From the NCBI GenBank assembly GCA_030041475.1, contig JASHNU010000079.1, forward strand, positions 112,685 through 176,684: a stretch of DNA of 64,000 nucleotides. The letters run 5' to 3'. Source of the DNA: Candidatus Sulfotelmatobacter sp. (GTDB lineage Bacteria; Acidobacteriota; Terriglobia; Terriglobales; Acidobacteriaceae). Positions 1 through 64,000 of the stretch are shown piece after piece. Each line of letters begins with the position of its first letter. Position 1 is the stretch's first letter. The notes under the pieces are model-generated. The model did no database searches. It saw only the letters and a list, made by a program, of their open reading frames with translations, and was not told where the DNA came from. The translations under genes and the position numbers were made by a program.

Positions 1-931
1 TGAAGCCGATGCTGGTCTCGTGCAGCTTGCGGCCGTGCTTGGCCGCAATGCGGTCGATCATACGCGTGGTGTTAAACGCCCGTGCAACCTCGCCCGTCCA
101 TTTCTTGCGCTCGAGAAGCCAGCGCAGCAGCACGCAGAAAATTTTGTGCGAGTCGACGAAGCTGCCATCTTCGGCGACCGCTCCGATGCGGTCGGCATCG
201 CCGTCGGTCGCCAGTCCTGCATCGCACTTTTCGCGCACCACCGTTTCCTGCAGCATCGCAATGTGCGGTTCGATCGGCTCGGGATTGATCCCGGGAAACA
301 GCGGATTGAGTTCCTGGCGGATCGCAACATACTGCACTCCGCGATCGGCAAATATCCCGGTCAGAACGCCGCGCCCGGAACCGTACATGGCGTCGACCGT
401 GAATTTGAATTTCGTCCGCGCGATCAGATCCATGTCGGCAAAGGCGCACACCGCAGCAATGTACGGCTTCTTGAGGTCAACTTCCTCAATTTCGGCTTTC
501 TCGCCTTTCGGCATCGCGCCTGCTGCAAGTTCTTCTTCAATCTTTTTCATGATCGCCGGCGTGGCCGACCCGCCGAATTTGCCTTTGTATTTCACGCCAT
601 TCCAATTCCACGGATTGTGGCTTGACGTGACCATCACTCCGCCTGCGGCCCCCTGCTGCTTCACCGCATAGGAAACTGCCGGCGTGGGTGTGTAGTCGTT
701 GGCGAGCTTCATCGGAACTCCCGCCGCGGCGATCACTTCCGCCACCACCTGCGCCGCACGTGGGGACGCAAAGCGTGCGTCATATCCCACCACCACGCCG
801 CGCAGCGGATCTTCGTGCTTCAAAACGTAAGCGGCGATCGCGCCTGCTACGCGCCGCACGTTGTCAAAGGTAAAGTCATCAGCGATGATCCCGCGCCAGC
901 CGTCGGTTCCAAATTTGATCTCTTGCGCCAT
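1..931 (-). CDS. Phosphoglucomutase/phosphomannomutase family protein, truncated by the window edge
   Basis: Reverse-strand translation from ATG at 931: MAQEIKFGTDGWRGIIADDFTFDNVRRVAGAI...GGVMVTSSHNPWNWNGVKYKG...; contains the TSSHNP phosphoserine loop. Missing from the ORF track because it has no stop inside the window. Confidence 0.93.
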   Translation of the reverse strand, partial: MAQEIKFGTDGWRGIIADDFTFDNVRRVAGAIAAYVLKHEDPLRGVVVGYDARFASPRAAQVVAEVIAAAGVPMKLANDYTPTPAVSYAVKQQGAAGGVMVTSSHNPWNWNGVKYKGKFGGSATPAIMKKIEEELAAGAMPKGEKAEIEEVDLKKPYIAAVCAFADMDLIARTKFKFTVDAMYGSGRGVLTGIFADRGVQYVAIRQELNPLFPGINPEPIEPHIAMLQETVVREKCDAGLATDGDADRIGAVAEDGSFVDSHKIFCVLLRWLLERKKWTGEVARAFNTTRMIDRIAAKHGRKLHETSIGF

Positions 932-937
932 GAATCT

Positions 938-2047
938 TTAAGTCAGTTTGTGCAGCTTCTTTTCGTCCAGATACTTCACAACCTTGCCCACGTCCTGCGC
1001 ATGTTGCCGGGTCGTGATCAGCAGCGCATCGGGCGTTTCCACTACTACCAACTCGCTCACCCCCACTGCGGCCACAAATTTTCCCGGCGCATGAACGAAG
1101 TTGCCGCGGGCATTTAAGAGGAAAGCTCCGGAACCCGCCACCAGATTGCCTTCCCGCTGATTGCTCCTGGCTACCAGATGCTCGTGCAGAGCCGTCCAGG
1201 AACCCAAGTCGTTCCATCCAAAATCCGCCGGCAGGCAAAAGATGTTGCCCGCCTGCTCGCCCTTTGCCGATCGCGGCTCGAGCACCGCATAATCCACACT
1301 GATGTTCTCGCATCTCGGATACAGCTTGCGAAACACCGTGACAAATTTGCGCGTGCCAAAAGCGGACGCGATTTCTTCCAGCAGGGGCGCAGTTTTCGGC
1401 AGATGTTCGCGCAACGCGTCGGCCAGCGTGCGCGCACTCCACAAGAACATCCCGCTATTCCAGAAATAATTGCCCGCGGCCACGAATTCAGCGGCCTTGT
1501 CGGCGTCGGGTTTCTCCGTAAACCGGCGCACCCGCAACAAGCCGTCCGTCAACGTACTGCCGGCTTCGATGTATCCGTAGCCGGTTTCCGGGCGATTCGG
1601 ACGAATTCCCAGCACGACAATATTCGCCCCTGCCGCCGCGATCTCGATCCCCCGCCGCAGCGCCTCGCGGTAGCGGCTCTCGTCGGCGATGACATGATCG
1701 GAGGGAAACATTCCGATCACCGCGTCGGGATTCTCGCGCAACAGCAAGAACGCCGCCAGTCCAATGGCCGGCGCCGTGTTTCGCCCGACCGGCTCGGCCA
1801 CCACTTGCGACTTTTCTAGCTTCGGCAGCTGCTTCAGGATCGCCGGCCGCAAATCTTCATTCGTGATGATCCACAGCCTCTTTGCAGGAGCGAGTGGCAG
1901 CAGGCGCCGCACCGTCTGCTGAATCATCGTCCGCTTTCCGTCGAGCGCCAGCAATTGCTTGGCGCGCTTCTTCCGGCTCAGCGGCCAGAAGCGCGTACCA
2001 CGCCCGCCGGCGAGAATCACGGGATAAAAATTCGAATTCTTAGTCAC
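938..2047 (-). CDS. manC: Mannose-1-phosphate guanylyltransferase
   Basis: 369 aa; VILAGGRGTRFWPLSRKKRAKQLL nucleotidyltransferase signature, FVEKP-like RRFTEKPD. Confidence 0.93.
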   Translation of the reverse strand: MTKNSNFYPVILAGGRGTRFWPLSRKKRAKQLLALDGKRTMIQQTVRRLLPLAPAKRLWIITNEDLRPAILKQLPKLEKSQVVAEPVGRNTAPAIGLAAFLLLRENPDAVIGMFPSDHVIADESRYREALRRGIEIAAAGANIVVLGIRPNRPETGYGYIEAGSTLTDGLLRVRRFTEKPDADKAAEFVAAGNYFWNSGMFLWSARTLADALREHLPKTAPLLEEIASAFGTRKFVTVFRKLYPRCENISVDYAVLEPRSAKGEQAGNIFCLPADFGWNDLGSWTALHEHLVARSNQREGNLVAGSGAFLLNARGNFVHAPGKFVAAVGVSELVVVETPDALLITTRQHAQDVGKVVKYLDEKKLHKLT

Positions 2048-2078
2048 GAGAAATCCGAGATCCGAGATCTGCGATCGC

Positions 2079-3110
2079 TCACATTCTCGTTTCCGGCTCC
2101 GGCAGCTTCTTCCCTGGCACGTAAGCTCGCAGAAACTCGATTGTCCATTGCGGACGCACGCTGACTTCGCCGACGCACGCCGGAATTACAACTGCGTCGC
2201 CCTTCGCCAGGGTGACAGGGTCGGCGCCCGGCGCCTCAATCACGCCGCAACCCTCGACCGCAACGAGAATCTGCACGGAACGTTTTCCCAAGTCGTCGCG
2301 GGTCGCAACTTTGAGCGGACTCTTCGCCTCGAACATATCCACCACAAAATAAGGAGCCGCGATCAACGGCGCATGCCGGTTCTTGCTGCCGTGCAACTCG
2401 GTCGGCGCCGGCCGCACCACCTTCCCCGATTTCACTTTCTCCTTCACCGCGGCCATGCCGTGCTTCAGATGCAGCTCGCGCGGACGCCCGTAATCATACA
2501 GGCGATAGGTGGTGTCGGACTGCTGCTGCGTCTCGACGATCACCGACCCCGGCCCCAGAGTGTGCACCGTCCCGCCTGCAACATAAATCATGTCGCCGGC
2601 ATACACATTTACCCAGTTGAGCAGGTCCTCGGCCGTCTTCTGATGAATAGACGCCTCAAGCTGCTGCACGGTCACGCCCCGCTTCAGCCCCAAGGCAATC
2701 TGCGCCCCCGGCTTAGCATGCGCCACATACCAGCATTCGGTCTTGCCCCAAGGCTCTCCGACGCGCGCGGCCTGCGCATCATCGGGATGAACCTGAACGG
2801 AAAGTTTCTCGTGCGGGAAAAGAAACTTCAGCAGCAACGGAAACCGCTTAGGGTCGCGCGCGGCCTCACCCACAAGTTCACGCTGATATTCGGCACTGAG
2901 TTGCGCCAGAGTCTTTCCGCTCAGGGGGCCGTTCGCAACTTTACAATCGTCGCCAGTCAGCCACGATTCACCGATCTTCTCCGCGAATTTGTGATTGGGA
3001 TAGATCGGCGAAAGATCCACGGTGCCCCACGGCCGCGGGTCAAATGCCGGAAGCATCAGCAATGGATAGAGATTTTCCATGTGGCACGTGCATGAGTCAG
3101 CCTTGGCCAC
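2079..3110 (-). CDS. manA: Mannose-6-phosphate isomerase, class I
   Basis: 343 aa; type I PMI features (KFLFPHEKLSVQVHPDDAQA, AGTVHTLGPG). Confidence 0.9.
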   Translation of the reverse strand: MAKADSCTCHMENLYPLLMLPAFDPRPWGTVDLSPIYPNHKFAEKIGESWLTGDDCKVANGPLSGKTLAQLSAEYQRELVGEAARDPKRFPLLLKFLFPHEKLSVQVHPDDAQAARVGEPWGKTECWYVAHAKPGAQIALGLKRGVTVQQLEASIHQKTAEDLLNWVNVYAGDMIYVAGGTVHTLGPGSVIVETQQQSDTTYRLYDYGRPRELHLKHGMAAVKEKVKSGKVVRPAPTELHGSKNRHAPLIAAPYFVVDMFEAKSPLKVATRDDLGKRSVQILVAVEGCGVIEAPGADPVTLAKGDAVVIPACVGEVSVRPQWTIEFLRAYVPGKKLPEPETRM

Positions 3111-3199
3111 GCATCTTCGCCAACAAAAAAGACCGCTCGCAAACGGAACGGCCTTCGCCGAACCTCATCATCTCCCCCAGGGTCAGTCGCCAAAGTGAT

Positions 3200-4399
3200 T
3201 TACAGCGCACCGAAAAATTTGCGCATGCGTTCCACACCGCGATCCAGTTCCGCCTTCGACGTTGCATAAGAAACGCGGATGTGATCGCCCGTGCCGAATC
3301 CTTCGCCCGGCACGGTCGCGACATGGGCTTCCCGCAACAGCCGCCCGGCCACGTCTGACGCCGACTTCAGCCCGCTTCGGCCCAGGAACGACGAAACGTT
3401 GGGGTAAGCATAGAATGCTCCCTCCGGCATGGTGCAAGTTACTCCCGGAATCGACCGCAACCCTTTCACCACGTGATCGCGCAGCTCGATATATTCGCGC
3501 CGCATGTTTTCCACACAATCCTGCGGCCCCTTCAGCGCAGCCACCGCGGCCTTCTGCACAATCGACGTAGGATTCGACGTCGACTGGCTCTGCAGCTTCG
3601 CCATGGCACTGATGACCGGCACCGGGGCCAGCGCATATCCAAGGCGCCATCCCGTCATGGCATAAGTCTTCGAGAGCGATCCCAGCACCACCATGCGCTC
3701 CTTATATTCGCGCAGCGCTCCCACGGAAAATTTCTTGCCGGTGTAATTCAGGTACACGTAACACTCGTCGGAGAGCACCCAGATGCCGCGCTGGTGCGCC
3801 AGTCGCACGACCTCGGTCATATCATCGGCGTTCATCACCGCTCCCGACGGGTTCGAGGGCGAATTTAGAATGATCACCTTGGTCCGCGGCGTAATCAGCC
3901 TCGCCACCATTTCTGCCGTAACACGGAAGCCTTGCCCCTCGTCCGTTTCCAGCAGAACGCAATTCCCGCCCGCGTAACGAACAATGTCCTTGAACGAAAC
4001 CCAGTACGGGACGGGGAGAATCACCTCGTCGCCGTGATCTACCAAAACCTGAATGGCATTGAAGAGTGCGTTCTTGCCGCCCGTGGCCGCGATCGCCTCT
4101 TCGCGCCGATAGTCGGAATCGAAGTCCACGTTATGCCGGTGCACAATCGCGTCGCGCAATTCCGCCGTCCCGGGCACGGCAGTGTACTTGGTGAAGTTGG
4201 CGTGAATCGCGCCAATGCCAGCGTCTTTGATGTGCTGCGGAGTGGCGAAGTGAGGCTCGCCAGCTCCGAAATCGACCACGTCGATCCCTTGCGAGCGCAG
4301 CTTGTCAGCCTCGGCCACTACTGCCATCGTGGCCGAAGGTTCGATGCGATTGATCCGGTCCGAAAGTTTCACGGCTTCCATGGTTTCCGTCGGGGTCAT
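3200..4399 (-). CDS. Pyridoxal phosphate-dependent aminotransferase (aspartate aminotransferase family)
   Basis: 399 aa; NSPSNPSGAV, SLSKTYAMTGWRLGY PLP-lysine motif. Confidence 0.93.
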   Translation of the reverse strand: MTPTETMEAVKLSDRINRIEPSATMAVVAEADKLRSQGIDVVDFGAGEPHFATPQHIKDAGIGAIHANFTKYTAVPGTAELRDAIVHRHNVDFDSDYRREEAIAATGGKNALFNAIQVLVDHGDEVILPVPYWVSFKDIVRYAGGNCVLLETDEGQGFRVTAEMVARLITPRTKVIILNSPSNPSGAVMNADDMTEVVRLAHQRGIWVLSDECYVYLNYTGKKFSVGALREYKERMVVLGSLSKTYAMTGWRLGYALAPVPVISAMAKLQSQSTSNPTSIVQKAAVAALKGPQDCVENMRREYIELRDHVVKGLRSIPGVTCTMPEGAFYAYPNVSSFLGRSGLKSASDVAGRLLREAHVATVPGEGFGTGDHIRVSYATSKAELDRGVERMRKFFGAL

Positions 4400-4941
4400 G
4401 CCTTCTTCTTCCTTCGTTTGGGGACTTCGATCAGCGTCGGTTCCTGCAGCTTGTACGCCGGATCGAGCTTCTCACGCAGTTTCTGCTCGACAACTTCAGG
4501 CACAAGTCCCTTGACGGGCCCACCCGCTTGTGCCACCTCCCGCACCAGGCGCGAGCTTACATACGAATACTTGTCGGCGGGCATCATGAAGACGGTTTCG
4601 AGCGTGGGCTCGAGCTTGCGGTTCATCAGCGCCATCTGCAGCTCATATTCATAGTCGCTGATGGCGCGAATCCCACGCAGTACGCACATGGCGCCAATTG
4701 ACTTTGCATACTCCACCATCAATCCATCGAAGGTATCGATGCGGACGTTGCTCAGCTCAGCCGTCAGCTGCCGCAGCATCTCCGCCCGCTCAGCCACGCT
4801 GAACATCGGGCTCTTCTCCGAATTGCGCAGAATCGCAACCACCAGCTCTTCGAAGATCTTGGCACCTCGCTGAATCAGGTCGAGGTGCCCGTTGGTGGGC
4901 GGGTCGAACGAACCAGGATAAATGGCGATGCCCTTGTTCAA
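4396..4941 (-). CDS. coaD: Pantetheine-phosphate adenylyltransferase
   Basis: 181 aa; AIYPGSFDPPTNGHLDLIQRG; overlaps the start of the aminotransferase by 4 nt. Confidence 0.95.
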   Translation of the reverse strand: MNKGIAIYPGSFDPPTNGHLDLIQRGAKIFEELVVAILRNSEKSPMFSVAERAEMLRQLTAELSNVRIDTFDGLMVEYAKSIGAMCVLRGIRAISDYEYELQMALMNRKLEPTLETVFMMPADKYSYVSSRLVREVAQAGGPVKGLVPEVVEQKLREKLDPAYKLQEPTLIEVPKRRKKKA

Positions 4942-5114
4942 TCGTCCTCACAGGAAGACCGAAGGCTCGCATGCCGCGAGCCAGCTTGAAGCAATAGGAG
5001 ATTCTATGCGGGCAGGAGCAGGGATGGCAACGTTAAGGAGCGTGTGGGGCCGGGTCTCCGATCCGGCCGGTGCGGGTCGAAGACCTGCACCCACACGAGC
5101 ATCGAACGATGAAA

Positions 5115-6215
<1,101 letters not shown>

Positions 6216-6416
6216 GGTGGCTCCTTGGTAAGACTGGCTCTGTCTAAGAGCGCTGAGAATAAGTGCTTTCTAAGTCTGGCCGGATTATAGCGTGAAATGA
6301 AAGCGAAGAAAAGGCGAATTTCGCAGATTGCGGTGGAAAACGTCCCGAAATGGGCAACGGGCGGGGGCCTCGACGTCGCGGAACATCTATAATCAGACCA
6401 ACTTCGTTGGGACGAG

Positions 6417-8144
6417 GTGGTTGTGGATCGAGATCGTGTAATCAAGCAGGTCAAAACAAACGGTATACGGTCCGGTGGCCAGCTCCTGACCGTCATTAAG
6501 CCTCTCGGTGAGGGCGGCAATGGCGCAGCCCTGCTTTGCAAAAGCGAGGACGGGAAAGAATGCGTCGTGAAACTGTATCTCCCGCCCGAGAAGCGCGAGC
6601 TGGATGAGAGAGCAATAGCGCGCTTCGAGAGCGAGATTAAGCTGACGACTACAATCCGCCATCCGAACGTGGTTAAGTCGCTCGATTCCGGCAGGCTACA
6701 GATTGGCGCCTACTCCCTTCCTTTCTACGTGATGCCACGGGCTACCAAAACTCTACGCGATTTCACCGATTCTCACGGCAACGATCCCGCCAAAATCGAG
6801 CAGAGGATGAGGATCTTCCTTCGCGCTGCGCTCGGCGTGGCCTGCCTCCACTCGAACGGCGTTTTTCACCGTAACCTCAAACCCGAGAACATCTTGATAA
6901 GCAGAGACGGCACGCCCTGGGTGGCCGATCTCGGAATCGCCCACGTCAATCCAGAGTTCGCATCGGGAGGGGTGAAGACCATGGAGAGCGAGCGCCTGCT
7001 GAACCGCGATTACTATGCCCCGGAGCAGCGGTTCGGACGGGCAACCGAGGTAGACCACCGCGCTGACATATGCGCGCTCGGCTACATTTTGTACGAGCTT
7101 CTTGCAGGCTTTCCCCCCGTCCGGAACGGTTCGCCGGCCCTATCGAAAATCAATGAAGCGTTTGCCCCGTTGGATGCCATTTTTAACAGAATGACGGCAC
7201 ACGAGCCACCAGACCGATTCGCGGTTCTTGAAGACGCGATTGAAGAGCTATCGATCGCCTTCGGGTGGATTCTGGCGACCACAAAAGGTGTTCGCCCGAT
7301 GGAAAGCGCTAACGTCCCAGCGATGGTGAAGCTGCTGAAAAGCTCAAACGAAGCCCACAGACAGCGCGGGATCATTCTGGCGATGCAATTGCGCGAGGAA
7401 GCGCTGGATGCGCTTCATCAGCTCACCGGGCACACGAGGCGCGACATCCGCAATTCGGCAGTAACTGCCCTTGGAGAGATTGCGCATCCCAGCTCCCTGC
7501 CATTCGTAGCGGGCTGCCTCTACGGCGGGAGCGGGAGAGCCTCGACCTTTCGCCCCTCTGCCGACACGGCAGCGGCGGCGATCGCCAGGTATCCCGCTGA
7601 TCTGAGGCTACAAGTCTGCGGCCAAATCTCTCAGCCAATTCGCCCACATCAGGTTCAAGAAATGCTGAAGGACATCCCGAAGGACGTAGCGTACGCTACG
7701 GTGCAAAAGCTCCACAGTGCTGAACTGTTACTGCTCGACTGGAGCGAGATCCCGCTGACGGTCCTGGCGGCTATCGACGAGGAAAGGGCGTGGCCGGATA
7801 TCGCCAAGCAGATGAGCGACGGTAAGATCGGAGGGTTTCAGGCTAGGCAATTGGTTTCGGTTCTTTCGCCGCCTCACCAACGTGAGTTCCTTGACGCCTG
7901 GATCGAACGCGAGAGGGATGGCTGGTTTTTCGACTATCTGTTCAAGGCCATTCTCGGAGCCGACATTGCACCCAAAGAGAGGGCTCAACTCCTCACGCGC
8001 TTGAGATTCAAGGTCGAGGACGCAGCGGCATTCAAGAATCAGTGGGAACTGCTCGCGAGCATTCGTGACGCTGAATCAAGGCAAGGCGGCATCGCGCCAC
8101 AACCCGACAAGATCTTCGCGCACCTCCTAGAGGAAGGGTCCTAG
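6417..8144 (+). CDS. Ser/Thr protein kinase-like protein with C-terminal HEAT-type repeats
   Basis: 575 aa; kinase fold motifs (GEGGNGAALL, VVKLY, HRNLKPENILI, VADLGIAHV, YYAPEQRFG) then HEAT-like region (RDIRNSAVTALGEIAHPSSLPFV). Confidence 0.85.
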   Translation: MVVDRDRVIKQVKTNGIRSGGQLLTVIKPLGEGGNGAALLCKSEDGKECVVKLYLPPEKRELDERAIARFESEIKLTTTIRHPNVVKSLDSGRLQIGAYSLPFYVMPRATKTLRDFTDSHGNDPAKIEQRMRIFLRAALGVACLHSNGVFHRNLKPENILISRDGTPWVADLGIAHVNPEFASGGVKTMESERLLNRDYYAPEQRFGRATEVDHRADICALGYILYELLAGFPPVRNGSPALSKINEAFAPLDAIFNRMTAHEPPDRFAVLEDAIEELSIAFGWILATTKGVRPMESANVPAMVKLLKSSNEAHRQRGIILAMQLREEALDALHQLTGHTRRDIRNSAVTALGEIAHPSSLPFVAGCLYGGSGRASTFRPSADTAAAAIARYPADLRLQVCGQISQPIRPHQVQEMLKDIPKDVAYATVQKLHSAELLLLDWSEIPLTVLAAIDEERAWPDIAKQMSDGKIGGFQARQLVSVLSPPHQREFLDAWIERERDGWFFDYLFKAILGADIAPKERAQLLTRLRFKVEDAAAFKNQWELLASIRDAESRQGGIAPQPDKIFAHLLEEGS

Positions 8145-8208
8145 ATCGGTCATCCTCGGTTCTGCAGTCCCGCCCGCATCTCGCGGGCAGGAGTGCGCGC
8201 GCCACACT

Positions 8209-9930
8209 CTACCTTTGCAGCAAATCCACTGGCGCGGTCACATCGTGAACGCGGAAATACTTGGCCAACGCCGGATACTTCCGGGCCACGGCCTCATACA
8301 TCGCATAGGCCACGCTGCGATAGGAGACATGCCCCGCCGGGGTGGTGCGCAACTCCGCGATGTAAACGGCCTCGGCGAAGTCCATCTTGAACAGCGCCCG
8401 CTTTTTGAACGCCAGCGGAATGGCGTATTGCGAATTTTCTTCTGCTTCGGCGGCCTTGCGAGCAGCCAGATTCTCCACCGTCGCCTGTGCCCGGCGCATC
8501 GCCGCCTCAAACCGGGGACGCATGCCGGCATCTTCCAGGTCCATCAGCATCTCGTATCCGTGCTGCGTGGTCGACTGCTGCATGACCTGAATGCAGCGCC
8601 GATGACGGTGCATGTCGCGGAATCCGCCTGTGTCCATGAGAATGTCGAAGCGGAACTGCTGCCCGGCGCGGAAAGCGCGCAACATTTCATCGTGCTTGCC
8701 GCGATGCCGCAGGCCCAGGTCGATAATTTCGCGCCGCCGCCGCTCGCCCGCCACCTGCACCGCCTGCCGAATCTGCCGGTAGGAATAATGGCTGTGCTCG
8801 TAGAGCAGCGTGGTCGCAATTTCCACTTCCAGCGGCTCGTCGTCGAGCAGGTCCACAATCGCTTTCGACGGCGCCAACTGCTCGTGCCGCATCAGCTCGC
8901 GTGCCGCCTGCCGCAACTCGCGCCGCGTGGCCATCTCATACTCGTTCGGATCGGCATATTTCACCAGCGTCGGCGCCACGCGGACCTCGCGTAGCAATTC
9001 CTGCTCCGCCCGCGCACCCAGCTCCGGATTCGCCGCGCGAATCTGCTCCACCAGCGCGCGCAGGGAATCGGCATTCACGTTGTAGGCCGGTCCTGTCGCC
9101 GCCTTCTTCAACGATTCGCCCAGCACGCGCACTTCTTTGTGCGTATGCGAGAGCAGATGGGCGACCTGCATTTCCAAAGTTCGCGCGTTCACGATCTCGC
9201 CCAAAGAAGTATTCGTGGCCAGCGGCAGCAGGTAGCGGGTGATGTCGAATGCCCGCGCCTTCAGCGTGCGCTCGTACGTCTCCTGCTTCATATCGGCGGG
9301 CTTGGGCGTAATGCTGATCAGGTAATCGGTCATCACCGCCGAGAGCGATTCGTACTCAGCGAAGAGAAAATCCATCGTCTCGCGATAGAGCCTGCGGGCT
9401 TCGTCGTCGGCGCCAAAGTCCGGCGTGTAATACCCGCTCTTTTTGAAGTCCTGATAGCGCGTCGAGCGCTCCTGCCCGTCCCAGCGCTGCTCGTCGGCCA
9501 GCTCGATCGCTGCCAGAATCGAAAGCCGCTCGACCGCCAGCGCAATGTGCGCCAGGTCGGCAATCGAACGATGCCCGTACTGGAAATAAAAAGTGTTGAG
9601 GAACTTCTCCGCCTTCTGCGAACTGATCTCGCGCAGCGACTCTTTCATCGACAGCGCCGACCGCGAATACTTCGCCATCGCGTAAGCCTGAATCTCCGGC
9701 TCCACGCCGAAAACGGCAAAGACTTCGGTAGAAGGTTCAGCGGCCGACGCGGACGCCGCGTCGGGCGTGGGGTTCGCCGCTGGAGCAGCATTGTCTGCCC
9801 CCGGTTTTTCCGCCCAGGCCCGCTGCGGCGAACGGTGCCCGGACCCGCCGGAAATGGGCACTACGCTCGCTGAATTCTTGTTGGAGGTTTCGGGCATCAC
9901 GATAACTTCATTCGCCGCATTTTGAGCCAT
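8209..9930 (-). CDS. Tandem ThyX-like (FAD-dependent thymidylate synthase family) protein
   Basis: 573 aa; two ThyX-like halves: N-half HRSIADLAHIA...ERSTRYQDF, C-half HYSYRQIRQ...DMHRHRRCIQVMQQSTTQHG. Confidence 0.8.
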   Translation of the reverse strand: MAQNAANEVIVMPETSNKNSASVVPISGGSGHRSPQRAWAEKPGADNAAPAANPTPDAASASAAEPSTEVFAVFGVEPEIQAYAMAKYSRSALSMKESLREISSQKAEKFLNTFYFQYGHRSIADLAHIALAVERLSILAAIELADEQRWDGQERSTRYQDFKKSGYYTPDFGADDEARRLYRETMDFLFAEYESLSAVMTDYLISITPKPADMKQETYERTLKARAFDITRYLLPLATNTSLGEIVNARTLEMQVAHLLSHTHKEVRVLGESLKKAATGPAYNVNADSLRALVEQIRAANPELGARAEQELLREVRVAPTLVKYADPNEYEMATRRELRQAARELMRHEQLAPSKAIVDLLDDEPLEVEIATTLLYEHSHYSYRQIRQAVQVAGERRRREIIDLGLRHRGKHDEMLRAFRAGQQFRFDILMDTGGFRDMHRHRRCIQVMQQSTTQHGYEMLMDLEDAGMRPRFEAAMRRAQATVENLAARKAAEAEENSQYAIPLAFKKRALFKMDFAEAVYIAELRTTPAGHVSYRSVAYAMYEAVARKYPALAKYFRVHDVTAPVDLLQR

Positions 9931-10104
9931 GAGTGTTGGAATGTTAATCGCCGGCCTTGTGAATTAGCAATGCAAGTTTCGGCACGTTGCGTGTGGGTCC
10001 GGAGCTTTGATCCGGACAAGTCGAGCGCCGCTCGACGGATTTAGCCTCACCGCCGAGTATAATCTTGCGTTCTACATTGCACTCGAACATCCCGGGAGCC
10101 CCTT

Positions 10105-10848
10105 ATGTCCCTTTCCGGCCACATCGCCTTCGTCACCGGCGCCTCGCAAGGCATCGGACGCACTTGCGCTCTCCGTCTAGCTAAAGACGGAGCGGCGCTC
10201 GCCGTCGCCGCCCGCAATCAGGAAAAGCTGCACGAACTGGTTAGCGAAATCACTGCCGCCGGCGGTCAAGCTACCGCCTTCCCGCTCGACGTGGCCGACG
10301 AAGAGCAAATCAAGTCTGTCGTCAAGGCCGCCACCGCGCAATTCGGCAAAATCGACATTCTCGTCAACAACGCGGGTATCACGCGCGACCAGCTCGTCAT
10401 GCGCATGAAACGCGCCGACTGGGACGCGGTGCTCCAGACTAATCTCACCTCCGCTTATCTCTGCGTCCAGCAAGTCATTAGTTCCATGCTCAAACAGCGC
10501 TGGGGACGCATCATTAACATCACGAGCGTTTTTGGTCAGATGGGTCAGGCGGGGCAGGCCAACTACGCCGCGTCGAAGGCTGGACTCATCGGCCTTACTA
10601 TGGCGATTGCCCGCGAAGTCGGCTCGCGTAACATAACCTGTAACGCAGTCGCCCCGGGCTTCATCGAAACGCCTATGACGACGGTTCTCGGCGAGGAGTT
10701 CAAGCAGACCGCCGTTAAGCAGATTCCGCTCGGGAGGGTCGGATCGCCGGATGATGTCGCAGCCGCAGTTGCGTTTCTCGCATCGGATGAAGCGTCCTAC
10801 ATCACCGGCCACGTGCTCAACGTGAACGGCGGCATGCTGATGGGATAA
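10105..10848 (+). CDS. fabG: 3-oxoacyl-[acyl-carrier-protein] reductase (SDR)
   Basis: 247 aa; TGASQGIGR, NNAGITRDQLVMRMK, YAASKAGLIG, NVNGGMLMG. Confidence 0.95.
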   Translation: MSLSGHIAFVTGASQGIGRTCALRLAKDGAALAVAARNQEKLHELVSEITAAGGQATAFPLDVADEEQIKSVVKAATAQFGKIDILVNNAGITRDQLVMRMKRADWDAVLQTNLTSAYLCVQQVISSMLKQRWGRIINITSVFGQMGQAGQANYAASKAGLIGLTMAIAREVGSRNITCNAVAPGFIETPMTTVLGEEFKQTAVKQIPLGRVGSPDDVAAAVAFLASDEASYITGHVLNVNGGMLMG

Positions 10849-10887
10849 ACCTTTCACCAGAGAGGGCACAGAGATCACAGAGGAATC

Positions 10888-11433
10888 ATGAATGCGAATC
10901 CCAAAGTTCCCTCCGTGTCCTCTGTGCCAGCGGTGGCAAAAGGTTTGACTTTCCTTCAAGCTGAGTCGCCGTCGCAGATTGCCCAGGCCCGCGAACTGTT
11001 CCTCGAATACGCGCAGTCGCTCGGCTTCAGCCTGTGCTTCCAGAATTTCGACAGGGAACTCGCAAGCCTTCCCGGCGACTACGCGCCTCCTGCAGGTCGT
11101 TTGCTCCTGGCCGAGTACGACGGGGAACTTTCCGGCTGTGTAGCGCTGCACAAACTAGATTCCGGCGCCGGTGCCCAGGCCGGTTACGAAGTTTGTGAAA
11201 TGAAGCGACTCTACCTTCGCCCGCGGTTTCGCGGGAAAGGACTGGGACGCGGCCTCGCCGACCGCATCATCGTCGAAGCCCGCGCCATTGGATATAAGCG
11301 CATGCGCCTCGATACGGTTGAGCCGGTCATGAAAGACGCGGTCGCCATGTACCGCCGGCTCGGCTTCCGCGAGATCGCGCCGTATTGCGCGAATCCGATG
11401 GCCGGCGCGCTCTACATGGAACTGGACCTATGA
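10888..11433 (+). CDS. GNAT family N-acetyltransferase
   Basis: 181 aa; MKRLYLRPRFRGKGLGRGLADRII acetyl-CoA binding motif. Confidence 0.9.
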   Translation: MNANPKVPSVSSVPAVAKGLTFLQAESPSQIAQARELFLEYAQSLGFSLCFQNFDRELASLPGDYAPPAGRLLLAEYDGELSGCVALHKLDSGAGAQAGYEVCEMKRLYLRPRFRGKGLGRGLADRIIVEARAIGYKRMRLDTVEPVMKDAVAMYRRLGFREIAPYCANPMAGALYMELDL

Positions 11434-11603
11434 CGAAGGAAAGGTGGATCATTAGCGTTTTCCTGGTCATGGTTGCCGTAGATGTCGTCTGTCTGGCAAT
11501 AGGAGAACCCCAAAGTTGGCTGGCCGGTTTCGGAGCCCGCGGAGTCGTATTAGACTTCGTGATCGGGATTGTCCTGCTGTTTCGATACGTCAAGGAGGGT
11601 TGA
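11430..11603 (+). CDS. Small hydrophobic/membrane protein
   Basis: 57 aa starting MTKERWIISVFLVMVAVDVVCLAIG; ATGA overlap with the upstream GNAT gene. Confidence 0.55.
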   Translation: MTKERWIISVFLVMVAVDVVCLAIGEPQSWLAGFGARGVVLDFVIGIVLLFRYVKEG

Positions 11604-11608
11604 AAACC

Positions 11609-12352
11609 ATGAAAAGATCCTGGACGTGGTGCATAGTAATTCTTCTGGCAAGCGCCGCGTTCGCCGCCGACGGCAAAACTGTCTCGTACAAAAGCGGCGA
11701 TGAAATGGTGCAAGCGGTTCTCTACACTCCGTCAGGCAAAGCCCCGTTCCCGGCGGTTATCGTGATTCACGAATGGTGGGGCCTGAACGATTGGGTGAAA
11801 GACCAGGCCTCGAAACTGGCCGATCAGGGTTACGTCGCGCTTGCGGTGGATCTCTATCGCGGCAAAGTCGCCAAAACGCCTGACGAAGCGCACGAGATCA
11901 TGCGCGGAGTGCCGCAGGACCGCGCCAAACGCGATCTCGGCGCGGCGTTCGACTTTCTCGCCTCGCAGCCCAACGTGAAGAAGGACCGCATTGGCGCCAT
12001 CGGCTGGTGCATGGGCGGCGGCTATGCGCTCGATGTTGCCCTGCAGGAACCCACGCTCGCCGCCGACGTGATCAACTACGGCCATCTGGCGACCGACACC
12101 GACGCTTTGAAGAAAGTCAACGCGCCCATCCTCGGATTGTTCGGAGGCCAGGATCGCGGCATCACTCCTGACGACGTGCACAAATTCGAAGCGACAATGA
12201 AACAGCTCAGCAAGAAAATAGACGTCAAGATTTACGACGACGCTGGCCACGCCTTCGAAAATTCCAACAATAAAGATGGATACCGCCCCGCCGACGCCGC
12301 TGATGCCTGGCAGCGCACGGTGGACTTTCTCGCAGCGACATTGAAAAAGTAG
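11609..12352 (+). CDS. Dienelactone hydrolase family protein, secreted
   Basis: MKRSWTWCIVILLASAAFA signal peptide; VIHEWWGLNDWVKD, GAIGWCMGGGYAL; RBS AGGAGG upstream; start chosen inside the 11516 ORF. Confidence 0.9.
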   Translation: MKRSWTWCIVILLASAAFAADGKTVSYKSGDEMVQAVLYTPSGKAPFPAVIVIHEWWGLNDWVKDQASKLADQGYVALAVDLYRGKVAKTPDEAHEIMRGVPQDRAKRDLGAAFDFLASQPNVKKDRIGAIGWCMGGGYALDVALQEPTLAADVINYGHLATDTDALKKVNAPILGLFGGQDRGITPDDVHKFEATMKQLSKKIDVKIYDDAGHAFENSNNKDGYRPADAADAWQRTVDFLAATLKK

Positions 12353-12573
12353 ACGGCGTCATTTTTGGCATCCTCGAAACGCCGTGCTGGGCGGCCCATT
12401 GCCGCCGATTCGTTACTTATACAACGTGCAAGTATTGGCGCCGTCTTCCCCGGCTGCGCCTCCGACGTGGGTTTTCCCTGCATGGCACGAACGTCCCGCG
12501 CATGGCACAAATTTCCCACTTGCCAGACGATGCCGATCTGGTTACCATGACCCATCCTGAAATGCTCCCTACC

Positions 12574-12921
12574 ATGAATATCGGCGAGACCATTCGCAAC
12601 TACCGGCTGCAGAAAGGAATGTCTCAGGGCGACATCGAAAAGCGCACCGGCCTGCTCCGTTGCTATCTGTCGCGTGTGGAAAACGGCCACACCATTCCCT
12701 CGCTCGACACTCTTTCAAAGATCGCCGGGGCCATGGAGCTTCCCTTATCGCAGTTCTTCGCCGAACCCGGCCACAACAACGGTTCCAAGGGACTGCCCCA
12801 GCTCTCTGACGACGAAGTCCGTTTCCTTAGCCAGATCCGCCGCTACGCCACCAATCTCAACGACAGCGACCGCAAGCTGGTTCTCGCCATGGTCAAGAAA
12901 ATGGCGGCGAACGCGAAATAG
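12574..12921 (+). CDS. XRE-family helix-turn-helix transcriptional regulator
   Basis: MNIGETIRNYRLQKGMSQGDIEKRTGLLRCYLSRVENGHTIPSLDTLSKIAGAM; N-terminal start uncertain (12502, 12547 or 12574). Confidence 0.88.
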   Translation: MNIGETIRNYRLQKGMSQGDIEKRTGLLRCYLSRVENGHTIPSLDTLSKIAGAMELPLSQFFAEPGHNNGSKGLPQLSDDEVRFLSQIRRYATNLNDSDRKLVLAMVKKMAANAK

Positions 12922-13030
12922 CTGACGGGTTAAGCCGAACCCGCTGCACTTTAGTTCAATTCCCCTCTGTGACCATCAGGTACCTGCCAGCCTCTCGCAT
13001 TCCTCCCTAAACTGTTCGTGGAGACAGTCC

Positions 13031-13648
13031 GTGACCACCGACGAGGAACTCACAGTTCTCGATACTCAACTGCGCCGGCTGAAGATCGAATATGAAATCT
13101 ACTTCAGCAACCCCACGAAGCGGCCTCCGACCGACATTGAGTGGAAGGTGCTCTCCATGCTGCGCAAGTTCTCCGACGGCGGCCGCATGAACTTCTCCCA
13201 GCGCTATCGCTACAACGAAATGGCACAGCGCTATGCGATCTACAGCGACCTGTGGCGCAAGAAGTCGCGCATCCGCGAGGAGGGCTACCGCCGTCCCCAG
13301 GACGCTCTGCTGTCCATTCAGGGAGTCCGCACCACCGAAGAAGAACTCAAGCCGCACCACCATCACGCCTACGGAGTGCACCATCCCGCGGCAGATGGCG
13401 CATCGCCGCCCTTCGTGTTGCATAGCGTGGACCAGACCGAACGGGAACAGGTCGAGCGCCTTTACAACACACTGGTCGCAGCCAAGAAGAAGGCGGGAGA
13501 GAAAGTCTCAGGCGGCATCGATTCCTTCGCCACTTTCGTGCAGAAAAAAACCGCAGAGATTCGCAAGCAGCACCACTGCGAAGGCGTGGAGTACTCGGTC
13601 GAACTCACAGACGGCCACGTCAAGCTGAAGGCCAAGGCGAAGACGTAA
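13031..13648 (+). CDS. Conserved hypothetical protein
   Basis: 205 aa, GTG start; charged N-terminal region (LRRLKIEYEIYFSNPTKRPPTDIEWKV); family not recognised with certainty. Confidence 0.75.
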   Translation: MTTDEELTVLDTQLRRLKIEYEIYFSNPTKRPPTDIEWKVLSMLRKFSDGGRMNFSQRYRYNEMAQRYAIYSDLWRKKSRIREEGYRRPQDALLSIQGVRTTEEELKPHHHHAYGVHHPAADGASPPFVLHSVDQTEREQVERLYNTLVAAKKKAGEKVSGGIDSFATFVQKKTAEIRKQHHCEGVEYSVELTDGHVKLKAKAKT

Positions 13649-13863
13649 GGGCCGTCGCTAGACGTTGGTCGTTGGTTGTTGGCTAGAATCCAACCCCAAA
13701 TTCTCTGATTCCTGTGGCGGACGTTGGAGTACTGTGTTGTTAGTCGCGAGTCGTTGGCCGAACTCAACAGACTCCGGTTTCGTAGCCTCGATCCTCCGGA
13801 TAGCGACTAACGCCGATCCTGATAGAATTTCCGGTCATCCCAACACAATTTTTCAGAGGCCCC

Positions 13864-15438
13864 ATGTCCCTCATCCAGCGCGCCATCCTCTCTGTCACCG
13901 ACAAATCCGGACTCGTCGATTTCGCCCGCAGACTCGCCGCACTTGGCATTGAACTCATCTCGACCGGCGGCACCGCCAAGCTCTTGCGCGACTCGGGCAT
14001 CGCCGTCAAAGACATTTCCGAGCTGACTGGATTCCCCGAAATGCTCGACGGCCGCGTCAAGACGTTGCATCCAAAAGTACACGGCGGAATCCTGCATCGC
14101 CGTGACGATCCGAAGCACGTCGTCGCAGTTGCCGAGCACGGCATTCAGCCCATCGACATGGTCGTGGTGAATCTCTATGCCTTTGAGAAAACCGCGGCCA
14201 AGCCTGGCGTGACTTTCGAAGAACTGATCGAGAACATCGACATCGGCGGTCCCTCCATGATTCGCTCGGCCGCCAAGAATTTTCGTGACGTCGCGGTCAT
14301 CACCTCGCCCGCCGACTACGAAGCAATCGCAGCCGAGCTTGAGCGCGAAGGCGGCGCTCTCTCGAAAGAAACGAAATGGCGTCTCGCGCAGAAGGCCTTC
14401 GCCACTACGGCTGCGTACGATTCCGCCATCGCGTCCACGCTGGAGCGTATTTCCGCGGACACATTCCACGTGCAACCGGAGGCCGTGGCCTTTCCGCAGA
14501 TCCTGCGTCTTTCTTTCCGTAAGAATCTCGACTTGCGCTACGGCGAAAATCCTCACCAGAAGGCCGCCATGTACTCCGATGGCTCACACACCGGAGTCGC
14601 CAACGCCCGACAGTTGCAGGGCAAGGAACTTTCCTACAACAACATTGTCGACCTGCAGGCCGCCTGGGACCTCGCGCAGGAATTCAACGAAACTTCCGCC
14701 GACGATTCGCCCTTCTGCGCCATCATCAAGCACACGAATCCCTGTGGCGCCGCGACCGGCAAGACTCTGGCCGAAGCCTACAAGCGGGCGCTCGAATGCG
14801 ATCCTGTCTCGGCCTTCGGTGGCGTAATCGGCGTGAATCGTCCTATTGACCCCGAAGCCGCCGAGGAGATGCACAAACTTTTCCTCGAAGTCATTGCCGC
14901 GCCCGGCTTCGACGAGACCGCAAAGGCAAAGTTTTCCTCGAAGAAGAACGTCCGCCTGGTCGAAGTTGCGCCATCCCCGCAGAAATGGACCTTGAAGAAC
15001 GTTTCCGGCGGCATTCTCTTGCAGGATGCCGACAACCGCCCACTGCAGGACGCCGATCTGAGAGTCGTCAGCAGGCGCGCCCCCACGCGCGAGGAGATGC
15101 GCGCCCTGCTGTTTGCGTGGAAGGTCTGCAAACACGTCAAGTCCAATGCGATTGTCTATGCCCGCGATGGGCAGACCGTCGGCGTGGGTGCCGGCCAGAT
15201 GAGCCGAGTCGACTCCGCCAAAATTGGCGCCATGAAGGCTCAGCTTCCGCTCAAAGGCACCGTCGCCGCCTCCGACGCATTTTTCCCGTTCCCCGACGGC
15301 GTTGAGGAGATCGCCAAAGCGGGGGCTACGGCCGTCATTCAGCCCGGTGGTTCGCAGCGCGATCCGGAAGTCATCGAAGCCGCGGACCGGCTTGGCCTGG
15401 CCATGGTTTTCACCGGCGTGCGGCACTTCCGCCACTAA
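13864..15438 (+). CDS. purH: Bifunctional phosphoribosylaminoimidazolecarboxamide formyltransferase/IMP cyclohydrolase
   Basis: 524 aa; [57 protein letters not shown]. Confidence 0.98.
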
Positions 15439-15656
15439 ATAAATCCGGTTTCAGCCGCTGCTGGGGAGCCGGCCTTTACATAACTTCACGATCCCGCCGG
15501 TCCCTGTCCTTCCGATGCAGGTCCATTCCAGACTGAGCGCACGTTTTTCCCCATCCCGTCTCGCCTCGGGGTAGAATAAAGGCACCTTTCCCCCGGCATC
15601 GTTGCATCCAACAAGCAGGGTTTCGGAAGCGCGCTCCCGAGCGCAGTCAGGCCAAG

Positions 15657-17750
15657 ATGAACAGAATTTTTCGCCTTTTTTTGATGATGGCACTCGCCGC
15701 AGCCGCGGCTGCCGGACAAACCAGCGATTCTACCGCGCCGGAATCCACCGCGCCCGACACCAAGCCGACCCGCTCCGCGCCGCACAAGATCGATCGTAGC
15801 GCCGCGTACTACCACTACACGCTGGCGCACATGTACGAGGAGATGGTCACCGCATACGGCCGCAGCGATTTAGCCACCAAAGCCATCGACGAGTACCGCC
15901 TCGCCATCGACGCTGATCCCTCGTCCGAATTCCTGAACGCCGGCCTGGCTGAGCTCTACGTGAAAACCGGTCGCATCCGCGATGCCGTGCTCGAAGCCCA
16001 GGACATCATCAAGCGCGACCCCAAGAATCTCGAAGCTCACAAGCTGCTCGGCCGCATTTATCTGCGCTCGCTGGGCGACATGCCCGCCGGCAGCGGCACC
16101 GATAACGTGCTCAAACTCGCCATCGAGCAGTACGAACAGATCGTGCAGATCGAGCCCGACAGCGTGGACGACCACCTGCTCCTCGGCCGCCTCTACCGCC
16201 TCAACAACGATTTGATCAAGGCAGAGCAGCAGCTCAAGATCGCTATCAAACTCGATCCCAGCTCCGAAGAGGCAGTCACGACGCTCGCCATGCTTTACAC
16301 CGACGAGGGTGATTCGGCCCACGCGCTGCAGGTGTTGAGTTCCGTGCCCGACTCCGCGCGCTCGGCCAAGCTCTACGGCGCTTTGGGCGCGGCTTACGAG
16401 CAGCGCAAGGACTACAAGGCTGCCATTGAAGCTTTCCGCCGCGCCGTCGTCCTCGATCGCGACAATCTCGACGCCATTCGCGGCCTCGCTGAAAATCTGC
16501 TGAACGACGGCCAGTTCGATGCCGCCCTCGAACAATACAAGGTCATCGCCGACTCCAATCCTGAAGACGCGCAAACCTACGTGCGCATCGCCGAAATCTA
16601 CCGCCGTCAGGGCAAGTACGATCTGGCCCTCGAAAATCTTAAGCGCGCCGATACGCTCGTCCCCGATACCATGGATGTACCCTACAACATGGCCGCCGTG
16701 TACCAAGCCCAGGGACGCTACGACGACGCCATCAAACTGCTGCAGGATTTGGTGAAGCGCACCGAAAAGAGCGACGTCGCCTCCAGCCAGGCCGACCGCA
16801 ACAATCGCGCGATTTTCATTGAGCGCCTGGGCATGGTCTACCGCGAGCAGGAAAACTACCCCGCCGCGGTGGACACGTTCCGCAAGATGCTCTCGCTTGG
16901 CGACGAAAACGCGCGCAGCGGCTATCAGGAAATCATCGACACTTATCGCGAAGCCAAGCAGTGGTCGCAAGCCACCGCAGTTGCCAAAGAAGCCGTGCAG
17001 AAGATGCCGGATGACCGCGATCTGCGGATGGTGCTCGACTCGCAACTGGCCGACGAAGGCGATGTCGACAAGGCGGTCGCCGACGTTCGCTCATTCCTCA
17101 AAGGTAAGCCGGAGGATCGTGAAGTTTACCTGCGCCTCGGTATCATTCTCACCCGCGCCAAGCGCTGGAAAGATGCCGAAGACGCCTTTGCCCAGGCCGA
17201 GCAGATGTCGAATAAGGGCGACGACAAGGCGTATGTCTGGTTTCTGCGCGGCGATATGTATCAGCGGCAGAAGAATTTTGATCAGGCGGAATTCGAATTC
17301 AAGCGCGTGCTCTCCGCGACTTCGCCCGCCGATCCGCAGAGCGCGGCCACGCTCAATTACCTCGGCTACATGAACGCAGACCGCGGCGTGAGGCTCGATG
17401 AGTCTCTCACCTACATCAAGCAAGCCCTCAGCTTTGAGCCCAATAATGCCGCCTATCTCGACTCTCTCGGCTGGGTTTATTTCAAGCAGGGCAAGTACGA
17501 TCTTGCCGAAGAAAACCTGAACAAGGCCGCGGCGCACATGGGCTCTGATCCCACCGTGCAGGAACACCTTGGCGACCTCTACCAGAAAACCGGCCGCCTG
17601 AAACTGGCCGCCGCGCACTGGGAGCGCGCGGTCCAGGAGTGGAGTAAAACCGTACCTGACGAAGTCGACGGCGAAGCTCTTGCCTCCGTACAGCAGAAGC
17701 TCGACGCCGCCAAAGTGAAACTGGCAAAAGAAGAAACCGAGAAGCAGTAG
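15657..17750 (+). CDS. TPR repeat protein, secreted
   Basis: 697 aa; signal peptide and many TPR units (LDSLGWVYFKQGKYDLAEENLNKA). Confidence 0.9.
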   Translation: MNRIFRLFLMMALAAAAAAGQTSDSTAPESTAPDTKPTRSAPHKIDRSAAYYHYTLAHMYEEMVTAYGRSDLATKAIDEYRLAIDADPSSEFLNAGLAELYVKTGRIRDAVLEAQDIIKRDPKNLEAHKLLGRIYLRSLGDMPAGSGTDNVLKLAIEQYEQIVQIEPDSVDDHLLLGRLYRLNNDLIKAEQQLKIAIKLDPSSEEAVTTLAMLYTDEGDSAHALQVLSSVPDSARSAKLYGALGAAYEQRKDYKAAIEAFRRAVVLDRDNLDAIRGLAENLLNDGQFDAALEQYKVIADSNPEDAQTYVRIAEIYRRQGKYDLALENLKRADTLVPDTMDVPYNMAAVYQAQGRYDDAIKLLQDLVKRTEKSDVASSQADRNNRAIFIERLGMVYREQENYPAAVDTFRKMLSLGDENARSGYQEIIDTYREAKQWSQATAVAKEAVQKMPDDRDLRMVLDSQLADEGDVDKAVADVRSFLKGKPEDREVYLRLGIILTRAKRWKDAEDAFAQAEQMSNKGDDKAYVWFLRGDMYQRQKNFDQAEFEFKRVLSATSPADPQSAATLNYLGYMNADRGVRLDESLTYIKQALSFEPNNAAYLDSLGWVYFKQGKYDLAEENLNKAAAHMGSDPTVQEHLGDLYQKTGRLKLAAAHWERAVQEWSKTVPDEVDGEALASVQQKLDAAKVKLAKEETEKQ

Positions 17751-17884
17751 CCGGCAGTGCTCATGTAGGGCCGTCTCGCCCGTTCATGCCGCGACGATCT
17801 TTGTCGCGGTTTCGCTTTTTCTGCCCGGTTCCCCCACCAGTTCCCGCTGAGATGCGAAGTGCGAGAATTGCTAAACTCTCCAAC

Positions 17885-18355
17885 ATGCCTCCGAAAGATT
17901 TTACGATTCGCGAAGCCACTCCCGCCGACATTCCTGAAATCCTGCGCCAGCGCCGCCGCATGTATGAAGACATGCAGTACCGGGACACCGCCGCCCTCGA
18001 CAAGATGACCGCATTAACGGCTGCGTACCTCGCCGAGCACATGCCGGCCGGCTGGTTCCGCGCTTGGCTGGCTAGCGTTGAAGGCCGTGTTGTGGCCGGA
18101 GGCGCCGTGGTCATCACTCCGTGGCCTGCCCACGCCTACGATCTGGAGTGCCGGCGTGCCACGATTCTGAACGTTTACACCGACCCTGAATACCGCCGCC
18201 GCGGAATCGCCCGCCGTCTGATGCGGACGATTATCGACTGGTGCCAGCGCGAAGGCTTAGCGCGCGTAACTCTGCACGCCAGCGACGACGGCCGCCATCT
18301 GTACGAATCGCTCGGCTTTGAACCCAGCAACGAGATGCGGCTCAAGCTCGGATAG
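17885..18355 (+). CDS. GNAT family N-acetyltransferase
   Basis: MPPKDFTIREATPADIPEILRQRRRMYEDM; LNVYTDPEYRRRGIARRLM. Confidence 0.88.
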   Translation: MPPKDFTIREATPADIPEILRQRRRMYEDMQYRDTAALDKMTALTAAYLAEHMPAGWFRAWLASVEGRVVAGGAVVITPWPAHAYDLECRRATILNVYTDPEYRRRGIARRLMRTIIDWCQREGLARVTLHASDDGRHLYESLGFEPSNEMRLKLG

Positions 18356-18396
18356 TTGTGCGCGACTCGTAGTATCTGCTCTGCTATTCTTCTCTC

Positions 18397-19512
18397 ATGC
18401 TGGCCGCCTACGCGGTGCACGTTGAGCACTCCCGCGGACGCCGCTTCATCGAGCCTCAGCATCCCTACCGGAACGATTTCCAGCGCGACCGCGACCGCGT
18501 CATCCACGCTCGTGCCTTTCGCCGGCTCGAAGCCAAAACCCAGGTCTTCACCCGCCGCTACTCCGACCACTTTCGCAACCGCCTCACACACACCCTCGAA
18601 GTCACGCAGATTTCGCGCACCATCGCGGGAGCTCTCGGCCTCAATGCCGATCTCACCGAGGCCCTCGCCCTTGTGCACGACATCGGCCACCCTCCTTTCG
18701 GCCACGCCGGCGAAAAGGCGCTCGACGCCGCCATGCGCGAGCACGACCTCTGCTTTGAACACAACCTGCACGCCCTGCGCATCGTCGAAGATTTCGAGCA
18801 GCGCTACGCTGCCTTTCGCGGTCTGAATCTGACGTTCGAAGTCCGCGAAGGCATCATCAAGCACTCGCGCGATTACGACAAGAAAACGCTTCCCGAGTTA
18901 GCCGAGTATCTTCTAGACCAGCGCCCGCCGCTCGAAGCCCAACTCATCGACCTCACCGACGAAATCGCCTACAACACCGCAGATCTCGATGACGGCTACG
19001 AGGCTCATCTTCTTTCTCTCGATGAAATTCGCGAGGGCGTCCCGGTGTTTGAGCGTTTCTATCGCGAAGTCGAGCAGATCTATCCCGACGCACCGGAGAA
19101 ACTGAAATTTAACGAGACCGTCCGCCGCATCCTCAACCGCTTCGCCGACGACCTGATTCAAAATACCTGGTCCCGGGTCAATCAGGCTGGGATTCGCGCG
19201 CTGGATCACGTCCGCCAGCATCCCGAGCGCCTCGCGGCCTTCAGCGCGGCAGTCGACGCCGAACGCGCGCAGAACAAAAACTTCTTGTATGAAAACCTCT
19301 ATTTCAGCCCCGCGCTTGCCAGCGAGAAAGACGACGCCGAACGTGTGGTCGGCGAACTGTTCTCGTTCTGGATGGAACATCCCGCATCGCTGCCCGAACA
19401 CTACCAGGAAAAAACCAAGGAAGAATCGCTGCCACGCGTCATCTGCGACTACATCGCGGGCATGACGGACAACTTCATCCTCGAACAATACGAAAAGTAT
19501 TGCGAGGGATAG
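18397..19512 (+). CDS. dgt: Deoxyguanosinetriphosphate triphosphohydrolase-like (HD domain)
   Basis: 371 aa; FQRDRDRVIHARAFRRLEAKTQVF, RNRLTHTLEV, LVHDIGHPPFGHAGE. Confidence 0.93.
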   Translation: MLAAYAVHVEHSRGRRFIEPQHPYRNDFQRDRDRVIHARAFRRLEAKTQVFTRRYSDHFRNRLTHTLEVTQISRTIAGALGLNADLTEALALVHDIGHPPFGHAGEKALDAAMREHDLCFEHNLHALRIVEDFEQRYAAFRGLNLTFEVREGIIKHSRDYDKKTLPELAEYLLDQRPPLEAQLIDLTDEIAYNTADLDDGYEAHLLSLDEIREGVPVFERFYREVEQIYPDAPEKLKFNETVRRILNRFADDLIQNTWSRVNQAGIRALDHVRQHPERLAAFSAAVDAERAQNKNFLYENLYFSPALASEKDDAERVVGELFSFWMEHPASLPEHYQEKTKEESLPRVICDYIAGMTDNFILEQYEKYCEG

Positions 19513-19689
19513 CAAACCAGGAACCAGATCAACACTGTCGGCGATCGAGCCGCTTTCCTGCGTTCTCGCCCCCGATTTGCGGCGGCTCGTCACTTTCTCT
19601 TTTTCTTCGCATCGGGAAAGGCGCTGTCTGCATCCAAGCAGACTGGCATTTTTACCTGCCTGTTCCCATTCACCCACTCAGCCAATCCT

Positions 19690-19849
19690 GCTCAACTCAG
19701 GCTCGGGCCAGTACTTCGGGCTCGCGCCGGCGATCGAATACAACTTCAACAGCCGCGTGGGAGTGATCTTGGGAATGCGGATCTTCCCTGCAGGCAAGAA
19801 CACGACCGACTCGATCACCCCCGCGATCGCGGTGAACATCGTCCACTGA
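19690..19849 (+). pseudogene. C-terminal remnant of an outer-membrane beta-barrel protein
   Basis: In-frame tail SGQYFGLAPAIEYNFNSRVGVILGMRIFPAGKNTTDSITPAIAVNIVH* with alternating beta-strand pattern; no coherent upstream domain. Confidence 0.55.
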
Positions 19850-19998
19850 TCGGGTTTGTGTAGCGTCAGCCGCCTCGGCTGTCGAATCAAGCGCAGCTCG
19901 ACAGCTTTCAGCAACAGCGGTCCGGTCTTCGACGCGAAAAGATTCGCGCCCATTGCTCTATCCGTGAAAAATCGGCGGCGATCCGCAGCGAAGAAGTC

Positions 19999-21474
19999 TT
20001 ATTTCCCCGCTACCGCAGCGATCACATCGAACAGAATCCGCGGGCCGCGCCTCACTTCCTCCACGCGAATGCGTTCGTCGTTGCCGTGCTCCGTGTTGCC
20101 TTCCTCATCCGTCGCCGTGTACGGATTGAATCCGTACGCCACCATTCCCAGCGGCCGGTAGCGTTGATTCTCGGTGTATCCGCTGGTGATGTGCGGCACG
20201 ACAGGTGTTCCCGGGAAATACTTGGCCGACACTTCCCGGATGGCGGCAAACAGCGCATTGTCCGTCGGTGAATAGTTCGCCACGCGGAACTCCGCATTCA
20301 GCGGTTCGATTGTCACGTCCGGATCATTCACCACCCGCCGCAGCGCCTCCAGCACAGCCTTCGGATCGCCGCCGGGCAAAATCCGCACATCCAGATTCGC
20401 CCACGCCTCGGGAGGAATCACGTTGGTCTGCTCCGAGCCGCCCAGCATGGTCAGCGAAATCGTGTCGCGGAGCAGAAAATTCAACGACTCGTCCTGCTCG
20501 ATTTCTTGCTGAAATGTCGGCTCTTCGATCGCCTTGCGGATATTGCGATAGTACACCGCCCGGTCCGGCGGCTCGTACGGCGCCATGTCGCGCAGGAACT
20601 CCTCGACGACCGGCAGCACCCGCAGCGGCGTGCGATAAGCCAGGATTCGGTCCAGCGCCCGCACCAGCCGGTTCGGAGCTGAATCGGCGATTGGCCGCGA
20701 ACCATGCCCCGGCCGCCCATGCGCCACCACATGCAGCCAGTACGTGGTCTTCTCGCCCACATCCACACCCACGTATCGCACGCGGCCGTTCTCCAGCAGA
20801 TTCTCCCCTCCCTCGTTGATCAGGAACTCGGCATTCCCGAGCAACTCATGCTGATTCTTGATGAACCAGTCCGTCCCGGTGCCCTCCGCCTCTTCGTCCG
20901 CAACAGCGAGAAAAATCACATCGCGATCCAGCGCCTTCTTCTCGCGCTTCAACATGACCATCGCCACCAGTTGCGCGAGCCCTTCATCCTTCATGTCCTG
21001 CGCGCCCCGGCCCCAGATGTAGCCGTCTCTTATTTCACCGCTGAACGGGGGCACCTTCCAGTGCGCAGCATCGCTGGTCACTACATCCATGTGATTGAGC
21101 AAGATGATGGGCCGCTTTGGCGTGGCGGCGGCAGCGTCGTGCGGAATCCGCGCCCATAAATCCCCGCGGCCCGGGCTGTACTCGAATGCGCGGTTTTCGA
21201 TTCCTTCTTGATCCAGAATCTTTTTGTAGAACGCGACCGCCCGCATCTCGTTGCCCGGAGGATTGGTGGTATCGATGCGCAAATACTCCTGCATCCACGT
21301 CATGGCAAGGTCGGAGTATTCTTGGAGGTGCTCAAGCGAGAGGTGCGCCGACGCAGTGCCGTCGCCCGAACTGGGTTCCGGAGCAGGTTGTTCGGCCAAC
21401 AGCAGCCCGCAACTCAACATCAGCCCACACAACAGCCGCACAGTCGTTTCTAACAATGCGCCCACACCGATCAT
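19999..21474 (-). CDS. M20 family metallopeptidase, secreted
   Basis: ILLNHMDVVTSDAAHWKVPPFSGEIRDGYIWGRGAQDMK, DEEAEG; signal peptide from MIGVGALLETTVRLLCGLMLSCG (start chosen inside the 21549 ORF). Confidence 0.9.
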   Translation of the reverse strand: MIGVGALLETTVRLLCGLMLSCGLLLAEQPAPEPSSGDGTASAHLSLEHLQEYSDLAMTWMQEYLRIDTTNPPGNEMRAVAFYKKILDQEGIENRAFEYSPGRGDLWARIPHDAAAATPKRPIILLNHMDVVTSDAAHWKVPPFSGEIRDGYIWGRGAQDMKDEGLAQLVAMVMLKREKKALDRDVIFLAVADEEAEGTGTDWFIKNQHELLGNAEFLINEGGENLLENGRVRYVGVDVGEKTTYWLHVVAHGRPGHGSRPIADSAPNRLVRALDRILAYRTPLRVLPVVEEFLRDMAPYEPPDRAVYYRNIRKAIEEPTFQQEIEQDESLNFLLRDTISLTMLGGSEQTNVIPPEAWANLDVRILPGGDPKAVLEALRRVVNDPDVTIEPLNAEFRVANYSPTDNALFAAIREVSAKYFPGTPVVPHITSGYTENQRYRPLGMVAYGFNPYTATDEEGNTEHGNDERIRVEEVRRGPRILFDVIAAVAGK

Positions 21475-21878
21475 TTCCCCTTTCCCTTGCCCCTGGCTAT
21501 CCACCCCGTAAGATTGCAAAACTCCCTCGATATGAAGCCTTTTTCCCACGCAGTTTTTATATCAGGTTTCCCAAAATTACCTTGCCAGGTAACACCCATC
21601 TTTCTTCCTGATCCCAACAGTACTATAATGTCTAGGAATATCAATCAGTTAGCTGATTCACTACAGGGCCGGCTTTGGCATCCTACCTGTATGAGGAAAT
21701 GCAGGGTGTTTGCCTTAGATGGCACCCGGAAAATGGCCAGGCGATGCGTCAGCGCCGGCCGGCACAGCAAAACAGCTCTGCTTTCTTACTTTAAAGGGGA
21801 CGCAATCAAAATTTCGCGCGTTTTACGCGCTCCCGGGTTGGAGCCCAAAACGCTCCCCCAAACTTGGAGGAAGTTATC

Positions 21879-22739
21879 ATGAACCACCGCCTGTTGATCG
21901 CTCTGCCGCTGGCTGCCGTGCTCGCTGTTCCGGCCATTGCGCAGACCACCTCGTCTACACAGAATCAGCCTGCCGCGCAGGCCGCGACTTCAACCGACAC
22001 CGCGACCGGCAAAGCCCCGCTCACGCCTCCGTCGCGCGAAGGTTTTTGGGGACGCATCAATCCCTTCGCCCGCAAGAAGTACGTACAGCGCCAGACCGAG
22101 CCGATTCGCGACCGCGTCAACGAACTCGATGAGCTGACCTCGGCGAATACCAGGAACATCAAAGACACCGACGCTCGTGCCCAGGCCGGCATCAAACTCG
22201 CCTCCGACAAGGCCGACCAGGCCGATCAGCACGCCGTCGACGCCGGCAACAAAGCCACCATGGCGCAGAACACCGCCAACCAGGTCACCACTCGCGTCCA
22301 GACTGTCGAGAACGTGGTCAGCAACATCGACCAGTACAAGGCCTCGAACCAGACCGAAATCCGCTTCCGTCCCGGCCAGACCATGCTGAGCAAGAACGCC
22401 AAGGACGCCATTGATCAGATGGCCACCACGGTGAAGGGACAGCGCGGCTACATCTTCGAAGTGCAGGGCTTCTCCTCTGGCAAGGGGCAGGCCGCCATCA
22501 CCGCTTCGCAGAAGATGGCTGAGTCCGTGGTCCGCTATCTCGTGCTCAACCACGACATTCCGGTCTACCGCATTTATCTCGTCGGGATGGGCAATGCGCC
22601 GACCTCCGATGAGACCGCCAAGACCAAGCCCGTGGCCGGAGGCCGCGTTGAAATCAGCCTGCTGAAGAACGACCTGGAGCAGCTCTCCGCCAACACCGGA
22701 GCGCCGATGTCCAGTGATCAGTCGCAGCAGCCGAAGTAA
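21879..22739 (+). CDS. OmpA-family outer membrane protein
   Basis: MNHRLLIALPLAAVLAVPAIAQ signal peptide; C-terminal OmpA-like domain (GYIFEVQGFSSGKG...RVEISLL); GGAGG RBS. Confidence 0.85.
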   Translation: MNHRLLIALPLAAVLAVPAIAQTTSSTQNQPAAQAATSTDTATGKAPLTPPSREGFWGRINPFARKKYVQRQTEPIRDRVNELDELTSANTRNIKDTDARAQAGIKLASDKADQADQHAVDAGNKATMAQNTANQVTTRVQTVENVVSNIDQYKASNQTEIRFRPGQTMLSKNAKDAIDQMATTVKGQRGYIFEVQGFSSGKGQAAITASQKMAESVVRYLVLNHDIPVYRIYLVGMGNAPTSDETAKTKPVAGGRVEISLLKNDLEQLSANTGAPMSSDQSQQPK

Positions 22740-22854
22740 GTGATGTGAGAAGCGCGGCTCTGGCCGTGTCCTTCCGCACCACCGTGGAAGCGCAGCCCTT
22801 TAGGGCCGCGTAAGTTCGAAACCAAGGGCACCTCGCCCAGTCCCTCCCCGGAAG

Positions 22855-22884
22855 AAAGCCCTTCGCGCAAGCGAGGGGCTTTTT
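22855..22884 (+). terminator. Rho-independent terminator downstream of the OmpA-family gene
   Basis: AAGCCCTTCGC-GCAA-GCGAGGGGCTT followed by TTT: 11-bp stem with one G-U pair and a GCAA tetraloop. Confidence 0.7.
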
Positions 22885-23211
22885 GCTTCTGATGGAGATG
22901 ACTCTTCAGCATGTACGAGGCTCAGCCCCGTCGCCAGCCTGAGCAAGCGCAGGGAGTCGAACGGGGCGCAACGTGAAAGCCCGGCACGGAAGCCTCGGGT
23001 AGCAGCGGCAAGAGCCGCAGGAGCGGGTAAAGGCGGCACAATTCCACGCCGAATCGCCTGCGACCGCGGTAATTGGCCGCGCAAGTGCACATTCGTAATT
23101 TGAAAGCCGTCCCCTGCACGCGCAGAATCGAAACTGCCCACCACTTCCGTCTCGCGTCATCCGACGCGGCTCGCGCAAGTTCGCTCTGGCCGGAGAAAAC
23201 GAACCAGCATC

Positions 23212-23640
23212 ATGTCTCGCGCAAAAGCGACCATCCTCTGTATCGACGACCACTGGAGCGGACTTATCGGCCGCAAGATGCTCCTCGAACAGAGCGGCTA
23301 TGAAGTCCTCGAAGCCATCGACGGCACCGAAGGCCTAAGGCTATTCGCCTCGCGCCCGGTCGATGCCGTCGTCCTCGACTACCAGATGCCCGGCATGAAT
23401 GGCGACCAGGTCGCGGCGAAAATGAAGCGGCTGAAATCGACCGTTCCCATCATGCTCTTGTCGGCCTACGGACCTCTGCCCAAGAGCAAGCTGCGCTCGG
23501 TCGATACATTCGTTTCGAAATCCCAGCCGCCCGACACGCTCTTATCCGCGCTCCACGACTTGCTCGACAATCGCTCCAAACCGTTCTTTTCGCGCTGGCT
23601 CGATCACTGGAAGCATCGCAATCAGGTGGTGATCCAATGA
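23212..23640 (+). CDS. Response regulator receiver protein
   Basis: 142 aa; ATILCIDDHW, VDAVVLDYQMPGMNGDQV, PIMLLSAYG. Confidence 0.9.
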   Translation: MSRAKATILCIDDHWSGLIGRKMLLEQSGYEVLEAIDGTEGLRLFASRPVDAVVLDYQMPGMNGDQVAAKMKRLKSTVPIMLLSAYGPLPKSKLRSVDTFVSKSQPPDTLLSALHDLLDNRSKPFFSRWLDHWKHRNQVVIQ

Positions 23641-23650
23641 AGGTGACCCA

Positions 23651-23854
23651 ATGAATTTTTTCAGACAGCTTCTCGGACAAGGTTGCACGCACCGCTTTTC
23701 CTGGCCGCGCATCGACGACCAGGGCCGCCACTACCAGATCTGCCTGTGCTGCGGCACCGTCTTCGAATATGACTGGGAATTGATGCGCCGCACCGGGCGG
23801 CTGCTGGCCGCAGCCGTCCAGCATGCGTGGCATGCCCATACTTTGCCGCACTAA
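23651..23854 (+). CDS. Small Cys-rich hypothetical protein
   Basis: 67 aa; CTHRFSWPRIDDQGRHYQICLCCGTVFEYDW, possible CxxCG zinc-ribbon-like element. Confidence 0.6.
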   Translation: MNFFRQLLGQGCTHRFSWPRIDDQGRHYQICLCCGTVFEYDWELMRRTGRLLAAAVQHAWHAHTLPH

Positions 23855-23920
23855 GGCCGTCGCCTCAGCATCCCCGTTCCGCGCCTCGTCTTCGTCACGT
23901 AACGCTTCGTCGGACAACTT

Positions 23921-24334
23921 ATGTCGCAATTCTCACAGTCCCGCCAGCAACGACGTGCCCCACGCGTAAATCTGCGCAGCCCGCTCTCCGTCACCCTTCG
24001 CCTGGAAAATGGGCGTCAGATTTTCGCCAAGCTCCATCGCCTCTCCATCACCGGAGGACTTATCGAACTCGGCACCTGCGTCGAAGAGCGGGTCTGGGTG
24101 GGCCTGACCATCTTTCTCAACTCCGGCGCGATCCACCCCACTGCGGAAATGATGTTCCCCATGCGCGGCGGCGACGGATACATGCAGCCCTTCCGCATCA
24201 CGCGCCTGCGCGCCGACGAACTCCACCTGCTCGACCGCGAAATCACCGAGTTGCGCAAACAGACCATTGCGCCGGCGAACTCGGGCCACGGCGTGGGTTT
24301 CCGCCCGCCGCATTTCTATCTCGAGTCCACCTGA
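23921..24334 (+). CDS. PilZ-domain-like protein
   Basis: 137 aa; RQQRRAPRVNLRSPLSVTLRLENG...LSITGGLIELG. Confidence 0.75.
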   Translation: MSQFSQSRQQRRAPRVNLRSPLSVTLRLENGRQIFAKLHRLSITGGLIELGTCVEERVWVGLTIFLNSGAIHPTAEMMFPMRGGDGYMQPFRITRLRADELHLLDREITELRKQTIAPANSGHGVGFRPPHFYLEST

Positions 24335-24502
24335 GATCTCCGACCAGGCCCTGCCAACGATCCCCGGGGAGGCGAAATAAGCGATACGGAGCGTTTGCAA
24401 ACCAGCCTTCTCGCCGTTGCCGGTGATGACCACCGTTCTAGGTAACTGGCACTCTGCCCCTCCTTCCGTAACCTTTCTACAGCCCTGGCGCACGAGCCAT
24501 AC

Positions 24503-25018
24503 TTGGCGAAGCCCATGCCCCCAATTGGTCAATACGCTGCTCAATCGCCCTCGTGTTGGCGCAGCCCGCGCGTACAGCCCGCGGACACGACTCCCGCCGT
24601 CCTGCGCATGGCGGACGGCACCAGCTCGCGCGGGACTTTGCAGACAATTTCTCTCACTGGCGGCCTGCTCGACGTCTCCAGCATTCTGGACCGCGGCTTG
24701 CGCGTCAAACTCATGTTCCTGACCCAGACCGGCCCCGTCACCGGCGCCGCCGAGATGCTGAACCCGGTTTCCCCGACCCAGCAGCCCTTCCGGTTCGTGG
24801 CGCTCGAACAAGGCGACCAGCGCAGGCTGCGAGCCGTTGTGGAATCCCAGTTGCTCCCCCCGGATGCCTGGATCGAGAAATATCGCGCCGCGATGTTCGG
24901 GCAAAATGTCTCTCAGCATCCCCTGCGCCGCAAAATCTTCCGCGCCCTGCTCGCATCGCTCGCCGTGGCAGCTCTTTTCCTGGGCGGCACTCTCTGCTTC
25001 CTCAGCATTTATCGCTGA
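24503..25018 (+). CDS. PilZ-like domain protein with C-terminal transmembrane segment
   Basis: 171 aa; RGTLQTISLTGGLLDVSSILDRGLRVKL; C-terminal LLASLAVAALFLGGTLCFLSIYR. Confidence 0.65.
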   Translation: MAKPMPPIGQYAAQSPSCWRSPRVQPADTTPAVLRMADGTSSRGTLQTISLTGGLLDVSSILDRGLRVKLMFLTQTGPVTGAAEMLNPVSPTQQPFRFVALEQGDQRRLRAVVESQLLPPDAWIEKYRAAMFGQNVSQHPLRRKIFRALLASLAVAALFLGGTLCFLSIYR

Positions 25019-25169
25019 AAACTGACCCCGGCGCTGCCCCACCCTTCCGCGATTTCCAAACAGACGAAGAACGGCCCTTCCATGACGTGATCGAGGAACC
25101 TCCTCTTGAAACGCGCCGCACCTCGCCTGCCGTTCTATACTGCTGCCATCACAGGAGCCCGAGGCGCGA

Positions 25170-26426
25170 GTGGAACTCTACCGTTGGCTGCCGCCCGAAG
25201 CCGTCAAGATCATCCTCGTCCTGTTCCTGTCCTTTCTTGTCGGCCTGGAACGTGAAGAGCACAAAACCGGCGGCTTCTATGGCTTTGGCGGCGTCCGTAC
25301 CTTCCCGCTCATTGGACTCCTCGGATACTCCATCGCACTGATTTCCGGCACCCAACTTCTTCCCGTGGCCCTCGGATTCCTGGTGGTCGGCAGCTTTCTT
25401 CTGCTGTCGTATTGGCACAAGCTCGGCCAGACTGAAGACGCGGGCATCACCTCTGAGATGTCCGGCCTGTCCATCTATCTGGTTGGCGCCCTCGTCTCCT
25501 ATAACCACTTGTGGATCGCCACGGCCCTGAGCGTGGCGAATCTGCTGCTGCTTGAATTGAAGACTTTCCTGGAGCGTCTCGCCACTCGCATCGCACCGCA
25601 GGAATTCCTCACCTTCGCCAAGTTTCTGCTGCTTACGGCCGTCATTCTGCCCATTCTGCCGAACCAGGAGTTCGGCCGCTTCCAGCTTAATCCGTTCAAG
25701 ACGTGGCTTGTCGTAGTGGCCGTGAGCACGGTCTCCTATGGCAGCTATGTGCTGCAGAAACTCACGAAAGAACAGGGCGGGGTCGTGCTCGCCGCCCTGC
25801 TTGGCGGCGCCTACTCTTCCACGGTTGTCACCGTCGCCATGTCGCGACGCGCGGCCCGCGAGCAGCGCCCTCACCTGTTTGCCGGCGGCATCCTGATCGC
25901 CTCCGGAGTCATGTATCTGCGCCTCACCGCTCTCCTGCTTCTTTTCAACCGTCAACTCGGTAGGATGCTCATGCCGTCGTTTCTTGTCCTGGCCGCAATC
26001 GCCATCGCCACAGGATGGCTTTGGTCCCGCCGCCCCGATGCGGTCTCTACTCAGATCAAACGCGAATTCGAGCCCCCGAACCCACTCGAACTGAGGGCCG
26101 CATTTCTCTTTGCAGCGTTTTTTCTGGCGATGGTCATCACCACGCAGCTGGTCACGACTTATCTTGGGCACGCCGCAGTCAAGATTCTCGCCGCCATCAT
26201 GGGAGTCACCGACGTCGATCCCTTCATCATGGGTATGACTCAGGCCGCCGGGTCGCTTACGCCTTTCAACGTCGCTGCCGGAGCAGTTCTTATCGCGGCT
26301 GCCAGCAACAATCTGGTCAAGGGCATCTACTCTTTCTGCCTCGCCGACCGCAAAACCGGCACGCAGAGCCTTCCACTTCTCGTCGCCCTCGCTGCCGCAG
26401 GTCTGGTGCCGCTGTTGCGGCTATAA
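25170..26426 (+). CDS. MgtC/SapB and DUF4010 family membrane protein
   Basis: 418 aa; FLSFLVGLEREEHKTGGFYGFGGVRTFPLIGLLGY; multiple TM helices. Confidence 0.85.
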   Translation: MELYRWLPPEAVKIILVLFLSFLVGLEREEHKTGGFYGFGGVRTFPLIGLLGYSIALISGTQLLPVALGFLVVGSFLLLSYWHKLGQTEDAGITSEMSGLSIYLVGALVSYNHLWIATALSVANLLLLELKTFLERLATRIAPQEFLTFAKFLLLTAVILPILPNQEFGRFQLNPFKTWLVVVAVSTVSYGSYVLQKLTKEQGGVVLAALLGGAYSSTVVTVAMSRRAAREQRPHLFAGGILIASGVMYLRLTALLLLFNRQLGRMLMPSFLVLAAIAIATGWLWSRRPDAVSTQIKREFEPPNPLELRAAFLFAAFFLAMVITTQLVTTYLGHAAVKILAAIMGVTDVDPFIMGMTQAAGSLTPFNVAAGAVLIAAASNNLVKGIYSFCLADRKTGTQSLPLLVALAAAGLVPLLRL

Positions 26427-26492
26427 TCGCATCCGTTTGATTCCCCGAGATCCCGCGACTAGAATTTCCTCACCACATTCCTGGGGTTCACG

Positions 26493-28133
26493 ATGAAACG
26501 TCTTATCTTCAAGCATCTCGCCTGGATTCTTCTCGTTTCTGTTTCCTTCACTCTCATCGCCGCCGCGGACGACGACGACAAGAATCACCATCACCACGAA
26601 GACCTCAACGAAGCGCAGCTCGGGACAGTCCACTTCCCGGTCACTTGCGCCCCGGCCGTGCTGAAGCCGTTCGAGCGCGGCGTCGCGCTTCTGCACTCGT
26701 TCTGGTATGAGGAGGCTGAGAAAGAATTCCTCGAGATCGCCAAGGACGATCCCCAATGCGCCATGGCTCACTGGGGGATCGCGATGAGTATTTGGCATCA
26801 GCTGTGGAATGTCCCCGACGCTACGGTCAACACTCGCGGCCTTGAACAGGTCAAAATTGCCGAAAGGCTCGCAGGCAAGGCGACACCGCGCGAACAACTG
26901 TACATTCGCGCCATTTATGCCTACTTCGCCGACTCCGACAAGCTCGACCACGACGCTCGCGCCAAGGCCTATTCCGACGAGATGAAGAAAGTCTACGATT
27001 CCTATCCCGACGATCACGAGGCCGCCGCGTTTTACGCCCTGTCGCTGCTCGCCTCCGAGCCGCACCACGACGCCACGTTCGCCAATCGCAAGCAGGCCGC
27101 GGCCATTCTCGAAAAGCTTTTCGCCATCGAGCCAGATCACCCTGGCGTGGCCCATTACCTGATCCACGCCTACGACAAGCCGCAACTGGCAGAACTCGGC
27201 ATTCCCGCCGCCCGCCGCTATGCCGAGATTGCGCCCGCTTCGCCGCACGCCCTGCACATGCCCTCGCACATCTTCGCCCGAGTCGGCGATTGGCCGGACG
27301 ACATCAAGTCCAACCTCGCCTCCATCGCCGCCACCCGCAAAAGCGCCGCCATGCACATGGGCGGCGAAGGCCATCAGTTCCACGCCATGGACTTCCTCTT
27401 CTACGCCTACATGCAGAGCGGTCGCGAGTCCGACGCCCGCGCTCTGATGGAAGAAGTCAACAGCATGCCTGTGATGCACGACATGTACGGCCTGGGATTC
27501 GACCCGCACCTGGCCACCGAGGCGAACTTCGCGGCGCTCTATCCGCTCGAAATGCGCGATTGGGCCACTGCAGCCGCGCTCACCCCGGCAAACGTTCCCG
27601 GCACCGCCGAAGACTCTTTCAGCTATTGGGCCAAGGCGATCGGCGCCGCGCATCTTCATCAGACCGACGAAGTGCGCAAGGACGTCAGCGCCATTCAGGC
27701 CATTCACCAGAAATTTGTGGACGAGAAGAAAAGCGATTTTGCCGAAGGAACGGAAAACGATCTGAATCAAGCCCGCGCGTGGCTCGCGTTTTCCGAAGGC
27801 AAGTATGACGATGCCGTCGCAATTCTGCGCCCCATGGCCGACAAGGAAGAGGCCCTCGGCGACGAACCGCAAGGCATTCCCTCGCGCGAGATGATTGCTG
27901 AAATCCTGCTCGAAGCAAAGCGCCCGCAGCAGGCTCTCGCTGAATATCAGGCCGACCTGAAGTTCAGCCCTAACCGCTTCAACGGACTCTACGGCGCCGC
28001 CCGCGCCGCCGAAGCCGCCGGTCGGCCAAGCGATGCGAACGAATACTACGCATTGCTGGTGAAGACCTGCGAGAGCGGAAATTCGACGCGTCCGGAGTTA
28101 AGCCACGCAAGGGAATTGCTGGCGAAGAAGTAG
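26493..28133 (+). CDS. Secreted TPR-containing protein
   Basis: 546 aa; signal peptide, HHHHEDLNEAQLGTVHFP, HYLIHAYDKPQLAELGIPAARRYAEIAPASPHALHMPSHIF. Confidence 0.85.
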   Translation: MKRLIFKHLAWILLVSVSFTLIAAADDDDKNHHHHEDLNEAQLGTVHFPVTCAPAVLKPFERGVALLHSFWYEEAEKEFLEIAKDDPQCAMAHWGIAMSIWHQLWNVPDATVNTRGLEQVKIAERLAGKATPREQLYIRAIYAYFADSDKLDHDARAKAYSDEMKKVYDSYPDDHEAAAFYALSLLASEPHHDATFANRKQAAAILEKLFAIEPDHPGVAHYLIHAYDKPQLAELGIPAARRYAEIAPASPHALHMPSHIFARVGDWPDDIKSNLASIAATRKSAAMHMGGEGHQFHAMDFLFYAYMQSGRESDARALMEEVNSMPVMHDMYGLGFDPHLATEANFAALYPLEMRDWATAAALTPANVPGTAEDSFSYWAKAIGAAHLHQTDEVRKDVSAIQAIHQKFVDEKKSDFAEGTENDLNQARAWLAFSEGKYDDAVAILRPMADKEEALGDEPQGIPSREMIAEILLEAKRPQQALAEYQADLKFSPNRFNGLYGAARAAEAAGRPSDANEYYALLVKTCESGNSTRPELSHARELLAKK

Positions 28134-28170
28134 TTTTCGAATTGTCATTCTGAGCGCAGTCGGAGAATCC

Positions 28171-28728
28171 CTAGCCTCGGCTGAACACCATCTTCCCAAT
28201 CAGTGCCGCCAGCATTGCCAGCGTCCCCAAGAAAGCCTGATACTCGCGGTGCTTCCAATACAACTCGAAGGAGAATCGTCCAGACTCCGTTGAAGGAGCT
28301 GGCGTCATCCTCGGCCACATCCGCGGCACCCGTCGCGCATAATCCTCAAACTCGGGAAACTTCTCCTGCAGAAATGCCTCTTCGCTGCGAATCACCGGAA
28401 GATAAATGGCGAAGAACATCGCGACCAGCGCGATCCCGATCCACCAGCTTCGTGCCGCGACCGCAAATCCAATACCGATCAACAGCGATCCCAAATACAG
28501 CGGATTTCGCGTGTACGCGTACGGGCCCGAAGTCGCGAGCGCTTCATTTTTGCGCACGTGCCCCGAAGCCAGCGTCCGAATCAGCAACCCCGGCACAATC
28601 AGCACCGCTCCGACCGCGATCGACCGCCACGTTGGCCGCGCCAGCCAGAAATACAGCAGCGCAAACGCGAAACCCAGCGGCACGCGGATACGCCGCGCGA
28701 CTTGTGACCACTTAGCCATGCCTTGCAT
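28171..28728 (-). CDS. Isoprenylcysteine carboxyl methyltransferase-like (ICMT/PEMT-type) membrane protein
   Basis: 185 aa; TSGPYAYTRNPLYLGSLLIGIGFA, EEAFLQEKFPEFEDYARRVPRMWP. Confidence 0.85.
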   Translation of the reverse strand: MQGMAKWSQVARRIRVPLGFAFALLYFWLARPTWRSIAVGAVLIVPGLLIRTLASGHVRKNEALATSGPYAYTRNPLYLGSLLIGIGFAVAARSWWIGIALVAMFFAIYLPVIRSEEAFLQEKFPEFEDYARRVPRMWPRMTPAPSTESGRFSFELYWKHREYQAFLGTLAMLAALIGKMVFSRG

Positions 28729-28833
28729 TCCGCTCTAAATAAGCCTTGTCATCCCGAGTGAAGCAGTGCGATTGGCGTTTTCAATCGCACTGCGAAGTCG
28801 AGGGACCCGCTTGTGGAAACGCCCAGATGCTCT

Positions 28834-29970
28834 TCATTTAGCTCCGTCCTTCAACAACTCATGCGCGGCGTTTACCACTGCGTCCACACCGATCTCCAGC
28901 ATTCCCTCATCGGCCTGCGCCCGGCGCGCATGCGTGGTCTCGCTCGCGGGATTCCGCAGCACAATGCTGCGCGTCCTGTATGGGCCGTTGCGCGCGGGAT
29001 CCGTCGGCCCGAAAATCGCCACCACAGGAACCTCGAGCGCCGCTGCCAAATGCATCGGCCCGGTATCGCCGCCAATAAATAACACCGCCCGTCGCGTAAG
29101 GACAATCAACTCGCTGATCGTCGTCTTCATCGCGCGCGCCGCTCCCCGGCTTGCCTCTTCCGCTTCGCGCGCCAAAGTTTCCTCGCCCGGTCCGTAGTTG
29201 AGAATTGCTCCCACGCCGCACTCCGCCAGCGCGCGAGCCACGTGCCCATAGCGCTCCGCCGGCCAGCGTTTCGCCCCCCAACCCGCGCCGGGATTGAGAA
29301 TTGCGAATTTCTCCACCTCCGTCCCAGCCAGCCGCTCCTCGATCCTCTTTTCCGCCGCGCAATCGCGCGGCAATTCCGGCCGCGGCATAACCAGCGTCCT
29401 TTGCGCGACTGCCTCGGCCACCGAGAAATTCTGCTCAACCACATGCACACCGCGCGCAATTGCCCGCCGCGTGTACCACAGGCCCGCTGGCGACTCCCGT
29501 GACTCGCTGGCGCCGAATACCACGCCCGCGCCCGACCAGCGCGCCAGCACCGCCGACCGGATCGCACCCTGCAGATCAACCGCAACGTCATAGCGCGCGC
29601 TGCGAACGTCGTTCCACAACCTTGCAATCTGCTGCATGGTGTGAATATCCAGCAGTGACTTCCTCCACTCCCGCAGATTCACCGTGTGTACCCAATCTAC
29701 CAGCGGCCGCTGCGCCGACCGTGGCCCTCGCCCTGGTGTGCCCGGCACGCATAACAGTTCCGCCCAGCGTTCCTCAATCAGCCAGCCGATCATCGCCTGC
29801 GGAAAGGCTGCGCGCAGCGCCTGCGCGGCTGGCAGCGTATGGATCACGTCTCCCATCGCGCTGAGGCGCACGATCAGCAGACGTTCGATCTTCGGACGAT
29901 CGGAGTTTGGCTCAAGGTTTGGAGCGATAGTCGGAGCGGCGTTCGAACCGCTCCCCGAGCCGGCGGTCAA
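28834..29970 (-). CDS. waaC: Lipopolysaccharide heptosyltransferase (GT9)
   Basis: 378 aa; [56 protein letters not shown] start overlapping the upstream stop (TTGA). Confidence 0.9.
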
Positions 29971-30509
29971 GCTTTCCTCGATCTACGGGAGGACGATCTG
30001 CGGGAGGGCGCCCTACGTGATGAAGACTTTCGCGCCCGGATGATCTGGCTTGAAGAGTGATGCTTCGGATCGCCGACGATCTCGACGCGGCCCCCGCATT
30101 CCATCACGGTGGCGCGCTCGGGAACCGATTCCGCCGTATAATCGGTCCCTTTCGCCTGGATATCAGGGCGAATCTCGCGAACGATCGCGCGCACGTCGAG
30201 TTCCGGGAAGATCACAACCGCATCCACGTCCGCGAGAGCGGCCACAATTTCCGCGCGTTCGTTCTCCGGCACGACCGGTCGCCCCTGGCCCTTTAGCACT
30301 CGCACTGACTTATCGGAATTGATCGCCACCACCAGCTTTCCGCCCAGTGCCTTCGCCCCGCGCAGGTAGCGCACGTGCCCCACATGCAGCAGATCGAACG
30401 CCCCGTTTGCCAGCGTGATGCGTTCCCCTGCGCGCCGCCACGCCGCCACGCGCTCGTGCAATTCACGGCGGCTGAGAATTTTGTTGTTGATCTGCTTCTT
30501 ACTGCTCAT
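29967..30509 (-). CDS. D-glycero-beta-D-manno-heptose 1-phosphate adenylyltransferase (HldE C-terminal-type)
   Basis: 180 aa; [49 protein letters not shown]. Confidence 0.92.
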
Positions 30510-31541
30510 TCAATGAGGCCGTGTGGCCGGCGGCGATTGCTCGAGCGTGTGCAACAGTTCGTCCTGCGAAACCGTCGCAGTGCCGCGTTTCATCACGACA
30601 ATTCCGCCTGCGTAGTTCGCCAGCTGGGCCGCTTCCTCCGTGGTCGCTCCGGCTGCAATCGCCGCCGTGAACGCTGCGATCACCGTGTCGCCCGCGCCCG
30701 TCACATCCGCCACCTGATCGGAGCCGACAATCGGAATGTCCACCGGCTTGTGCTTGCAATCGAATGCGACCATACCGTCGCGCCCGCGCGTGATCACCAG
30801 CGACTGGAGCTTCATGCGCTGCATCACCTGCTCACCCGCCGCAACCAGTTTCCCCCAATCCTGCCCGATGGACACGCCGAGCGCCTGCTCGATCTCCGGC
30901 TCATTCGGAGTCGCCGCCGTGACGCCCGCATACTGCAGCATGCGGTAGCGCGAATCCAGGACGATCGGCACCGAAAGCTTTCCCTTTTCCTCAAGCGCGT
31001 TCACAATCGCCGGGGTCGCCGCACCGTAGCCGTAGTCGGAAACCAGCAGCGCATCCGACGCGTGCGCGTAATTTCGCGCCGCCAGGTACAACTCGCGGGT
31101 CAGGTGCTGGTTCGGCGCTTCCGCCGGCTCGCGATCGACGCGCACCACCTGCTGCCGCGCCGTGTGCGTCATCCCGGCGAGAATGCGCGTTTTGGTGACG
31201 GTGGTGTAACTCGTGTCTTTCAGCACGCCGCTGACAGCAATTTTCTTGTGCCGGAAATATTTGAGCAGCATTTTTCCGGGCTCATCGTCGCCCACAATGC
31301 CCACGGGCAGAACATTCACTCCCAGATCGGCGAGATTGTTGGCTGCGTTGGCTCCTCCGCCGGGAACAACCGTACGCTCACGGTGCTTCAGAATCAAAAC
31401 GGGCGCCTCCCGTGACACGCGCGAGATTTCGCCGAAGATAAATTCGTCAGCCACCAGGTCCCCGAGAACCGTAACGGTGACGTTGGGAAATGACTCGACG
31501 ATCTTCTTCAGCCGGTCGGCCTCTTTGGGATGCTTGGTCAT
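30510..31541 (-). CDS. D-glycero-beta-D-manno-heptose-7-phosphate kinase (HldE N-terminal-type, PfkB family)
   Basis: 343 aa; VLGDLVADEFIFGEISRVSREAPVLILKHRERTVVPGGGANAANNLADLG; DVTGAGDTVIAAF. Confidence 0.93.
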   Translation of the reverse strand: MTKHPKEADRLKKIVESFPNVTVTVLGDLVADEFIFGEISRVSREAPVLILKHRERTVVPGGGANAANNLADLGVNVLPVGIVGDDEPGKMLLKYFRHKKIAVSGVLKDTSYTTVTKTRILAGMTHTARQQVVRVDREPAEAPNQHLTRELYLAARNYAHASDALLVSDYGYGAATPAIVNALEEKGKLSVPIVLDSRYRMLQYAGVTAATPNEPEIEQALGVSIGQDWGKLVAAGEQVMQRMKLQSLVITRGRDGMVAFDCKHKPVDIPIVGSDQVADVTGAGDTVIAAFTAAIAAGATTEEAAQLANYAGGIVVMKRGTATVSQDELLHTLEQSPPATRPH

Positions 31542-31562
31542 CGCGTTACGTCCCCGATTCTC

Positions 31563-32507
31563 TCACGCTCCGCGCTTTCGTTCTGCGATCACGCGCAGCA
31601 TGGTATCCAGAGCGTTAGCGGCATCGGTCAGTTCCATTTTCACGGGGACCACCGAAAGCGGTTCCAGCGCGGAGAAATGCGCCCCCAGATTGACCGCATC
31701 CTTCTCTGTCGTCACAAATCCGCCGGCCTCACTCCTTTTCTTCAGTGCAAGCAGTTCGGAGATGTCACTCACCGTGTACGCATGGTGATCGCGATAGAAT
31801 GCCTCGGCCGCCGGTTCAATGTTGGCCGCGCGAAGCTGCAGCACGAAATTCTGCGGTCGCGCAATACCACAAAACACCACCGGCCGCGGCGGCACATTCC
31901 GCGGGACGATCCCCCGCCGCACACGCCACAGCATTTTCCCCTCAAGAGGAAACGATTCCGCCGCAGCACCGCTGGTCAGAACCACGGCGTCCGCTCTACC
32001 CAGCGCGTGCAGCGGCTCTCGCAGCCGCCCGGCAGGAAGCAGCCGGTCCGTCGCATCCTGCGGCGTCACCAGAACAATGTCGAAGTCTCGCGCCAGCGCG
32101 CGATGCTGAAATCCGTCGTCCAGCAAATGCAGCTGCGGACCAAATTTCCCTTCGGCGAACCGGCCCGCCTCGTACCGATCCTCGCCCACAATCACCGGTA
32201 CCTCGAGTCTGCGCGCAATCAGCAGCGGCTCATCGCCGAACTGCCGCGGCAGTCCTCCGGGATCGACCAGCAGCACGCCTCGGCTTGCGCGGCCATAACC
32301 ACGCGAAAGAACATCAAACTTGACGCCGTGCGCCTTGAGCAACTCTCCCAGCAGCATCACGAAAGGAGTCTTGCCCGCGCCGCCCGCCGAGAGATTACCG
32401 ACGCTGATCACGCCTCCTTCCAGCCGTCGCGGCAGCCAAATCGCGCGATCATAGAGCTCGTTTCTCGCTCCGACCACGGCGCCGTAAATTGCCGAGAGAG
32501 GATTCAA
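31563..32507 (-). CDS. lpxK: Tetraacyldisaccharide 4'-kinase
   Basis: LNPLSAIYGAVVGARNELYDRAIW...VISVGNLSAGGAGKTPFVMLLGELL; TTG start at 32507 overlapping the kdtA stop (TTGA). The 32936 ORF start is an artefact. Confidence 0.9.
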   Translation of the reverse strand: MNPLSAIYGAVVGARNELYDRAIWLPRRLEGGVISVGNLSAGGAGKTPFVMLLGELLKAHGVKFDVLSRGYGRASRGVLLVDPGGLPRQFGDEPLLIARRLEVPVIVGEDRYEAGRFAEGKFGPQLHLLDDGFQHRALARDFDIVLVTPQDATDRLLPAGRLREPLHALGRADAVVLTSGAAAESFPLEGKMLWRVRRGIVPRNVPPRPVVFCGIARPQNFVLQLRAANIEPAAEAFYRDHHAYTVSDISELLALKKRSEAGGFVTTEKDAVNLGAHFSALEPLSVVPVKMELTDAANALDTMLRVIAERKRGA

Positions 32508-33874
32508 TCGGTATGCGCGGTCTGCGCTGGAACGGCTTGCACAGCGTGCTCTTGCGTCAGCAAACTCTTCAGGGCTTCGAGCGTCCTCGAAGTTGCGCCC
32601 GTCTGCGAGCGCAGCGTTTCCGCCGCGCGCCGTCCGAGGGCGCGCCGTTCCTGATCGTCGGCGAACAGATGCATGAGAGTGAGTGGCAACTCGGCCACGC
32701 TGACAATCCGCACGGCGTCGCGGCTCTGAAACAAACTCACGATATCGCGGAAATTTTCCGTGTGGTTCCCCACCACGATGGCTACACCATGCTGCGCTGG
32801 CTCGATAATATTGTGCCCGCCTCGCGGTACCAGGCTTCCGCCCACGAACGCAACGTCGGCCAGCGCATAAAGGGCCGACAGCTCGCCGATGGAATCCAGC
32901 AGCAGCACTCCGCCGGCGAGGGGTTCGCCCGCCCAATGCGAGCGCCGATAACAGCGAATCCCCAATTGTCCGACCAGAGCCGCGACCTGGTCGAAGCGCT
33001 CGGGATGCCGCGGTGCGAGAATCATCACAGTCCGTGGATGCCCCACTCGCACATTCTCAAACGCGCGCAGCAAAACCGGCTCTTCATCTTCGACCGTGCT
33101 GCCGCAAACCAGAACCGGCCCCGTTCCCTCCGCGGCCAGCGCACGCTGCAGGCTCTCCACGATCGCTGGCGGCGCTGCTGGGCTTAGGTCGAACTTCAGA
33201 TTGCCCGTTACCTGCACTCGCTCCGCCTGCGCCCCAATCGACAGCAGCCGGGCGCGGTCCGCCTCAGTCTGCGCCAGAAACAGATCAATCACTGCCAGCA
33301 CTCTCCGCAGCGCCCAACGGAAGCGTCGATAGTTGGGCCACGAACGATCCGAGATGCGCGCGTTCACTACCGCGATGCGCGCGCCGCTCGCATGCGCCAG
33401 ACGCAGAAAATTCGGCCAGAATTCGGTCTCAGCCAGCACGACCAGCTCCGGCCGCAACGCCTGCAAATACGGCCGTATCGTGAAGGCAAAATCCAACGGA
33501 AAGTAAAACACGTTCTCAGCGCCAAAGCGTTTGGCGGCCAGCGCCTGGCCCGAATCGGTCGTGGTGCTCACAACCACCCGATACTGAGAAAGGTTCCGCC
33601 GCATCTCTTCAACCAATCGGCTCACCGCCAGCACTTCCCCAACCGATACGGCATGAATCCATATCACGCGCTGCGCCACATCCCCAGCCCGCGCCATGAT
33701 TCGCGCAGGAACTTTCCCCATGCGTTCGGCAAAACCGGCGTGGTACTTGCCGTGGCGCGCGATCTGGTAGAGCCAGTACGGCAGGCCCAGCAGCATCAGC
33801 AGCGCGAGCGCAAAACTGTAGAGAAGATAGCTCAAGCTGAGCCATTCTAAACCGCCGCTCGGCGGCCCGAGCAT
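32504..33874 (-). CDS. waaA: 3-deoxy-D-manno-octulosonic acid (Kdo) transferase
   Basis: 456 aa; IWIHAVSVGEVLAVSRLVEEMR, GNLKFDL, VGGSLVPRGGHNIIEPAQHGVAIVVGNHTENFRDI; N-terminus may start slightly downstream. Confidence 0.93.
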   Translation of the reverse strand: MLGPPSGGLEWLSLSYLLYSFALALLMLLGLPYWLYQIARHGKYHAGFAERMGKVPARIMARAGDVAQRVIWIHAVSVGEVLAVSRLVEEMRRNLSQYRVVVSTTTDSGQALAAKRFGAENVFYFPLDFAFTIRPYLQALRPELVVLAETEFWPNFLRLAHASGARIAVVNARISDRSWPNYRRFRWALRRVLAVIDLFLAQTEADRARLLSIGAQAERVQVTGNLKFDLSPAAPPAIVESLQRALAAEGTGPVLVCGSTVEDEEPVLLRAFENVRVGHPRTVMILAPRHPERFDQVAALVGQLGIRCYRRSHWAGEPLAGGVLLLDSIGELSALYALADVAFVGGSLVPRGGHNIIEPAQHGVAIVVGNHTENFRDIVSLFQSRDAVRIVSVAELPLTLMHLFADDQERRALGRRAAETLRSQTGATSRTLEALKSLLTQEHAVQAVPAQTAHTD

Positions 33875-33894
33875 CCACCTCTTATAATCACGTC

Positions 33895-34548
33895 ATGCGC
33901 TCATCGAGAAGTACATACGCAATTCCGTGCGCTCTCTGCCTGGCGCTACTCACTCCCCTTTTGCTGTTGGCCAAGACGTTCGTAAAGCCCGTGGCGCACC
34001 CCGCCGGCACCTACCCGGCGCACGACAGCCATACCGACGACAAAGTCGCCATCGCCGCCGATCCCTACGACACGGGCGAAAAAGCCAAGGTCTTCTCTAT
34101 GGACTTTCCGCAACATGGCTTTCTCCCCGTCTTTTTCGTCGTCACCAATGATGGCGACCGCCCCATTTCCATCGCCAACATGGAAATCACGCTGATGACG
34201 CGCAATCATTCCAAGCTCACCCCGACTTCTTCGGAAGACATCTACCGCCGGCTCTCCAATCCCCAAGCCAACACGCATCCCACTCCCTTTCCGATTCCTC
34301 ACAAAAAGGTGAAAGGCACGGTCAGCCAAAAGGACATGGATGAGATCGAATCCGCGCAATTCGCCGCCCGGGCAGTCGAGCCGCACACCACGCAGTCGGG
34401 ATTCCTTTTCTTCGATGTCGGCGGCATCTCCGAGCCCCTCGCGGACGCCAATCTCGACGTCACCGGCGTCGCTGACGCCAACGGAAAAGAATTGCTGTTC
34501 TTTGAGATTTCAATGCAGAAATATCTCAGCGCACAATCGAAGCAGTGA
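33895..34548 (+). CDS. Secreted hypothetical protein
   Basis: 217 aa; signal-like N-terminus ([17 protein letters not shown]). Confidence 0.7.
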
Positions 34549-34736
34549 TCCTATATGTGGGGACAGCCACCCTCGGTCGGGGTCCCCGACGCGCCCGGTT
34601 TTGGCGCGGTGGGGTGATCAGCTGTCCAGTCGAGCGAGGCTCGACAGGCCATCTCGCCGCCAGGCTGTTCCCGGCGGCCGCGAGGGACCTTTCCCAACCG
34701 GATCACCGAGACCTGCCATTTATAATTTCTACTTCC

Positions 34737-36212
34737 ATGGCCACGACCGCCCAACCTTCCATCGCCGCTCACCCGAAGTTCGAACCCGTCATCGGGCTGG
34801 AAGTGCACGTCCAACTGCTCACGGCCAGCAAGATTTTCTGCTCCTGCTCCACGCGGTTCGGCGCGCTTCCGAACACCAACGTGTGCCCGGTCTGCCTCGG
34901 TATGCCCGGCGCGCTGCCCGTCCTCAACAAGAAAGCCGTCGAGTTCGCCACGCTCGCCGCCATGGCGCTGAACTGCCGCATCAACGAAAATTCCATCTTC
35001 GCCCGCAAGAACTATTTCTATCCCGACCTGCCCAAGGGATACCAGATTTCGCAATACGACAAGCCTCTCGCCGAGCATGGCTACATTGAGATTCCGGCGG
35101 CATCGGGTAAGAAGAAAATCGGCATCACGCGGGTCCACCTGGAAGAAGACGCTGGCAAAAGCCTCCACGAAGGCTTTCCCGACTCCGACGAAAAAACCGC
35201 CATCGATCTCAACCGCACCGGCGTACCGCTGATCGAAATCGTCAGCGAACCTGACATCGCCTCGCCCGACGAGGCCTATGAGTACCTCACGCGCCTGAAG
35301 GAAATCATCCTCTACACCGGCGTCAGCGACTGCAACATGGAAGAAGGCTCGCTGCGTGCCGACGCCAACGTCAGTGTGCGGTCGCGCGGGCAGAAGGAAT
35401 TGGGCACCAAGACCGAAATCAAAAACGTGAACTCGTTTCGCTTCATCCGCGAGGCGCTGGAGTACGAAATCGCTCGGCAGATTGATGTGATCGAGTCCGG
35501 CGGCAAAATCACGCAGGAGACTCGCCTTTACAACGCCAACGAAGGCAAGACCTACGGCATGCGCTCAAAGGAGCAGGCTCACGATTACCGCTACTTTCCC
35601 GAGCCTGATCTTTTGCCGTTGGTCGTTGACGAAAAGTGGAAGGCCGAAATCGCCCGCGCTCTGCCCGAACTGCCTGAGGCCCGCCGAGCCCGCCTGATAA
35701 AGGACTACGGCATCACGGAATACGATGCGCAGGTGCTGACCGTCTCGAAATCGCTTGCCGATCAATTCGAAGAGGCGGCGAAAGCGGCGAAGAATCCCAA
35801 GCGCGTCGCCAACCTGGTGCAGGGCGAGCTGATGGGGCGCCTCAAAGCGAAGGGCATCGCGATCGAGCAGTCGCCGATTTCCATGCGTGGGGTCGCAGCC
35901 TCGGCCGATCTGGTCGAGTCCGGCACGATTTCGGGCAAGATGCTCAAGGATCTCTACGATTTGTCCTTCGAGCGCTCAAAGGATTTCGCCGTCATCTATG
36001 AAGAAGAAGGCCGCCCGCAGCAATCCACCGACACATCCGCGCTCTTGCAGATCATCGACGAGATTCTCGCAGCCAATCCCAAGCAGCTCGAGCAATACCG
36101 TGCCGGCAAGAAAACCATGCTCGGTTTCTTCGTCGGCCAGGTCATGAAAGCCTCCAGGGGCCAGGCCAGTCCGCAGCTGGTCAACGAACTGCTCACCAAG
36201 AAGCTGGGTTAG
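34737..36212 (+). CDS. gatB: Aspartyl/glutamyl-tRNA amidotransferase subunit B
   Basis: [57 protein letters not shown]; internal ATG chosen within the 34545 ORF. Confidence 0.97.
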
Positions 36213-36343
36213 ACCTGTATCGTCTAGAGATTGTTTGGGACCGGGTCTCTGACCCGGTCCTCCGCAGCCATCCAGGTACATGCCCAACCTGTGACTTCAG
36301 TCATATGATCCAGGCTTCGCCCACACGCTACGATAACCTTGCC

Positions 36344-37003
36344 ATGAAGCTCAAGCTTGACCGCATCATCAGCATCGCGACGCTGATTGCCTCGCTGGTG
36401 GCCATCGTTCTCGTACTGAAGAAGCCGGCACCGGTCGCGCCGCCGCAACCGCCCCGCGCCATCGCGGAACACGCTCAGTCTTTCGAGCACAAGATGGAAC
36501 AGTTCGATCAGGAAACGCAGCAATCGGCCGCGAGCAGCCCCTCGCCGGCGCAGTCATCGCAACCGCAGACTCAGCCCGGGGCAGCCACCGCGCCCAAGGC
36601 CGAAGTGCACATCAATTCCGACGAAATCAGCGCGGTCCTCGCGCAAACGCTCGGCACCGCCGGCGCCTCAGGCCTTACTCCCGACTCCAATGTCGGCAGC
36701 GGCTCGCCCAGCATCAAAGATCAGCAGGTCAGTTTCGACGGCGACCTCGTCCACGGCCAGTTCCTGACCGAAATCGCCGGAAAAGACGTGTGGATCACAA
36801 TCTCCGGCCACATCGGAGAAAAAGACGGCTACGCCACGTTCGACCCGACCGAGTTCAAGGTCGGAGACCTGAACGTGCCAGTCTCCCTCGTAAATCCCGA
36901 ATTGCAGAAGAAATTGTCGGAAGAACGCGACCGCCTCAAGCTTCCCGACAATGTTGGCAGCGTGAAAGTGGAGAACGGCCAGCTGGTGATGCAGCAGAAA
37001 TGA
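36344..37003 (+). CDS. Hypothetical protein with N-terminal transmembrane anchor
   Basis: MKLKLDRIISIATLIASLVAIVLVLKK then P/Q-rich linker. Confidence 0.75.
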   Translation: MKLKLDRIISIATLIASLVAIVLVLKKPAPVAPPQPPRAIAEHAQSFEHKMEQFDQETQQSAASSPSPAQSSQPQTQPGAATAPKAEVHINSDEISAVLAQTLGTAGASGLTPDSNVGSGSPSIKDQQVSFDGDLVHGQFLTEIAGKDVWITISGHIGEKDGYATFDPTEFKVGDLNVPVSLVNPELQKKLSEERDRLKLPDNVGSVKVENGQLVMQQK

Positions 37004-37074
37004 CCGTGCTTGCCGGGCGTCCGAGCCCGGCGCGGTCATCCCGAGCGAAGCGAGGGATCTCTGGCCATCCAATC

Positions 37075-38604
37075 TCACCCCACCCGATTCTCCCCAGCCA
37101 CGTTCGCATACCATCGTCCGGAGTCCTTGATCGTCCGCTGCTGCGTTTTGAAATCGGTGTAGGCTAGGCCGAAACGCTGGCTGAATCCCTCCGCCCACTC
37201 AAAATTGTCCATCAAGGTCCACGCATGATATCCGCGGACATCGGCTCCCTCCACAATCGAGCGCGCCAGGGCCGCGAGATACTCGCGATGATAGGCCACT
37301 CGGCGCGAGTCCCGAATCACTCCGTTCGCGTCCGGCCTGTCGTTGTAAGCGCAGCCGCTCTCGGTAATTTCGATAACCGGCCGGTTGAAGTCGCGCGTGA
37401 CGCGCATGACCATGTCATACAACGCCTTCGGCCACACCTCCCAGCCGAGATCGGTCTTCGGGCCCTCGTGTCCGCTTTCCATCTTCACGGGAAACAGCCA
37501 GTCTTGCGCGTGAGCAGCCCGCTCCACTGCGCTCGGCGCCGATGCAATCGTGCGGTAATACAAATTGATTCCGATGAAATCCAGTGGTGCGAGCGTTTTT
37601 TCCATGTCGCCTGACTTCACGCCCATCGCCGTCTCCGGCAGGAACGTCAGTGCCTCCGGATATCGCCCATGCAGCGCCGGCTCCAAGAACCAGGTGTTCG
37701 TAATGGCATGTGCGCGCTCCGCCGCCAGCTTGTCGTCGTCGGAATCGCTGGCCGGTTCGCATGGGGACATGCTGAACGCCGTTCCCACCCGTGCCGTCGG
37801 CCGCACCGCTTTGAGCGCACGAAATCCCTCGCCCTGCGCCAGGTTCACCACGTGCGTGGCGCGCAGAAAATCGAGCAGGCTCTTGTGTCCAGGCGCGTGT
37901 GTCCCTTCCAGATATCCCAGATCGACGAATGCCGCCGGCTCGTTGAAGAGGATCCAGTCCGAGACGCGATCGCCCAAGCCCTGCGCCATCCGCTGCGCAT
38001 AATCGGCGAAACGACCCACGGTGTCGCGATTCGTCCAGCCGCCCGCGTCGTCGAGCGCCCGCGGCAAATCCCAGTGATAGATCGTCACAAATGGCCGAAT
38101 GTGCGCTTCCAGCAGCGCATCCACCACGCGGCTGTAATAATCGAGCCCCTTGGAGTTCGCCTGGCCCGTGCCCGATGGCTGAATGCGCGGCCAGGAAATG
38201 GAAAACCGGTAGCTCGTCAGATTCATCGCCCGCATCATCGCCAGGTCGTCGCGCCAGCGATGATACGAATCGCAGGCTACGTCGCCCGTATCGCCGTTCT
38301 TGATCTTGCCTGGCGTGTGCGCGAACCGATCCCAGATCGACTCGCCCTTCCCGTCTTCATTCCACGCGCCTTCAATCTGATACGCCGCCGTCGCGGTACC
38401 CCAGAAAAATCCTTTGGGAAACGTTGCGTGAAAGGCGTCGCCGGAATTGCCGCTAAATGTTGAGCCACTGAACTGCTGGCCTGACGCGGCTGCCGTTGTT
38501 GCCTTCGAAGACTTGCTGCACGCCGAAAACAGGATCCCCGGCAAACCGGCGGCAGCGCCGATCCCGAGAACCGACTGCACAAATTTTCGGCGAGTCAGGC
38601 GCAA
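37075..38604 (-). CDS. Beta-glucosidase, GH1, with Tat/lipoprotein-type signal
   Basis: 509 aa; MRLTRRKFVQSVLGIGAAAGLPGILFSACS; FPKGFFWGTATAAYQIEGAW, TLMDNFEWAEGFSQRFGL. Confidence 0.95.
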   Translation of the reverse strand: MRLTRRKFVQSVLGIGAAAGLPGILFSACSKSSKATTAAASGQQFSGSTFSGNSGDAFHATFPKGFFWGTATAAYQIEGAWNEDGKGESIWDRFAHTPGKIKNGDTGDVACDSYHRWRDDLAMMRAMNLTSYRFSISWPRIQPSGTGQANSKGLDYYSRVVDALLEAHIRPFVTIYHWDLPRALDDAGGWTNRDTVGRFADYAQRMAQGLGDRVSDWILFNEPAAFVDLGYLEGTHAPGHKSLLDFLRATHVVNLAQGEGFRALKAVRPTARVGTAFSMSPCEPASDSDDDKLAAERAHAITNTWFLEPALHGRYPEALTFLPETAMGVKSGDMEKTLAPLDFIGINLYYRTIASAPSAVERAAHAQDWLFPVKMESGHEGPKTDLGWEVWPKALYDMVMRVTRDFNRPVIEITESGCAYNDRPDANGVIRDSRRVAYHREYLAALARSIVEGADVRGYHAWTLMDNFEWAEGFSQRFGLAYTDFKTQQRTIKDSGRWYANVAGENRVG

Positions 38605-38720
38605 AACGAAACCAGGGCCCCTTCAGAGATTTGGACGTATTTTAGCGGAAAGCACACACAGAACGGCAGGGAACACACAGGGGAGTTACATCTTCCAACA
38701 ACCCTTTTGCGCAGAAACGC

Positions 38721-39530
38721 TCAGTAAATATGAAAGTCAACTTGCACAGCAATCTGCACCGGCACTGGACCGCCATTTTTCATCGCTGGCTGGAACTTCC
38801 AGCTGCTTACTGCCTCCACGGCCTTTTCATCTAACCCCATGCCAAGTGGCGAAGTGATCTGCAGGTCTCTAGCCTCTCCAGAGGCATCTACCAACAGTGT
38901 CAAAGTCACTATCCCCTGGTACCTCGCCTGCCGGGCCTCCTTCGAGAATCGCGCGCCTACGTTTTTGACGACCACAGGTGGCGAAACTTCTCCGCCTACC
39001 TTGAAGAAATGCCTCGACTCGTCGTTAGCGGAAGCGCTCCGCGACCGTCCTTCCAATTTGTCAAAATAATCGCGCGAGTACTCGGGGACGATCTCGCTTA
39101 TCGACTCCGTCGGCCTCAGGAAGATCGAGTTCATGGCAGACGACACTTCGTCCGCATTAGGTTGATCCGACCCGAGCTCGATACCAATTTCCACTTTCTT
39201 TTCGTCTGAGAGTCTCTCCGGTTTTTGCTTGGAATCGAACCTGATGTAGACCCGCTTGCCCTCGATCTGCAGTCCACGGCCGTGCCGCTTGATGCGTTTC
39301 ACGTCAATTTGCCCATCCGTCGTCCACGGACCAGTCGCAGCAGAACCAGCCAGCGAGCCGTCGGCCCGAAATGACAGATGTTCCCCTTCGTAGAAATGGC
39401 GCAGGGTAAGGGTTTTTCCGGCCTAGTCTTTCAATTGCTCGTCGACGTCATCGTCCGCTTTGGCAAACGACGGTCGCAGCAGCATCGCAAGCATCACTGC
39501 CGCCAGCGAAATGATCCTTCCCGCCTTCAT
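38721..39530 (-). pseudogene. TonB C-terminal-domain (energy transducer TonB family) protein interrupted by an in-frame TAG at 39423-39425
   Basis: In one frame: MKAGRIISLAAVMLAMLLRPSFAKADDDVDEQLKD*AGKTLTLRHFYEGEHLSFRADGSLAGSAATGPWTTDGQIDVKRIKRHG...GIVTLTLLVDASGEARDLQITSPLGMGLDEKAVEAVSSWKFQPA. Confidence 0.75.
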
Positions 39531-39541
39531 GACGATGAAGT

Positions 39542-41260
39542 CTACTCCGGGTTCAGGCTGTCATACATCTTCCACAACTTGTCGGCGGTCGCCCGGTAGA
39601 TCACCCACCCCGTCCCCGCATCCGACGTTTCTTTGAACAGCAACTCCCCGCGCCCGTCGCCGTCGGCGTCCACCGCGTCCACCAGTTCGAGCCGGGGCGT
39701 CACATCCAGATGGAACTTGTCGGTGATTCCGGAATACAGGGGAAGCAAGTTGTTGTAGATGTCCGTTAGCGCCACCAGCACGATCGAATACTGCAGATCG
39801 GAATAGCCCGGCCCCGCCGCCGCGGGCGGCGGCAGATGCGCCTCGGCACTGAACACGATGATCGGCTGATTGCTCGTCCACAAATCGTAAGTCGTCATCT
39901 GCACGTTGCTCAGAATCGGCTCGGGGGCCTTCACGGCCTGGGGGTGACGCGTCTGCGCTGCCGCCGGTTTTGGAGCGATTTCTGCCTTCGCCTGCGCAGC
40001 CAGATACGCCTTGAGTCGCTGCTTTGCCACCTCAGTAATCTGCTGGCGGCGCTCTCCTTCTTCGTCTTTGAGCCAGTCGAAGCTGAAGGGATGTGGAGTC
40101 GGCCCCCCGGCATCAGAAATCGCCGGGATGAGCTGCACCGGAGTTTTCTCTGCCGTCGTCCCGGATTTGCCTGCCTTCGCCGGTGTTACCCCGGGCTTGC
40201 TGTAACCCGGAAAATCGTCATCCGAAAACGGCTGTGTGGGTTTGCCCCTTCGCAGCCGCGGACGATTCCCCTCCGCCGCGCCGCTATCGGACTCCGGCGG
40301 CTTCGTCTTGGTTGATTTTTCTGCCGACGCCGAGCCTGTGTTTCCCGCGCCCGGCTGATTTGGACCTGGCTGACTTGCACCAGGCTGTTTTGAGCCAGCC
40401 TGATTTGGACCAGCCTGATTTTGATCAGGTTGTCCCTGGCCAGCTTGGCCCTGGGCCGCTGTCGATTCGCTGGCCGGCGCGCTCGATCCCGCCTGCGCCG
40501 GCGTTTGGCTGGCTGCTCCCGAATTTGCTTCCTCGGCCGGCCGTTTCAAGCGTGGTGGTTCGTCACTCGAAGTGGACGATCCACTGGACTGCGAAGAAGC
40601 CGGCGGTGAAGCGGTAGCCGGAGCCGGAGACGCAGCTTGCCCCGCCGAAGTTTGACCAGCCGCCGCCTGCCCGCCAGCCGACGCCGGCTGCGGATTTCGT
40701 GTCAGGCGGGGCCGGTCATCCGTGGTGCCGATGCCCTTCGGCACGCCCTCCGCCTTCATGGGTGCGTTCGGCTTCTCGGTTCCTGCAGGCACCCAGGCCC
40801 CGGTCCCGATCCATGGGATCTGAGCATTTGCGGCTGTGCTGTGCAACGCACTGCCTACCGTAAACAATCCCTGAGAATTGCCCGTACGCTCGACCTCGTA
40901 CACGGTTCCCGTCTCTAGCGCCATGGGAACCGGGTCGGCTTTGTACGCCGACGCATCCCAGAACTTGCCGTTGATCAGGATCGCGATCGGCACCAGCGAA
41001 GACTTGCCGTTTGCCGCCAGTTGCAGCACCGCCACTGCCCGCGGCCCGGCATCTTTCTTGCGCGGCGCCTTGCGCTCGCCCGTAAAAATCTGTGGCCGCT
41101 GTTCCTGCGCTTGGCTCCCCGCTCCGAGCGACACAAATCCCGCCGCCAGCAGCACCCCGAACGCGGTCCGGTATAGAATCTTTCCCAACGCCGCCCGGTA
41201 CCACGCGTTATCCACCGCGCCGGAGCTGCCGAAACTCGATTTTTTTTGTGAGACAGCCAT
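39542..41260 (-). CDS. Large secreted P/Q/G-rich hypothetical protein
   Basis: Signal-like YRTAFGVLLAAGFVSLGAGSQAQ; low-complexity central linker; C-terminal VDADGDGRGELLFKETSDAGTGWVIYRATADKLWKMYDSL. Start uncertain: ATG 41260, GTG 41215 or TTG 41188. Confidence 0.75.
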   Translation of the reverse strand: MAVSQKKSSFGSSGAVDNAWYRAALGKILYRTAFGVLLAAGFVSLGAGSQAQEQRPQIFTGERKAPRKKDAGPRAVAVLQLAANGKSSLVPIAILINGKFWDASAYKADPVPMALETGTVYEVERTGNSQGLFTVGSALHSTAANAQIPWIGTGAWVPAGTEKPNAPMKAEGVPKGIGTTDDRPRLTRNPQPASAGGQAAAGQTSAGQAASPAPATASPPASSQSSGSSTSSDEPPRLKRPAEEANSGAASQTPAQAGSSAPASESTAAQGQAGQGQPDQNQAGPNQAGSKQPGASQPGPNQPGAGNTGSASAEKSTKTKPPESDSGAAEGNRPRLRRGKPTQPFSDDDFPGYSKPGVTPAKAGKSGTTAEKTPVQLIPAISDAGGPTPHPFSFDWLKDEEGERRQQITEVAKQRLKAYLAAQAKAEIAPKPAAAQTRHPQAVKAPEPILSNVQMTTYDLWTSNQPIIVFSAEAHLPPPAAAGPGYSDLQYSIVLVALTDIYNNLLPLYSGITDKFHLDVTPRLELVDAVDADGDGRGELLFKETSDAGTGWVIYRATADKLWKMYDSLNPE

Positions 41261-41732
41261 GCATCTTAATGATAAAGCTCCCGAGTTCGCTTTGCAGGAC
41301 GAGAACAGCAAGGAAGTCAAACTGAAAGACTTTCGCGGCAAAACGGTCATCTTGTTTTTCTATCCCAGGGCCAACACGCCCGGTTGAACCATAGAAGCTC
41401 GCGGGTTCCGCGACTCATACAAACAGATTCAAAAAACCGGCGCCGTGCTGCTTGGCATCTCCGCCGATACGTCGAAAGCGCAGAAAAGTTTTGCCGAGAA
41501 GAACGACCTCCCGTTCACCCTCCTGGCCGACTCCGACAAGAAAGTTGCCGAAGCCTTCGGCGTGATGAAAGAGAAAAACATGTACGGTAAAAAAGTCTGG
41601 GGCATTGCCCGGACTACATTCGTCATCGGCCCCGACGGCAAAATTCAGCACATCTTCGAAAAGGTCAATCCCGAGGGCCATGCCGAGGAAGTGCTCGCGT
41701 ATATAAGAGAATTGTCGAAAAGCGCTCCATAG
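41259..41732 (+). CDS. Candidate selenocysteine-containing peroxiredoxin (BCP/AhpC-TSA family); UGA at 41385-41387 read as Sec
   Basis: MHLNDKAPEFALQDENSKEVKLKDFRGKTVILFFYPRANTPG-[UGA]-TIEARGFRDSYKQIQKTGAVLLGISADTSKAQKSFAEKNDLPFTLLADSDKKVAEAFGVMKEKNMYGKKVWGIARTTFVIGPDGKIQHIFEKVNPEGHAEEVLAYIRELSKSAP*; UGA aligns with the Cys of the TPGCTxEAxxFRD signature. Confidence 0.8.
41397..41415 (+). promoter_or_regulatory. Candidate bacterial SECIS hairpin
   Basis: UCGCGG-GUU-CCGCGA (41399-41413), 6-bp stem, or 5 bp with loop GGUUC; apical loop begins 17 nt after the UGA. Confidence 0.55.
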
Positions 41733-41834
41733 CCGGATTTTGGGTGGCGCAGCGCTTCAGCGTTGCGACAGACGCTACCGATTGTTAAGGGCTTCAGCCC
41801 CTGAGGGAACGCTTCTAAGCGGGCAACTGAAACT

Positions 41835-42512
41835 ATGCATGTCGGCCATCCCGAACCTCCTCTCAGAAATCACAACGTCAGCATTCAGCCCCTGCCTCGC
41901 TCTTTCTTCGCCCGCTCGCCCCGCCGCGTGGCGCGCGAGCTTCTGGGCAAAGTCCTCGTCCGCACAGGAGACGGCCACACTCCTCGCCTGACCGCGCGCA
42001 TTGTCGAAGTCGAGGCCTACCTCGGTGAGCAAGACCCCGCTTCCCACGCTTATCCCGGGCCAACATCGCGCAACGCCGTCATGTTTGGCCCTGCAGGCTA
42101 CGCGTACGTCTACTTCATCTACGGCAATCATTACTGCCTGAACGTTTCCTGTGAACGCGAAGGCCGCGCCGGAGCGGTTCTCTTTCGCGCCCTCGAACCG
42201 CTCACAGGAGTCGAAGAGATGGCCCGGGCGCGCGGCATCGCTATCAGCCACCCACGCGACCTGCATCAGCGAGATCTGGTCAAACTCACCAGCGGCCCCG
42301 GCCGCCTGGGAGAAGCCTTCGGCGTCACCCGCGCGCGCGATAACGGCTGCGATCTTACCTTGCCCGCGAGCGGCTTGTGGATCGGTGCCGATGGCTACCG
42401 CGTCCGTGTGATCCGGGTGACCCCGCGCATCGGCATCACCAAAGCCGCCGAGAAGCGTCTCCGCTATTTCATTTCCGACAACCCATTCGTCTCCGGCCGC
42501 AAGACTCTCTAG
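41835..42512 (+). CDS. 3-methyladenine DNA glycosylase (MPG/AAG family)
   Basis: 225 aa; ARELLGKVLVR, IVEVEAYLGEQDPASHAYPGPTSRNAVMFGPAGYAYVYFIYGNHYCLNV. Confidence 0.93.
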   Translation: MHVGHPEPPLRNHNVSIQPLPRSFFARSPRRVARELLGKVLVRTGDGHTPRLTARIVEVEAYLGEQDPASHAYPGPTSRNAVMFGPAGYAYVYFIYGNHYCLNVSCEREGRAGAVLFRALEPLTGVEEMARARGIAISHPRDLHQRDLVKLTSGPGRLGEAFGVTRARDNGCDLTLPASGLWIGADGYRVRVIRVTPRIGITKAAEKRLRYFISDNPFVSGRKTL

Positions 42513-42538
42513 ACTTCTTGACGAAGGGAGTAAACTAT

Positions 42539-42598
42539 CCGCCGGGACAAACAGGTCAGAACCATTGCTGGACAGGCTATTCACCTGTTTTCCCGCGG
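42539..42598. repeat. Long imperfect hairpin between the glycosylase gene and the next gene
   Basis: CCGCCGGGACAAACAGGT ... ACCTGTTTTCCCGCGG; 8-bp core AAACAGGT/ACCTGTTT plus bulged outer stem. Confidence 0.5.
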
Positions 42599-42692
42599 GG
42601 AGGCGACGCGGCTCGGCTGTAGTCGCCGCTCTAAATTTTGGATGCATCGCATCCTGCCCCTGGCGTTTTTCATCTCATGAACCAGGGGTGAT

Positions 42693-43475
42693 ATGCACAA
42701 GGGCGACATGAGACGCTCGGCACCATTCCGGATTCTCCTTGCAGGCTCTGTCGCCATTCTGGCCATCTCAGCACTCACCTCTGGCGCGTTCGCTTCCGCC
42801 AGCGTCGTCCATTCCCAGGAAACGCCTTCTTCCATTGTGATTGGCTTCGTCGGCGGCTTTGTCCGCCACGACAACCCTCATCACGGTCCGGTGATTTTCG
42901 CGCAGCGACTCGAACAGGGGGCTCCCAGCGGAACCTATGTTCAGGTTTTCGAGAATCGCCACCGCAGGGCCGCATACAACACCATCATTCGCCTGCTTGA
43001 CCGCAATCACGACGGCGTTCTCAGCGAAGACGAGAAGGCGCAGGCGCGCATCATCCTGTATGGGCAGAGTTGGGGTGCGGCCACCGTCTTGCTCCTGGCT
43101 CGGCAACTGAATCGCACTGGCATTCCCGTCTTGCTGACCGTCCAGGTTGATACCGTTTCCAGACTCTGGCGCAACGACAAAACCATCCCGCCCAACGTCC
43201 GCGCGGCCGCCAACTTTTATCAGCGCCATGGCCTCGTTCGCGGGCAGCCTCACATCGTTGCCGCCGATCCTGCCCGAACCCAGATTGTTGGCAACTTCCT
43301 CTTCGACTACAAAGAATCCCCCGTGAAGTGCGAAGGATATTCGTGGCTCGACCGCCATGTCACCCCCAGCCACATGCAGATCGAGTGCGATCCCAGCGTC
43401 TGGACTCAGGTCGAAAACCTGGTGCGCCAGCGCCTCGAACCGCGGCCGGCGGCCGTGGCTGCGGCTCAGCCTTAG
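42693..43475 (+). CDS. Secreted alpha/beta-hydrolase-like protein with embedded EF-hand-like loop
   Basis: 260 aa; signal peptide; LYGQSWGAAT nucleophile-elbow-like motif; DRNHDGVLSEDE. Confidence 0.7.
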   Translation: MHKGDMRRSAPFRILLAGSVAILAISALTSGAFASASVVHSQETPSSIVIGFVGGFVRHDNPHHGPVIFAQRLEQGAPSGTYVQVFENRHRRAAYNTIIRLLDRNHDGVLSEDEKAQARIILYGQSWGAATVLLLARQLNRTGIPVLLTVQVDTVSRLWRNDKTIPPNVRAAANFYQRHGLVRGQPHIVAADPARTQIVGNFLFDYKESPVKCEGYSWLDRHVTPSHMQIECDPSVWTQVENLVRQRLEPRPAAVAAAQP

Positions 43476-43655
43476 TCCCTCCCCACCTCGGGTTTGTAAA
43501 CGCCAAGCATCCAATTTCAGCAAACTGCACTCGAAACGAAGAACGGCCCCGTGTGCCTGTGGCGAGGCCATACACTGTCCCCCACCCCCAAAATTCGCAA
43601 GTCGATTACCTTTGGTGTCTTGGACGAAAACTCCGAGGGACGATAAAGTGGCATA

Positions 43656-44816
43656 TTGATGGCCTTGCATCTTAAACCTGGACCCTTCAAAGCTGGACTG
43701 GTCGCCCTCACCTTGCTCACCCTGAGCTGGACACTGGCTTCCTCGGCGCAGGACTCCGGCCAGGCCCCAGCCGATCAGCAGCGCAGCGAAGCGGCCAAGC
43801 CGACGGAAGCGGCCCCCGACGGGAGTCCGCCGTCCGACCGTCATTCCGGAAGCATCAGCGGAACGGTGCTGGATCAAACCGGGGCAGTCGTTCCCGGTGC
43901 CGAAGTTCAACTCATTGAGAAACCTCTTGGCGCAAGTCAGCCGGCTCCGCAGGCAGTCGTTTCCCGCAGCGACGGTCAGTTCTCCTTCACCAACGTCCGT
44001 CCCGGTCCGTTTCAGCTGAACGTTACGTCCGAAGGATTCTCCCCGCAAACCATCTCCGGAACCCTCGGCTCAGGACAGAGCGATCAGGTACCGCCCATCA
44101 TGCTGGCGGTTGCCACCAGGATCACTGAGGTCAATGTTTCCCTCACCCGCGAGGAAATCGCCGAAGAAGCGGAAGTCGAGCTGAAGATCGAAGAGAAACA
44201 GCGCATCCTGGGAGCGCTTCCTAATTTTTACGTCACCTACAACCCCAACGCCGCCCCTCTTACGCCGAAACAGAAATTCAGGCTCGCGGCCCGAAACGTG
44301 ATCGATCCCTTTACTTTCGTGATCGTGGGCGGCACCGCCGGCATGCAGCAGGCCCAGAATCACTTCCGCGGATATGGCCAGGGCTCCGAAGGTTATGCCA
44401 AGCGCTTCGCCGCCAACTATGGCGACACGCTTTCGGGCACTTTCATCGGCCAAGCCATCCTTCCCGCACTCCTGAAGCAAGACCCTCGTTATTTCTACAA
44501 AGGGACCGGCAGCTTCCGCGCCCGGGCTCTGTATGCCATCGCCAACGCCGTGATTTGCAAGGGCGACAACCGCCGCTGGCAGCCCAACTACTCGAATGTG
44601 CTCGGAAGCCTGGCTGCGGGCGGTATTTCCAACCTTTACTACCCGGCCCAGGACCGCGACGGCTTAACCCTGACCTTCGAAAATGCCGCCGTCGGCCTCG
44701 GCTCGTCTGCGATTTTCAATCTGATGCAGGAATTCGTCATCCGCCATTTCACCCCCAAGCTCCCCAAGCAGGATCCGCCGCCCCCCGCCAACATTGGGAC
44801 GACCATCCATAACTAG
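43656..44816 (+). CDS. Carboxypeptidase-regulatory-like domain (Cna B-type) protein
   Basis: 386 aa; SGTVLDQTGAVVPGAEVQLIEKPLG...FSFTNVRPGPFQLNVTSEGFSPQTISG. Confidence 0.85.
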   Translation: MMALHLKPGPFKAGLVALTLLTLSWTLASSAQDSGQAPADQQRSEAAKPTEAAPDGSPPSDRHSGSISGTVLDQTGAVVPGAEVQLIEKPLGASQPAPQAVVSRSDGQFSFTNVRPGPFQLNVTSEGFSPQTISGTLGSGQSDQVPPIMLAVATRITEVNVSLTREEIAEEAEVELKIEEKQRILGALPNFYVTYNPNAAPLTPKQKFRLAARNVIDPFTFVIVGGTAGMQQAQNHFRGYGQGSEGYAKRFAANYGDTLSGTFIGQAILPALLKQDPRYFYKGTGSFRARALYAIANAVICKGDNRRWQPNYSNVLGSLAAGGISNLYYPAQDRDGLTLTFENAAVGLGSSAIFNLMQEFVIRHFTPKLPKQDPPPPANIGTTIHN

Positions 44817-44961
44817 CCGTCTTTTCAGCGATTCCGCCCGGTGTCCCATCTCGTGCAACTTTCGTTCGGCAGCGGTGTTCTAATGAAGTAGGATTGAAAA
44901 AGGTGGTCTGCCCGCCAGGGCAAGTGACCGCCATTGAAGTTGGAAGGTGGAGGGCGCTGAT

Positions 44962-45756
44962 ATGAGATCCACCTGCATGCACGCTTTTCTTACCGGCATT
45001 GCCTCGCTCGCTCTCGTGTGTCTGCCTACAAATCTCTTCGCCCAGCACGGTGGCGGTGGCCACGGCGGCGGCGGAGGCGGTGGCTTCCATGGCGGTGGCG
45101 GCGGAGGCTTCCACGGTGGTGGCGGCGGTAGTTCCCACGGAGGTGGTGGCGGCTTCGGCGGATCCCACGGTGGCGGTTACGGTTACCACGGCGGGGGTTA
45201 CGGCGGATACCACGGTAGCGCAGGCGGCTTTGGTCGCGGCTCGTCAGGAAGCATGCGCGGAGAATCCGCTGCCAGCGGCCGCGCCTGGTCCTGGGAGGGC
45301 CATAGCGGTGCCCGTGACACCTCGCCCGGCTTCCACTCCTTCGGATCAGGCAACAGCAGCGCCGCCAGATCGGCCGCCGCAGGCTCATCGTCTAGGAGCA
45401 CAAGCGGCGCCTCTATTCATTCCGGAACTAGCAACGGTCAGTTCCACTCCTTCGGAGGCACTCACAACGCTGCTGCTTCCACAGTGGCCGGCTCGCACTT
45501 CGCCACCACTGGATCCATTGCCCGCGCGAACTTCGGATTCGCCAATGGCTGGCGCGGCGGCTGGGGCTGGCGTGGAGGCTGGGGATGGGGCTGGGGCGGC
45601 TGGGGTTGGGGACTCGGTTGGTGGGGTCCCGGCTGGGGATGGGGTTGGGGCCCGTTCTGGGCGTGGCCACCGTACTGGTATAACCCGTGGTGGTGGGACT
45701 ACAGCTATCCCCAAGCGTACATTTACCCGTACCCCGACTCGGATTCGAGCTACTAG
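44962..45756 (+). CDS. Secreted glycine/histidine/tryptophan-rich low-complexity protein
   Basis: Signal peptide MRSTCMHAFLTGIASLALVCLPTNLFAQ; HGGGGHGGGGGGGFHGGGGGGFHGGGGGSS; W/G-rich C-terminus. Confidence 0.75.
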   Translation: MRSTCMHAFLTGIASLALVCLPTNLFAQHGGGGHGGGGGGGFHGGGGGGFHGGGGGSSHGGGGGFGGSHGGGYGYHGGGYGGYHGSAGGFGRGSSGSMRGESAASGRAWSWEGHSGARDTSPGFHSFGSGNSSAARSAAAGSSSRSTSGASIHSGTSNGQFHSFGGTHNAAASTVAGSHFATTGSIARANFGFANGWRGGWGWRGGWGWGWGGWGWGLGWWGPGWGWGWGPFWAWPPYWYNPWWWDYSYPQAYIYPYPDSDSSY

Positions 45757-45826
45757 TTTTGGCGTGTAGGTGAGGTTATAGGCGACGTCGTGGGATGGCA
45801 CATCGCGACGTCGCTTTTGTTTCGCA

Positions 45827-46678
45827 TCAGCGATAAGGTGCCAGCACGACGTTATCAATCAGCCGCGTCGCCCCCACATACGCCGCGACCGCGACCAGCG
45901 CACCATCAGAAACGTCCGCTACCGGATCCAGCGTCTCCGCGTCAACGATTTCGAAATAATCCAGACGCACCGCCTCTGCGTTCTCAAATTCGGCCCGCCC
46001 TGCCGCAGCCAGCTTTGCAGCATCCCGTTCGCCGGCACGCGCCAACTCCTCCACACGCATTAAGGAACGATGCAGCACCAGCGCTTCCCTCCGTTGTTTC
46101 GCGTCGAGGTACGCATTGCGCGAGCTCATGGCCAGCCCATCGGCCTCGCGCACAATCGGACACACCACAATCTCCACCGCGAAATTCAGATCGCGCACCA
46201 TCCGCCGGATCACCGCAACTTGGGCAGCGTCTTTTTGCCCGAAGAACGCCACGTCCGGTTCGACGACATGAAACAACTTGCTGACCACCGTCGTGACTCC
46301 GCGAAAATGTCCGGGCCGTGAACGGCCGTCCAGCTTGCTGCACAGGTCCTCCACCGTCACCCAGGTCACTGCTCCCGCCGGGTACATCTCTTCCACACTC
46401 GGCGCGAATACCAATTCCACGCCTTCCCGCTCCAGCATCTCCCGGTCGCGCTCGAAGGGCCGCGGATATTTCGCCAAATCTTCATTGGGCCCAAACTGCG
46501 TGGGATTCACAAAAATCGACGCCGCCACAGCATCGCACTGCGCTCGCGCCGACCCCACCAGCGAGAGATGCCCCTCATGCAGCGCACCCATGGTCGGCAC
46601 CAGTCCGAGGCGCTTGCCCGCGCCCCGGAGAGCACGGCTCGCCGCCCTCATTTCATCAATGGTCGTAAAAATCTTCAA
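45827..46678 (-). CDS. panC: Pantoate--beta-alanine ligase
   Basis: LVPTMGALHEGHLSLV, FVNPTQFGPNEDLAKYPR, HFRGVTTVVSKLFHVVEPDVAFFGQKDAAQ; TTG start at 46678 preferred because the ATG at 46708 lies within a dispersed hairpin repeat. Confidence 0.93.
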   Translation of the reverse strand: MKIFTTIDEMRAASRALRGAGKRLGLVPTMGALHEGHLSLVGSARAQCDAVAASIFVNPTQFGPNEDLAKYPRPFERDREMLEREGVELVFAPSVEEMYPAGAVTWVTVEDLCSKLDGRSRPGHFRGVTTVVSKLFHVVEPDVAFFGQKDAAQVAVIRRMVRDLNFAVEIVVCPIVREADGLAMSSRNAYLDAKQRREALVLHRSLMRVEELARAGERDAAKLAAAGRAEFENAEAVRLDYFEIVDAETLDPVADVSDGALVAVAAYVGATRLIDNVVLAPYR

Positions 46679-46702
46679 ATGTCCATGTAGGGACAGCGGG
46701 TG

Positions 46703-46743
46703 CCCCATCCTAAATTCGTGCCTTTTGCGAATTTAGGGTGGGG
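46703..46743. repeat. Dispersed GCGGGTGCCCCAYCCTA-type hairpin repeat, copy 1
   Basis: CCCCATCCTAAATTCG-tgcctttt(g)-CGAATTTAGGGTGGGG, 16-bp stem with one T:G. Confidence 0.75.
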
Positions 46744-46756
46744 ATTTTCGTCGAAC

Positions 46757-46972
46757 CTATCTCGCCACCACCGGCACGTCGTGCTTCGCCGCCCAGATCA
46801 GCGCGATAAACCAGCCGATCACCGTCCATCCCAGGAAGAAGTTCAGCAGAAAGATGGCCAGCGTGTCGCGTTTTTCGCGGATCAGGGCAATGATCGACGG
46901 CAGGAAGTACATCACGAACGGCAAGCCGAAGAACGGGAAGAAGAAGAAATGCGCCAGGTGATGCATACTCAT
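46757..46972 (-). CDS. Superinfection immunity protein-like small membrane protein
   Basis: 71 aa; PSIIALIREKRDTLAIFLLNFFLGWTVIGWFIALIWAAK (Imm_superinfect-type family). Confidence 0.8.
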   Translation of the reverse strand: MSMHHLAHFFFFPFFGLPFVMYFLPSIIALIREKRDTLAIFLLNFFLGWTVIGWFIALIWAAKHDVPVVAR

Positions 46973-47096
46973 GCCTCCTCGCCTGCTACTAGCCTAGCAC
47001 CGCCGCACTTCGCGTGCGAGCATGGTGCTTCCGCTGCGTGAAGATACGTATGGAGCCAGCGTGCAGTTCCGTCGTATCGGCGCAGATCCGTGGCCC

Positions 47097-48014
47097 TTAG
47101 CGCGCCATCGCCCGCTTCCGCGCCAGCACCGTCTCCAGGCTCGCCTTCGTCTCTTTCGGCAGATGATACGACTCCTCATCCGACGGATATTGCCGAGACT
47201 TCACGTCCGCGCGGAATTCCTGCACCGACTTCATGATCAGCGCCGCCGCGTCGCCATACCGCCGCACAAACTTCGCCGGCGGCCCAAACGTCAGGTTCAT
47301 TATGTCGTGAAACACCAGCACCTGCCCGTCGCATTCCGGCCCCGCGCCAATCCCGATGGTCGGTGTGCTCACTTCATTCGTGATCATCGCCGCCACTTCC
47401 CGCGGAATTCCCTCCAGGTACAGACACGCCACGCCCGCCCGGTCGAGAGCCACCGCGTCGCGCATCAGTTGCTCGATCCCGCTCAGGCTCTTGCCCTGCA
47501 CCTTGTACCCGCCCATCACGTTGACCGACTGTGGCGTCAGGCCAATGTGTCCGGCGACTGGAATCTCTGCGTCGATGATCTGCCGGATCACCTCCGCCCG
47601 CTTCTCGCCGCCTTCCACCTTGACCGCTTCCGCACCTCCTTCCTTCACAAAGCGCATGGCGTTCGCCACCGCGGCTTTCGCGTCCACCTGGTACGCTCCA
47701 TACGGCATGTCGGCGACCAGCAGAGCGCTCTTCACGCCCCGCCGCACCGCTTTCACGTGGTGCAGCATCTCGTCCATGGTGATCGTAAGCGTGTTCTCGT
47801 AACCCAGCATCGCCTGGGCCAGCGAATCGCCCACCAGCACAATGTCAATGCCGGCATCGTCGACCAGGCGCGCCGTGGCGTAATCGTACGCAGTCAGGCA
47901 GGTAATTGGTTCGTGGGTGAGTTTGTGTTCCCGCAGAGTTGCGGTCGTAACCTTCGGGCGTGATTCGCCTTCTCGAGAAAGGCCGAAACGCCCGCTGATC
48001 GGGGTGAGACTCAT
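47097..48014 (-). CDS. panB: 3-methyl-2-oxobutanoate hydroxymethyltransferase
   Basis: PITCLTAYDYATARLVDDAGIDIVLVGDSLAQAMLGYENTLTITMDEMLHH; internal start chosen. Confidence 0.95.
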   Translation of the reverse strand: MSLTPISGRFGLSREGESRPKVTTATLREHKLTHEPITCLTAYDYATARLVDDAGIDIVLVGDSLAQAMLGYENTLTITMDEMLHHVKAVRRGVKSALLVADMPYGAYQVDAKAAVANAMRFVKEGGAEAVKVEGGEKRAEVIRQIIDAEIPVAGHIGLTPQSVNVMGGYKVQGKSLSGIEQLMRDAVALDRAGVACLYLEGIPREVAAMITNEVSTPTIGIGAGPECDGQVLVFHDIMNLTFGPPAKFVRRYGDAAALIMKSVQEFRADVKSRQYPSDEESYHLPKETKASLETVLARKRAMAR

Positions 48015-48301
48015 GATGTCCTCCAGTGCCCCTCCGGCCCAGCCGGATAGAGCCTGTACACGCATCTTGGCGCTTACATCATTCGATACAGCTGCACCTA
48101 TTGTAGCTGCAAAAAGTCCGTTAGGTCGATATCTAGAATAGCCAATCCCCTCAATGACTTACAGTGCCCGATGTCATTCCGAACGCGCCGAGAAGCGGCG
48201 GGTGAGGAACCTGCTGCTACCCGTGCAAGGGGGCAAAGGGCACGGCTTTAGCCAGACGTCTCAGCAAATCCAGGGGCTTTAGCCCCTTGAGGGCCAATAA
48301 T

Positions 48302-48364
48302 GTAAGACGTGTCTCACTTATCTTACTTGAAGCCATATGGTAAGATACGGCCATGTCATCTTAC
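48302..48364 (+). promoter_or_regulatory. Predicted vapBC operator: two GTAAGAY-N11-ATCTTAC dyads
   Basis: GTAAGAC 48302-48308 / ATCTTAC 48320-48326; GTAAGAT 48340-48346 / ATCTTAC 48358-48364; the second dyad spans the ATG at 48353. Confidence 0.7.
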
Positions 48365-48613
48365 CGGACCGTAATCAGCTCCAAAGGCCAAGTCGTCATT
48401 CCCGCCGAGTTGCGCGACGAACTCGGCCTCGCCAGAGGCACGCGCGCCACTTGGACCAAGGAAAACGGCCGCCTCATATTGACTCCTATCAACGAACGGC
48501 TCCTTGACGAGATTCAGGGATGCCTGAAACCCCGTCCGGGCGAGCCTTCAGCATTCGAAGCTCATCTCGAGGAACGTGAACGCGAGCGTCGTCGCGAGCG
48601 AGAGCGCCGGTAA
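48353..48613 (+). CDS. AbrB/SpoVT-domain antitoxin (VapB-like)
   Basis: 86 aa; RTVISSKGQVVIPAELRDELGLARGTRATW. Confidence 0.9.
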   Translation: MSSYRTVISSKGQVVIPAELRDELGLARGTRATWTKENGRLILTPINERLLDEIQGCLKPRPGEPSAFEAHLEERERERRRERERR

Positions 48614-48622
48614 GCGCCTGTT

Positions 48623-49039
48623 ATGCGCCGCTACGTTCTCGATGCGAATGCTTTAATTGGTTTTTTCGAGGATCGGGAGACCGCATCCGCAAAAGTACGC
48701 CGGATGCTCAGTGAATCGCTCCGCACCGAATTGCCTTTGCTGATGTCGGCGGTGAACTGGGGCGAAGTTTTCTACATGGAGTGGCGCTACCATGGCGAAG
48801 CTAAAGCCCGCGCGATCGAATCCTACTTGCACCGCTTGCCCATCGCCGTTATCCCGGCTGACCTCGACCGCGCCACGCGTGCCGCTGCGCTCAAGCAGAA
48901 GCACAACCTCGGTTACGCCGATTCTTTCGCTGCCGAACTCGCAATCGCACGCAGGGCGACGCTGGTCACCGCCGATCCCGAGTTTTTAAAGCTGGGGAAG
49001 ATCCTGCCGGTGTGCCCGCTCCCGCGCCACGAGAAGTAG
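48623..49039 (+). CDS. PIN-domain toxin (VapC-like ribonuclease)
   Basis: 138 aa; RYVLDANALIGFFEDRETA, NLGYADSFAAELA, LVTADPEF. Confidence 0.9.
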   Translation: MRRYVLDANALIGFFEDRETASAKVRRMLSESLRTELPLLMSAVNWGEVFYMEWRYHGEAKARAIESYLHRLPIAVIPADLDRATRAAALKQKHNLGYADSFAAELAIARRATLVTADPEFLKLGKILPVCPLPRHEK

Positions 49040-49083
49040 CCGTCACGAGCTAACGGCTAACGACGAGCAACCAACGACCGCTC

Positions 49084-49749
49084 TCACGCGCTCGCCGCTT
49101 CCTGCCCGCCCAGCGGCAGGAAATATTGCGTGCCCTTGATCGGCTCACTCACCTTGCGCAGCAGCTCTTGCAGATCTTCGTTGCGATCGACGAAATCAAT
49201 CTCCGACGTGTTCACGATCAGCAAATCCGACGACGTGTAATGAAAAAAGAAGTGCTCATAGGCCTTGACCACTTCCCCGAGATACTCGTCGTTCACCGCC
49301 CGCTCGCCCGGCGCGTTCTTCTTCTTGAGCCGCTTCTTCAGTACCTCGGGCGTGGCCTGCAGATAAATCACCAGGTCGGGCGTGGGCAACTGTTCGCGAA
49401 AGTGGTTGTAGTAGCGGTTGTACGTGTCGAGTTCCTGATCGTTCAGGTTGAGGCAGGCAAACAGCTTGTCTTTTTCAAAAATAAAGTCCGCAACCACCAT
49501 CCGCCGCGAGCGTGCCCCCAGATCAAGCGCCTGCAGCTGCTCGAACCGTCGCACCAGGAACGCCAGCTGCGCCTGAAACGCCGCCCCTCGCTCGCCCTCA
49601 TAAAAGGCCTCGAGAAACGGATTCTGCTCCGGCTCCATCACCCGCTGCGCGTTCAGCCGTTCCGCCAGAATGCGCGCCAGCGTGGTCTTGCCCACCCGGA
49701 TGGGACCCTCCACTGCGATGTAACGGGGCAGCTCAAAAAGATTGGCCAT
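49084..49749 (-). CDS. Deoxynucleoside kinase
   Basis: 221 aa; YIAVEGPIRVGKTTLARILAERL; LVIYLQATPEVLKKRLKKK. Confidence 0.92.
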   Translation of the reverse strand: MANLFELPRYIAVEGPIRVGKTTLARILAERLNAQRVMEPEQNPFLEAFYEGERGAAFQAQLAFLVRRFEQLQALDLGARSRRMVVADFIFEKDKLFACLNLNDQELDTYNRYYNHFREQLPTPDLVIYLQATPEVLKKRLKKKNAPGERAVNDEYLGEVVKAYEHFFFHYTSSDLLIVNTSEIDFVDRNEDLQELLRKVSEPIKGTQYFLPLGGQEAASA

Positions 49750-49884
49750 GTTCTATCTGAAACGCTTGCGTGAGACGCCGCCTGCAGAAACTGGAAACCG
49801 CAGGATATCCCGGATGCGTCTCACTGACAATTGCGCGATGAGTTAACACATGAGGAAAACCATTTCAGATTGAAATTGCGGGTG

Positions 49885-49914
49885 CCCCACCCTACGCGGT
49901 TTTCGTAGGGTGGG
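49885..49914. repeat. Dispersed GCGGGTGCCCCACCCTA-type hairpin repeat, copy 2
   Basis: CCCACCCTACG-cggtttt-CGTAGGGTGGG within GCGGGTGCCCCACCC..., same layout as 46703-46743. Confidence 0.7.
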
Positions 49915-50049
49915 ATTCATCACGCGGGTGGCCCACTTCCGCACGTTCTTTGCGCGAGAAGTGGGGTGTCGGCAGGTGTTCAATCCGAAATCTAAGATCT
50001 ACAATCCGAAATCGCCAATCCGCTATCCGCTATCCGCTACAATCCCTCC

Positions 50050-50760
50050 ATGCTCGGAGCCCTGATCGCCGGAGGCGCTGCCGCTGCGGCAGTCGCCGCC
50101 GGCTACCAATCCATGTGGCCCACCGGCCAATGGTACGGCCGCACCTTTATCGGCGCTTCGCGCGGGAGCAAACAACTCGCCCTCACCTACGACGACGGCC
50201 CCAACGATCCCCACACTCTGCGCCTGCTCGAAGTTCTCGCCCGGCACGGTGTCCACGCGACTTTCTTTCTCATCGGCCGCTACATCAAGCAACGCCCCGA
50301 CATCGTTCGCGAAATCGCGAAAGCCGGTCACGCCATCGGCAACCACACCTTCACCCATTCCTTGTTGATCTTCAAGAGCGAATCTGAAATTCGCCGCCAG
50401 CTCACCGACTGCCGAGCTACCCTCGACGACGCCATCGGGGACGCTGGAAAACCCGCCAATCTCTTCCGCCCGCCCTTCGGCGGACGCCGCCCCGCCGTCC
50501 TCCGCATCGCCCGCGAACTCGGCCTCGAATCTGTGATGTGGAACGTCACCGGCTACGACTGGAACGCCGCGCCGGCAGATGTAATCGAACGAAAAGTCTC
50601 ACGTCGGATTCGCGGCGGCGACGTCATCTTGCTTCACGACGGCGGCCACAAACGCATGGGCGCCGACCGCTCCCAAACCGTCCTCGCCACCGATCACCTG
50701 ATCACCCGCTACATGCGCGACGGCTATCAATTCGTCACCATCCCGCAGATGATGAAGTAG
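50050..50760 (+). CDS. Polysaccharide deacetylase family protein
   Basis: 236 aa; LALTYDDGPNDPHTLRLLEVLARHGVHATFFLIGRYI, GNHTFTH, RPPFGGRRPAVL, ILLHDGG. Confidence 0.93.
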   Translation: MLGALIAGGAAAAAVAAGYQSMWPTGQWYGRTFIGASRGSKQLALTYDDGPNDPHTLRLLEVLARHGVHATFFLIGRYIKQRPDIVREIAKAGHAIGNHTFTHSLLIFKSESEIRRQLTDCRATLDDAIGDAGKPANLFRPPFGGRRPAVLRIARELGLESVMWNVTGYDWNAAPADVIERKVSRRIRGGDVILLHDGGHKRMGADRSQTVLATDHLITRYMRDGYQFVTIPQMMK

Positions 50761-50762
50761 CC

Positions 50763-51224
50763 CTAGTCTTTTTTGATGATCTTCGGGATGTGCTGACCGA
50801 GCATCTGCTCAAAAGCACTTTGCTGCTCAGAATTCTGCAACACGCGCTTCGGAATCACCGTGAATGTACGGGAGCTGTAGTAGAGAAGGTAAGAGTGGGC
50901 ATCGATCAAAACCCGCGAATACAGGCTCCACTGAAGTTGGGAATCGATATGCGCCGTGCGGAAGTGAATTCCTTGGGGCGAGAACGTGAGCGAATAATCA
51001 TCGCGAAACTTCGGCTGGAACCGGAAAGCGAGGGGAGGGACGACGATAAAAGCGCCAACGAGAATCAGGCCAAACGCAACCGAAGCTACTACACAAAATA
51101 CTCCGAACGAGTGCCATGTCGGTAAACGCCAGAAGTACGCGCCCGCCACCGCCAGTAAGATGGCCATCACAAGATCGAACTTCGGGCGCATATACGACGC
51201 ATAGTGCAGGCGCATTGCCCTCAC
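50763..51224 (-). CDS. YcxB-like membrane protein
   Basis: 153 aa; two TM segments; YSLTFSPQGIHFRTAHIDSQLQWSLYSRVLIDAHSYLLYYSSRTFTVIPKR. Confidence 0.75.
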   Translation of the reverse strand: MRAMRLHYASYMRPKFDLVMAILLAVAGAYFWRLPTWHSFGVFCVVASVAFGLILVGAFIVVPPLAFRFQPKFRDDYSLTFSPQGIHFRTAHIDSQLQWSLYSRVLIDAHSYLLYYSSRTFTVIPKRVLQNSEQQSAFEQMLGQHIPKIIKKD

Positions 51225-51286
51225 ATAGTCGCGCTGAGAGTAACGGAACAGGAGCTCAATTGTTGGTCCATGAAAAGCGCTCGTGA

Positions 51287-52696
51287 TTATCCCTTCACCG
51301 CCCCAAACGCCTCTTTTGCCGCCGCAATCGTCTTCTGCACATCTTCCGCCGTGTGCGTCGCGCCCAGAAACGCCGCCTCATACTGCGACGGAGGCAAATA
51401 AATTCCGCTGTCCAGCATCGACCGGAAAAACTTTCCAAACGTCTCCGTATTCGACTTCGACGCCACCTCCCAATCTGTCACCGGCTTGTCATTGAAAAAC
51501 CACGTGAACATCGACCCGACGCGGTTGTGCGTGAGCGCCACCCCCGCGTCCTTCGCCGCCGCCGCCACACCTTCCACCAGTTCTCCGCTCATCTTCTCCA
51601 GTCGCGGATAAATCTCAGCCTTCCGCTCCTTCAACTGCTTCAACATCGCGCAGCCCGCCGCCATCGCCAGCGGATTCCCAGAGAGCGTACCCGCCTGATA
51701 CATCGGACCCAGCGGCGCAACCAGATCCATAATCTCCTTCGGGCCGCCATACCCGCCCACCGGCAGTCCTCCGCCAATGATCTTTCCCATCGTCGTCAGG
51801 TCCGGCTTGATGTTGTACAGCTCCTGCGCCCCGCCAAACGCCAAGCGAAATCCCGTCATCACTTCGTCAAAAATCAGCACCGCGCGCTCTTTTTCCGTCA
51901 GCAGCCGCAGCCCCACCAGATAATCGTCCGCCGCCGGCACGCACCCCATATTCCCCACCACCGGCTCAACGATGACGCAGGCAATCTGATGTTTGAACTT
52001 CGAAAACGCATGCTCGACTGCCGACAAATTATTGAACGGCAGCGCCACCGTAAACTGCGTGAACTCCTCCGGAACGCCCGCCGATCCCGGAATTCCCAGC
52101 GTCGCCACGCCCGAGCCCGCCTTCACGAGCAGCGCGTCTGCATGCCCGTGATAGCAGCCTTCAAACTTCACTATGTATTTGCGCTTCGTGTAAGCCCGTG
52201 CCAGCCGGATCGCGGACATGGTCGCTTCCGTCCCCGAACTCACGAACCGCACCTTCTGCATGTTCGGAAACGCCGACAACACCAGCTCTGCCAGATCCGC
52301 CTCCGATGGCGTCGACGCCCCAAAACTTGTCCCATTGCACGCCGCAGCCACAATCGCATCCAATACGGCCGGGTCGGCGTGCCCCAGAATCAACGGCCCC
52401 CACGATCCGATGTAATCGATGTACTCGTTCTCGTCCGCGTCCCACACGTGCGACCCTTTGCCGCGCACGATGAACGGCGGATCGCCTCCCACCGGACCAA
52501 ACGCCCGCACCGGCGAGTTCACGCCACCTGGAATCATGCTTTCCGCGCGCTGTTGCAGCCGGCGCGATTGTTCAACTTTCCGTGATGTAGTGGATGGCAC
52601 CGATTCCCTCCGCTGGGCCAGATGAAAATGAGTCTCGGCAACAACAGGCGCGTCAGAGCGACGCGGGCAACCGAATACTATAGCAGCGCTCGGCAA
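51287..52696 (-). CDS. hemL: Glutamate-1-semialdehyde 2,1-aminomutase
   Basis: [74 protein letters not shown]; true start likely internal (~52594-52640). Confidence 0.95.
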
Positions 52697-52792
52697 ATCG
52701 AATTCATCAGATATTCATCGTTCTGAAACCGCCGCGCAATATCCACGCGCTATCTTAACTTCATCAAATTGCCCTTCTAACCGGGAGGGTTT

Positions 52793-52832
52793 GAAAGGAC
52801 GGTCTCGGGGGCTCCGGGCTGTCCTTTTTGTT
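52793..52832 (+). terminator. Intrinsic-terminator-like hairpin with U-tract, possibly the end of an unannotated small RNA
   Basis: AAAGGAC(ggtctcgggggctccgggct)GTCCTTTTTG; no + strand CDS upstream. Confidence 0.4.
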
Positions 52833-53011
52833 CTTCATTGTAGGGGCGGACGCATTCGTCCGCCCGTCGCACGCAGCTCGACTCCCTTCCCACGCGCTGT
52901 CATCCTGAGGAGGGCGCTAGCCCGACGAGGGACCGGACGATCGCTTACACCAAAACGATCGCCGACAAGAACTGCACAATCCCCTGAACCTCGCCCACCC
53001 CGGCACCTCCA

Positions 53012-53041
53012 TTAACCCCCGTTAACCCCGCATCGTATAAT
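53012..53041 (+). promoter_or_regulatory. Predicted promoter/operator of the DtxR/MntR-type gene
   Basis: TTAACCCCCGTTAA (53012-53025) + 10 nt + TATAAT (53036-53041); the GTG start at 53048 implies a near-leaderless transcript. Confidence 0.65.
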
Positions 53042-53047
53042 TCCCCC

Positions 53048-53716
53048 GTGATCACTGTCTCCAAGGAAGACTACCTCAAGTCCATTCTTGAAGCCGAAAG
53101 CGAAGGCGAAACCGTGATCTCCGCCCGGCTCGCCGACTTGCTGAAAGTCTCACCACCTGCCGTCACGATGGCCCTGCGACGTCTGAAGAAAGACGGCCTG
53201 GTTCGCGTCGTGGGAGGCGGCGAGATTCGCCTGACCGCCGCCGGCCGCAAGATTGCCCGCAAGCTGACCCTGCGCCATCACCTCATCGAGCGCATGCTGT
53301 CCGAGCTCTTCGGCATGGAATGGTGGAAAGTTCACGACGAGGCCGAGCGCCTCGAACACGCCGTCTCGCCCGACTTCGAAGCCAAACTGCTGGCCAAACT
53401 CGGCTCGGGAGGAGCCTGCCCGCACGGCAACCTCAGCGAACTCGAAGGTCCCGCCAGCCGCCGCCGCCGCGGCCTCGTGCTGCTCTCTGAAGCAGAGCCC
53501 GACCAGCTTTACACCGTGAGCGGCATCTATGAACGCGATCGCCGTCTCCTCGAATTCCTCGAACACCGCGGCATCCGCCCCGGCGCGCGCCTCCGCCTGC
53601 TCGAGCGCAATTACGACCAGACGCTCACTCTCTCCACGCCCTCGGGAAAAGTGTCTCTCGGCCCCGCCGCCTCGCAGCGTGTGTGGCTCACTCCGGCAAT
53701 TCGCGCCAAAAAGTAA
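53048..53716 (+). CDS. DtxR/MntR-family metal-dependent transcriptional regulator with C-terminal FeoA/SH3-like domain
   Basis: 222 aa; SKEDYLKSILEAESEGETVISARLADLLKVSPPAVTMALRRLKKDGLV; HHLIERMLSELFGMEWWKVHDEAERLEHAVS. Confidence 0.93.
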   Translation: MITVSKEDYLKSILEAESEGETVISARLADLLKVSPPAVTMALRRLKKDGLVRVVGGGEIRLTAAGRKIARKLTLRHHLIERMLSELFGMEWWKVHDEAERLEHAVSPDFEAKLLAKLGSGGACPHGNLSELEGPASRRRRGLVLLSEAEPDQLYTVSGIYERDRRLLEFLEHRGIRPGARLRLLERNYDQTLTLSTPSGKVSLGPAASQRVWLTPAIRAKK

Positions 53717-53852
53717 AAGTTCCAATCGGGAAGGGCATGTGCGTTGTCATCCTGAGCGAGCCGCGCAAAACGCCCGCGTCCTTTGCGGGCGACCAATCGC
53801 GCGCCTGGCTCGCTTCCGCATTAGTTACGCAGTCATTATCCAAAAAGATCAG

Positions 53853-53882
53853 TTAACTATGGTTTATCCCATCGTGTATACT
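53853..53882 (+). promoter_or_regulatory. Predicted promoter/operator of the NRAMP-like gene
   Basis: TTAACTATGGTTTA (53853-53866) + 10 nt + TATACT (53877-53882). Confidence 0.6.
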
Positions 53883-53937
53883 GACGCTAACCTGTCGACG
53901 TTGCGAATCGCTCAGGTCCAGCCGTTATTTCCGCCGC

Positions 53938-55359
53938 ATGAGGGAGTCAAGAGCAGCTGTGGCCTCGGAGGGAAAAATCGTTTCCAGCGCGCCCGGCGTC
54001 GCCGGCATCGTTTCCAGCAGCGTTGTCATCACCCACGAAGACATTGACCGTGCGCACGACCGCGAGCGCGTCTGGCAAACCCGCGCCCGTCGCGGCGTCT
54101 GGTCCCGCGCGCGCCTGCTCTGGCTCCTGGTCGGCCCCGGCATCCTGGTCATGCTCGGTGAAAACGACGGCCCCAGCATGCTCTCCTACGCCGCCACCGG
54201 AGCGCGTTTCGGCGTCGGCTTCTTCCTCCCGTTTGTGGTGCTCACCTTCCTCATGGCCTGCGTAGTTCAGGAAATGACGGTCCGCCTTGGCGCCGCCACT
54301 CATCGCGGCCACGCCGAACTCATCTTCGAGCGTTTCGGCCCGTTCTGGGGATGGTTCTCCATGGCCGACCTCATGCTCGGCAACTTCCTCACCCTGGTCA
54401 CCGAGTTCATTGCCATTCGTGCCGGCCTTGGCTATTTCGGCATTCGCCCATCGATCGCAGTTCTCGGCGCGTGGCTCATCCTTTTCGGCGCCCTGATGGC
54501 CCACCGCTACTGGACCTGGGAGCGCGTTATCCTGACCGCTGCCATGGGCAATCTCATCTTTGTGCCAGTGGCGTTGTTGAGCCGGCCTCGCTGGGCCGAA
54601 ATCGGCACCTCACTCGTCACCTGGCGGCCGCTCCCGGGTGGCCTCACGCAGGGAACCGTGCTCATCCTGCTCGCCGATATCGGCGCCACCGTTACGCCCT
54701 GGATGTTGTTCTTTCAGCAGAGCGCCATTGCCGACAAGGGACTCACCACCCGCGACATCCGCTTCGGCCGCGTCGACACCGTGCTGGGTGGGGCCTTGGC
54801 GGCACTCGCCGCGCTTGCTACCATCGTCGCTACCGCGCCGCTTTTCGCCCATGGCATGTCCGCAGACAACTTCGAAGGCGCCGCTTTCGCTCAGGCCTTG
54901 CAGCCGTTCGTCGGCCGCTGGGGCGCATCTCTGTTCGCGCTCGGAATGTTTGAAGCCGGTATGGTCGCCGCCGTCACCATCTCCACTTCGTCGGCCTACG
55001 CCTTCGGAGAGGTCGCCAACCGTCCACACAGCCTGAATCTTCCCTTCACCCAGGGCAAATCCTTTTATCTCGTCCTGCTCATCGAAGCCGCCGCCGCTGC
55101 CGCACTCGTGCTCATTCCCGGCATTCCCCTCGTCTACATCGTTCTCGTCGTCAATGTGATCGCCGTGCTCGCCATGCCGCCCGCACTGCTTTTTCTTTAC
55201 ATGCTGGTCAACGATCGCGAGATCATGGGCGATCTCGTCAGCCCGCTGTGGGCCAACATCCTCGCCCTCGGCGTGGTCGTCGTCTTGATCGCGGCCGGCG
55301 TGTTGTTCGGCGTCAGCGTTGTCGCTCCGCACGCACTGTCGGTTTTTGGAGGCCACTAG
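53938..55359 (+). CDS. NRAMP-related divalent metal transporter with divergent metal-site motifs
   Basis: 473 aa polytopic; LLVGPGILVMLGENDGPSMLSYAATGARFGVGFFLPF; ADIGATVTPWMLFFQQSAIADKG. Confidence 0.88.
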   Translation: MRESRAAVASEGKIVSSAPGVAGIVSSSVVITHEDIDRAHDRERVWQTRARRGVWSRARLLWLLVGPGILVMLGENDGPSMLSYAATGARFGVGFFLPFVVLTFLMACVVQEMTVRLGAATHRGHAELIFERFGPFWGWFSMADLMLGNFLTLVTEFIAIRAGLGYFGIRPSIAVLGAWLILFGALMAHRYWTWERVILTAAMGNLIFVPVALLSRPRWAEIGTSLVTWRPLPGGLTQGTVLILLADIGATVTPWMLFFQQSAIADKGLTTRDIRFGRVDTVLGGALAALAALATIVATAPLFAHGMSADNFEGAAFAQALQPFVGRWGASLFALGMFEAGMVAAVTISTSSAYAFGEVANRPHSLNLPFTQGKSFYLVLLIEAAAAAALVLIPGIPLVYIVLVVNVIAVLAMPPALLFLYMLVNDREIMGDLVSPLWANILALGVVVVLIAAGVLFGVSVVAPHALSVFGGH

Positions 55360-55590
55360 ATGATGCAGCCCCAGTTCCGTTCTGCTCCCGCTACAGAAGT
55401 CAGCCGCGAAGACCTCGCCTCCGTCGTCTCCGCCCTCGAGCCCGATCAACTCATCTCCGCCAAGCAGCTTCATCACTGCCCCCGCCGCAGCCTGACCGCA
55501 ACCGAAAAATTTCTCTTCTGGTTTCTCCGCCTCTATCTCGTCTTCATGTTCGGCGTCGTCTTGTACCAGATCTGGACCGGGATTCGCTAG
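55360..55590 (+). CDS. Small membrane protein downstream of the NRAMP-like gene
   Basis: 76 aa; begins directly after the transporter stop; C-terminal hydrophobic [22 protein letters not shown]. Confidence 0.7.
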
Positions 55591-55805
55591 ACTCCGTTCT
55601 TCTGAACCTGCCTCCCCTGCAGAACTTTTTCGAGATTTGAATTACGTTTTTGTCAGTTCAAATGTGTTTCGCGACGCTTCGCCATGAACACACCTCACGG
55701 TGCACGAGCTTGCCTCGTTTGTGATATACAATCGCGCCAACTCTTGCTGAGAAGGCCGCTTCCCTTTTGCATCGCAGATCAAGGATGACAAGTCCGGAGG
55801 AAGCA

Positions 55806-56528
55806 ATGAACTGTAGAATCGTCAGGCTCGCTTCTCTGCTCCTTCTCGTGGCTGCCGCCATTGCCTCGCGACGCGAGGTGGAAGCACAAACCAGCACCAC
55901 ACCCTATCCCAGCATGGCCCCGGTCGATCAATACCTGATGGATCGCGACGCTGAGATCGCCATGGCCCGCACCGCCGCTCCGGACTCCATTTCGCACGAC
56001 GCAACCATCCTGGTCCTGGGCAGTCACGGTTATGAGAAGGCCGTCGAAGGCAAGAACGGATTCGTCTGTATCGTGGACCGCAGCTGGTCGAGCAGTTTCG
56101 ACGCCCCCGAGTTTTGGAATCCCAAAATCCGTGGTCCGGTCTGCGTTAACCCGGCCGCCGCCCGTTCCGTACTGCCAGCTACTTACCTGAGGGCAGAACT
56201 CGCGTTAGCCGGGGTCCCCAAGGCGCAGATCGCCGATCGCCTCAAGGCGGCTTACGCGAAGAAGGAACTGCCCGCGCTCGAGCCGGCCGCGATGAGCTAC
56301 ATGCTGTCGAAAGAGGCCTACCTCACCGACAGTCCCATCACCAAAGATGGAGCTCACTGCCTTGCCCACTTGATGTTCTACACTCCAATCATCGACGGCG
56401 CCACTTGGGGCGCCGACCTTCCCAAATCCCCAGTTCATCTCATATTCTCGGGCGGTCCGGAACCCTTCGAAGTGTTCATCTCTCTCGTGGGGAGGTGGTC
56501 CGACGGCTCGGACGCCCCTGTCCACTAG
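55806..56528 (+). CDS. Secreted hypothetical protein
   Basis: MNCRIVRLASLLLLVAAAIASRREVEAQ signal; AGGAAG RBS upstream. Confidence 0.8.
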   Translation: MNCRIVRLASLLLLVAAAIASRREVEAQTSTTPYPSMAPVDQYLMDRDAEIAMARTAAPDSISHDATILVLGSHGYEKAVEGKNGFVCIVDRSWSSSFDAPEFWNPKIRGPVCVNPAAARSVLPATYLRAELALAGVPKAQIADRLKAAYAKKELPALEPAAMSYMLSKEAYLTDSPITKDGAHCLAHLMFYTPIIDGATWGADLPKSPVHLIFSGGPEPFEVFISLVGRWSDGSDAPVH

Positions 56529-56558
56529 CTGGCCGCCTCCGTGCCGGCGGCCGATCCC

Positions 56559-56639
56559 AGCCGCGCAGCGGCGAAACATGAAAGCCCGGCACGGCAGTGC
56601 CGGGTGGGAGCGAGCAAGCGAATGAGTCCCGTCAGGGAC
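56559..56639. repeat. 81-bp triple-hairpin dispersed element, copy 1
   Basis: agCCGCgcaGCGGcg..tgaaagCCCGGCACggcaGTGCCGGGt...gaGTCCCgtcaGGGAC. Confidence 0.8.
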
Positions 56640-56757
56640 GCCATGGCCGCGCCCCCAACTCATCCTCAACCCTACGCAAACCCACCTCCCACGCATTACA
56701 CTAATAAGTTGCACCCACTCCGGCCCCGCTCACCTGCGCCCGGATTCATTCCGAAGG

Positions 56758-59604
56758 ATGGCCATCATGTCTGTGAACAGTTTCAACACCCGCTCCACTC
56801 TTAAAGTCGGCACCAAGGAATACGAAATCTATCGCCTCGAAGCCCTCGACCAGCAAAGCATCTCTACCCAGCACCTGCCCTTTTCGCTGCGCATCCTACT
56901 CGAAAACCTGCTCCGCACCGAGGACGGCGGCAACGTCACCAAGGACGAAATCCGCGCACTTGCCGCCTGGAACAAGAACTCGAAGCCCGAGAAGGAAATT
57001 GCTTTCACCCCCAGCCGAGTCCTTCTGCAGGATTTCACCGGCGTTCCCTGCGTAGTCGATCTCGCCGCCATGCGTGACGCCATGAAGACCCTCGGTGGCG
57101 ACCCAGGCCTGATCAACCCGCTCCAGCCCGTCGAGCTCGTCATCGATCACTCCGTCCAGGTCGACGAATTCGGCTCGCCCAACGCCTTCGATATGAACGC
57201 CCTGCTCGAGTTCCAGCGCAATAAGGAGCGCTACTCGTTTCTCCGCTGGGGCCAGACCGGATTTCGCAATCTCGCCATCGTCCCCCCCGACACCGGCATC
57301 GTCCACCAGGTCAATCTCGAATATCTCGCCCGCGTCGTCTTCGTCCACGAACGGAACGGCGATCGAGCCACCAAACCCACTGCCTACCCCGACACGCTAG
57401 TCGGCACCGACAGCCATACTGTTATGGTCAACGGCCTGGGCGTGCTGGGATGGGGCGTGGGTGGCATCGAGGCCGAGGCCGCCATGCTCGGCCAGCCGGT
57501 CTCCATGCTGATTCCGCTGGTGGTCGGAGTAAAGTTGACTGGACGGTTGAGAGAGGGAGCGACCGCGACCGACCTCGTCCTCACGATCACCGAAATGCTG
57601 CGCAAGCATGGCGTGGTCGGCAAGTTCGTCGAATATTTCGGGCCCGGCCTACGCGATCTTCCGCTCGCCGATCGTGCCACGATTGCTAACATGGCGCCCG
57701 AATACGGCGCGACCTGCGGCATTTTCCCCATCGACAAAGAAAGTCTCCGCTACCTGCGCCTCACTGGCCGCAGCGATGAACAGATCGCGCTCGTCGAGGC
57801 TTACGCCCGCGCGCAGGGACTCTTCCACGACGAAAAAACTCCCGAAGCCGAATATTCTGAACTGCTCACGCTCGATCTCGCCACCGTCGAGCCCAGCCTC
57901 GCCGGCCCGAAGCGCCCGCAGGATCGCGTCGTCCTCTCGCAAGCCGCGGAATCGTTCCACAAAGCCCTGCCTTCGCTGATCAAGCCAAAATCCGCCAACA
58001 CGACGGGTGCACCACTCAAGCCCGCTTTTGGCTTGAGTGGGTCGGGAAGCTTCAGCACAGCCAAGACCTGGGAGACTGAGGGCGGCAGCCCCGCCGCCAT
58101 CGGAGTTGAAGATCCCAACGACCACGAGCACGTGTCCGCCTCGGTGAAAGATTCGCTCCAGCACGGCAGCGTCGTCATCGCCGCCATCACTTCCTGCACC
58201 AACACGTCGAATCCTTTCGTCCTCATCGGCGCCGGACTCCTCGCCAAGAAAGCGGTCGAAAAAGGCCTGACTGTTCCGCCGTGGGTCAAGACATCTCTCG
58301 CTCCCGGATCGAAAGTCGTCCGCGACTACCTTGAAAACGCCGGACTGATGCCCTATCTCGAGAAACTGAAATTCCATCTCGTCGGTTACGGCTGCACGAC
58401 CTGCATCGGCAACTCCGGTCCTCTTCCTGAAGAAGTTTCGAAAGCCATCGACGAAAAAGAACTGGTCGTCGCCAGCGTGCTCAGTGGCAATCGCAATTTC
58501 GAGGGCCGCATCAACTCCGAAGTCCGCGCCAACTACCTGATGTCGCCACCGCTGGTCGTCGCCTTCGCGCTCGCCGGACGCATCGACACCGACCTGCGCA
58601 AAGACCCGCTCGGCAAAGACCGCGAGGGCAAGCCCGTCTACCTCGCCGACATCTGGCCTTCATCGCGCGAAATCGAAGAGACCATGCAGCAGTCCATCTC
58701 CTCCGAAATGTTCACCAAGTCCTACGGCGAAGTTTTCGAAGGCGACGAGCGCTGGCGCGGCATCGTTGTGCCCAAGGGCGAGACCTACAACTGGGAGAAA
58801 GATTCCACCTACATTCGCCGCGCACCGTACTTCGACGACATGGCCGTGAAACCCGCACCCGTGGCCGAAATCAAGAAAGCCCGCGTGCTTGCCGTTCTCG
58901 GCGACAGCGTCACTACTGACCACATTTCTCCCGCCGGCTCCATCAAGAAAGACAGCCCGGCCGGAAAATATCTGCAGGAGCACGGCGTCAAGCCCGCCGA
59001 CTTCAACTCCTACGGCTCGCGTCGCGGCAATCACGAAGTCATGGTGCGCGGCACCTTCGCCAACGTCCGCCTGCGCAACAAGCTGGTCGCGACCGAAGGC
59101 GGATTCACCCGCCATCTTCCGACCAACACCGAAATGTCGATCTTCGACGCCAGCGAGAAGTACCGCGCCGACGGCATCCCGCTTTTGGTTTTAGCAGGGA
59201 AAGAATACGGCTCCGGATCATCCCGCGACTGGGCCGCGAAAGGCCCGGCGCTGCTCGGCGTGCGCGCCGTCGTCGCCGAAAGCTACGAGCGCATTCACCG
59301 CTCGAACCTGGTCGGCATGGGCATTCTCCCGCTGCAATTCCCCGCAGGCCACAACGCCGAATCGCTCAAGCTCTCGGGCGAAGAAACGTTCGACATCAGC
59401 GGCATCCGCGACCTGATCGAGCACTACGCCCCCGGCCGCACGGTGAGGGTGAAGGCGACGGCGAAGGGAAGAGATCCGGTAGAGTTCGATGCCGTCGTCC
59501 GCATCGACACGCCGCAGGAAGCGCTTTACTACGCCAACGGCGGAATTCTTCAGTACGTGCTGCGCCAGCTGCTGGCAACCAAGCCGCAAACGGTGGGGGT
59601 GTAG
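56758..59604 (+). CDS. acnA: Aconitate hydratase (AcnA/IRP1 type)
   Basis: 948 aa; [78 protein letters not shown]. Confidence 0.97.
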
Positions 59605-59876
59605 AGGGGTATTAGGACGGGTGCCCGGCCATAACTGAATCTTTTTCTCCCACTTGCTCCCATCTTTCGTCTTGCACAACCCGCGTTCCTCGCAGTGGCA
59701 AGTTCTGACTGCGGGCCCCACTCTGGGCCAGTTACACACCGCATCTAGTAGACTGCTTGGAACCAAATCAGTGCGACATACAGAAGGAATGTGACTAACT
59801 AGCTCGACAACGTTGACAGCCTGTCGCCGATTGGGTTAACTACTTCGATGATTGAAGCTAGCCAAGGTGGGGTTGT

Positions 59877-60209
59877 ATGCGGACAGTTAGCAAGTTCGCC
59901 ATCGCCGGCGCGATCATAGGCCTAGTCCCGCTAAGCTCCCCGTTATTGGTTCTGCTCGAAATAGCTATGGTCTACCGTCTCTCCCGTATCCACGGCAAGC
60001 ATTTGAGCATCTCGGAATTGGGCGTCGTCCGGACTCTCATTGTCAGTGCCGCCGTAATGCTACACGCTGTACTTAGAGCGATCTTTGACTTCCCTCTAGG
60101 CTGGTTGTTGAAGCCTGTTATTGCTGTCATTGATTTCCTTTTCATCTTCGCTCTGGGGAGCCTGGCGAACTGGTACTTCGAGGAAAACCCGAAAGGGGCG
60201 CAGCCCTAG
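59877..60209 (+). CDS. Small hydrophobic hypothetical membrane protein
   Basis: 110 aa; several TM-like segments; DFPLGWLLKPVIAVIDFLFIFALG. Confidence 0.6.
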   Translation: MRTVSKFAIAGAIIGLVPLSSPLLVLLEIAMVYRLSRIHGKHLSISELGVVRTLIVSAAVMLHAVLRAIFDFPLGWLLKPVIAVIDFLFIFALGSLANWYFEENPKGAQP

Positions 60210-60272
60210 CTCCGACTTGTCGTCCTGCGCCAACTTCTGGCGGTGGAAGTGTAAACCTATTCGTGGTCGCCC

Positions 60273-61802
60273 CTAGAACTCCACGTGCAGCCGGAACGTC
60301 GGCACCACCACCGGGCCGCGGTCGCGGTTGTATCCAGGATTGTTGATGTGCTGCACGCCCGGTGCCACATAAATCCCGCGCCATAGGTGCGCCGTGTAAT
60401 AGGTCTCGAGAATATTTTCGCGCCCGTAGTTCAGGCCGCCATCGCCCAGCAGAAATCCGATTCCGCCATCGGCAAGATAATTCTGGTGATCCTTCTTGAT
60501 GCCGTTGGTCACAAACGCCACGCCAGCTCGGTCCTGCTTGCGATGCCACCACGCTCCGGCCGCGCCCACGCCGGTCGCGAAAGTCAGATCATCTTCCGTG
60601 TAGGCAAACGATTCCGTCTTGCCGTTGTCCCATCCGAATCGCCCGAACGCCGTCAGATAGTGCGTGAGATTCTGCTCCATATTCACGCCGAATCCGTACT
60701 TGTGCGTCATGCGCCACGGATGCTCGTCAATGTTGGGCGTCGTGCCCTCCTCGGCGGCCTCGATGATCTGCTCACGGTACACGCCCATGTTTGCCGTGTT
60801 GATGTACGCCAACAGGCGCACCACGCCGGCTTTTTTCGGGATGAACCCGTGCCGCAGTTCATATTCCAGATTTTCCCCACGTGCCTGCCACGGCCTCCAA
60901 ACCAGGTCGATTCCGTTGGGCAGGATCGGCATCAGGCCCAGCGCAAACCGTAGCCCCCAGTTGCGGTCCTCGAAGTCCGCCATCGCGCCCACGGTGTAGC
61001 CACGGGTGTCAGCCGCGTAATCCCACGCGCCGTTGTTGTCGGTCGTCCAGTTGATGAACTGCAGGTGCGTGTCGGTGCCGACCGAATTAACATCGAAGAA
61101 ATCCGGCAGGCTGAACTTGCCGAAACGGACCTCCAGCCGGCGCCGCGGCAACTCTTCGAACAGCGACCAGTAATTGCGTTGGTTTTCGATCTTGTCCTTG
61201 CTCAGCGCAATTACCTCGTGCAATTCGCCACGCCCCAGATACGGCGCTTTGCTGAGCAACGGGTTGCGCACAATGTCCAGATCCGTATTACCGGCCAGGC
61301 CGAATCCCTGGCTCAGAGCCGCTCCGCCGGCTTCTTCCACATCCACCAGAAGCTCGAACGAATTGTTGAGTCGCACGCCGGTGTACATCGTCAGCACACG
61401 GGAGGTCGCTTTTTCGTAATTCGGGCTCAGGCTGTGTGGCCCGCTGTAAAGCGCGGGGTAGTCAGCGTGCGTTTGAAAAATGAAATTTGCCTGGCCCGAG
61501 AACCAAAAGCGCGAGTCCTTGAGGTGAGGCAGCATCGCCTGTGTGTCGTCGGGCGGCGGCGGATCGGCCAGCGCCAAAGTGCTCGAGTCGGGGGAATTCT
61601 GCAGTGCCGGGACTGTTGCCGGCGGGGTCTCCGTTTGCTGCGCAAATCCAGGAGTCGCAAACGCGGAAACGGCGACAATCAGGACGGCTAGGGCCGCGGC
61701 CAGCGCCGGCAGCCGCCGATTCCGGCCGTGAACGCCATGCCCGCGCCGCAGGGTGCCCACGTAAGCCCCGTCGACGATATTGAAAATGAATTTCAATTTC
61801 AT
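60273..61802 (-). CDS. OprB-like (carbohydrate-selective porin family) outer-membrane protein
   Basis: MKLKFIFNIVDGAYVGTLRRG...; beta-barrel repeats; ENILETYYTAHLWRGIYVAPGVQHINNPGYNRDRGPVVVPTFRLHVEF terminal Phe strand; internal start chosen in the 61871 ORF. Confidence 0.85.
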   Translation of the reverse strand: MKLKFIFNIVDGAYVGTLRRGHGVHGRNRRLPALAAALAVLIVAVSAFATPGFAQQTETPPATVPALQNSPDSSTLALADPPPPDDTQAMLPHLKDSRFWFSGQANFIFQTHADYPALYSGPHSLSPNYEKATSRVLTMYTGVRLNNSFELLVDVEEAGGAALSQGFGLAGNTDLDIVRNPLLSKAPYLGRGELHEVIALSKDKIENQRNYWSLFEELPRRRLEVRFGKFSLPDFFDVNSVGTDTHLQFINWTTDNNGAWDYAADTRGYTVGAMADFEDRNWGLRFALGLMPILPNGIDLVWRPWQARGENLEYELRHGFIPKKAGVVRLLAYINTANMGVYREQIIEAAEEGTTPNIDEHPWRMTHKYGFGVNMEQNLTHYLTAFGRFGWDNGKTESFAYTEDDLTFATGVGAAGAWWHRKQDRAGVAFVTNGIKKDHQNYLADGGIGFLLGDGGLNYGRENILETYYTAHLWRGIYVAPGVQHINNPGYNRDRGPVVVPTFRLHVEF

Positions 61803-61926
61803 GTCCCTGCGGTACGCCTGCAGCACAGGCGCTCTGCACCCCGCATCACTCCCGCATGTGATCCCCGTCACGCTCTAATACATCCCCGGCAGGCTGTCGC
61901 ACTCAAATTCCGCGTGATTTAGCTAT

Positions 61927-61956
61927 AGCATACTTTACACTATTAACTATAGTTAA
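61927..61956 (-). promoter_or_regulatory. Predicted promoter/operator of the OprB-like gene
   Basis: Minus strand: TTAACTATAGTTAA (perfect 14-bp palindrome, 61943-61956) + 10 nt + TATGCT (61932-61927). Confidence 0.65.
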
Positions 61957-62113
61957 GCCACTGCTGGGTAAAACTTTCGCTTCGGTGGACCAACAGCCTA
62001 CCCCGAAATGATTACGGGACTGTTACAACTCCGAGGGGAAAAACACCAAGGCCTGCATCACGCTTCCTCGCACAACCGATGGCGCTGGCGCTCCCAAGCC
62101 CCTTTGTTATATG

Positions 62114-62130
62114 ATACCCCCCTAGGGTAT
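62114..62130 (+). promoter_or_regulatory. Predicted CsoR/RcnR/FrmR-family operator
   Basis: ATACCCCCCTAGGGTAT, the C-tract/dyad operator type of this family, 32 nt before the repressor start. Confidence 0.75.
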
Positions 62131-62161
62131 ATGTCAAGCGGAAAACGCGAGGTCTAACGCC

Positions 62162-62452
62162 GTGCACAACCCGAAATCGCCGCAAGTCTCCAAAGAAAAA
62201 CAGAAGCTGCTCTCCCGCATCAAGCGTCTCGGTGGTCAGATCACCGCGGTCGAGCGCGCCGTCGCCGAAGGTGACGAATGCGCCGACATTCTCATGCTGC
62301 TCGCTGCCATCCGCGGCGGCGTCAACAGCCTCATGGCCGAAATTCTCGAGGACCACATCCGCCTGCACATCACTCATCCCCACCGCGCACCAGACTCGCC
62401 CGAAGAACTCACCGAGGACTTGATCTCGCTCGTCCGCGCCTACTTGAAATGA
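62162..62452 (+). CDS. CsoR/RcnR/FrmR-family metal-sensing repressor (DUF156)
   Basis: 96 aa, GTG start; KQKLLSRIKRLGGQITAVERAVAEGDECADILMLLAAIRGGVNSLMAEILEDHIRLHI; candidate Cys-His-x3-His ligands. Confidence 0.93.
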   Translation: MHNPKSPQVSKEKQKLLSRIKRLGGQITAVERAVAEGDECADILMLLAAIRGGVNSLMAEILEDHIRLHITHPHRAPDSPEELTEDLISLVRAYLK

Positions 62453-62516
62453 GGATCTGCCCGTTCCGTCGTTTGACAGCCCTCCTCATCAACCCCTACC
62501 CTAATTTTTCTGGCTT

Positions 62517-63788
62517 ATGAAAGTTCTGGTCTTAGGCGGAGGCGGGCGCGAACACGCCCTGGTTTGGAAGCTGCGCCAGTCGTCGCGCATTTCGCAACTC
62601 TACTGCGCACCCGGCAACGGCGGCATCGCCGAAGACGCGGAATGCCTGCCCGCCGATCTCAAAGATATCAACTCTATCGTCAGCCTGGCCACGCGGCTCG
62701 CTCCCGACCTCACCGTCATCGGTCCCGAACTTCCCCTGAATCTCGGTGTGGTCGACGAATTCACTCGTCGGGGCTGGCCTGTCTTCGGCCCCACGCAGGC
62801 CGCCGCGCGCCTCGAGTCGAGCAAGAGCTTCGCCAAAGAATTTCTTCAGCGTCATCGCATCCCAACCGCCCACTTCGCCATTTGCGATTCCATTGACCAG
62901 GTCCGTTCCGCCCTCGGACATTTTCACGCGCCCGTCGTCGTCAAGGCCGACGGCCTCGCCGCCGGCAAAGGCGTCGTCATCGCAAAAACTAAGGAAGAAG
63001 CCGCCCGCGTCGCCGCCGAAATGCTCAGCGGAAAGATGCTCGGCGACGCCGGATCGCGCATCGTCCTCGAAGAATGTCTCAAAGGCGACGAGCTTTCCTT
63101 CCTACTCTTCAGCGACGGCGAGCGCGTCGCGCCCCTCGTGGCCGCGCAGGACCATAAGCGCGTTGGCGACGGCGACACCGGTCCCAACACCGGCGGCATG
63201 GGCGCCTACTCCACGGCCGACATCATCGACGACCAGATGCGCGACTGGCTCGTACACCACATCGCTCAGCCCGTCGTCACCGGGATGAAGGCCGAAGGCG
63301 CCGAGTTCAAAGGCGTGCTCTATTGCGGCCTGATGATGACGGCGCGCGGGCCGATGGTGCTCGAGTTCAACTGCCGCTTCGGCGATCCCGAAGCACAGCC
63401 GATTCTGATGCGTCTGGAAAGCGATCTGGTCGAGGCGCTCGAAGCCTCGATCGCCGGCCGCGTGAGCGACGGCGACTTCAGGTGGTCGCCCGACGCCAGT
63501 GTCTGCGTGGTCATGGCCTCCGGCGGATATCCCGGCACATTCGCCGTCGGCAAACGCATCGATGGTCTCGACGAAGCAGCCAAAGTGGATGGCGTCAAGG
63601 TCTTTCACGCCGGAACCACAAGGCGCGACGGCGCCTTCTATACTTCCGGGGGCCGAGTGTTAGGAGTGACCGCTCGTGCACGTGATCTTGAAACGGCCCT
63701 CGATCGCGCTTATGCCGCCTGCGCGAAGATTAGCTTCGAGGGCGCGCATTATAGGAAAGACATCGGCGCCCGTGCGTTGAAGAGGTAA
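62517..63788 (+). CDS. purD: Phosphoribosylamine--glycine ligase
   Basis: 423 aa; KVLVLGGGGREHALVWKLRQS, VVKADGLAAGKGV, GMGAYSTADI, EFNCRFGDPEAQ. Confidence 0.98.
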   Translation: MKVLVLGGGGREHALVWKLRQSSRISQLYCAPGNGGIAEDAECLPADLKDINSIVSLATRLAPDLTVIGPELPLNLGVVDEFTRRGWPVFGPTQAAARLESSKSFAKEFLQRHRIPTAHFAICDSIDQVRSALGHFHAPVVVKADGLAAGKGVVIAKTKEEAARVAAEMLSGKMLGDAGSRIVLEECLKGDELSFLLFSDGERVAPLVAAQDHKRVGDGDTGPNTGGMGAYSTADIIDDQMRDWLVHHIAQPVVTGMKAEGAEFKGVLYCGLMMTARGPMVLEFNCRFGDPEAQPILMRLESDLVEALEASIAGRVSDGDFRWSPDASVCVVMASGGYPGTFAVGKRIDGLDEAAKVDGVKVFHAGTTRRDGAFYTSGGRVLGVTARARDLETALDRAYAACAKISFEGAHYRKDIGARALKR

Positions 63789-63894
63789 GCAGCAGAGATT
63801 TCGACGATCCAGTCGCACAGGAATCTTTGTCGAGGCGGCAGGACATGGGAAACGGGCTTATGGGGAACGCCTTCCCCATCCCCGGTCAAACTAC

Positions 63895-63975
63895 AGCCGC
63901 GAAGCGGCGAGATGTGAAAGCCCGGCACGGCAGTGCCGGGTCGATGTCGTAAGAACACATAAGTCCCGTAGGGAC
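63895..63975. repeat. 81-bp triple-hairpin dispersed element, copy 2
   Basis: agCCGCgaaGCGGcg..tgaaagCCCGGCACggcaGTGCCGGGt...aaGTCCCgtaGGGAC, same length and order as 56559-56639. Confidence 0.8.
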
Positions 63976-64000
63976 GTTACATCCCTCAAGGAAGATAAAT

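Follow-up and report, generated by a model that had tools for sequence, protein, structure and literature searches.

The OprB-family porin encoded in the window, the 64,000-nucleotide stretch of DNA that we analysed, very probably belongs to the regulon of MntR, a DtxR-family metal regulator encoded on the same stretch. Its promoter shares a DNA switch with the genes for this manganese sensor and for a nearby inner-membrane importer of the NRAMP family, and the porin is therefore probably a point of manganese entry at the outer membrane. We consider it likely that the porin has a real role in the uptake of manganese, or of manganese together with iron. The computed basis for this assignment consists of a shared operator and promoter geometry, conservation, dependence on MntR, a site at the canonical mntH gene, manganese-type ligands in the regulator and the OprB fold of the porin. 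The genes and DNA sites are listed in Table 1.

Table 1 Genes, promoters and candidate regulatory sites in the window.
Feature	Position	Strand	Basis or remark
mntR operator TTAACCCCCGTTAA	53012-53025	+	Over its own -35; TTAACC-18-TATAAT promoter
MntR, DtxR-family regulator with FeoA domain	53048-53716	+	Pfam PF01325, PF02742 and FeoA
NRAMP-gene operator TTAACTATGGTTTA	53853-53866	+	Over the -35 of a TTAACT-18-TATACT promoter
NRAMP promoter -10, TATACT	53877-53882	+	
NRAMP second half-site, GCTAA	53886-53890	+	
NRAMP-family transporter, non-canonical metal site (ENDGPSM / ATVTPW)	53938-55359	+	Pfam Nramp, 3e-56
OprB-family porin, 532-aa ORF	60273-61871	-	Pfam OprB PF04966
Porin second half-site, GCTAA	61919-61923	-	At +33, where transcription is predicted to start
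Porin promoter, TTAACT-18 bp-TATGCT	-35 61956-61951; -10 61932-61927	-	Sequence
MntR-type operator TTAACTATAGTTAA, perfect palindrome	61943-61956	-	Over the porin -35; palindrome observed in the sequence
ATACCCCCCTAGGGTAT, likely operator of the FrmR/RcnR-like repressor	62114-62130	.	About 150 bp from the porin promoter
Gene for a FrmR/RcnR-like repressor (CsoR superfamily), transcribed divergently from the porin gene	62162-62452	+	Pfam PF02583, 1.5e-20

A perfect palindrome in the porin promoter had been claimed in a preliminary description of this DNA, and we located it as TTAACTATAGTTAA; on the minus strand it opens with the six bases of the -35 element of the promoter. The palindrome covers the -35 element with the same 18-bp geometry at the NRAMP and mntR genes, so that the three promoters share one register, which agrees with the common geometry proposed earlier for the porin, MntR-type and NRAMP-like genes. 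The distance of 6-9 kb given at the same time has to be replaced: measured from the porin operator, the operator of mntR lies about 8.9 kb away and that of the NRAMP gene about 8.1 kb away. The position of the mntR operator over its own -35 element points to autoregulation. The -10 element of mntR, TATAAT, is only 6 bp ahead of the GTG start codon (53036-53048), as it is in the orthologues, and its mRNA may therefore be leaderless. A search for a manganese riboswitch near these genes found none, and the RNA matches were limited to two Acido-Lenti-1 elements that flank the region (56559-56604 and 63895-63940 (- strand)). Elsewhere in the window, an AbrB-like small ORF is followed by a PIN-domain-like ORF (48353-49039); read from the list of ORFs, these are likely to be a toxin-antitoxin pair.

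We scanned up to 450 bp upstream of related genes for sites with no more than one mismatch to TTAACN4GTTAA. Such a site precedes 31 of the 34 porin orthologues in Candidatus Sulfotelmatobacter, 25 of them with an exact match and three orthologues lacking it, as compared with 1.2% in shuffled upstream DNA. The distance from operator to aligned gene start ranges from about 80 to 420 bp. Individual columns hold 1.1-2 bits of information inside the porin site and mostly less than 0.5 bits on either side. Porins from other genera of the same taxonomic family carry the site in 5 of 21 cases, and those beyond that family in 0 of 14. Within the genus, the site was found before every mntR gene (30/30; consensus TTAACC, then CTTAA or ATTAA) and before 29 of the 30 NRAMP genes, there in the form TTAACYATRGTTTA. 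In sister lineages across the class, the operator stands before canonical mntH in 29 of 32 genomes whose MntR is at least 50% identical to this one, in two of five with a more distant MntR and in two of 14 without MntR (Fisher p 9e-7 for 29/32 against 2/14, a value that overstates independence because the genomes are related and the counts not independent). Two genomes (G050 and G090) have a single operator between divergent mntR and mntH genes.

The promoters differ in a second element. A GYTAA half-site stands 33 bp after the operator start, where transcription is predicted to begin, in 27 of 29 NRAMP, 13 of 20 mntH and 16 of 36 porin promoters, and in most promoters of an Oar-like receptor described below, and is found in none of the 30 mntR promoters. 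It is plausible that this half-site marks an additional site, over the -10 element, to which a dimer would bind more weakly. Since the operator at mntH tracks the presence of this MntR, we take this protein to be the probable binder, and the pattern is hard to explain otherwise. The motif is conserved at the porin, NRAMP, mntR and mntH promoters. The earlier conditional proposal, that the porin would serve a metal route as its outer-membrane arm if the motif is the operator of the regulator, thus finds support as far as sequence can provide it. The genome encodes a second DtxR-family protein distinct from MntR (G000 C110:22259-22468, L325); this is an unlikely binder, because genomes with distant DtxR-family matches alone are usually without the operator.

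The NRAMP-family transporter of the window appears to be a non-canonical protein that replaces MntH within the genus. It is without the DPGN (TM1) and MPH (TM6) motifs of canonical MntH; in the mntH of sister lineages the canonical DPGN/MPHN motifs are intact. Its metal site reads D-S-A-T, as against D-N-A-M in canonical proteins and D-G-T-A in NRMTs, in which Gly, Thr and Ala occupy the positions of N54, A232 and M235 of EcoDMT (PMC8806188). The site is thus not that of an NRMT, despite EleNRMT being the nearest solved structure (7qia, 1e-48; MntH, 4e-12). Of the two transporters, genomes of the genus encode one or the other: 29 have this NRAMP and nine have canonical MntH, apart from one fragmentary exception (Fisher p 1e-4). 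In several of them MntH occupies the slot of the NRAMP gene beside mntR. This mutual replacement speaks for a common role in manganese uptake but is not proof of it. The other NRAMP-family gene of the genome (C70), which has an NDAG motif, is without the operator and was used as a negative control within the genome.

The porin probably begins at the ATG at 61802, which gives a protein of 509 aa, because the MKLKFIFN start is conserved in relatives. Pfam PF04966 matches its C-terminal part (residues 244-532 of the ORF; E 1.5e-24, 87.5 bits against a cut-off of 22.9). No solved structure was detectable for it by sequence search, and we examined an AlphaFold model built from 37 homologues (mean pLDDT 78), for which the best match in the PDB was OprB of P. 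putida (4gey, E 1.5e-19), consistent with an OprB-like beta-barrel fold. In many members of the genus the porin, mntR and NRAMP genes share a contig, on a stretch of about 20 kb or less; co-occurrence and synteny of the porin with the NRAMP-like gene, suggested earlier as a check, gave a positive result within Candidatus Sulfotelmatobacter. In other families, relatives of the porin adjoin a different NRAMP-family gene with an NDAG motif (L129-L135), and some of these loci also carry a FrmR/RcnR-like gene.

The fold and family of this protein, in whose sequence we identified no selectivity feature, would also suit a general channel for carbohydrates or small solutes whose expression merely happens to follow manganese, for example for the import of manganese-chelating sugar acids or as part of envelope remodelling under manganese stress. 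We judge this unlikely: the porin is the sole OprB-family protein of the genome, yet it is wired to manganese genes, and the adjacency to NRAMP-family genes extends to its relatives in other families.

The regulator was assigned from its domains, its metal ligands and its targets. It has the DNA-binding and dimerisation domains of the DtxR family, and the operator stands at its own promoter and at that of mntH. When aligned with structures from the PDB, Asp8 and a Glu (E100) take the positions of Met10 and Cys102 in DtxR/IdeR, and Asp and Glu hold these ligand positions in 30 of 30 orthologues. Asp and Glu in place of Met and Cys are the manganese-type arrangement in this family. The NCBIfam MntR equivalog NF047407 ranked first, with 113.9 bits and thus below its cut-off of 350; as this narrow cut-off was missed, we named the protein MntR by its ligands and targets.

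A regulator and route dedicated to iron, or serving both iron and manganese, would be in keeping with the iron sensors found among DtxR-family regulators, with IdeR and DtxR being among the closest solved relatives by score, and with the ability of canonical MntH to carry Fe2+ too. In Acidithiobacillus, moreover, a member of the OprB family that is controlled by Fur, FeoP, has been connected with the uptake of Fe(II) (PMC2631029). The invariant Asp and Glu speak against iron, as does the first rank of the MntR model, albeit under its cut-off, and no iron-uptake gene is found at any of the three TTAACN4GTTAA sites of the genome. We consider a system for iron, alone or with manganese, unlikely.

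The porin also has a neighbour that could control it, the divergently transcribed FrmR/RcnR-like repressor gene. The encoded protein matches the NCBIfam models for FrmR (6e-26) and RcnR (8e-16), both under cut-off, and its Cys and two His align with a FrmR-type structure. The repressor gene divergently adjoins the porin in relatives well beyond the genus, and palindromes of the ATACCCCCCTAGGGTAT kind (TACCC-N-GGGTA) recur beside relatives of the repressor gene, in a shared intergenic region that is sometimes less than 200 bp long. In Edaphobacter aggregans DSM 19364 and one further genome (G077), the porin-repressor pair is found beside mntR-mntH; the E. aggregans porin, though, has no MntR operator. 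From these observations, one could propose that the porin is mainly under this repressor and responds to another metal (Ni, Co or Cu) or to an aldehyde, with the MntR site being secondary. Within the genus, however, the palindrome is near the start of the repressor gene itself and about 150-700 bp away from the porin promoter, whose -35 element lies under the MntR operator, and several porin relatives are without such a neighbour. We therefore regard primary control by the FrmR/RcnR-like protein as improbable; dual control of the porin by MntR and this repressor is possible.

The operator is rare. With up to three mismatches allowed, the window contains two matches, where 0.08 would be expected. 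In the 4.63-Mb genome, exact copies of the degenerate consensus TTAACYRYRGTTWA are confined to the promoters of the NRAMP gene and the porin. TTAACN4GTTAA is present three times genome-wide, twice before mntR and the porin; the third site (C52, L004) is upstream of a gene for an Rrf2-like regulator and was not counted as evidence. A search of 91 related genomes gave 35 exact TTAACYATRGTTAA sites, compared with two for a reversed control pattern. Of these, 21 precede the porin, three are at mntR or mntH and nine lie before, or probably before, a gene for an Oar-like receptor, one of them at a contig end; the remaining two (G004 C127 and G016 C147) fall within homologous genes, and we discounted them as chance matches. 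Short as the motif is, these genome-wide counts and the phylogenetic footprint, with its excess over shuffled DNA and its information falling sharply on both sides of the site, rule out a chance palindrome.

The Oar-like receptor combines a CarboxypepD_reg domain with an outer-membrane barrel domain. Wherever its upstream region could be read in genomes of the genus, the operator was present (9/9, no more than one mismatch). Several species have receptor loci with both the operator and the second half-site (L122, L123, L124, L126, L127, L045, L047 and L310-L317). No Oar-like receptor was found in the genome of the window at the threshold used. In some relatives, an outer-membrane receptor thus appears to join the regulon of the same operator.

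We propose that MntR loaded with Mn2+ would bind TTAACYATRGTTAA-type operators and block RNA polymerase at the mntR, NRAMP and porin promoters. When manganese is scarce, this repression would be lifted, the OprB-fold porin would let Mn2+, free or in small complexes, through the outer membrane, and the NRAMP protein would move it over the inner membrane. Binding and repression by MntR, manganese as the physiological signal and its passage through the porin are what we infer from the genomic pattern, and we hold it to be probable that manganese-bound MntR represses an import route that leads from the outer membrane to the cytoplasm, with the porin as its outer gate. Several observations count against a manganese route: the porin operator is confined to the genus and a few neighbours, the FrmR/RcnR-like gene is the more widespread companion of the porin, the OprB family takes its name from carbohydrates and the NRAMP protein is without the canonical site for manganese or iron. 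A fuller account is more tentative and, taken as a whole, somewhat less likely than not. It describes a complete MntR-controlled manganese route over both membranes, in which an OprB-family porin passes Mn2+, some species add an Oar-like receptor controlled through the same operator, a divergent D-S-A-T NRAMP has displaced canonical MntH, and the porin, formerly paired with the FrmR/RcnR-like gene, was recruited when it gained an MntR operator.

The crossing of the outer membrane by Mn2+ is known in few bacteria, and the present analysis offers a predicted function for a porin that is annotated as carbohydrate-selective. It also provides a searchable MntR operator for Acidobacteriota, and with it testable outer-membrane targets in a common soil phylum; the genus itself comprises uncultured Acidobacteriota from peat soil. 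Within this one genus, a regulator appears to have gained an outer-membrane gene, and the exchange of transporters suggests that an NRAMP protein with an unusual metal site is able to replace MntH. In the open-access literature that we searched, we found no paper that places a porin under MntR or links one to NRAMP.

Known systems share parts of this arrangement. OprB of P. putida, to which the porin model aligns with a TM-score of 0.74 on the target and 14% identity in the structural alignment, is a carbohydrate channel, and we know of no link between it and manganese. MnoP of Bradyrhizobium japonicum (blr0095) is regulated by the manganese-responsive repressor Mur. MnoP has been described as an outer-membrane Mn2+ channel that is needed at low manganese and mediates manganese import in proteoliposomes and in vivo (PMC9334652). 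Mur belongs to the Fur family, whereas the predicted regulator of the window porin is of the DtxR family, and the likeness between the two porins would be one of function, not of family. FeoP of Acidithiobacillus ferrooxidans is, like the window porin, an OprB-family protein under a metal repressor; it has a Fur box and is linked to the Fe(II) importer feoABC (PMC2631029, PMC2621215). There the partners are Fur, iron and FeoB, and here, in a different phylum, they would be MntR, manganese and NRAMP. In Anabaena sp. PCC 7120, the OprB-domain porins alr0834, alr4741 and all4499 have manganese phenotypes, and transcripts of alr0834 and alr4741 rise on manganese withdrawal (PMC9705863). These porins differ from ours in being cyanobacterial, with several paralogues and broad effects, and the passages that we consulted describe no MntR operator for them. 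Other MntR-mntH regulons have in common with the one proposed here a DtxR-family metal sensor, an NRAMP transporter and operators that overlap promoters; unlike them, this regulon would extend to an outer-membrane porin, and relatives would add an Oar-like receptor to the genes that share its operator.
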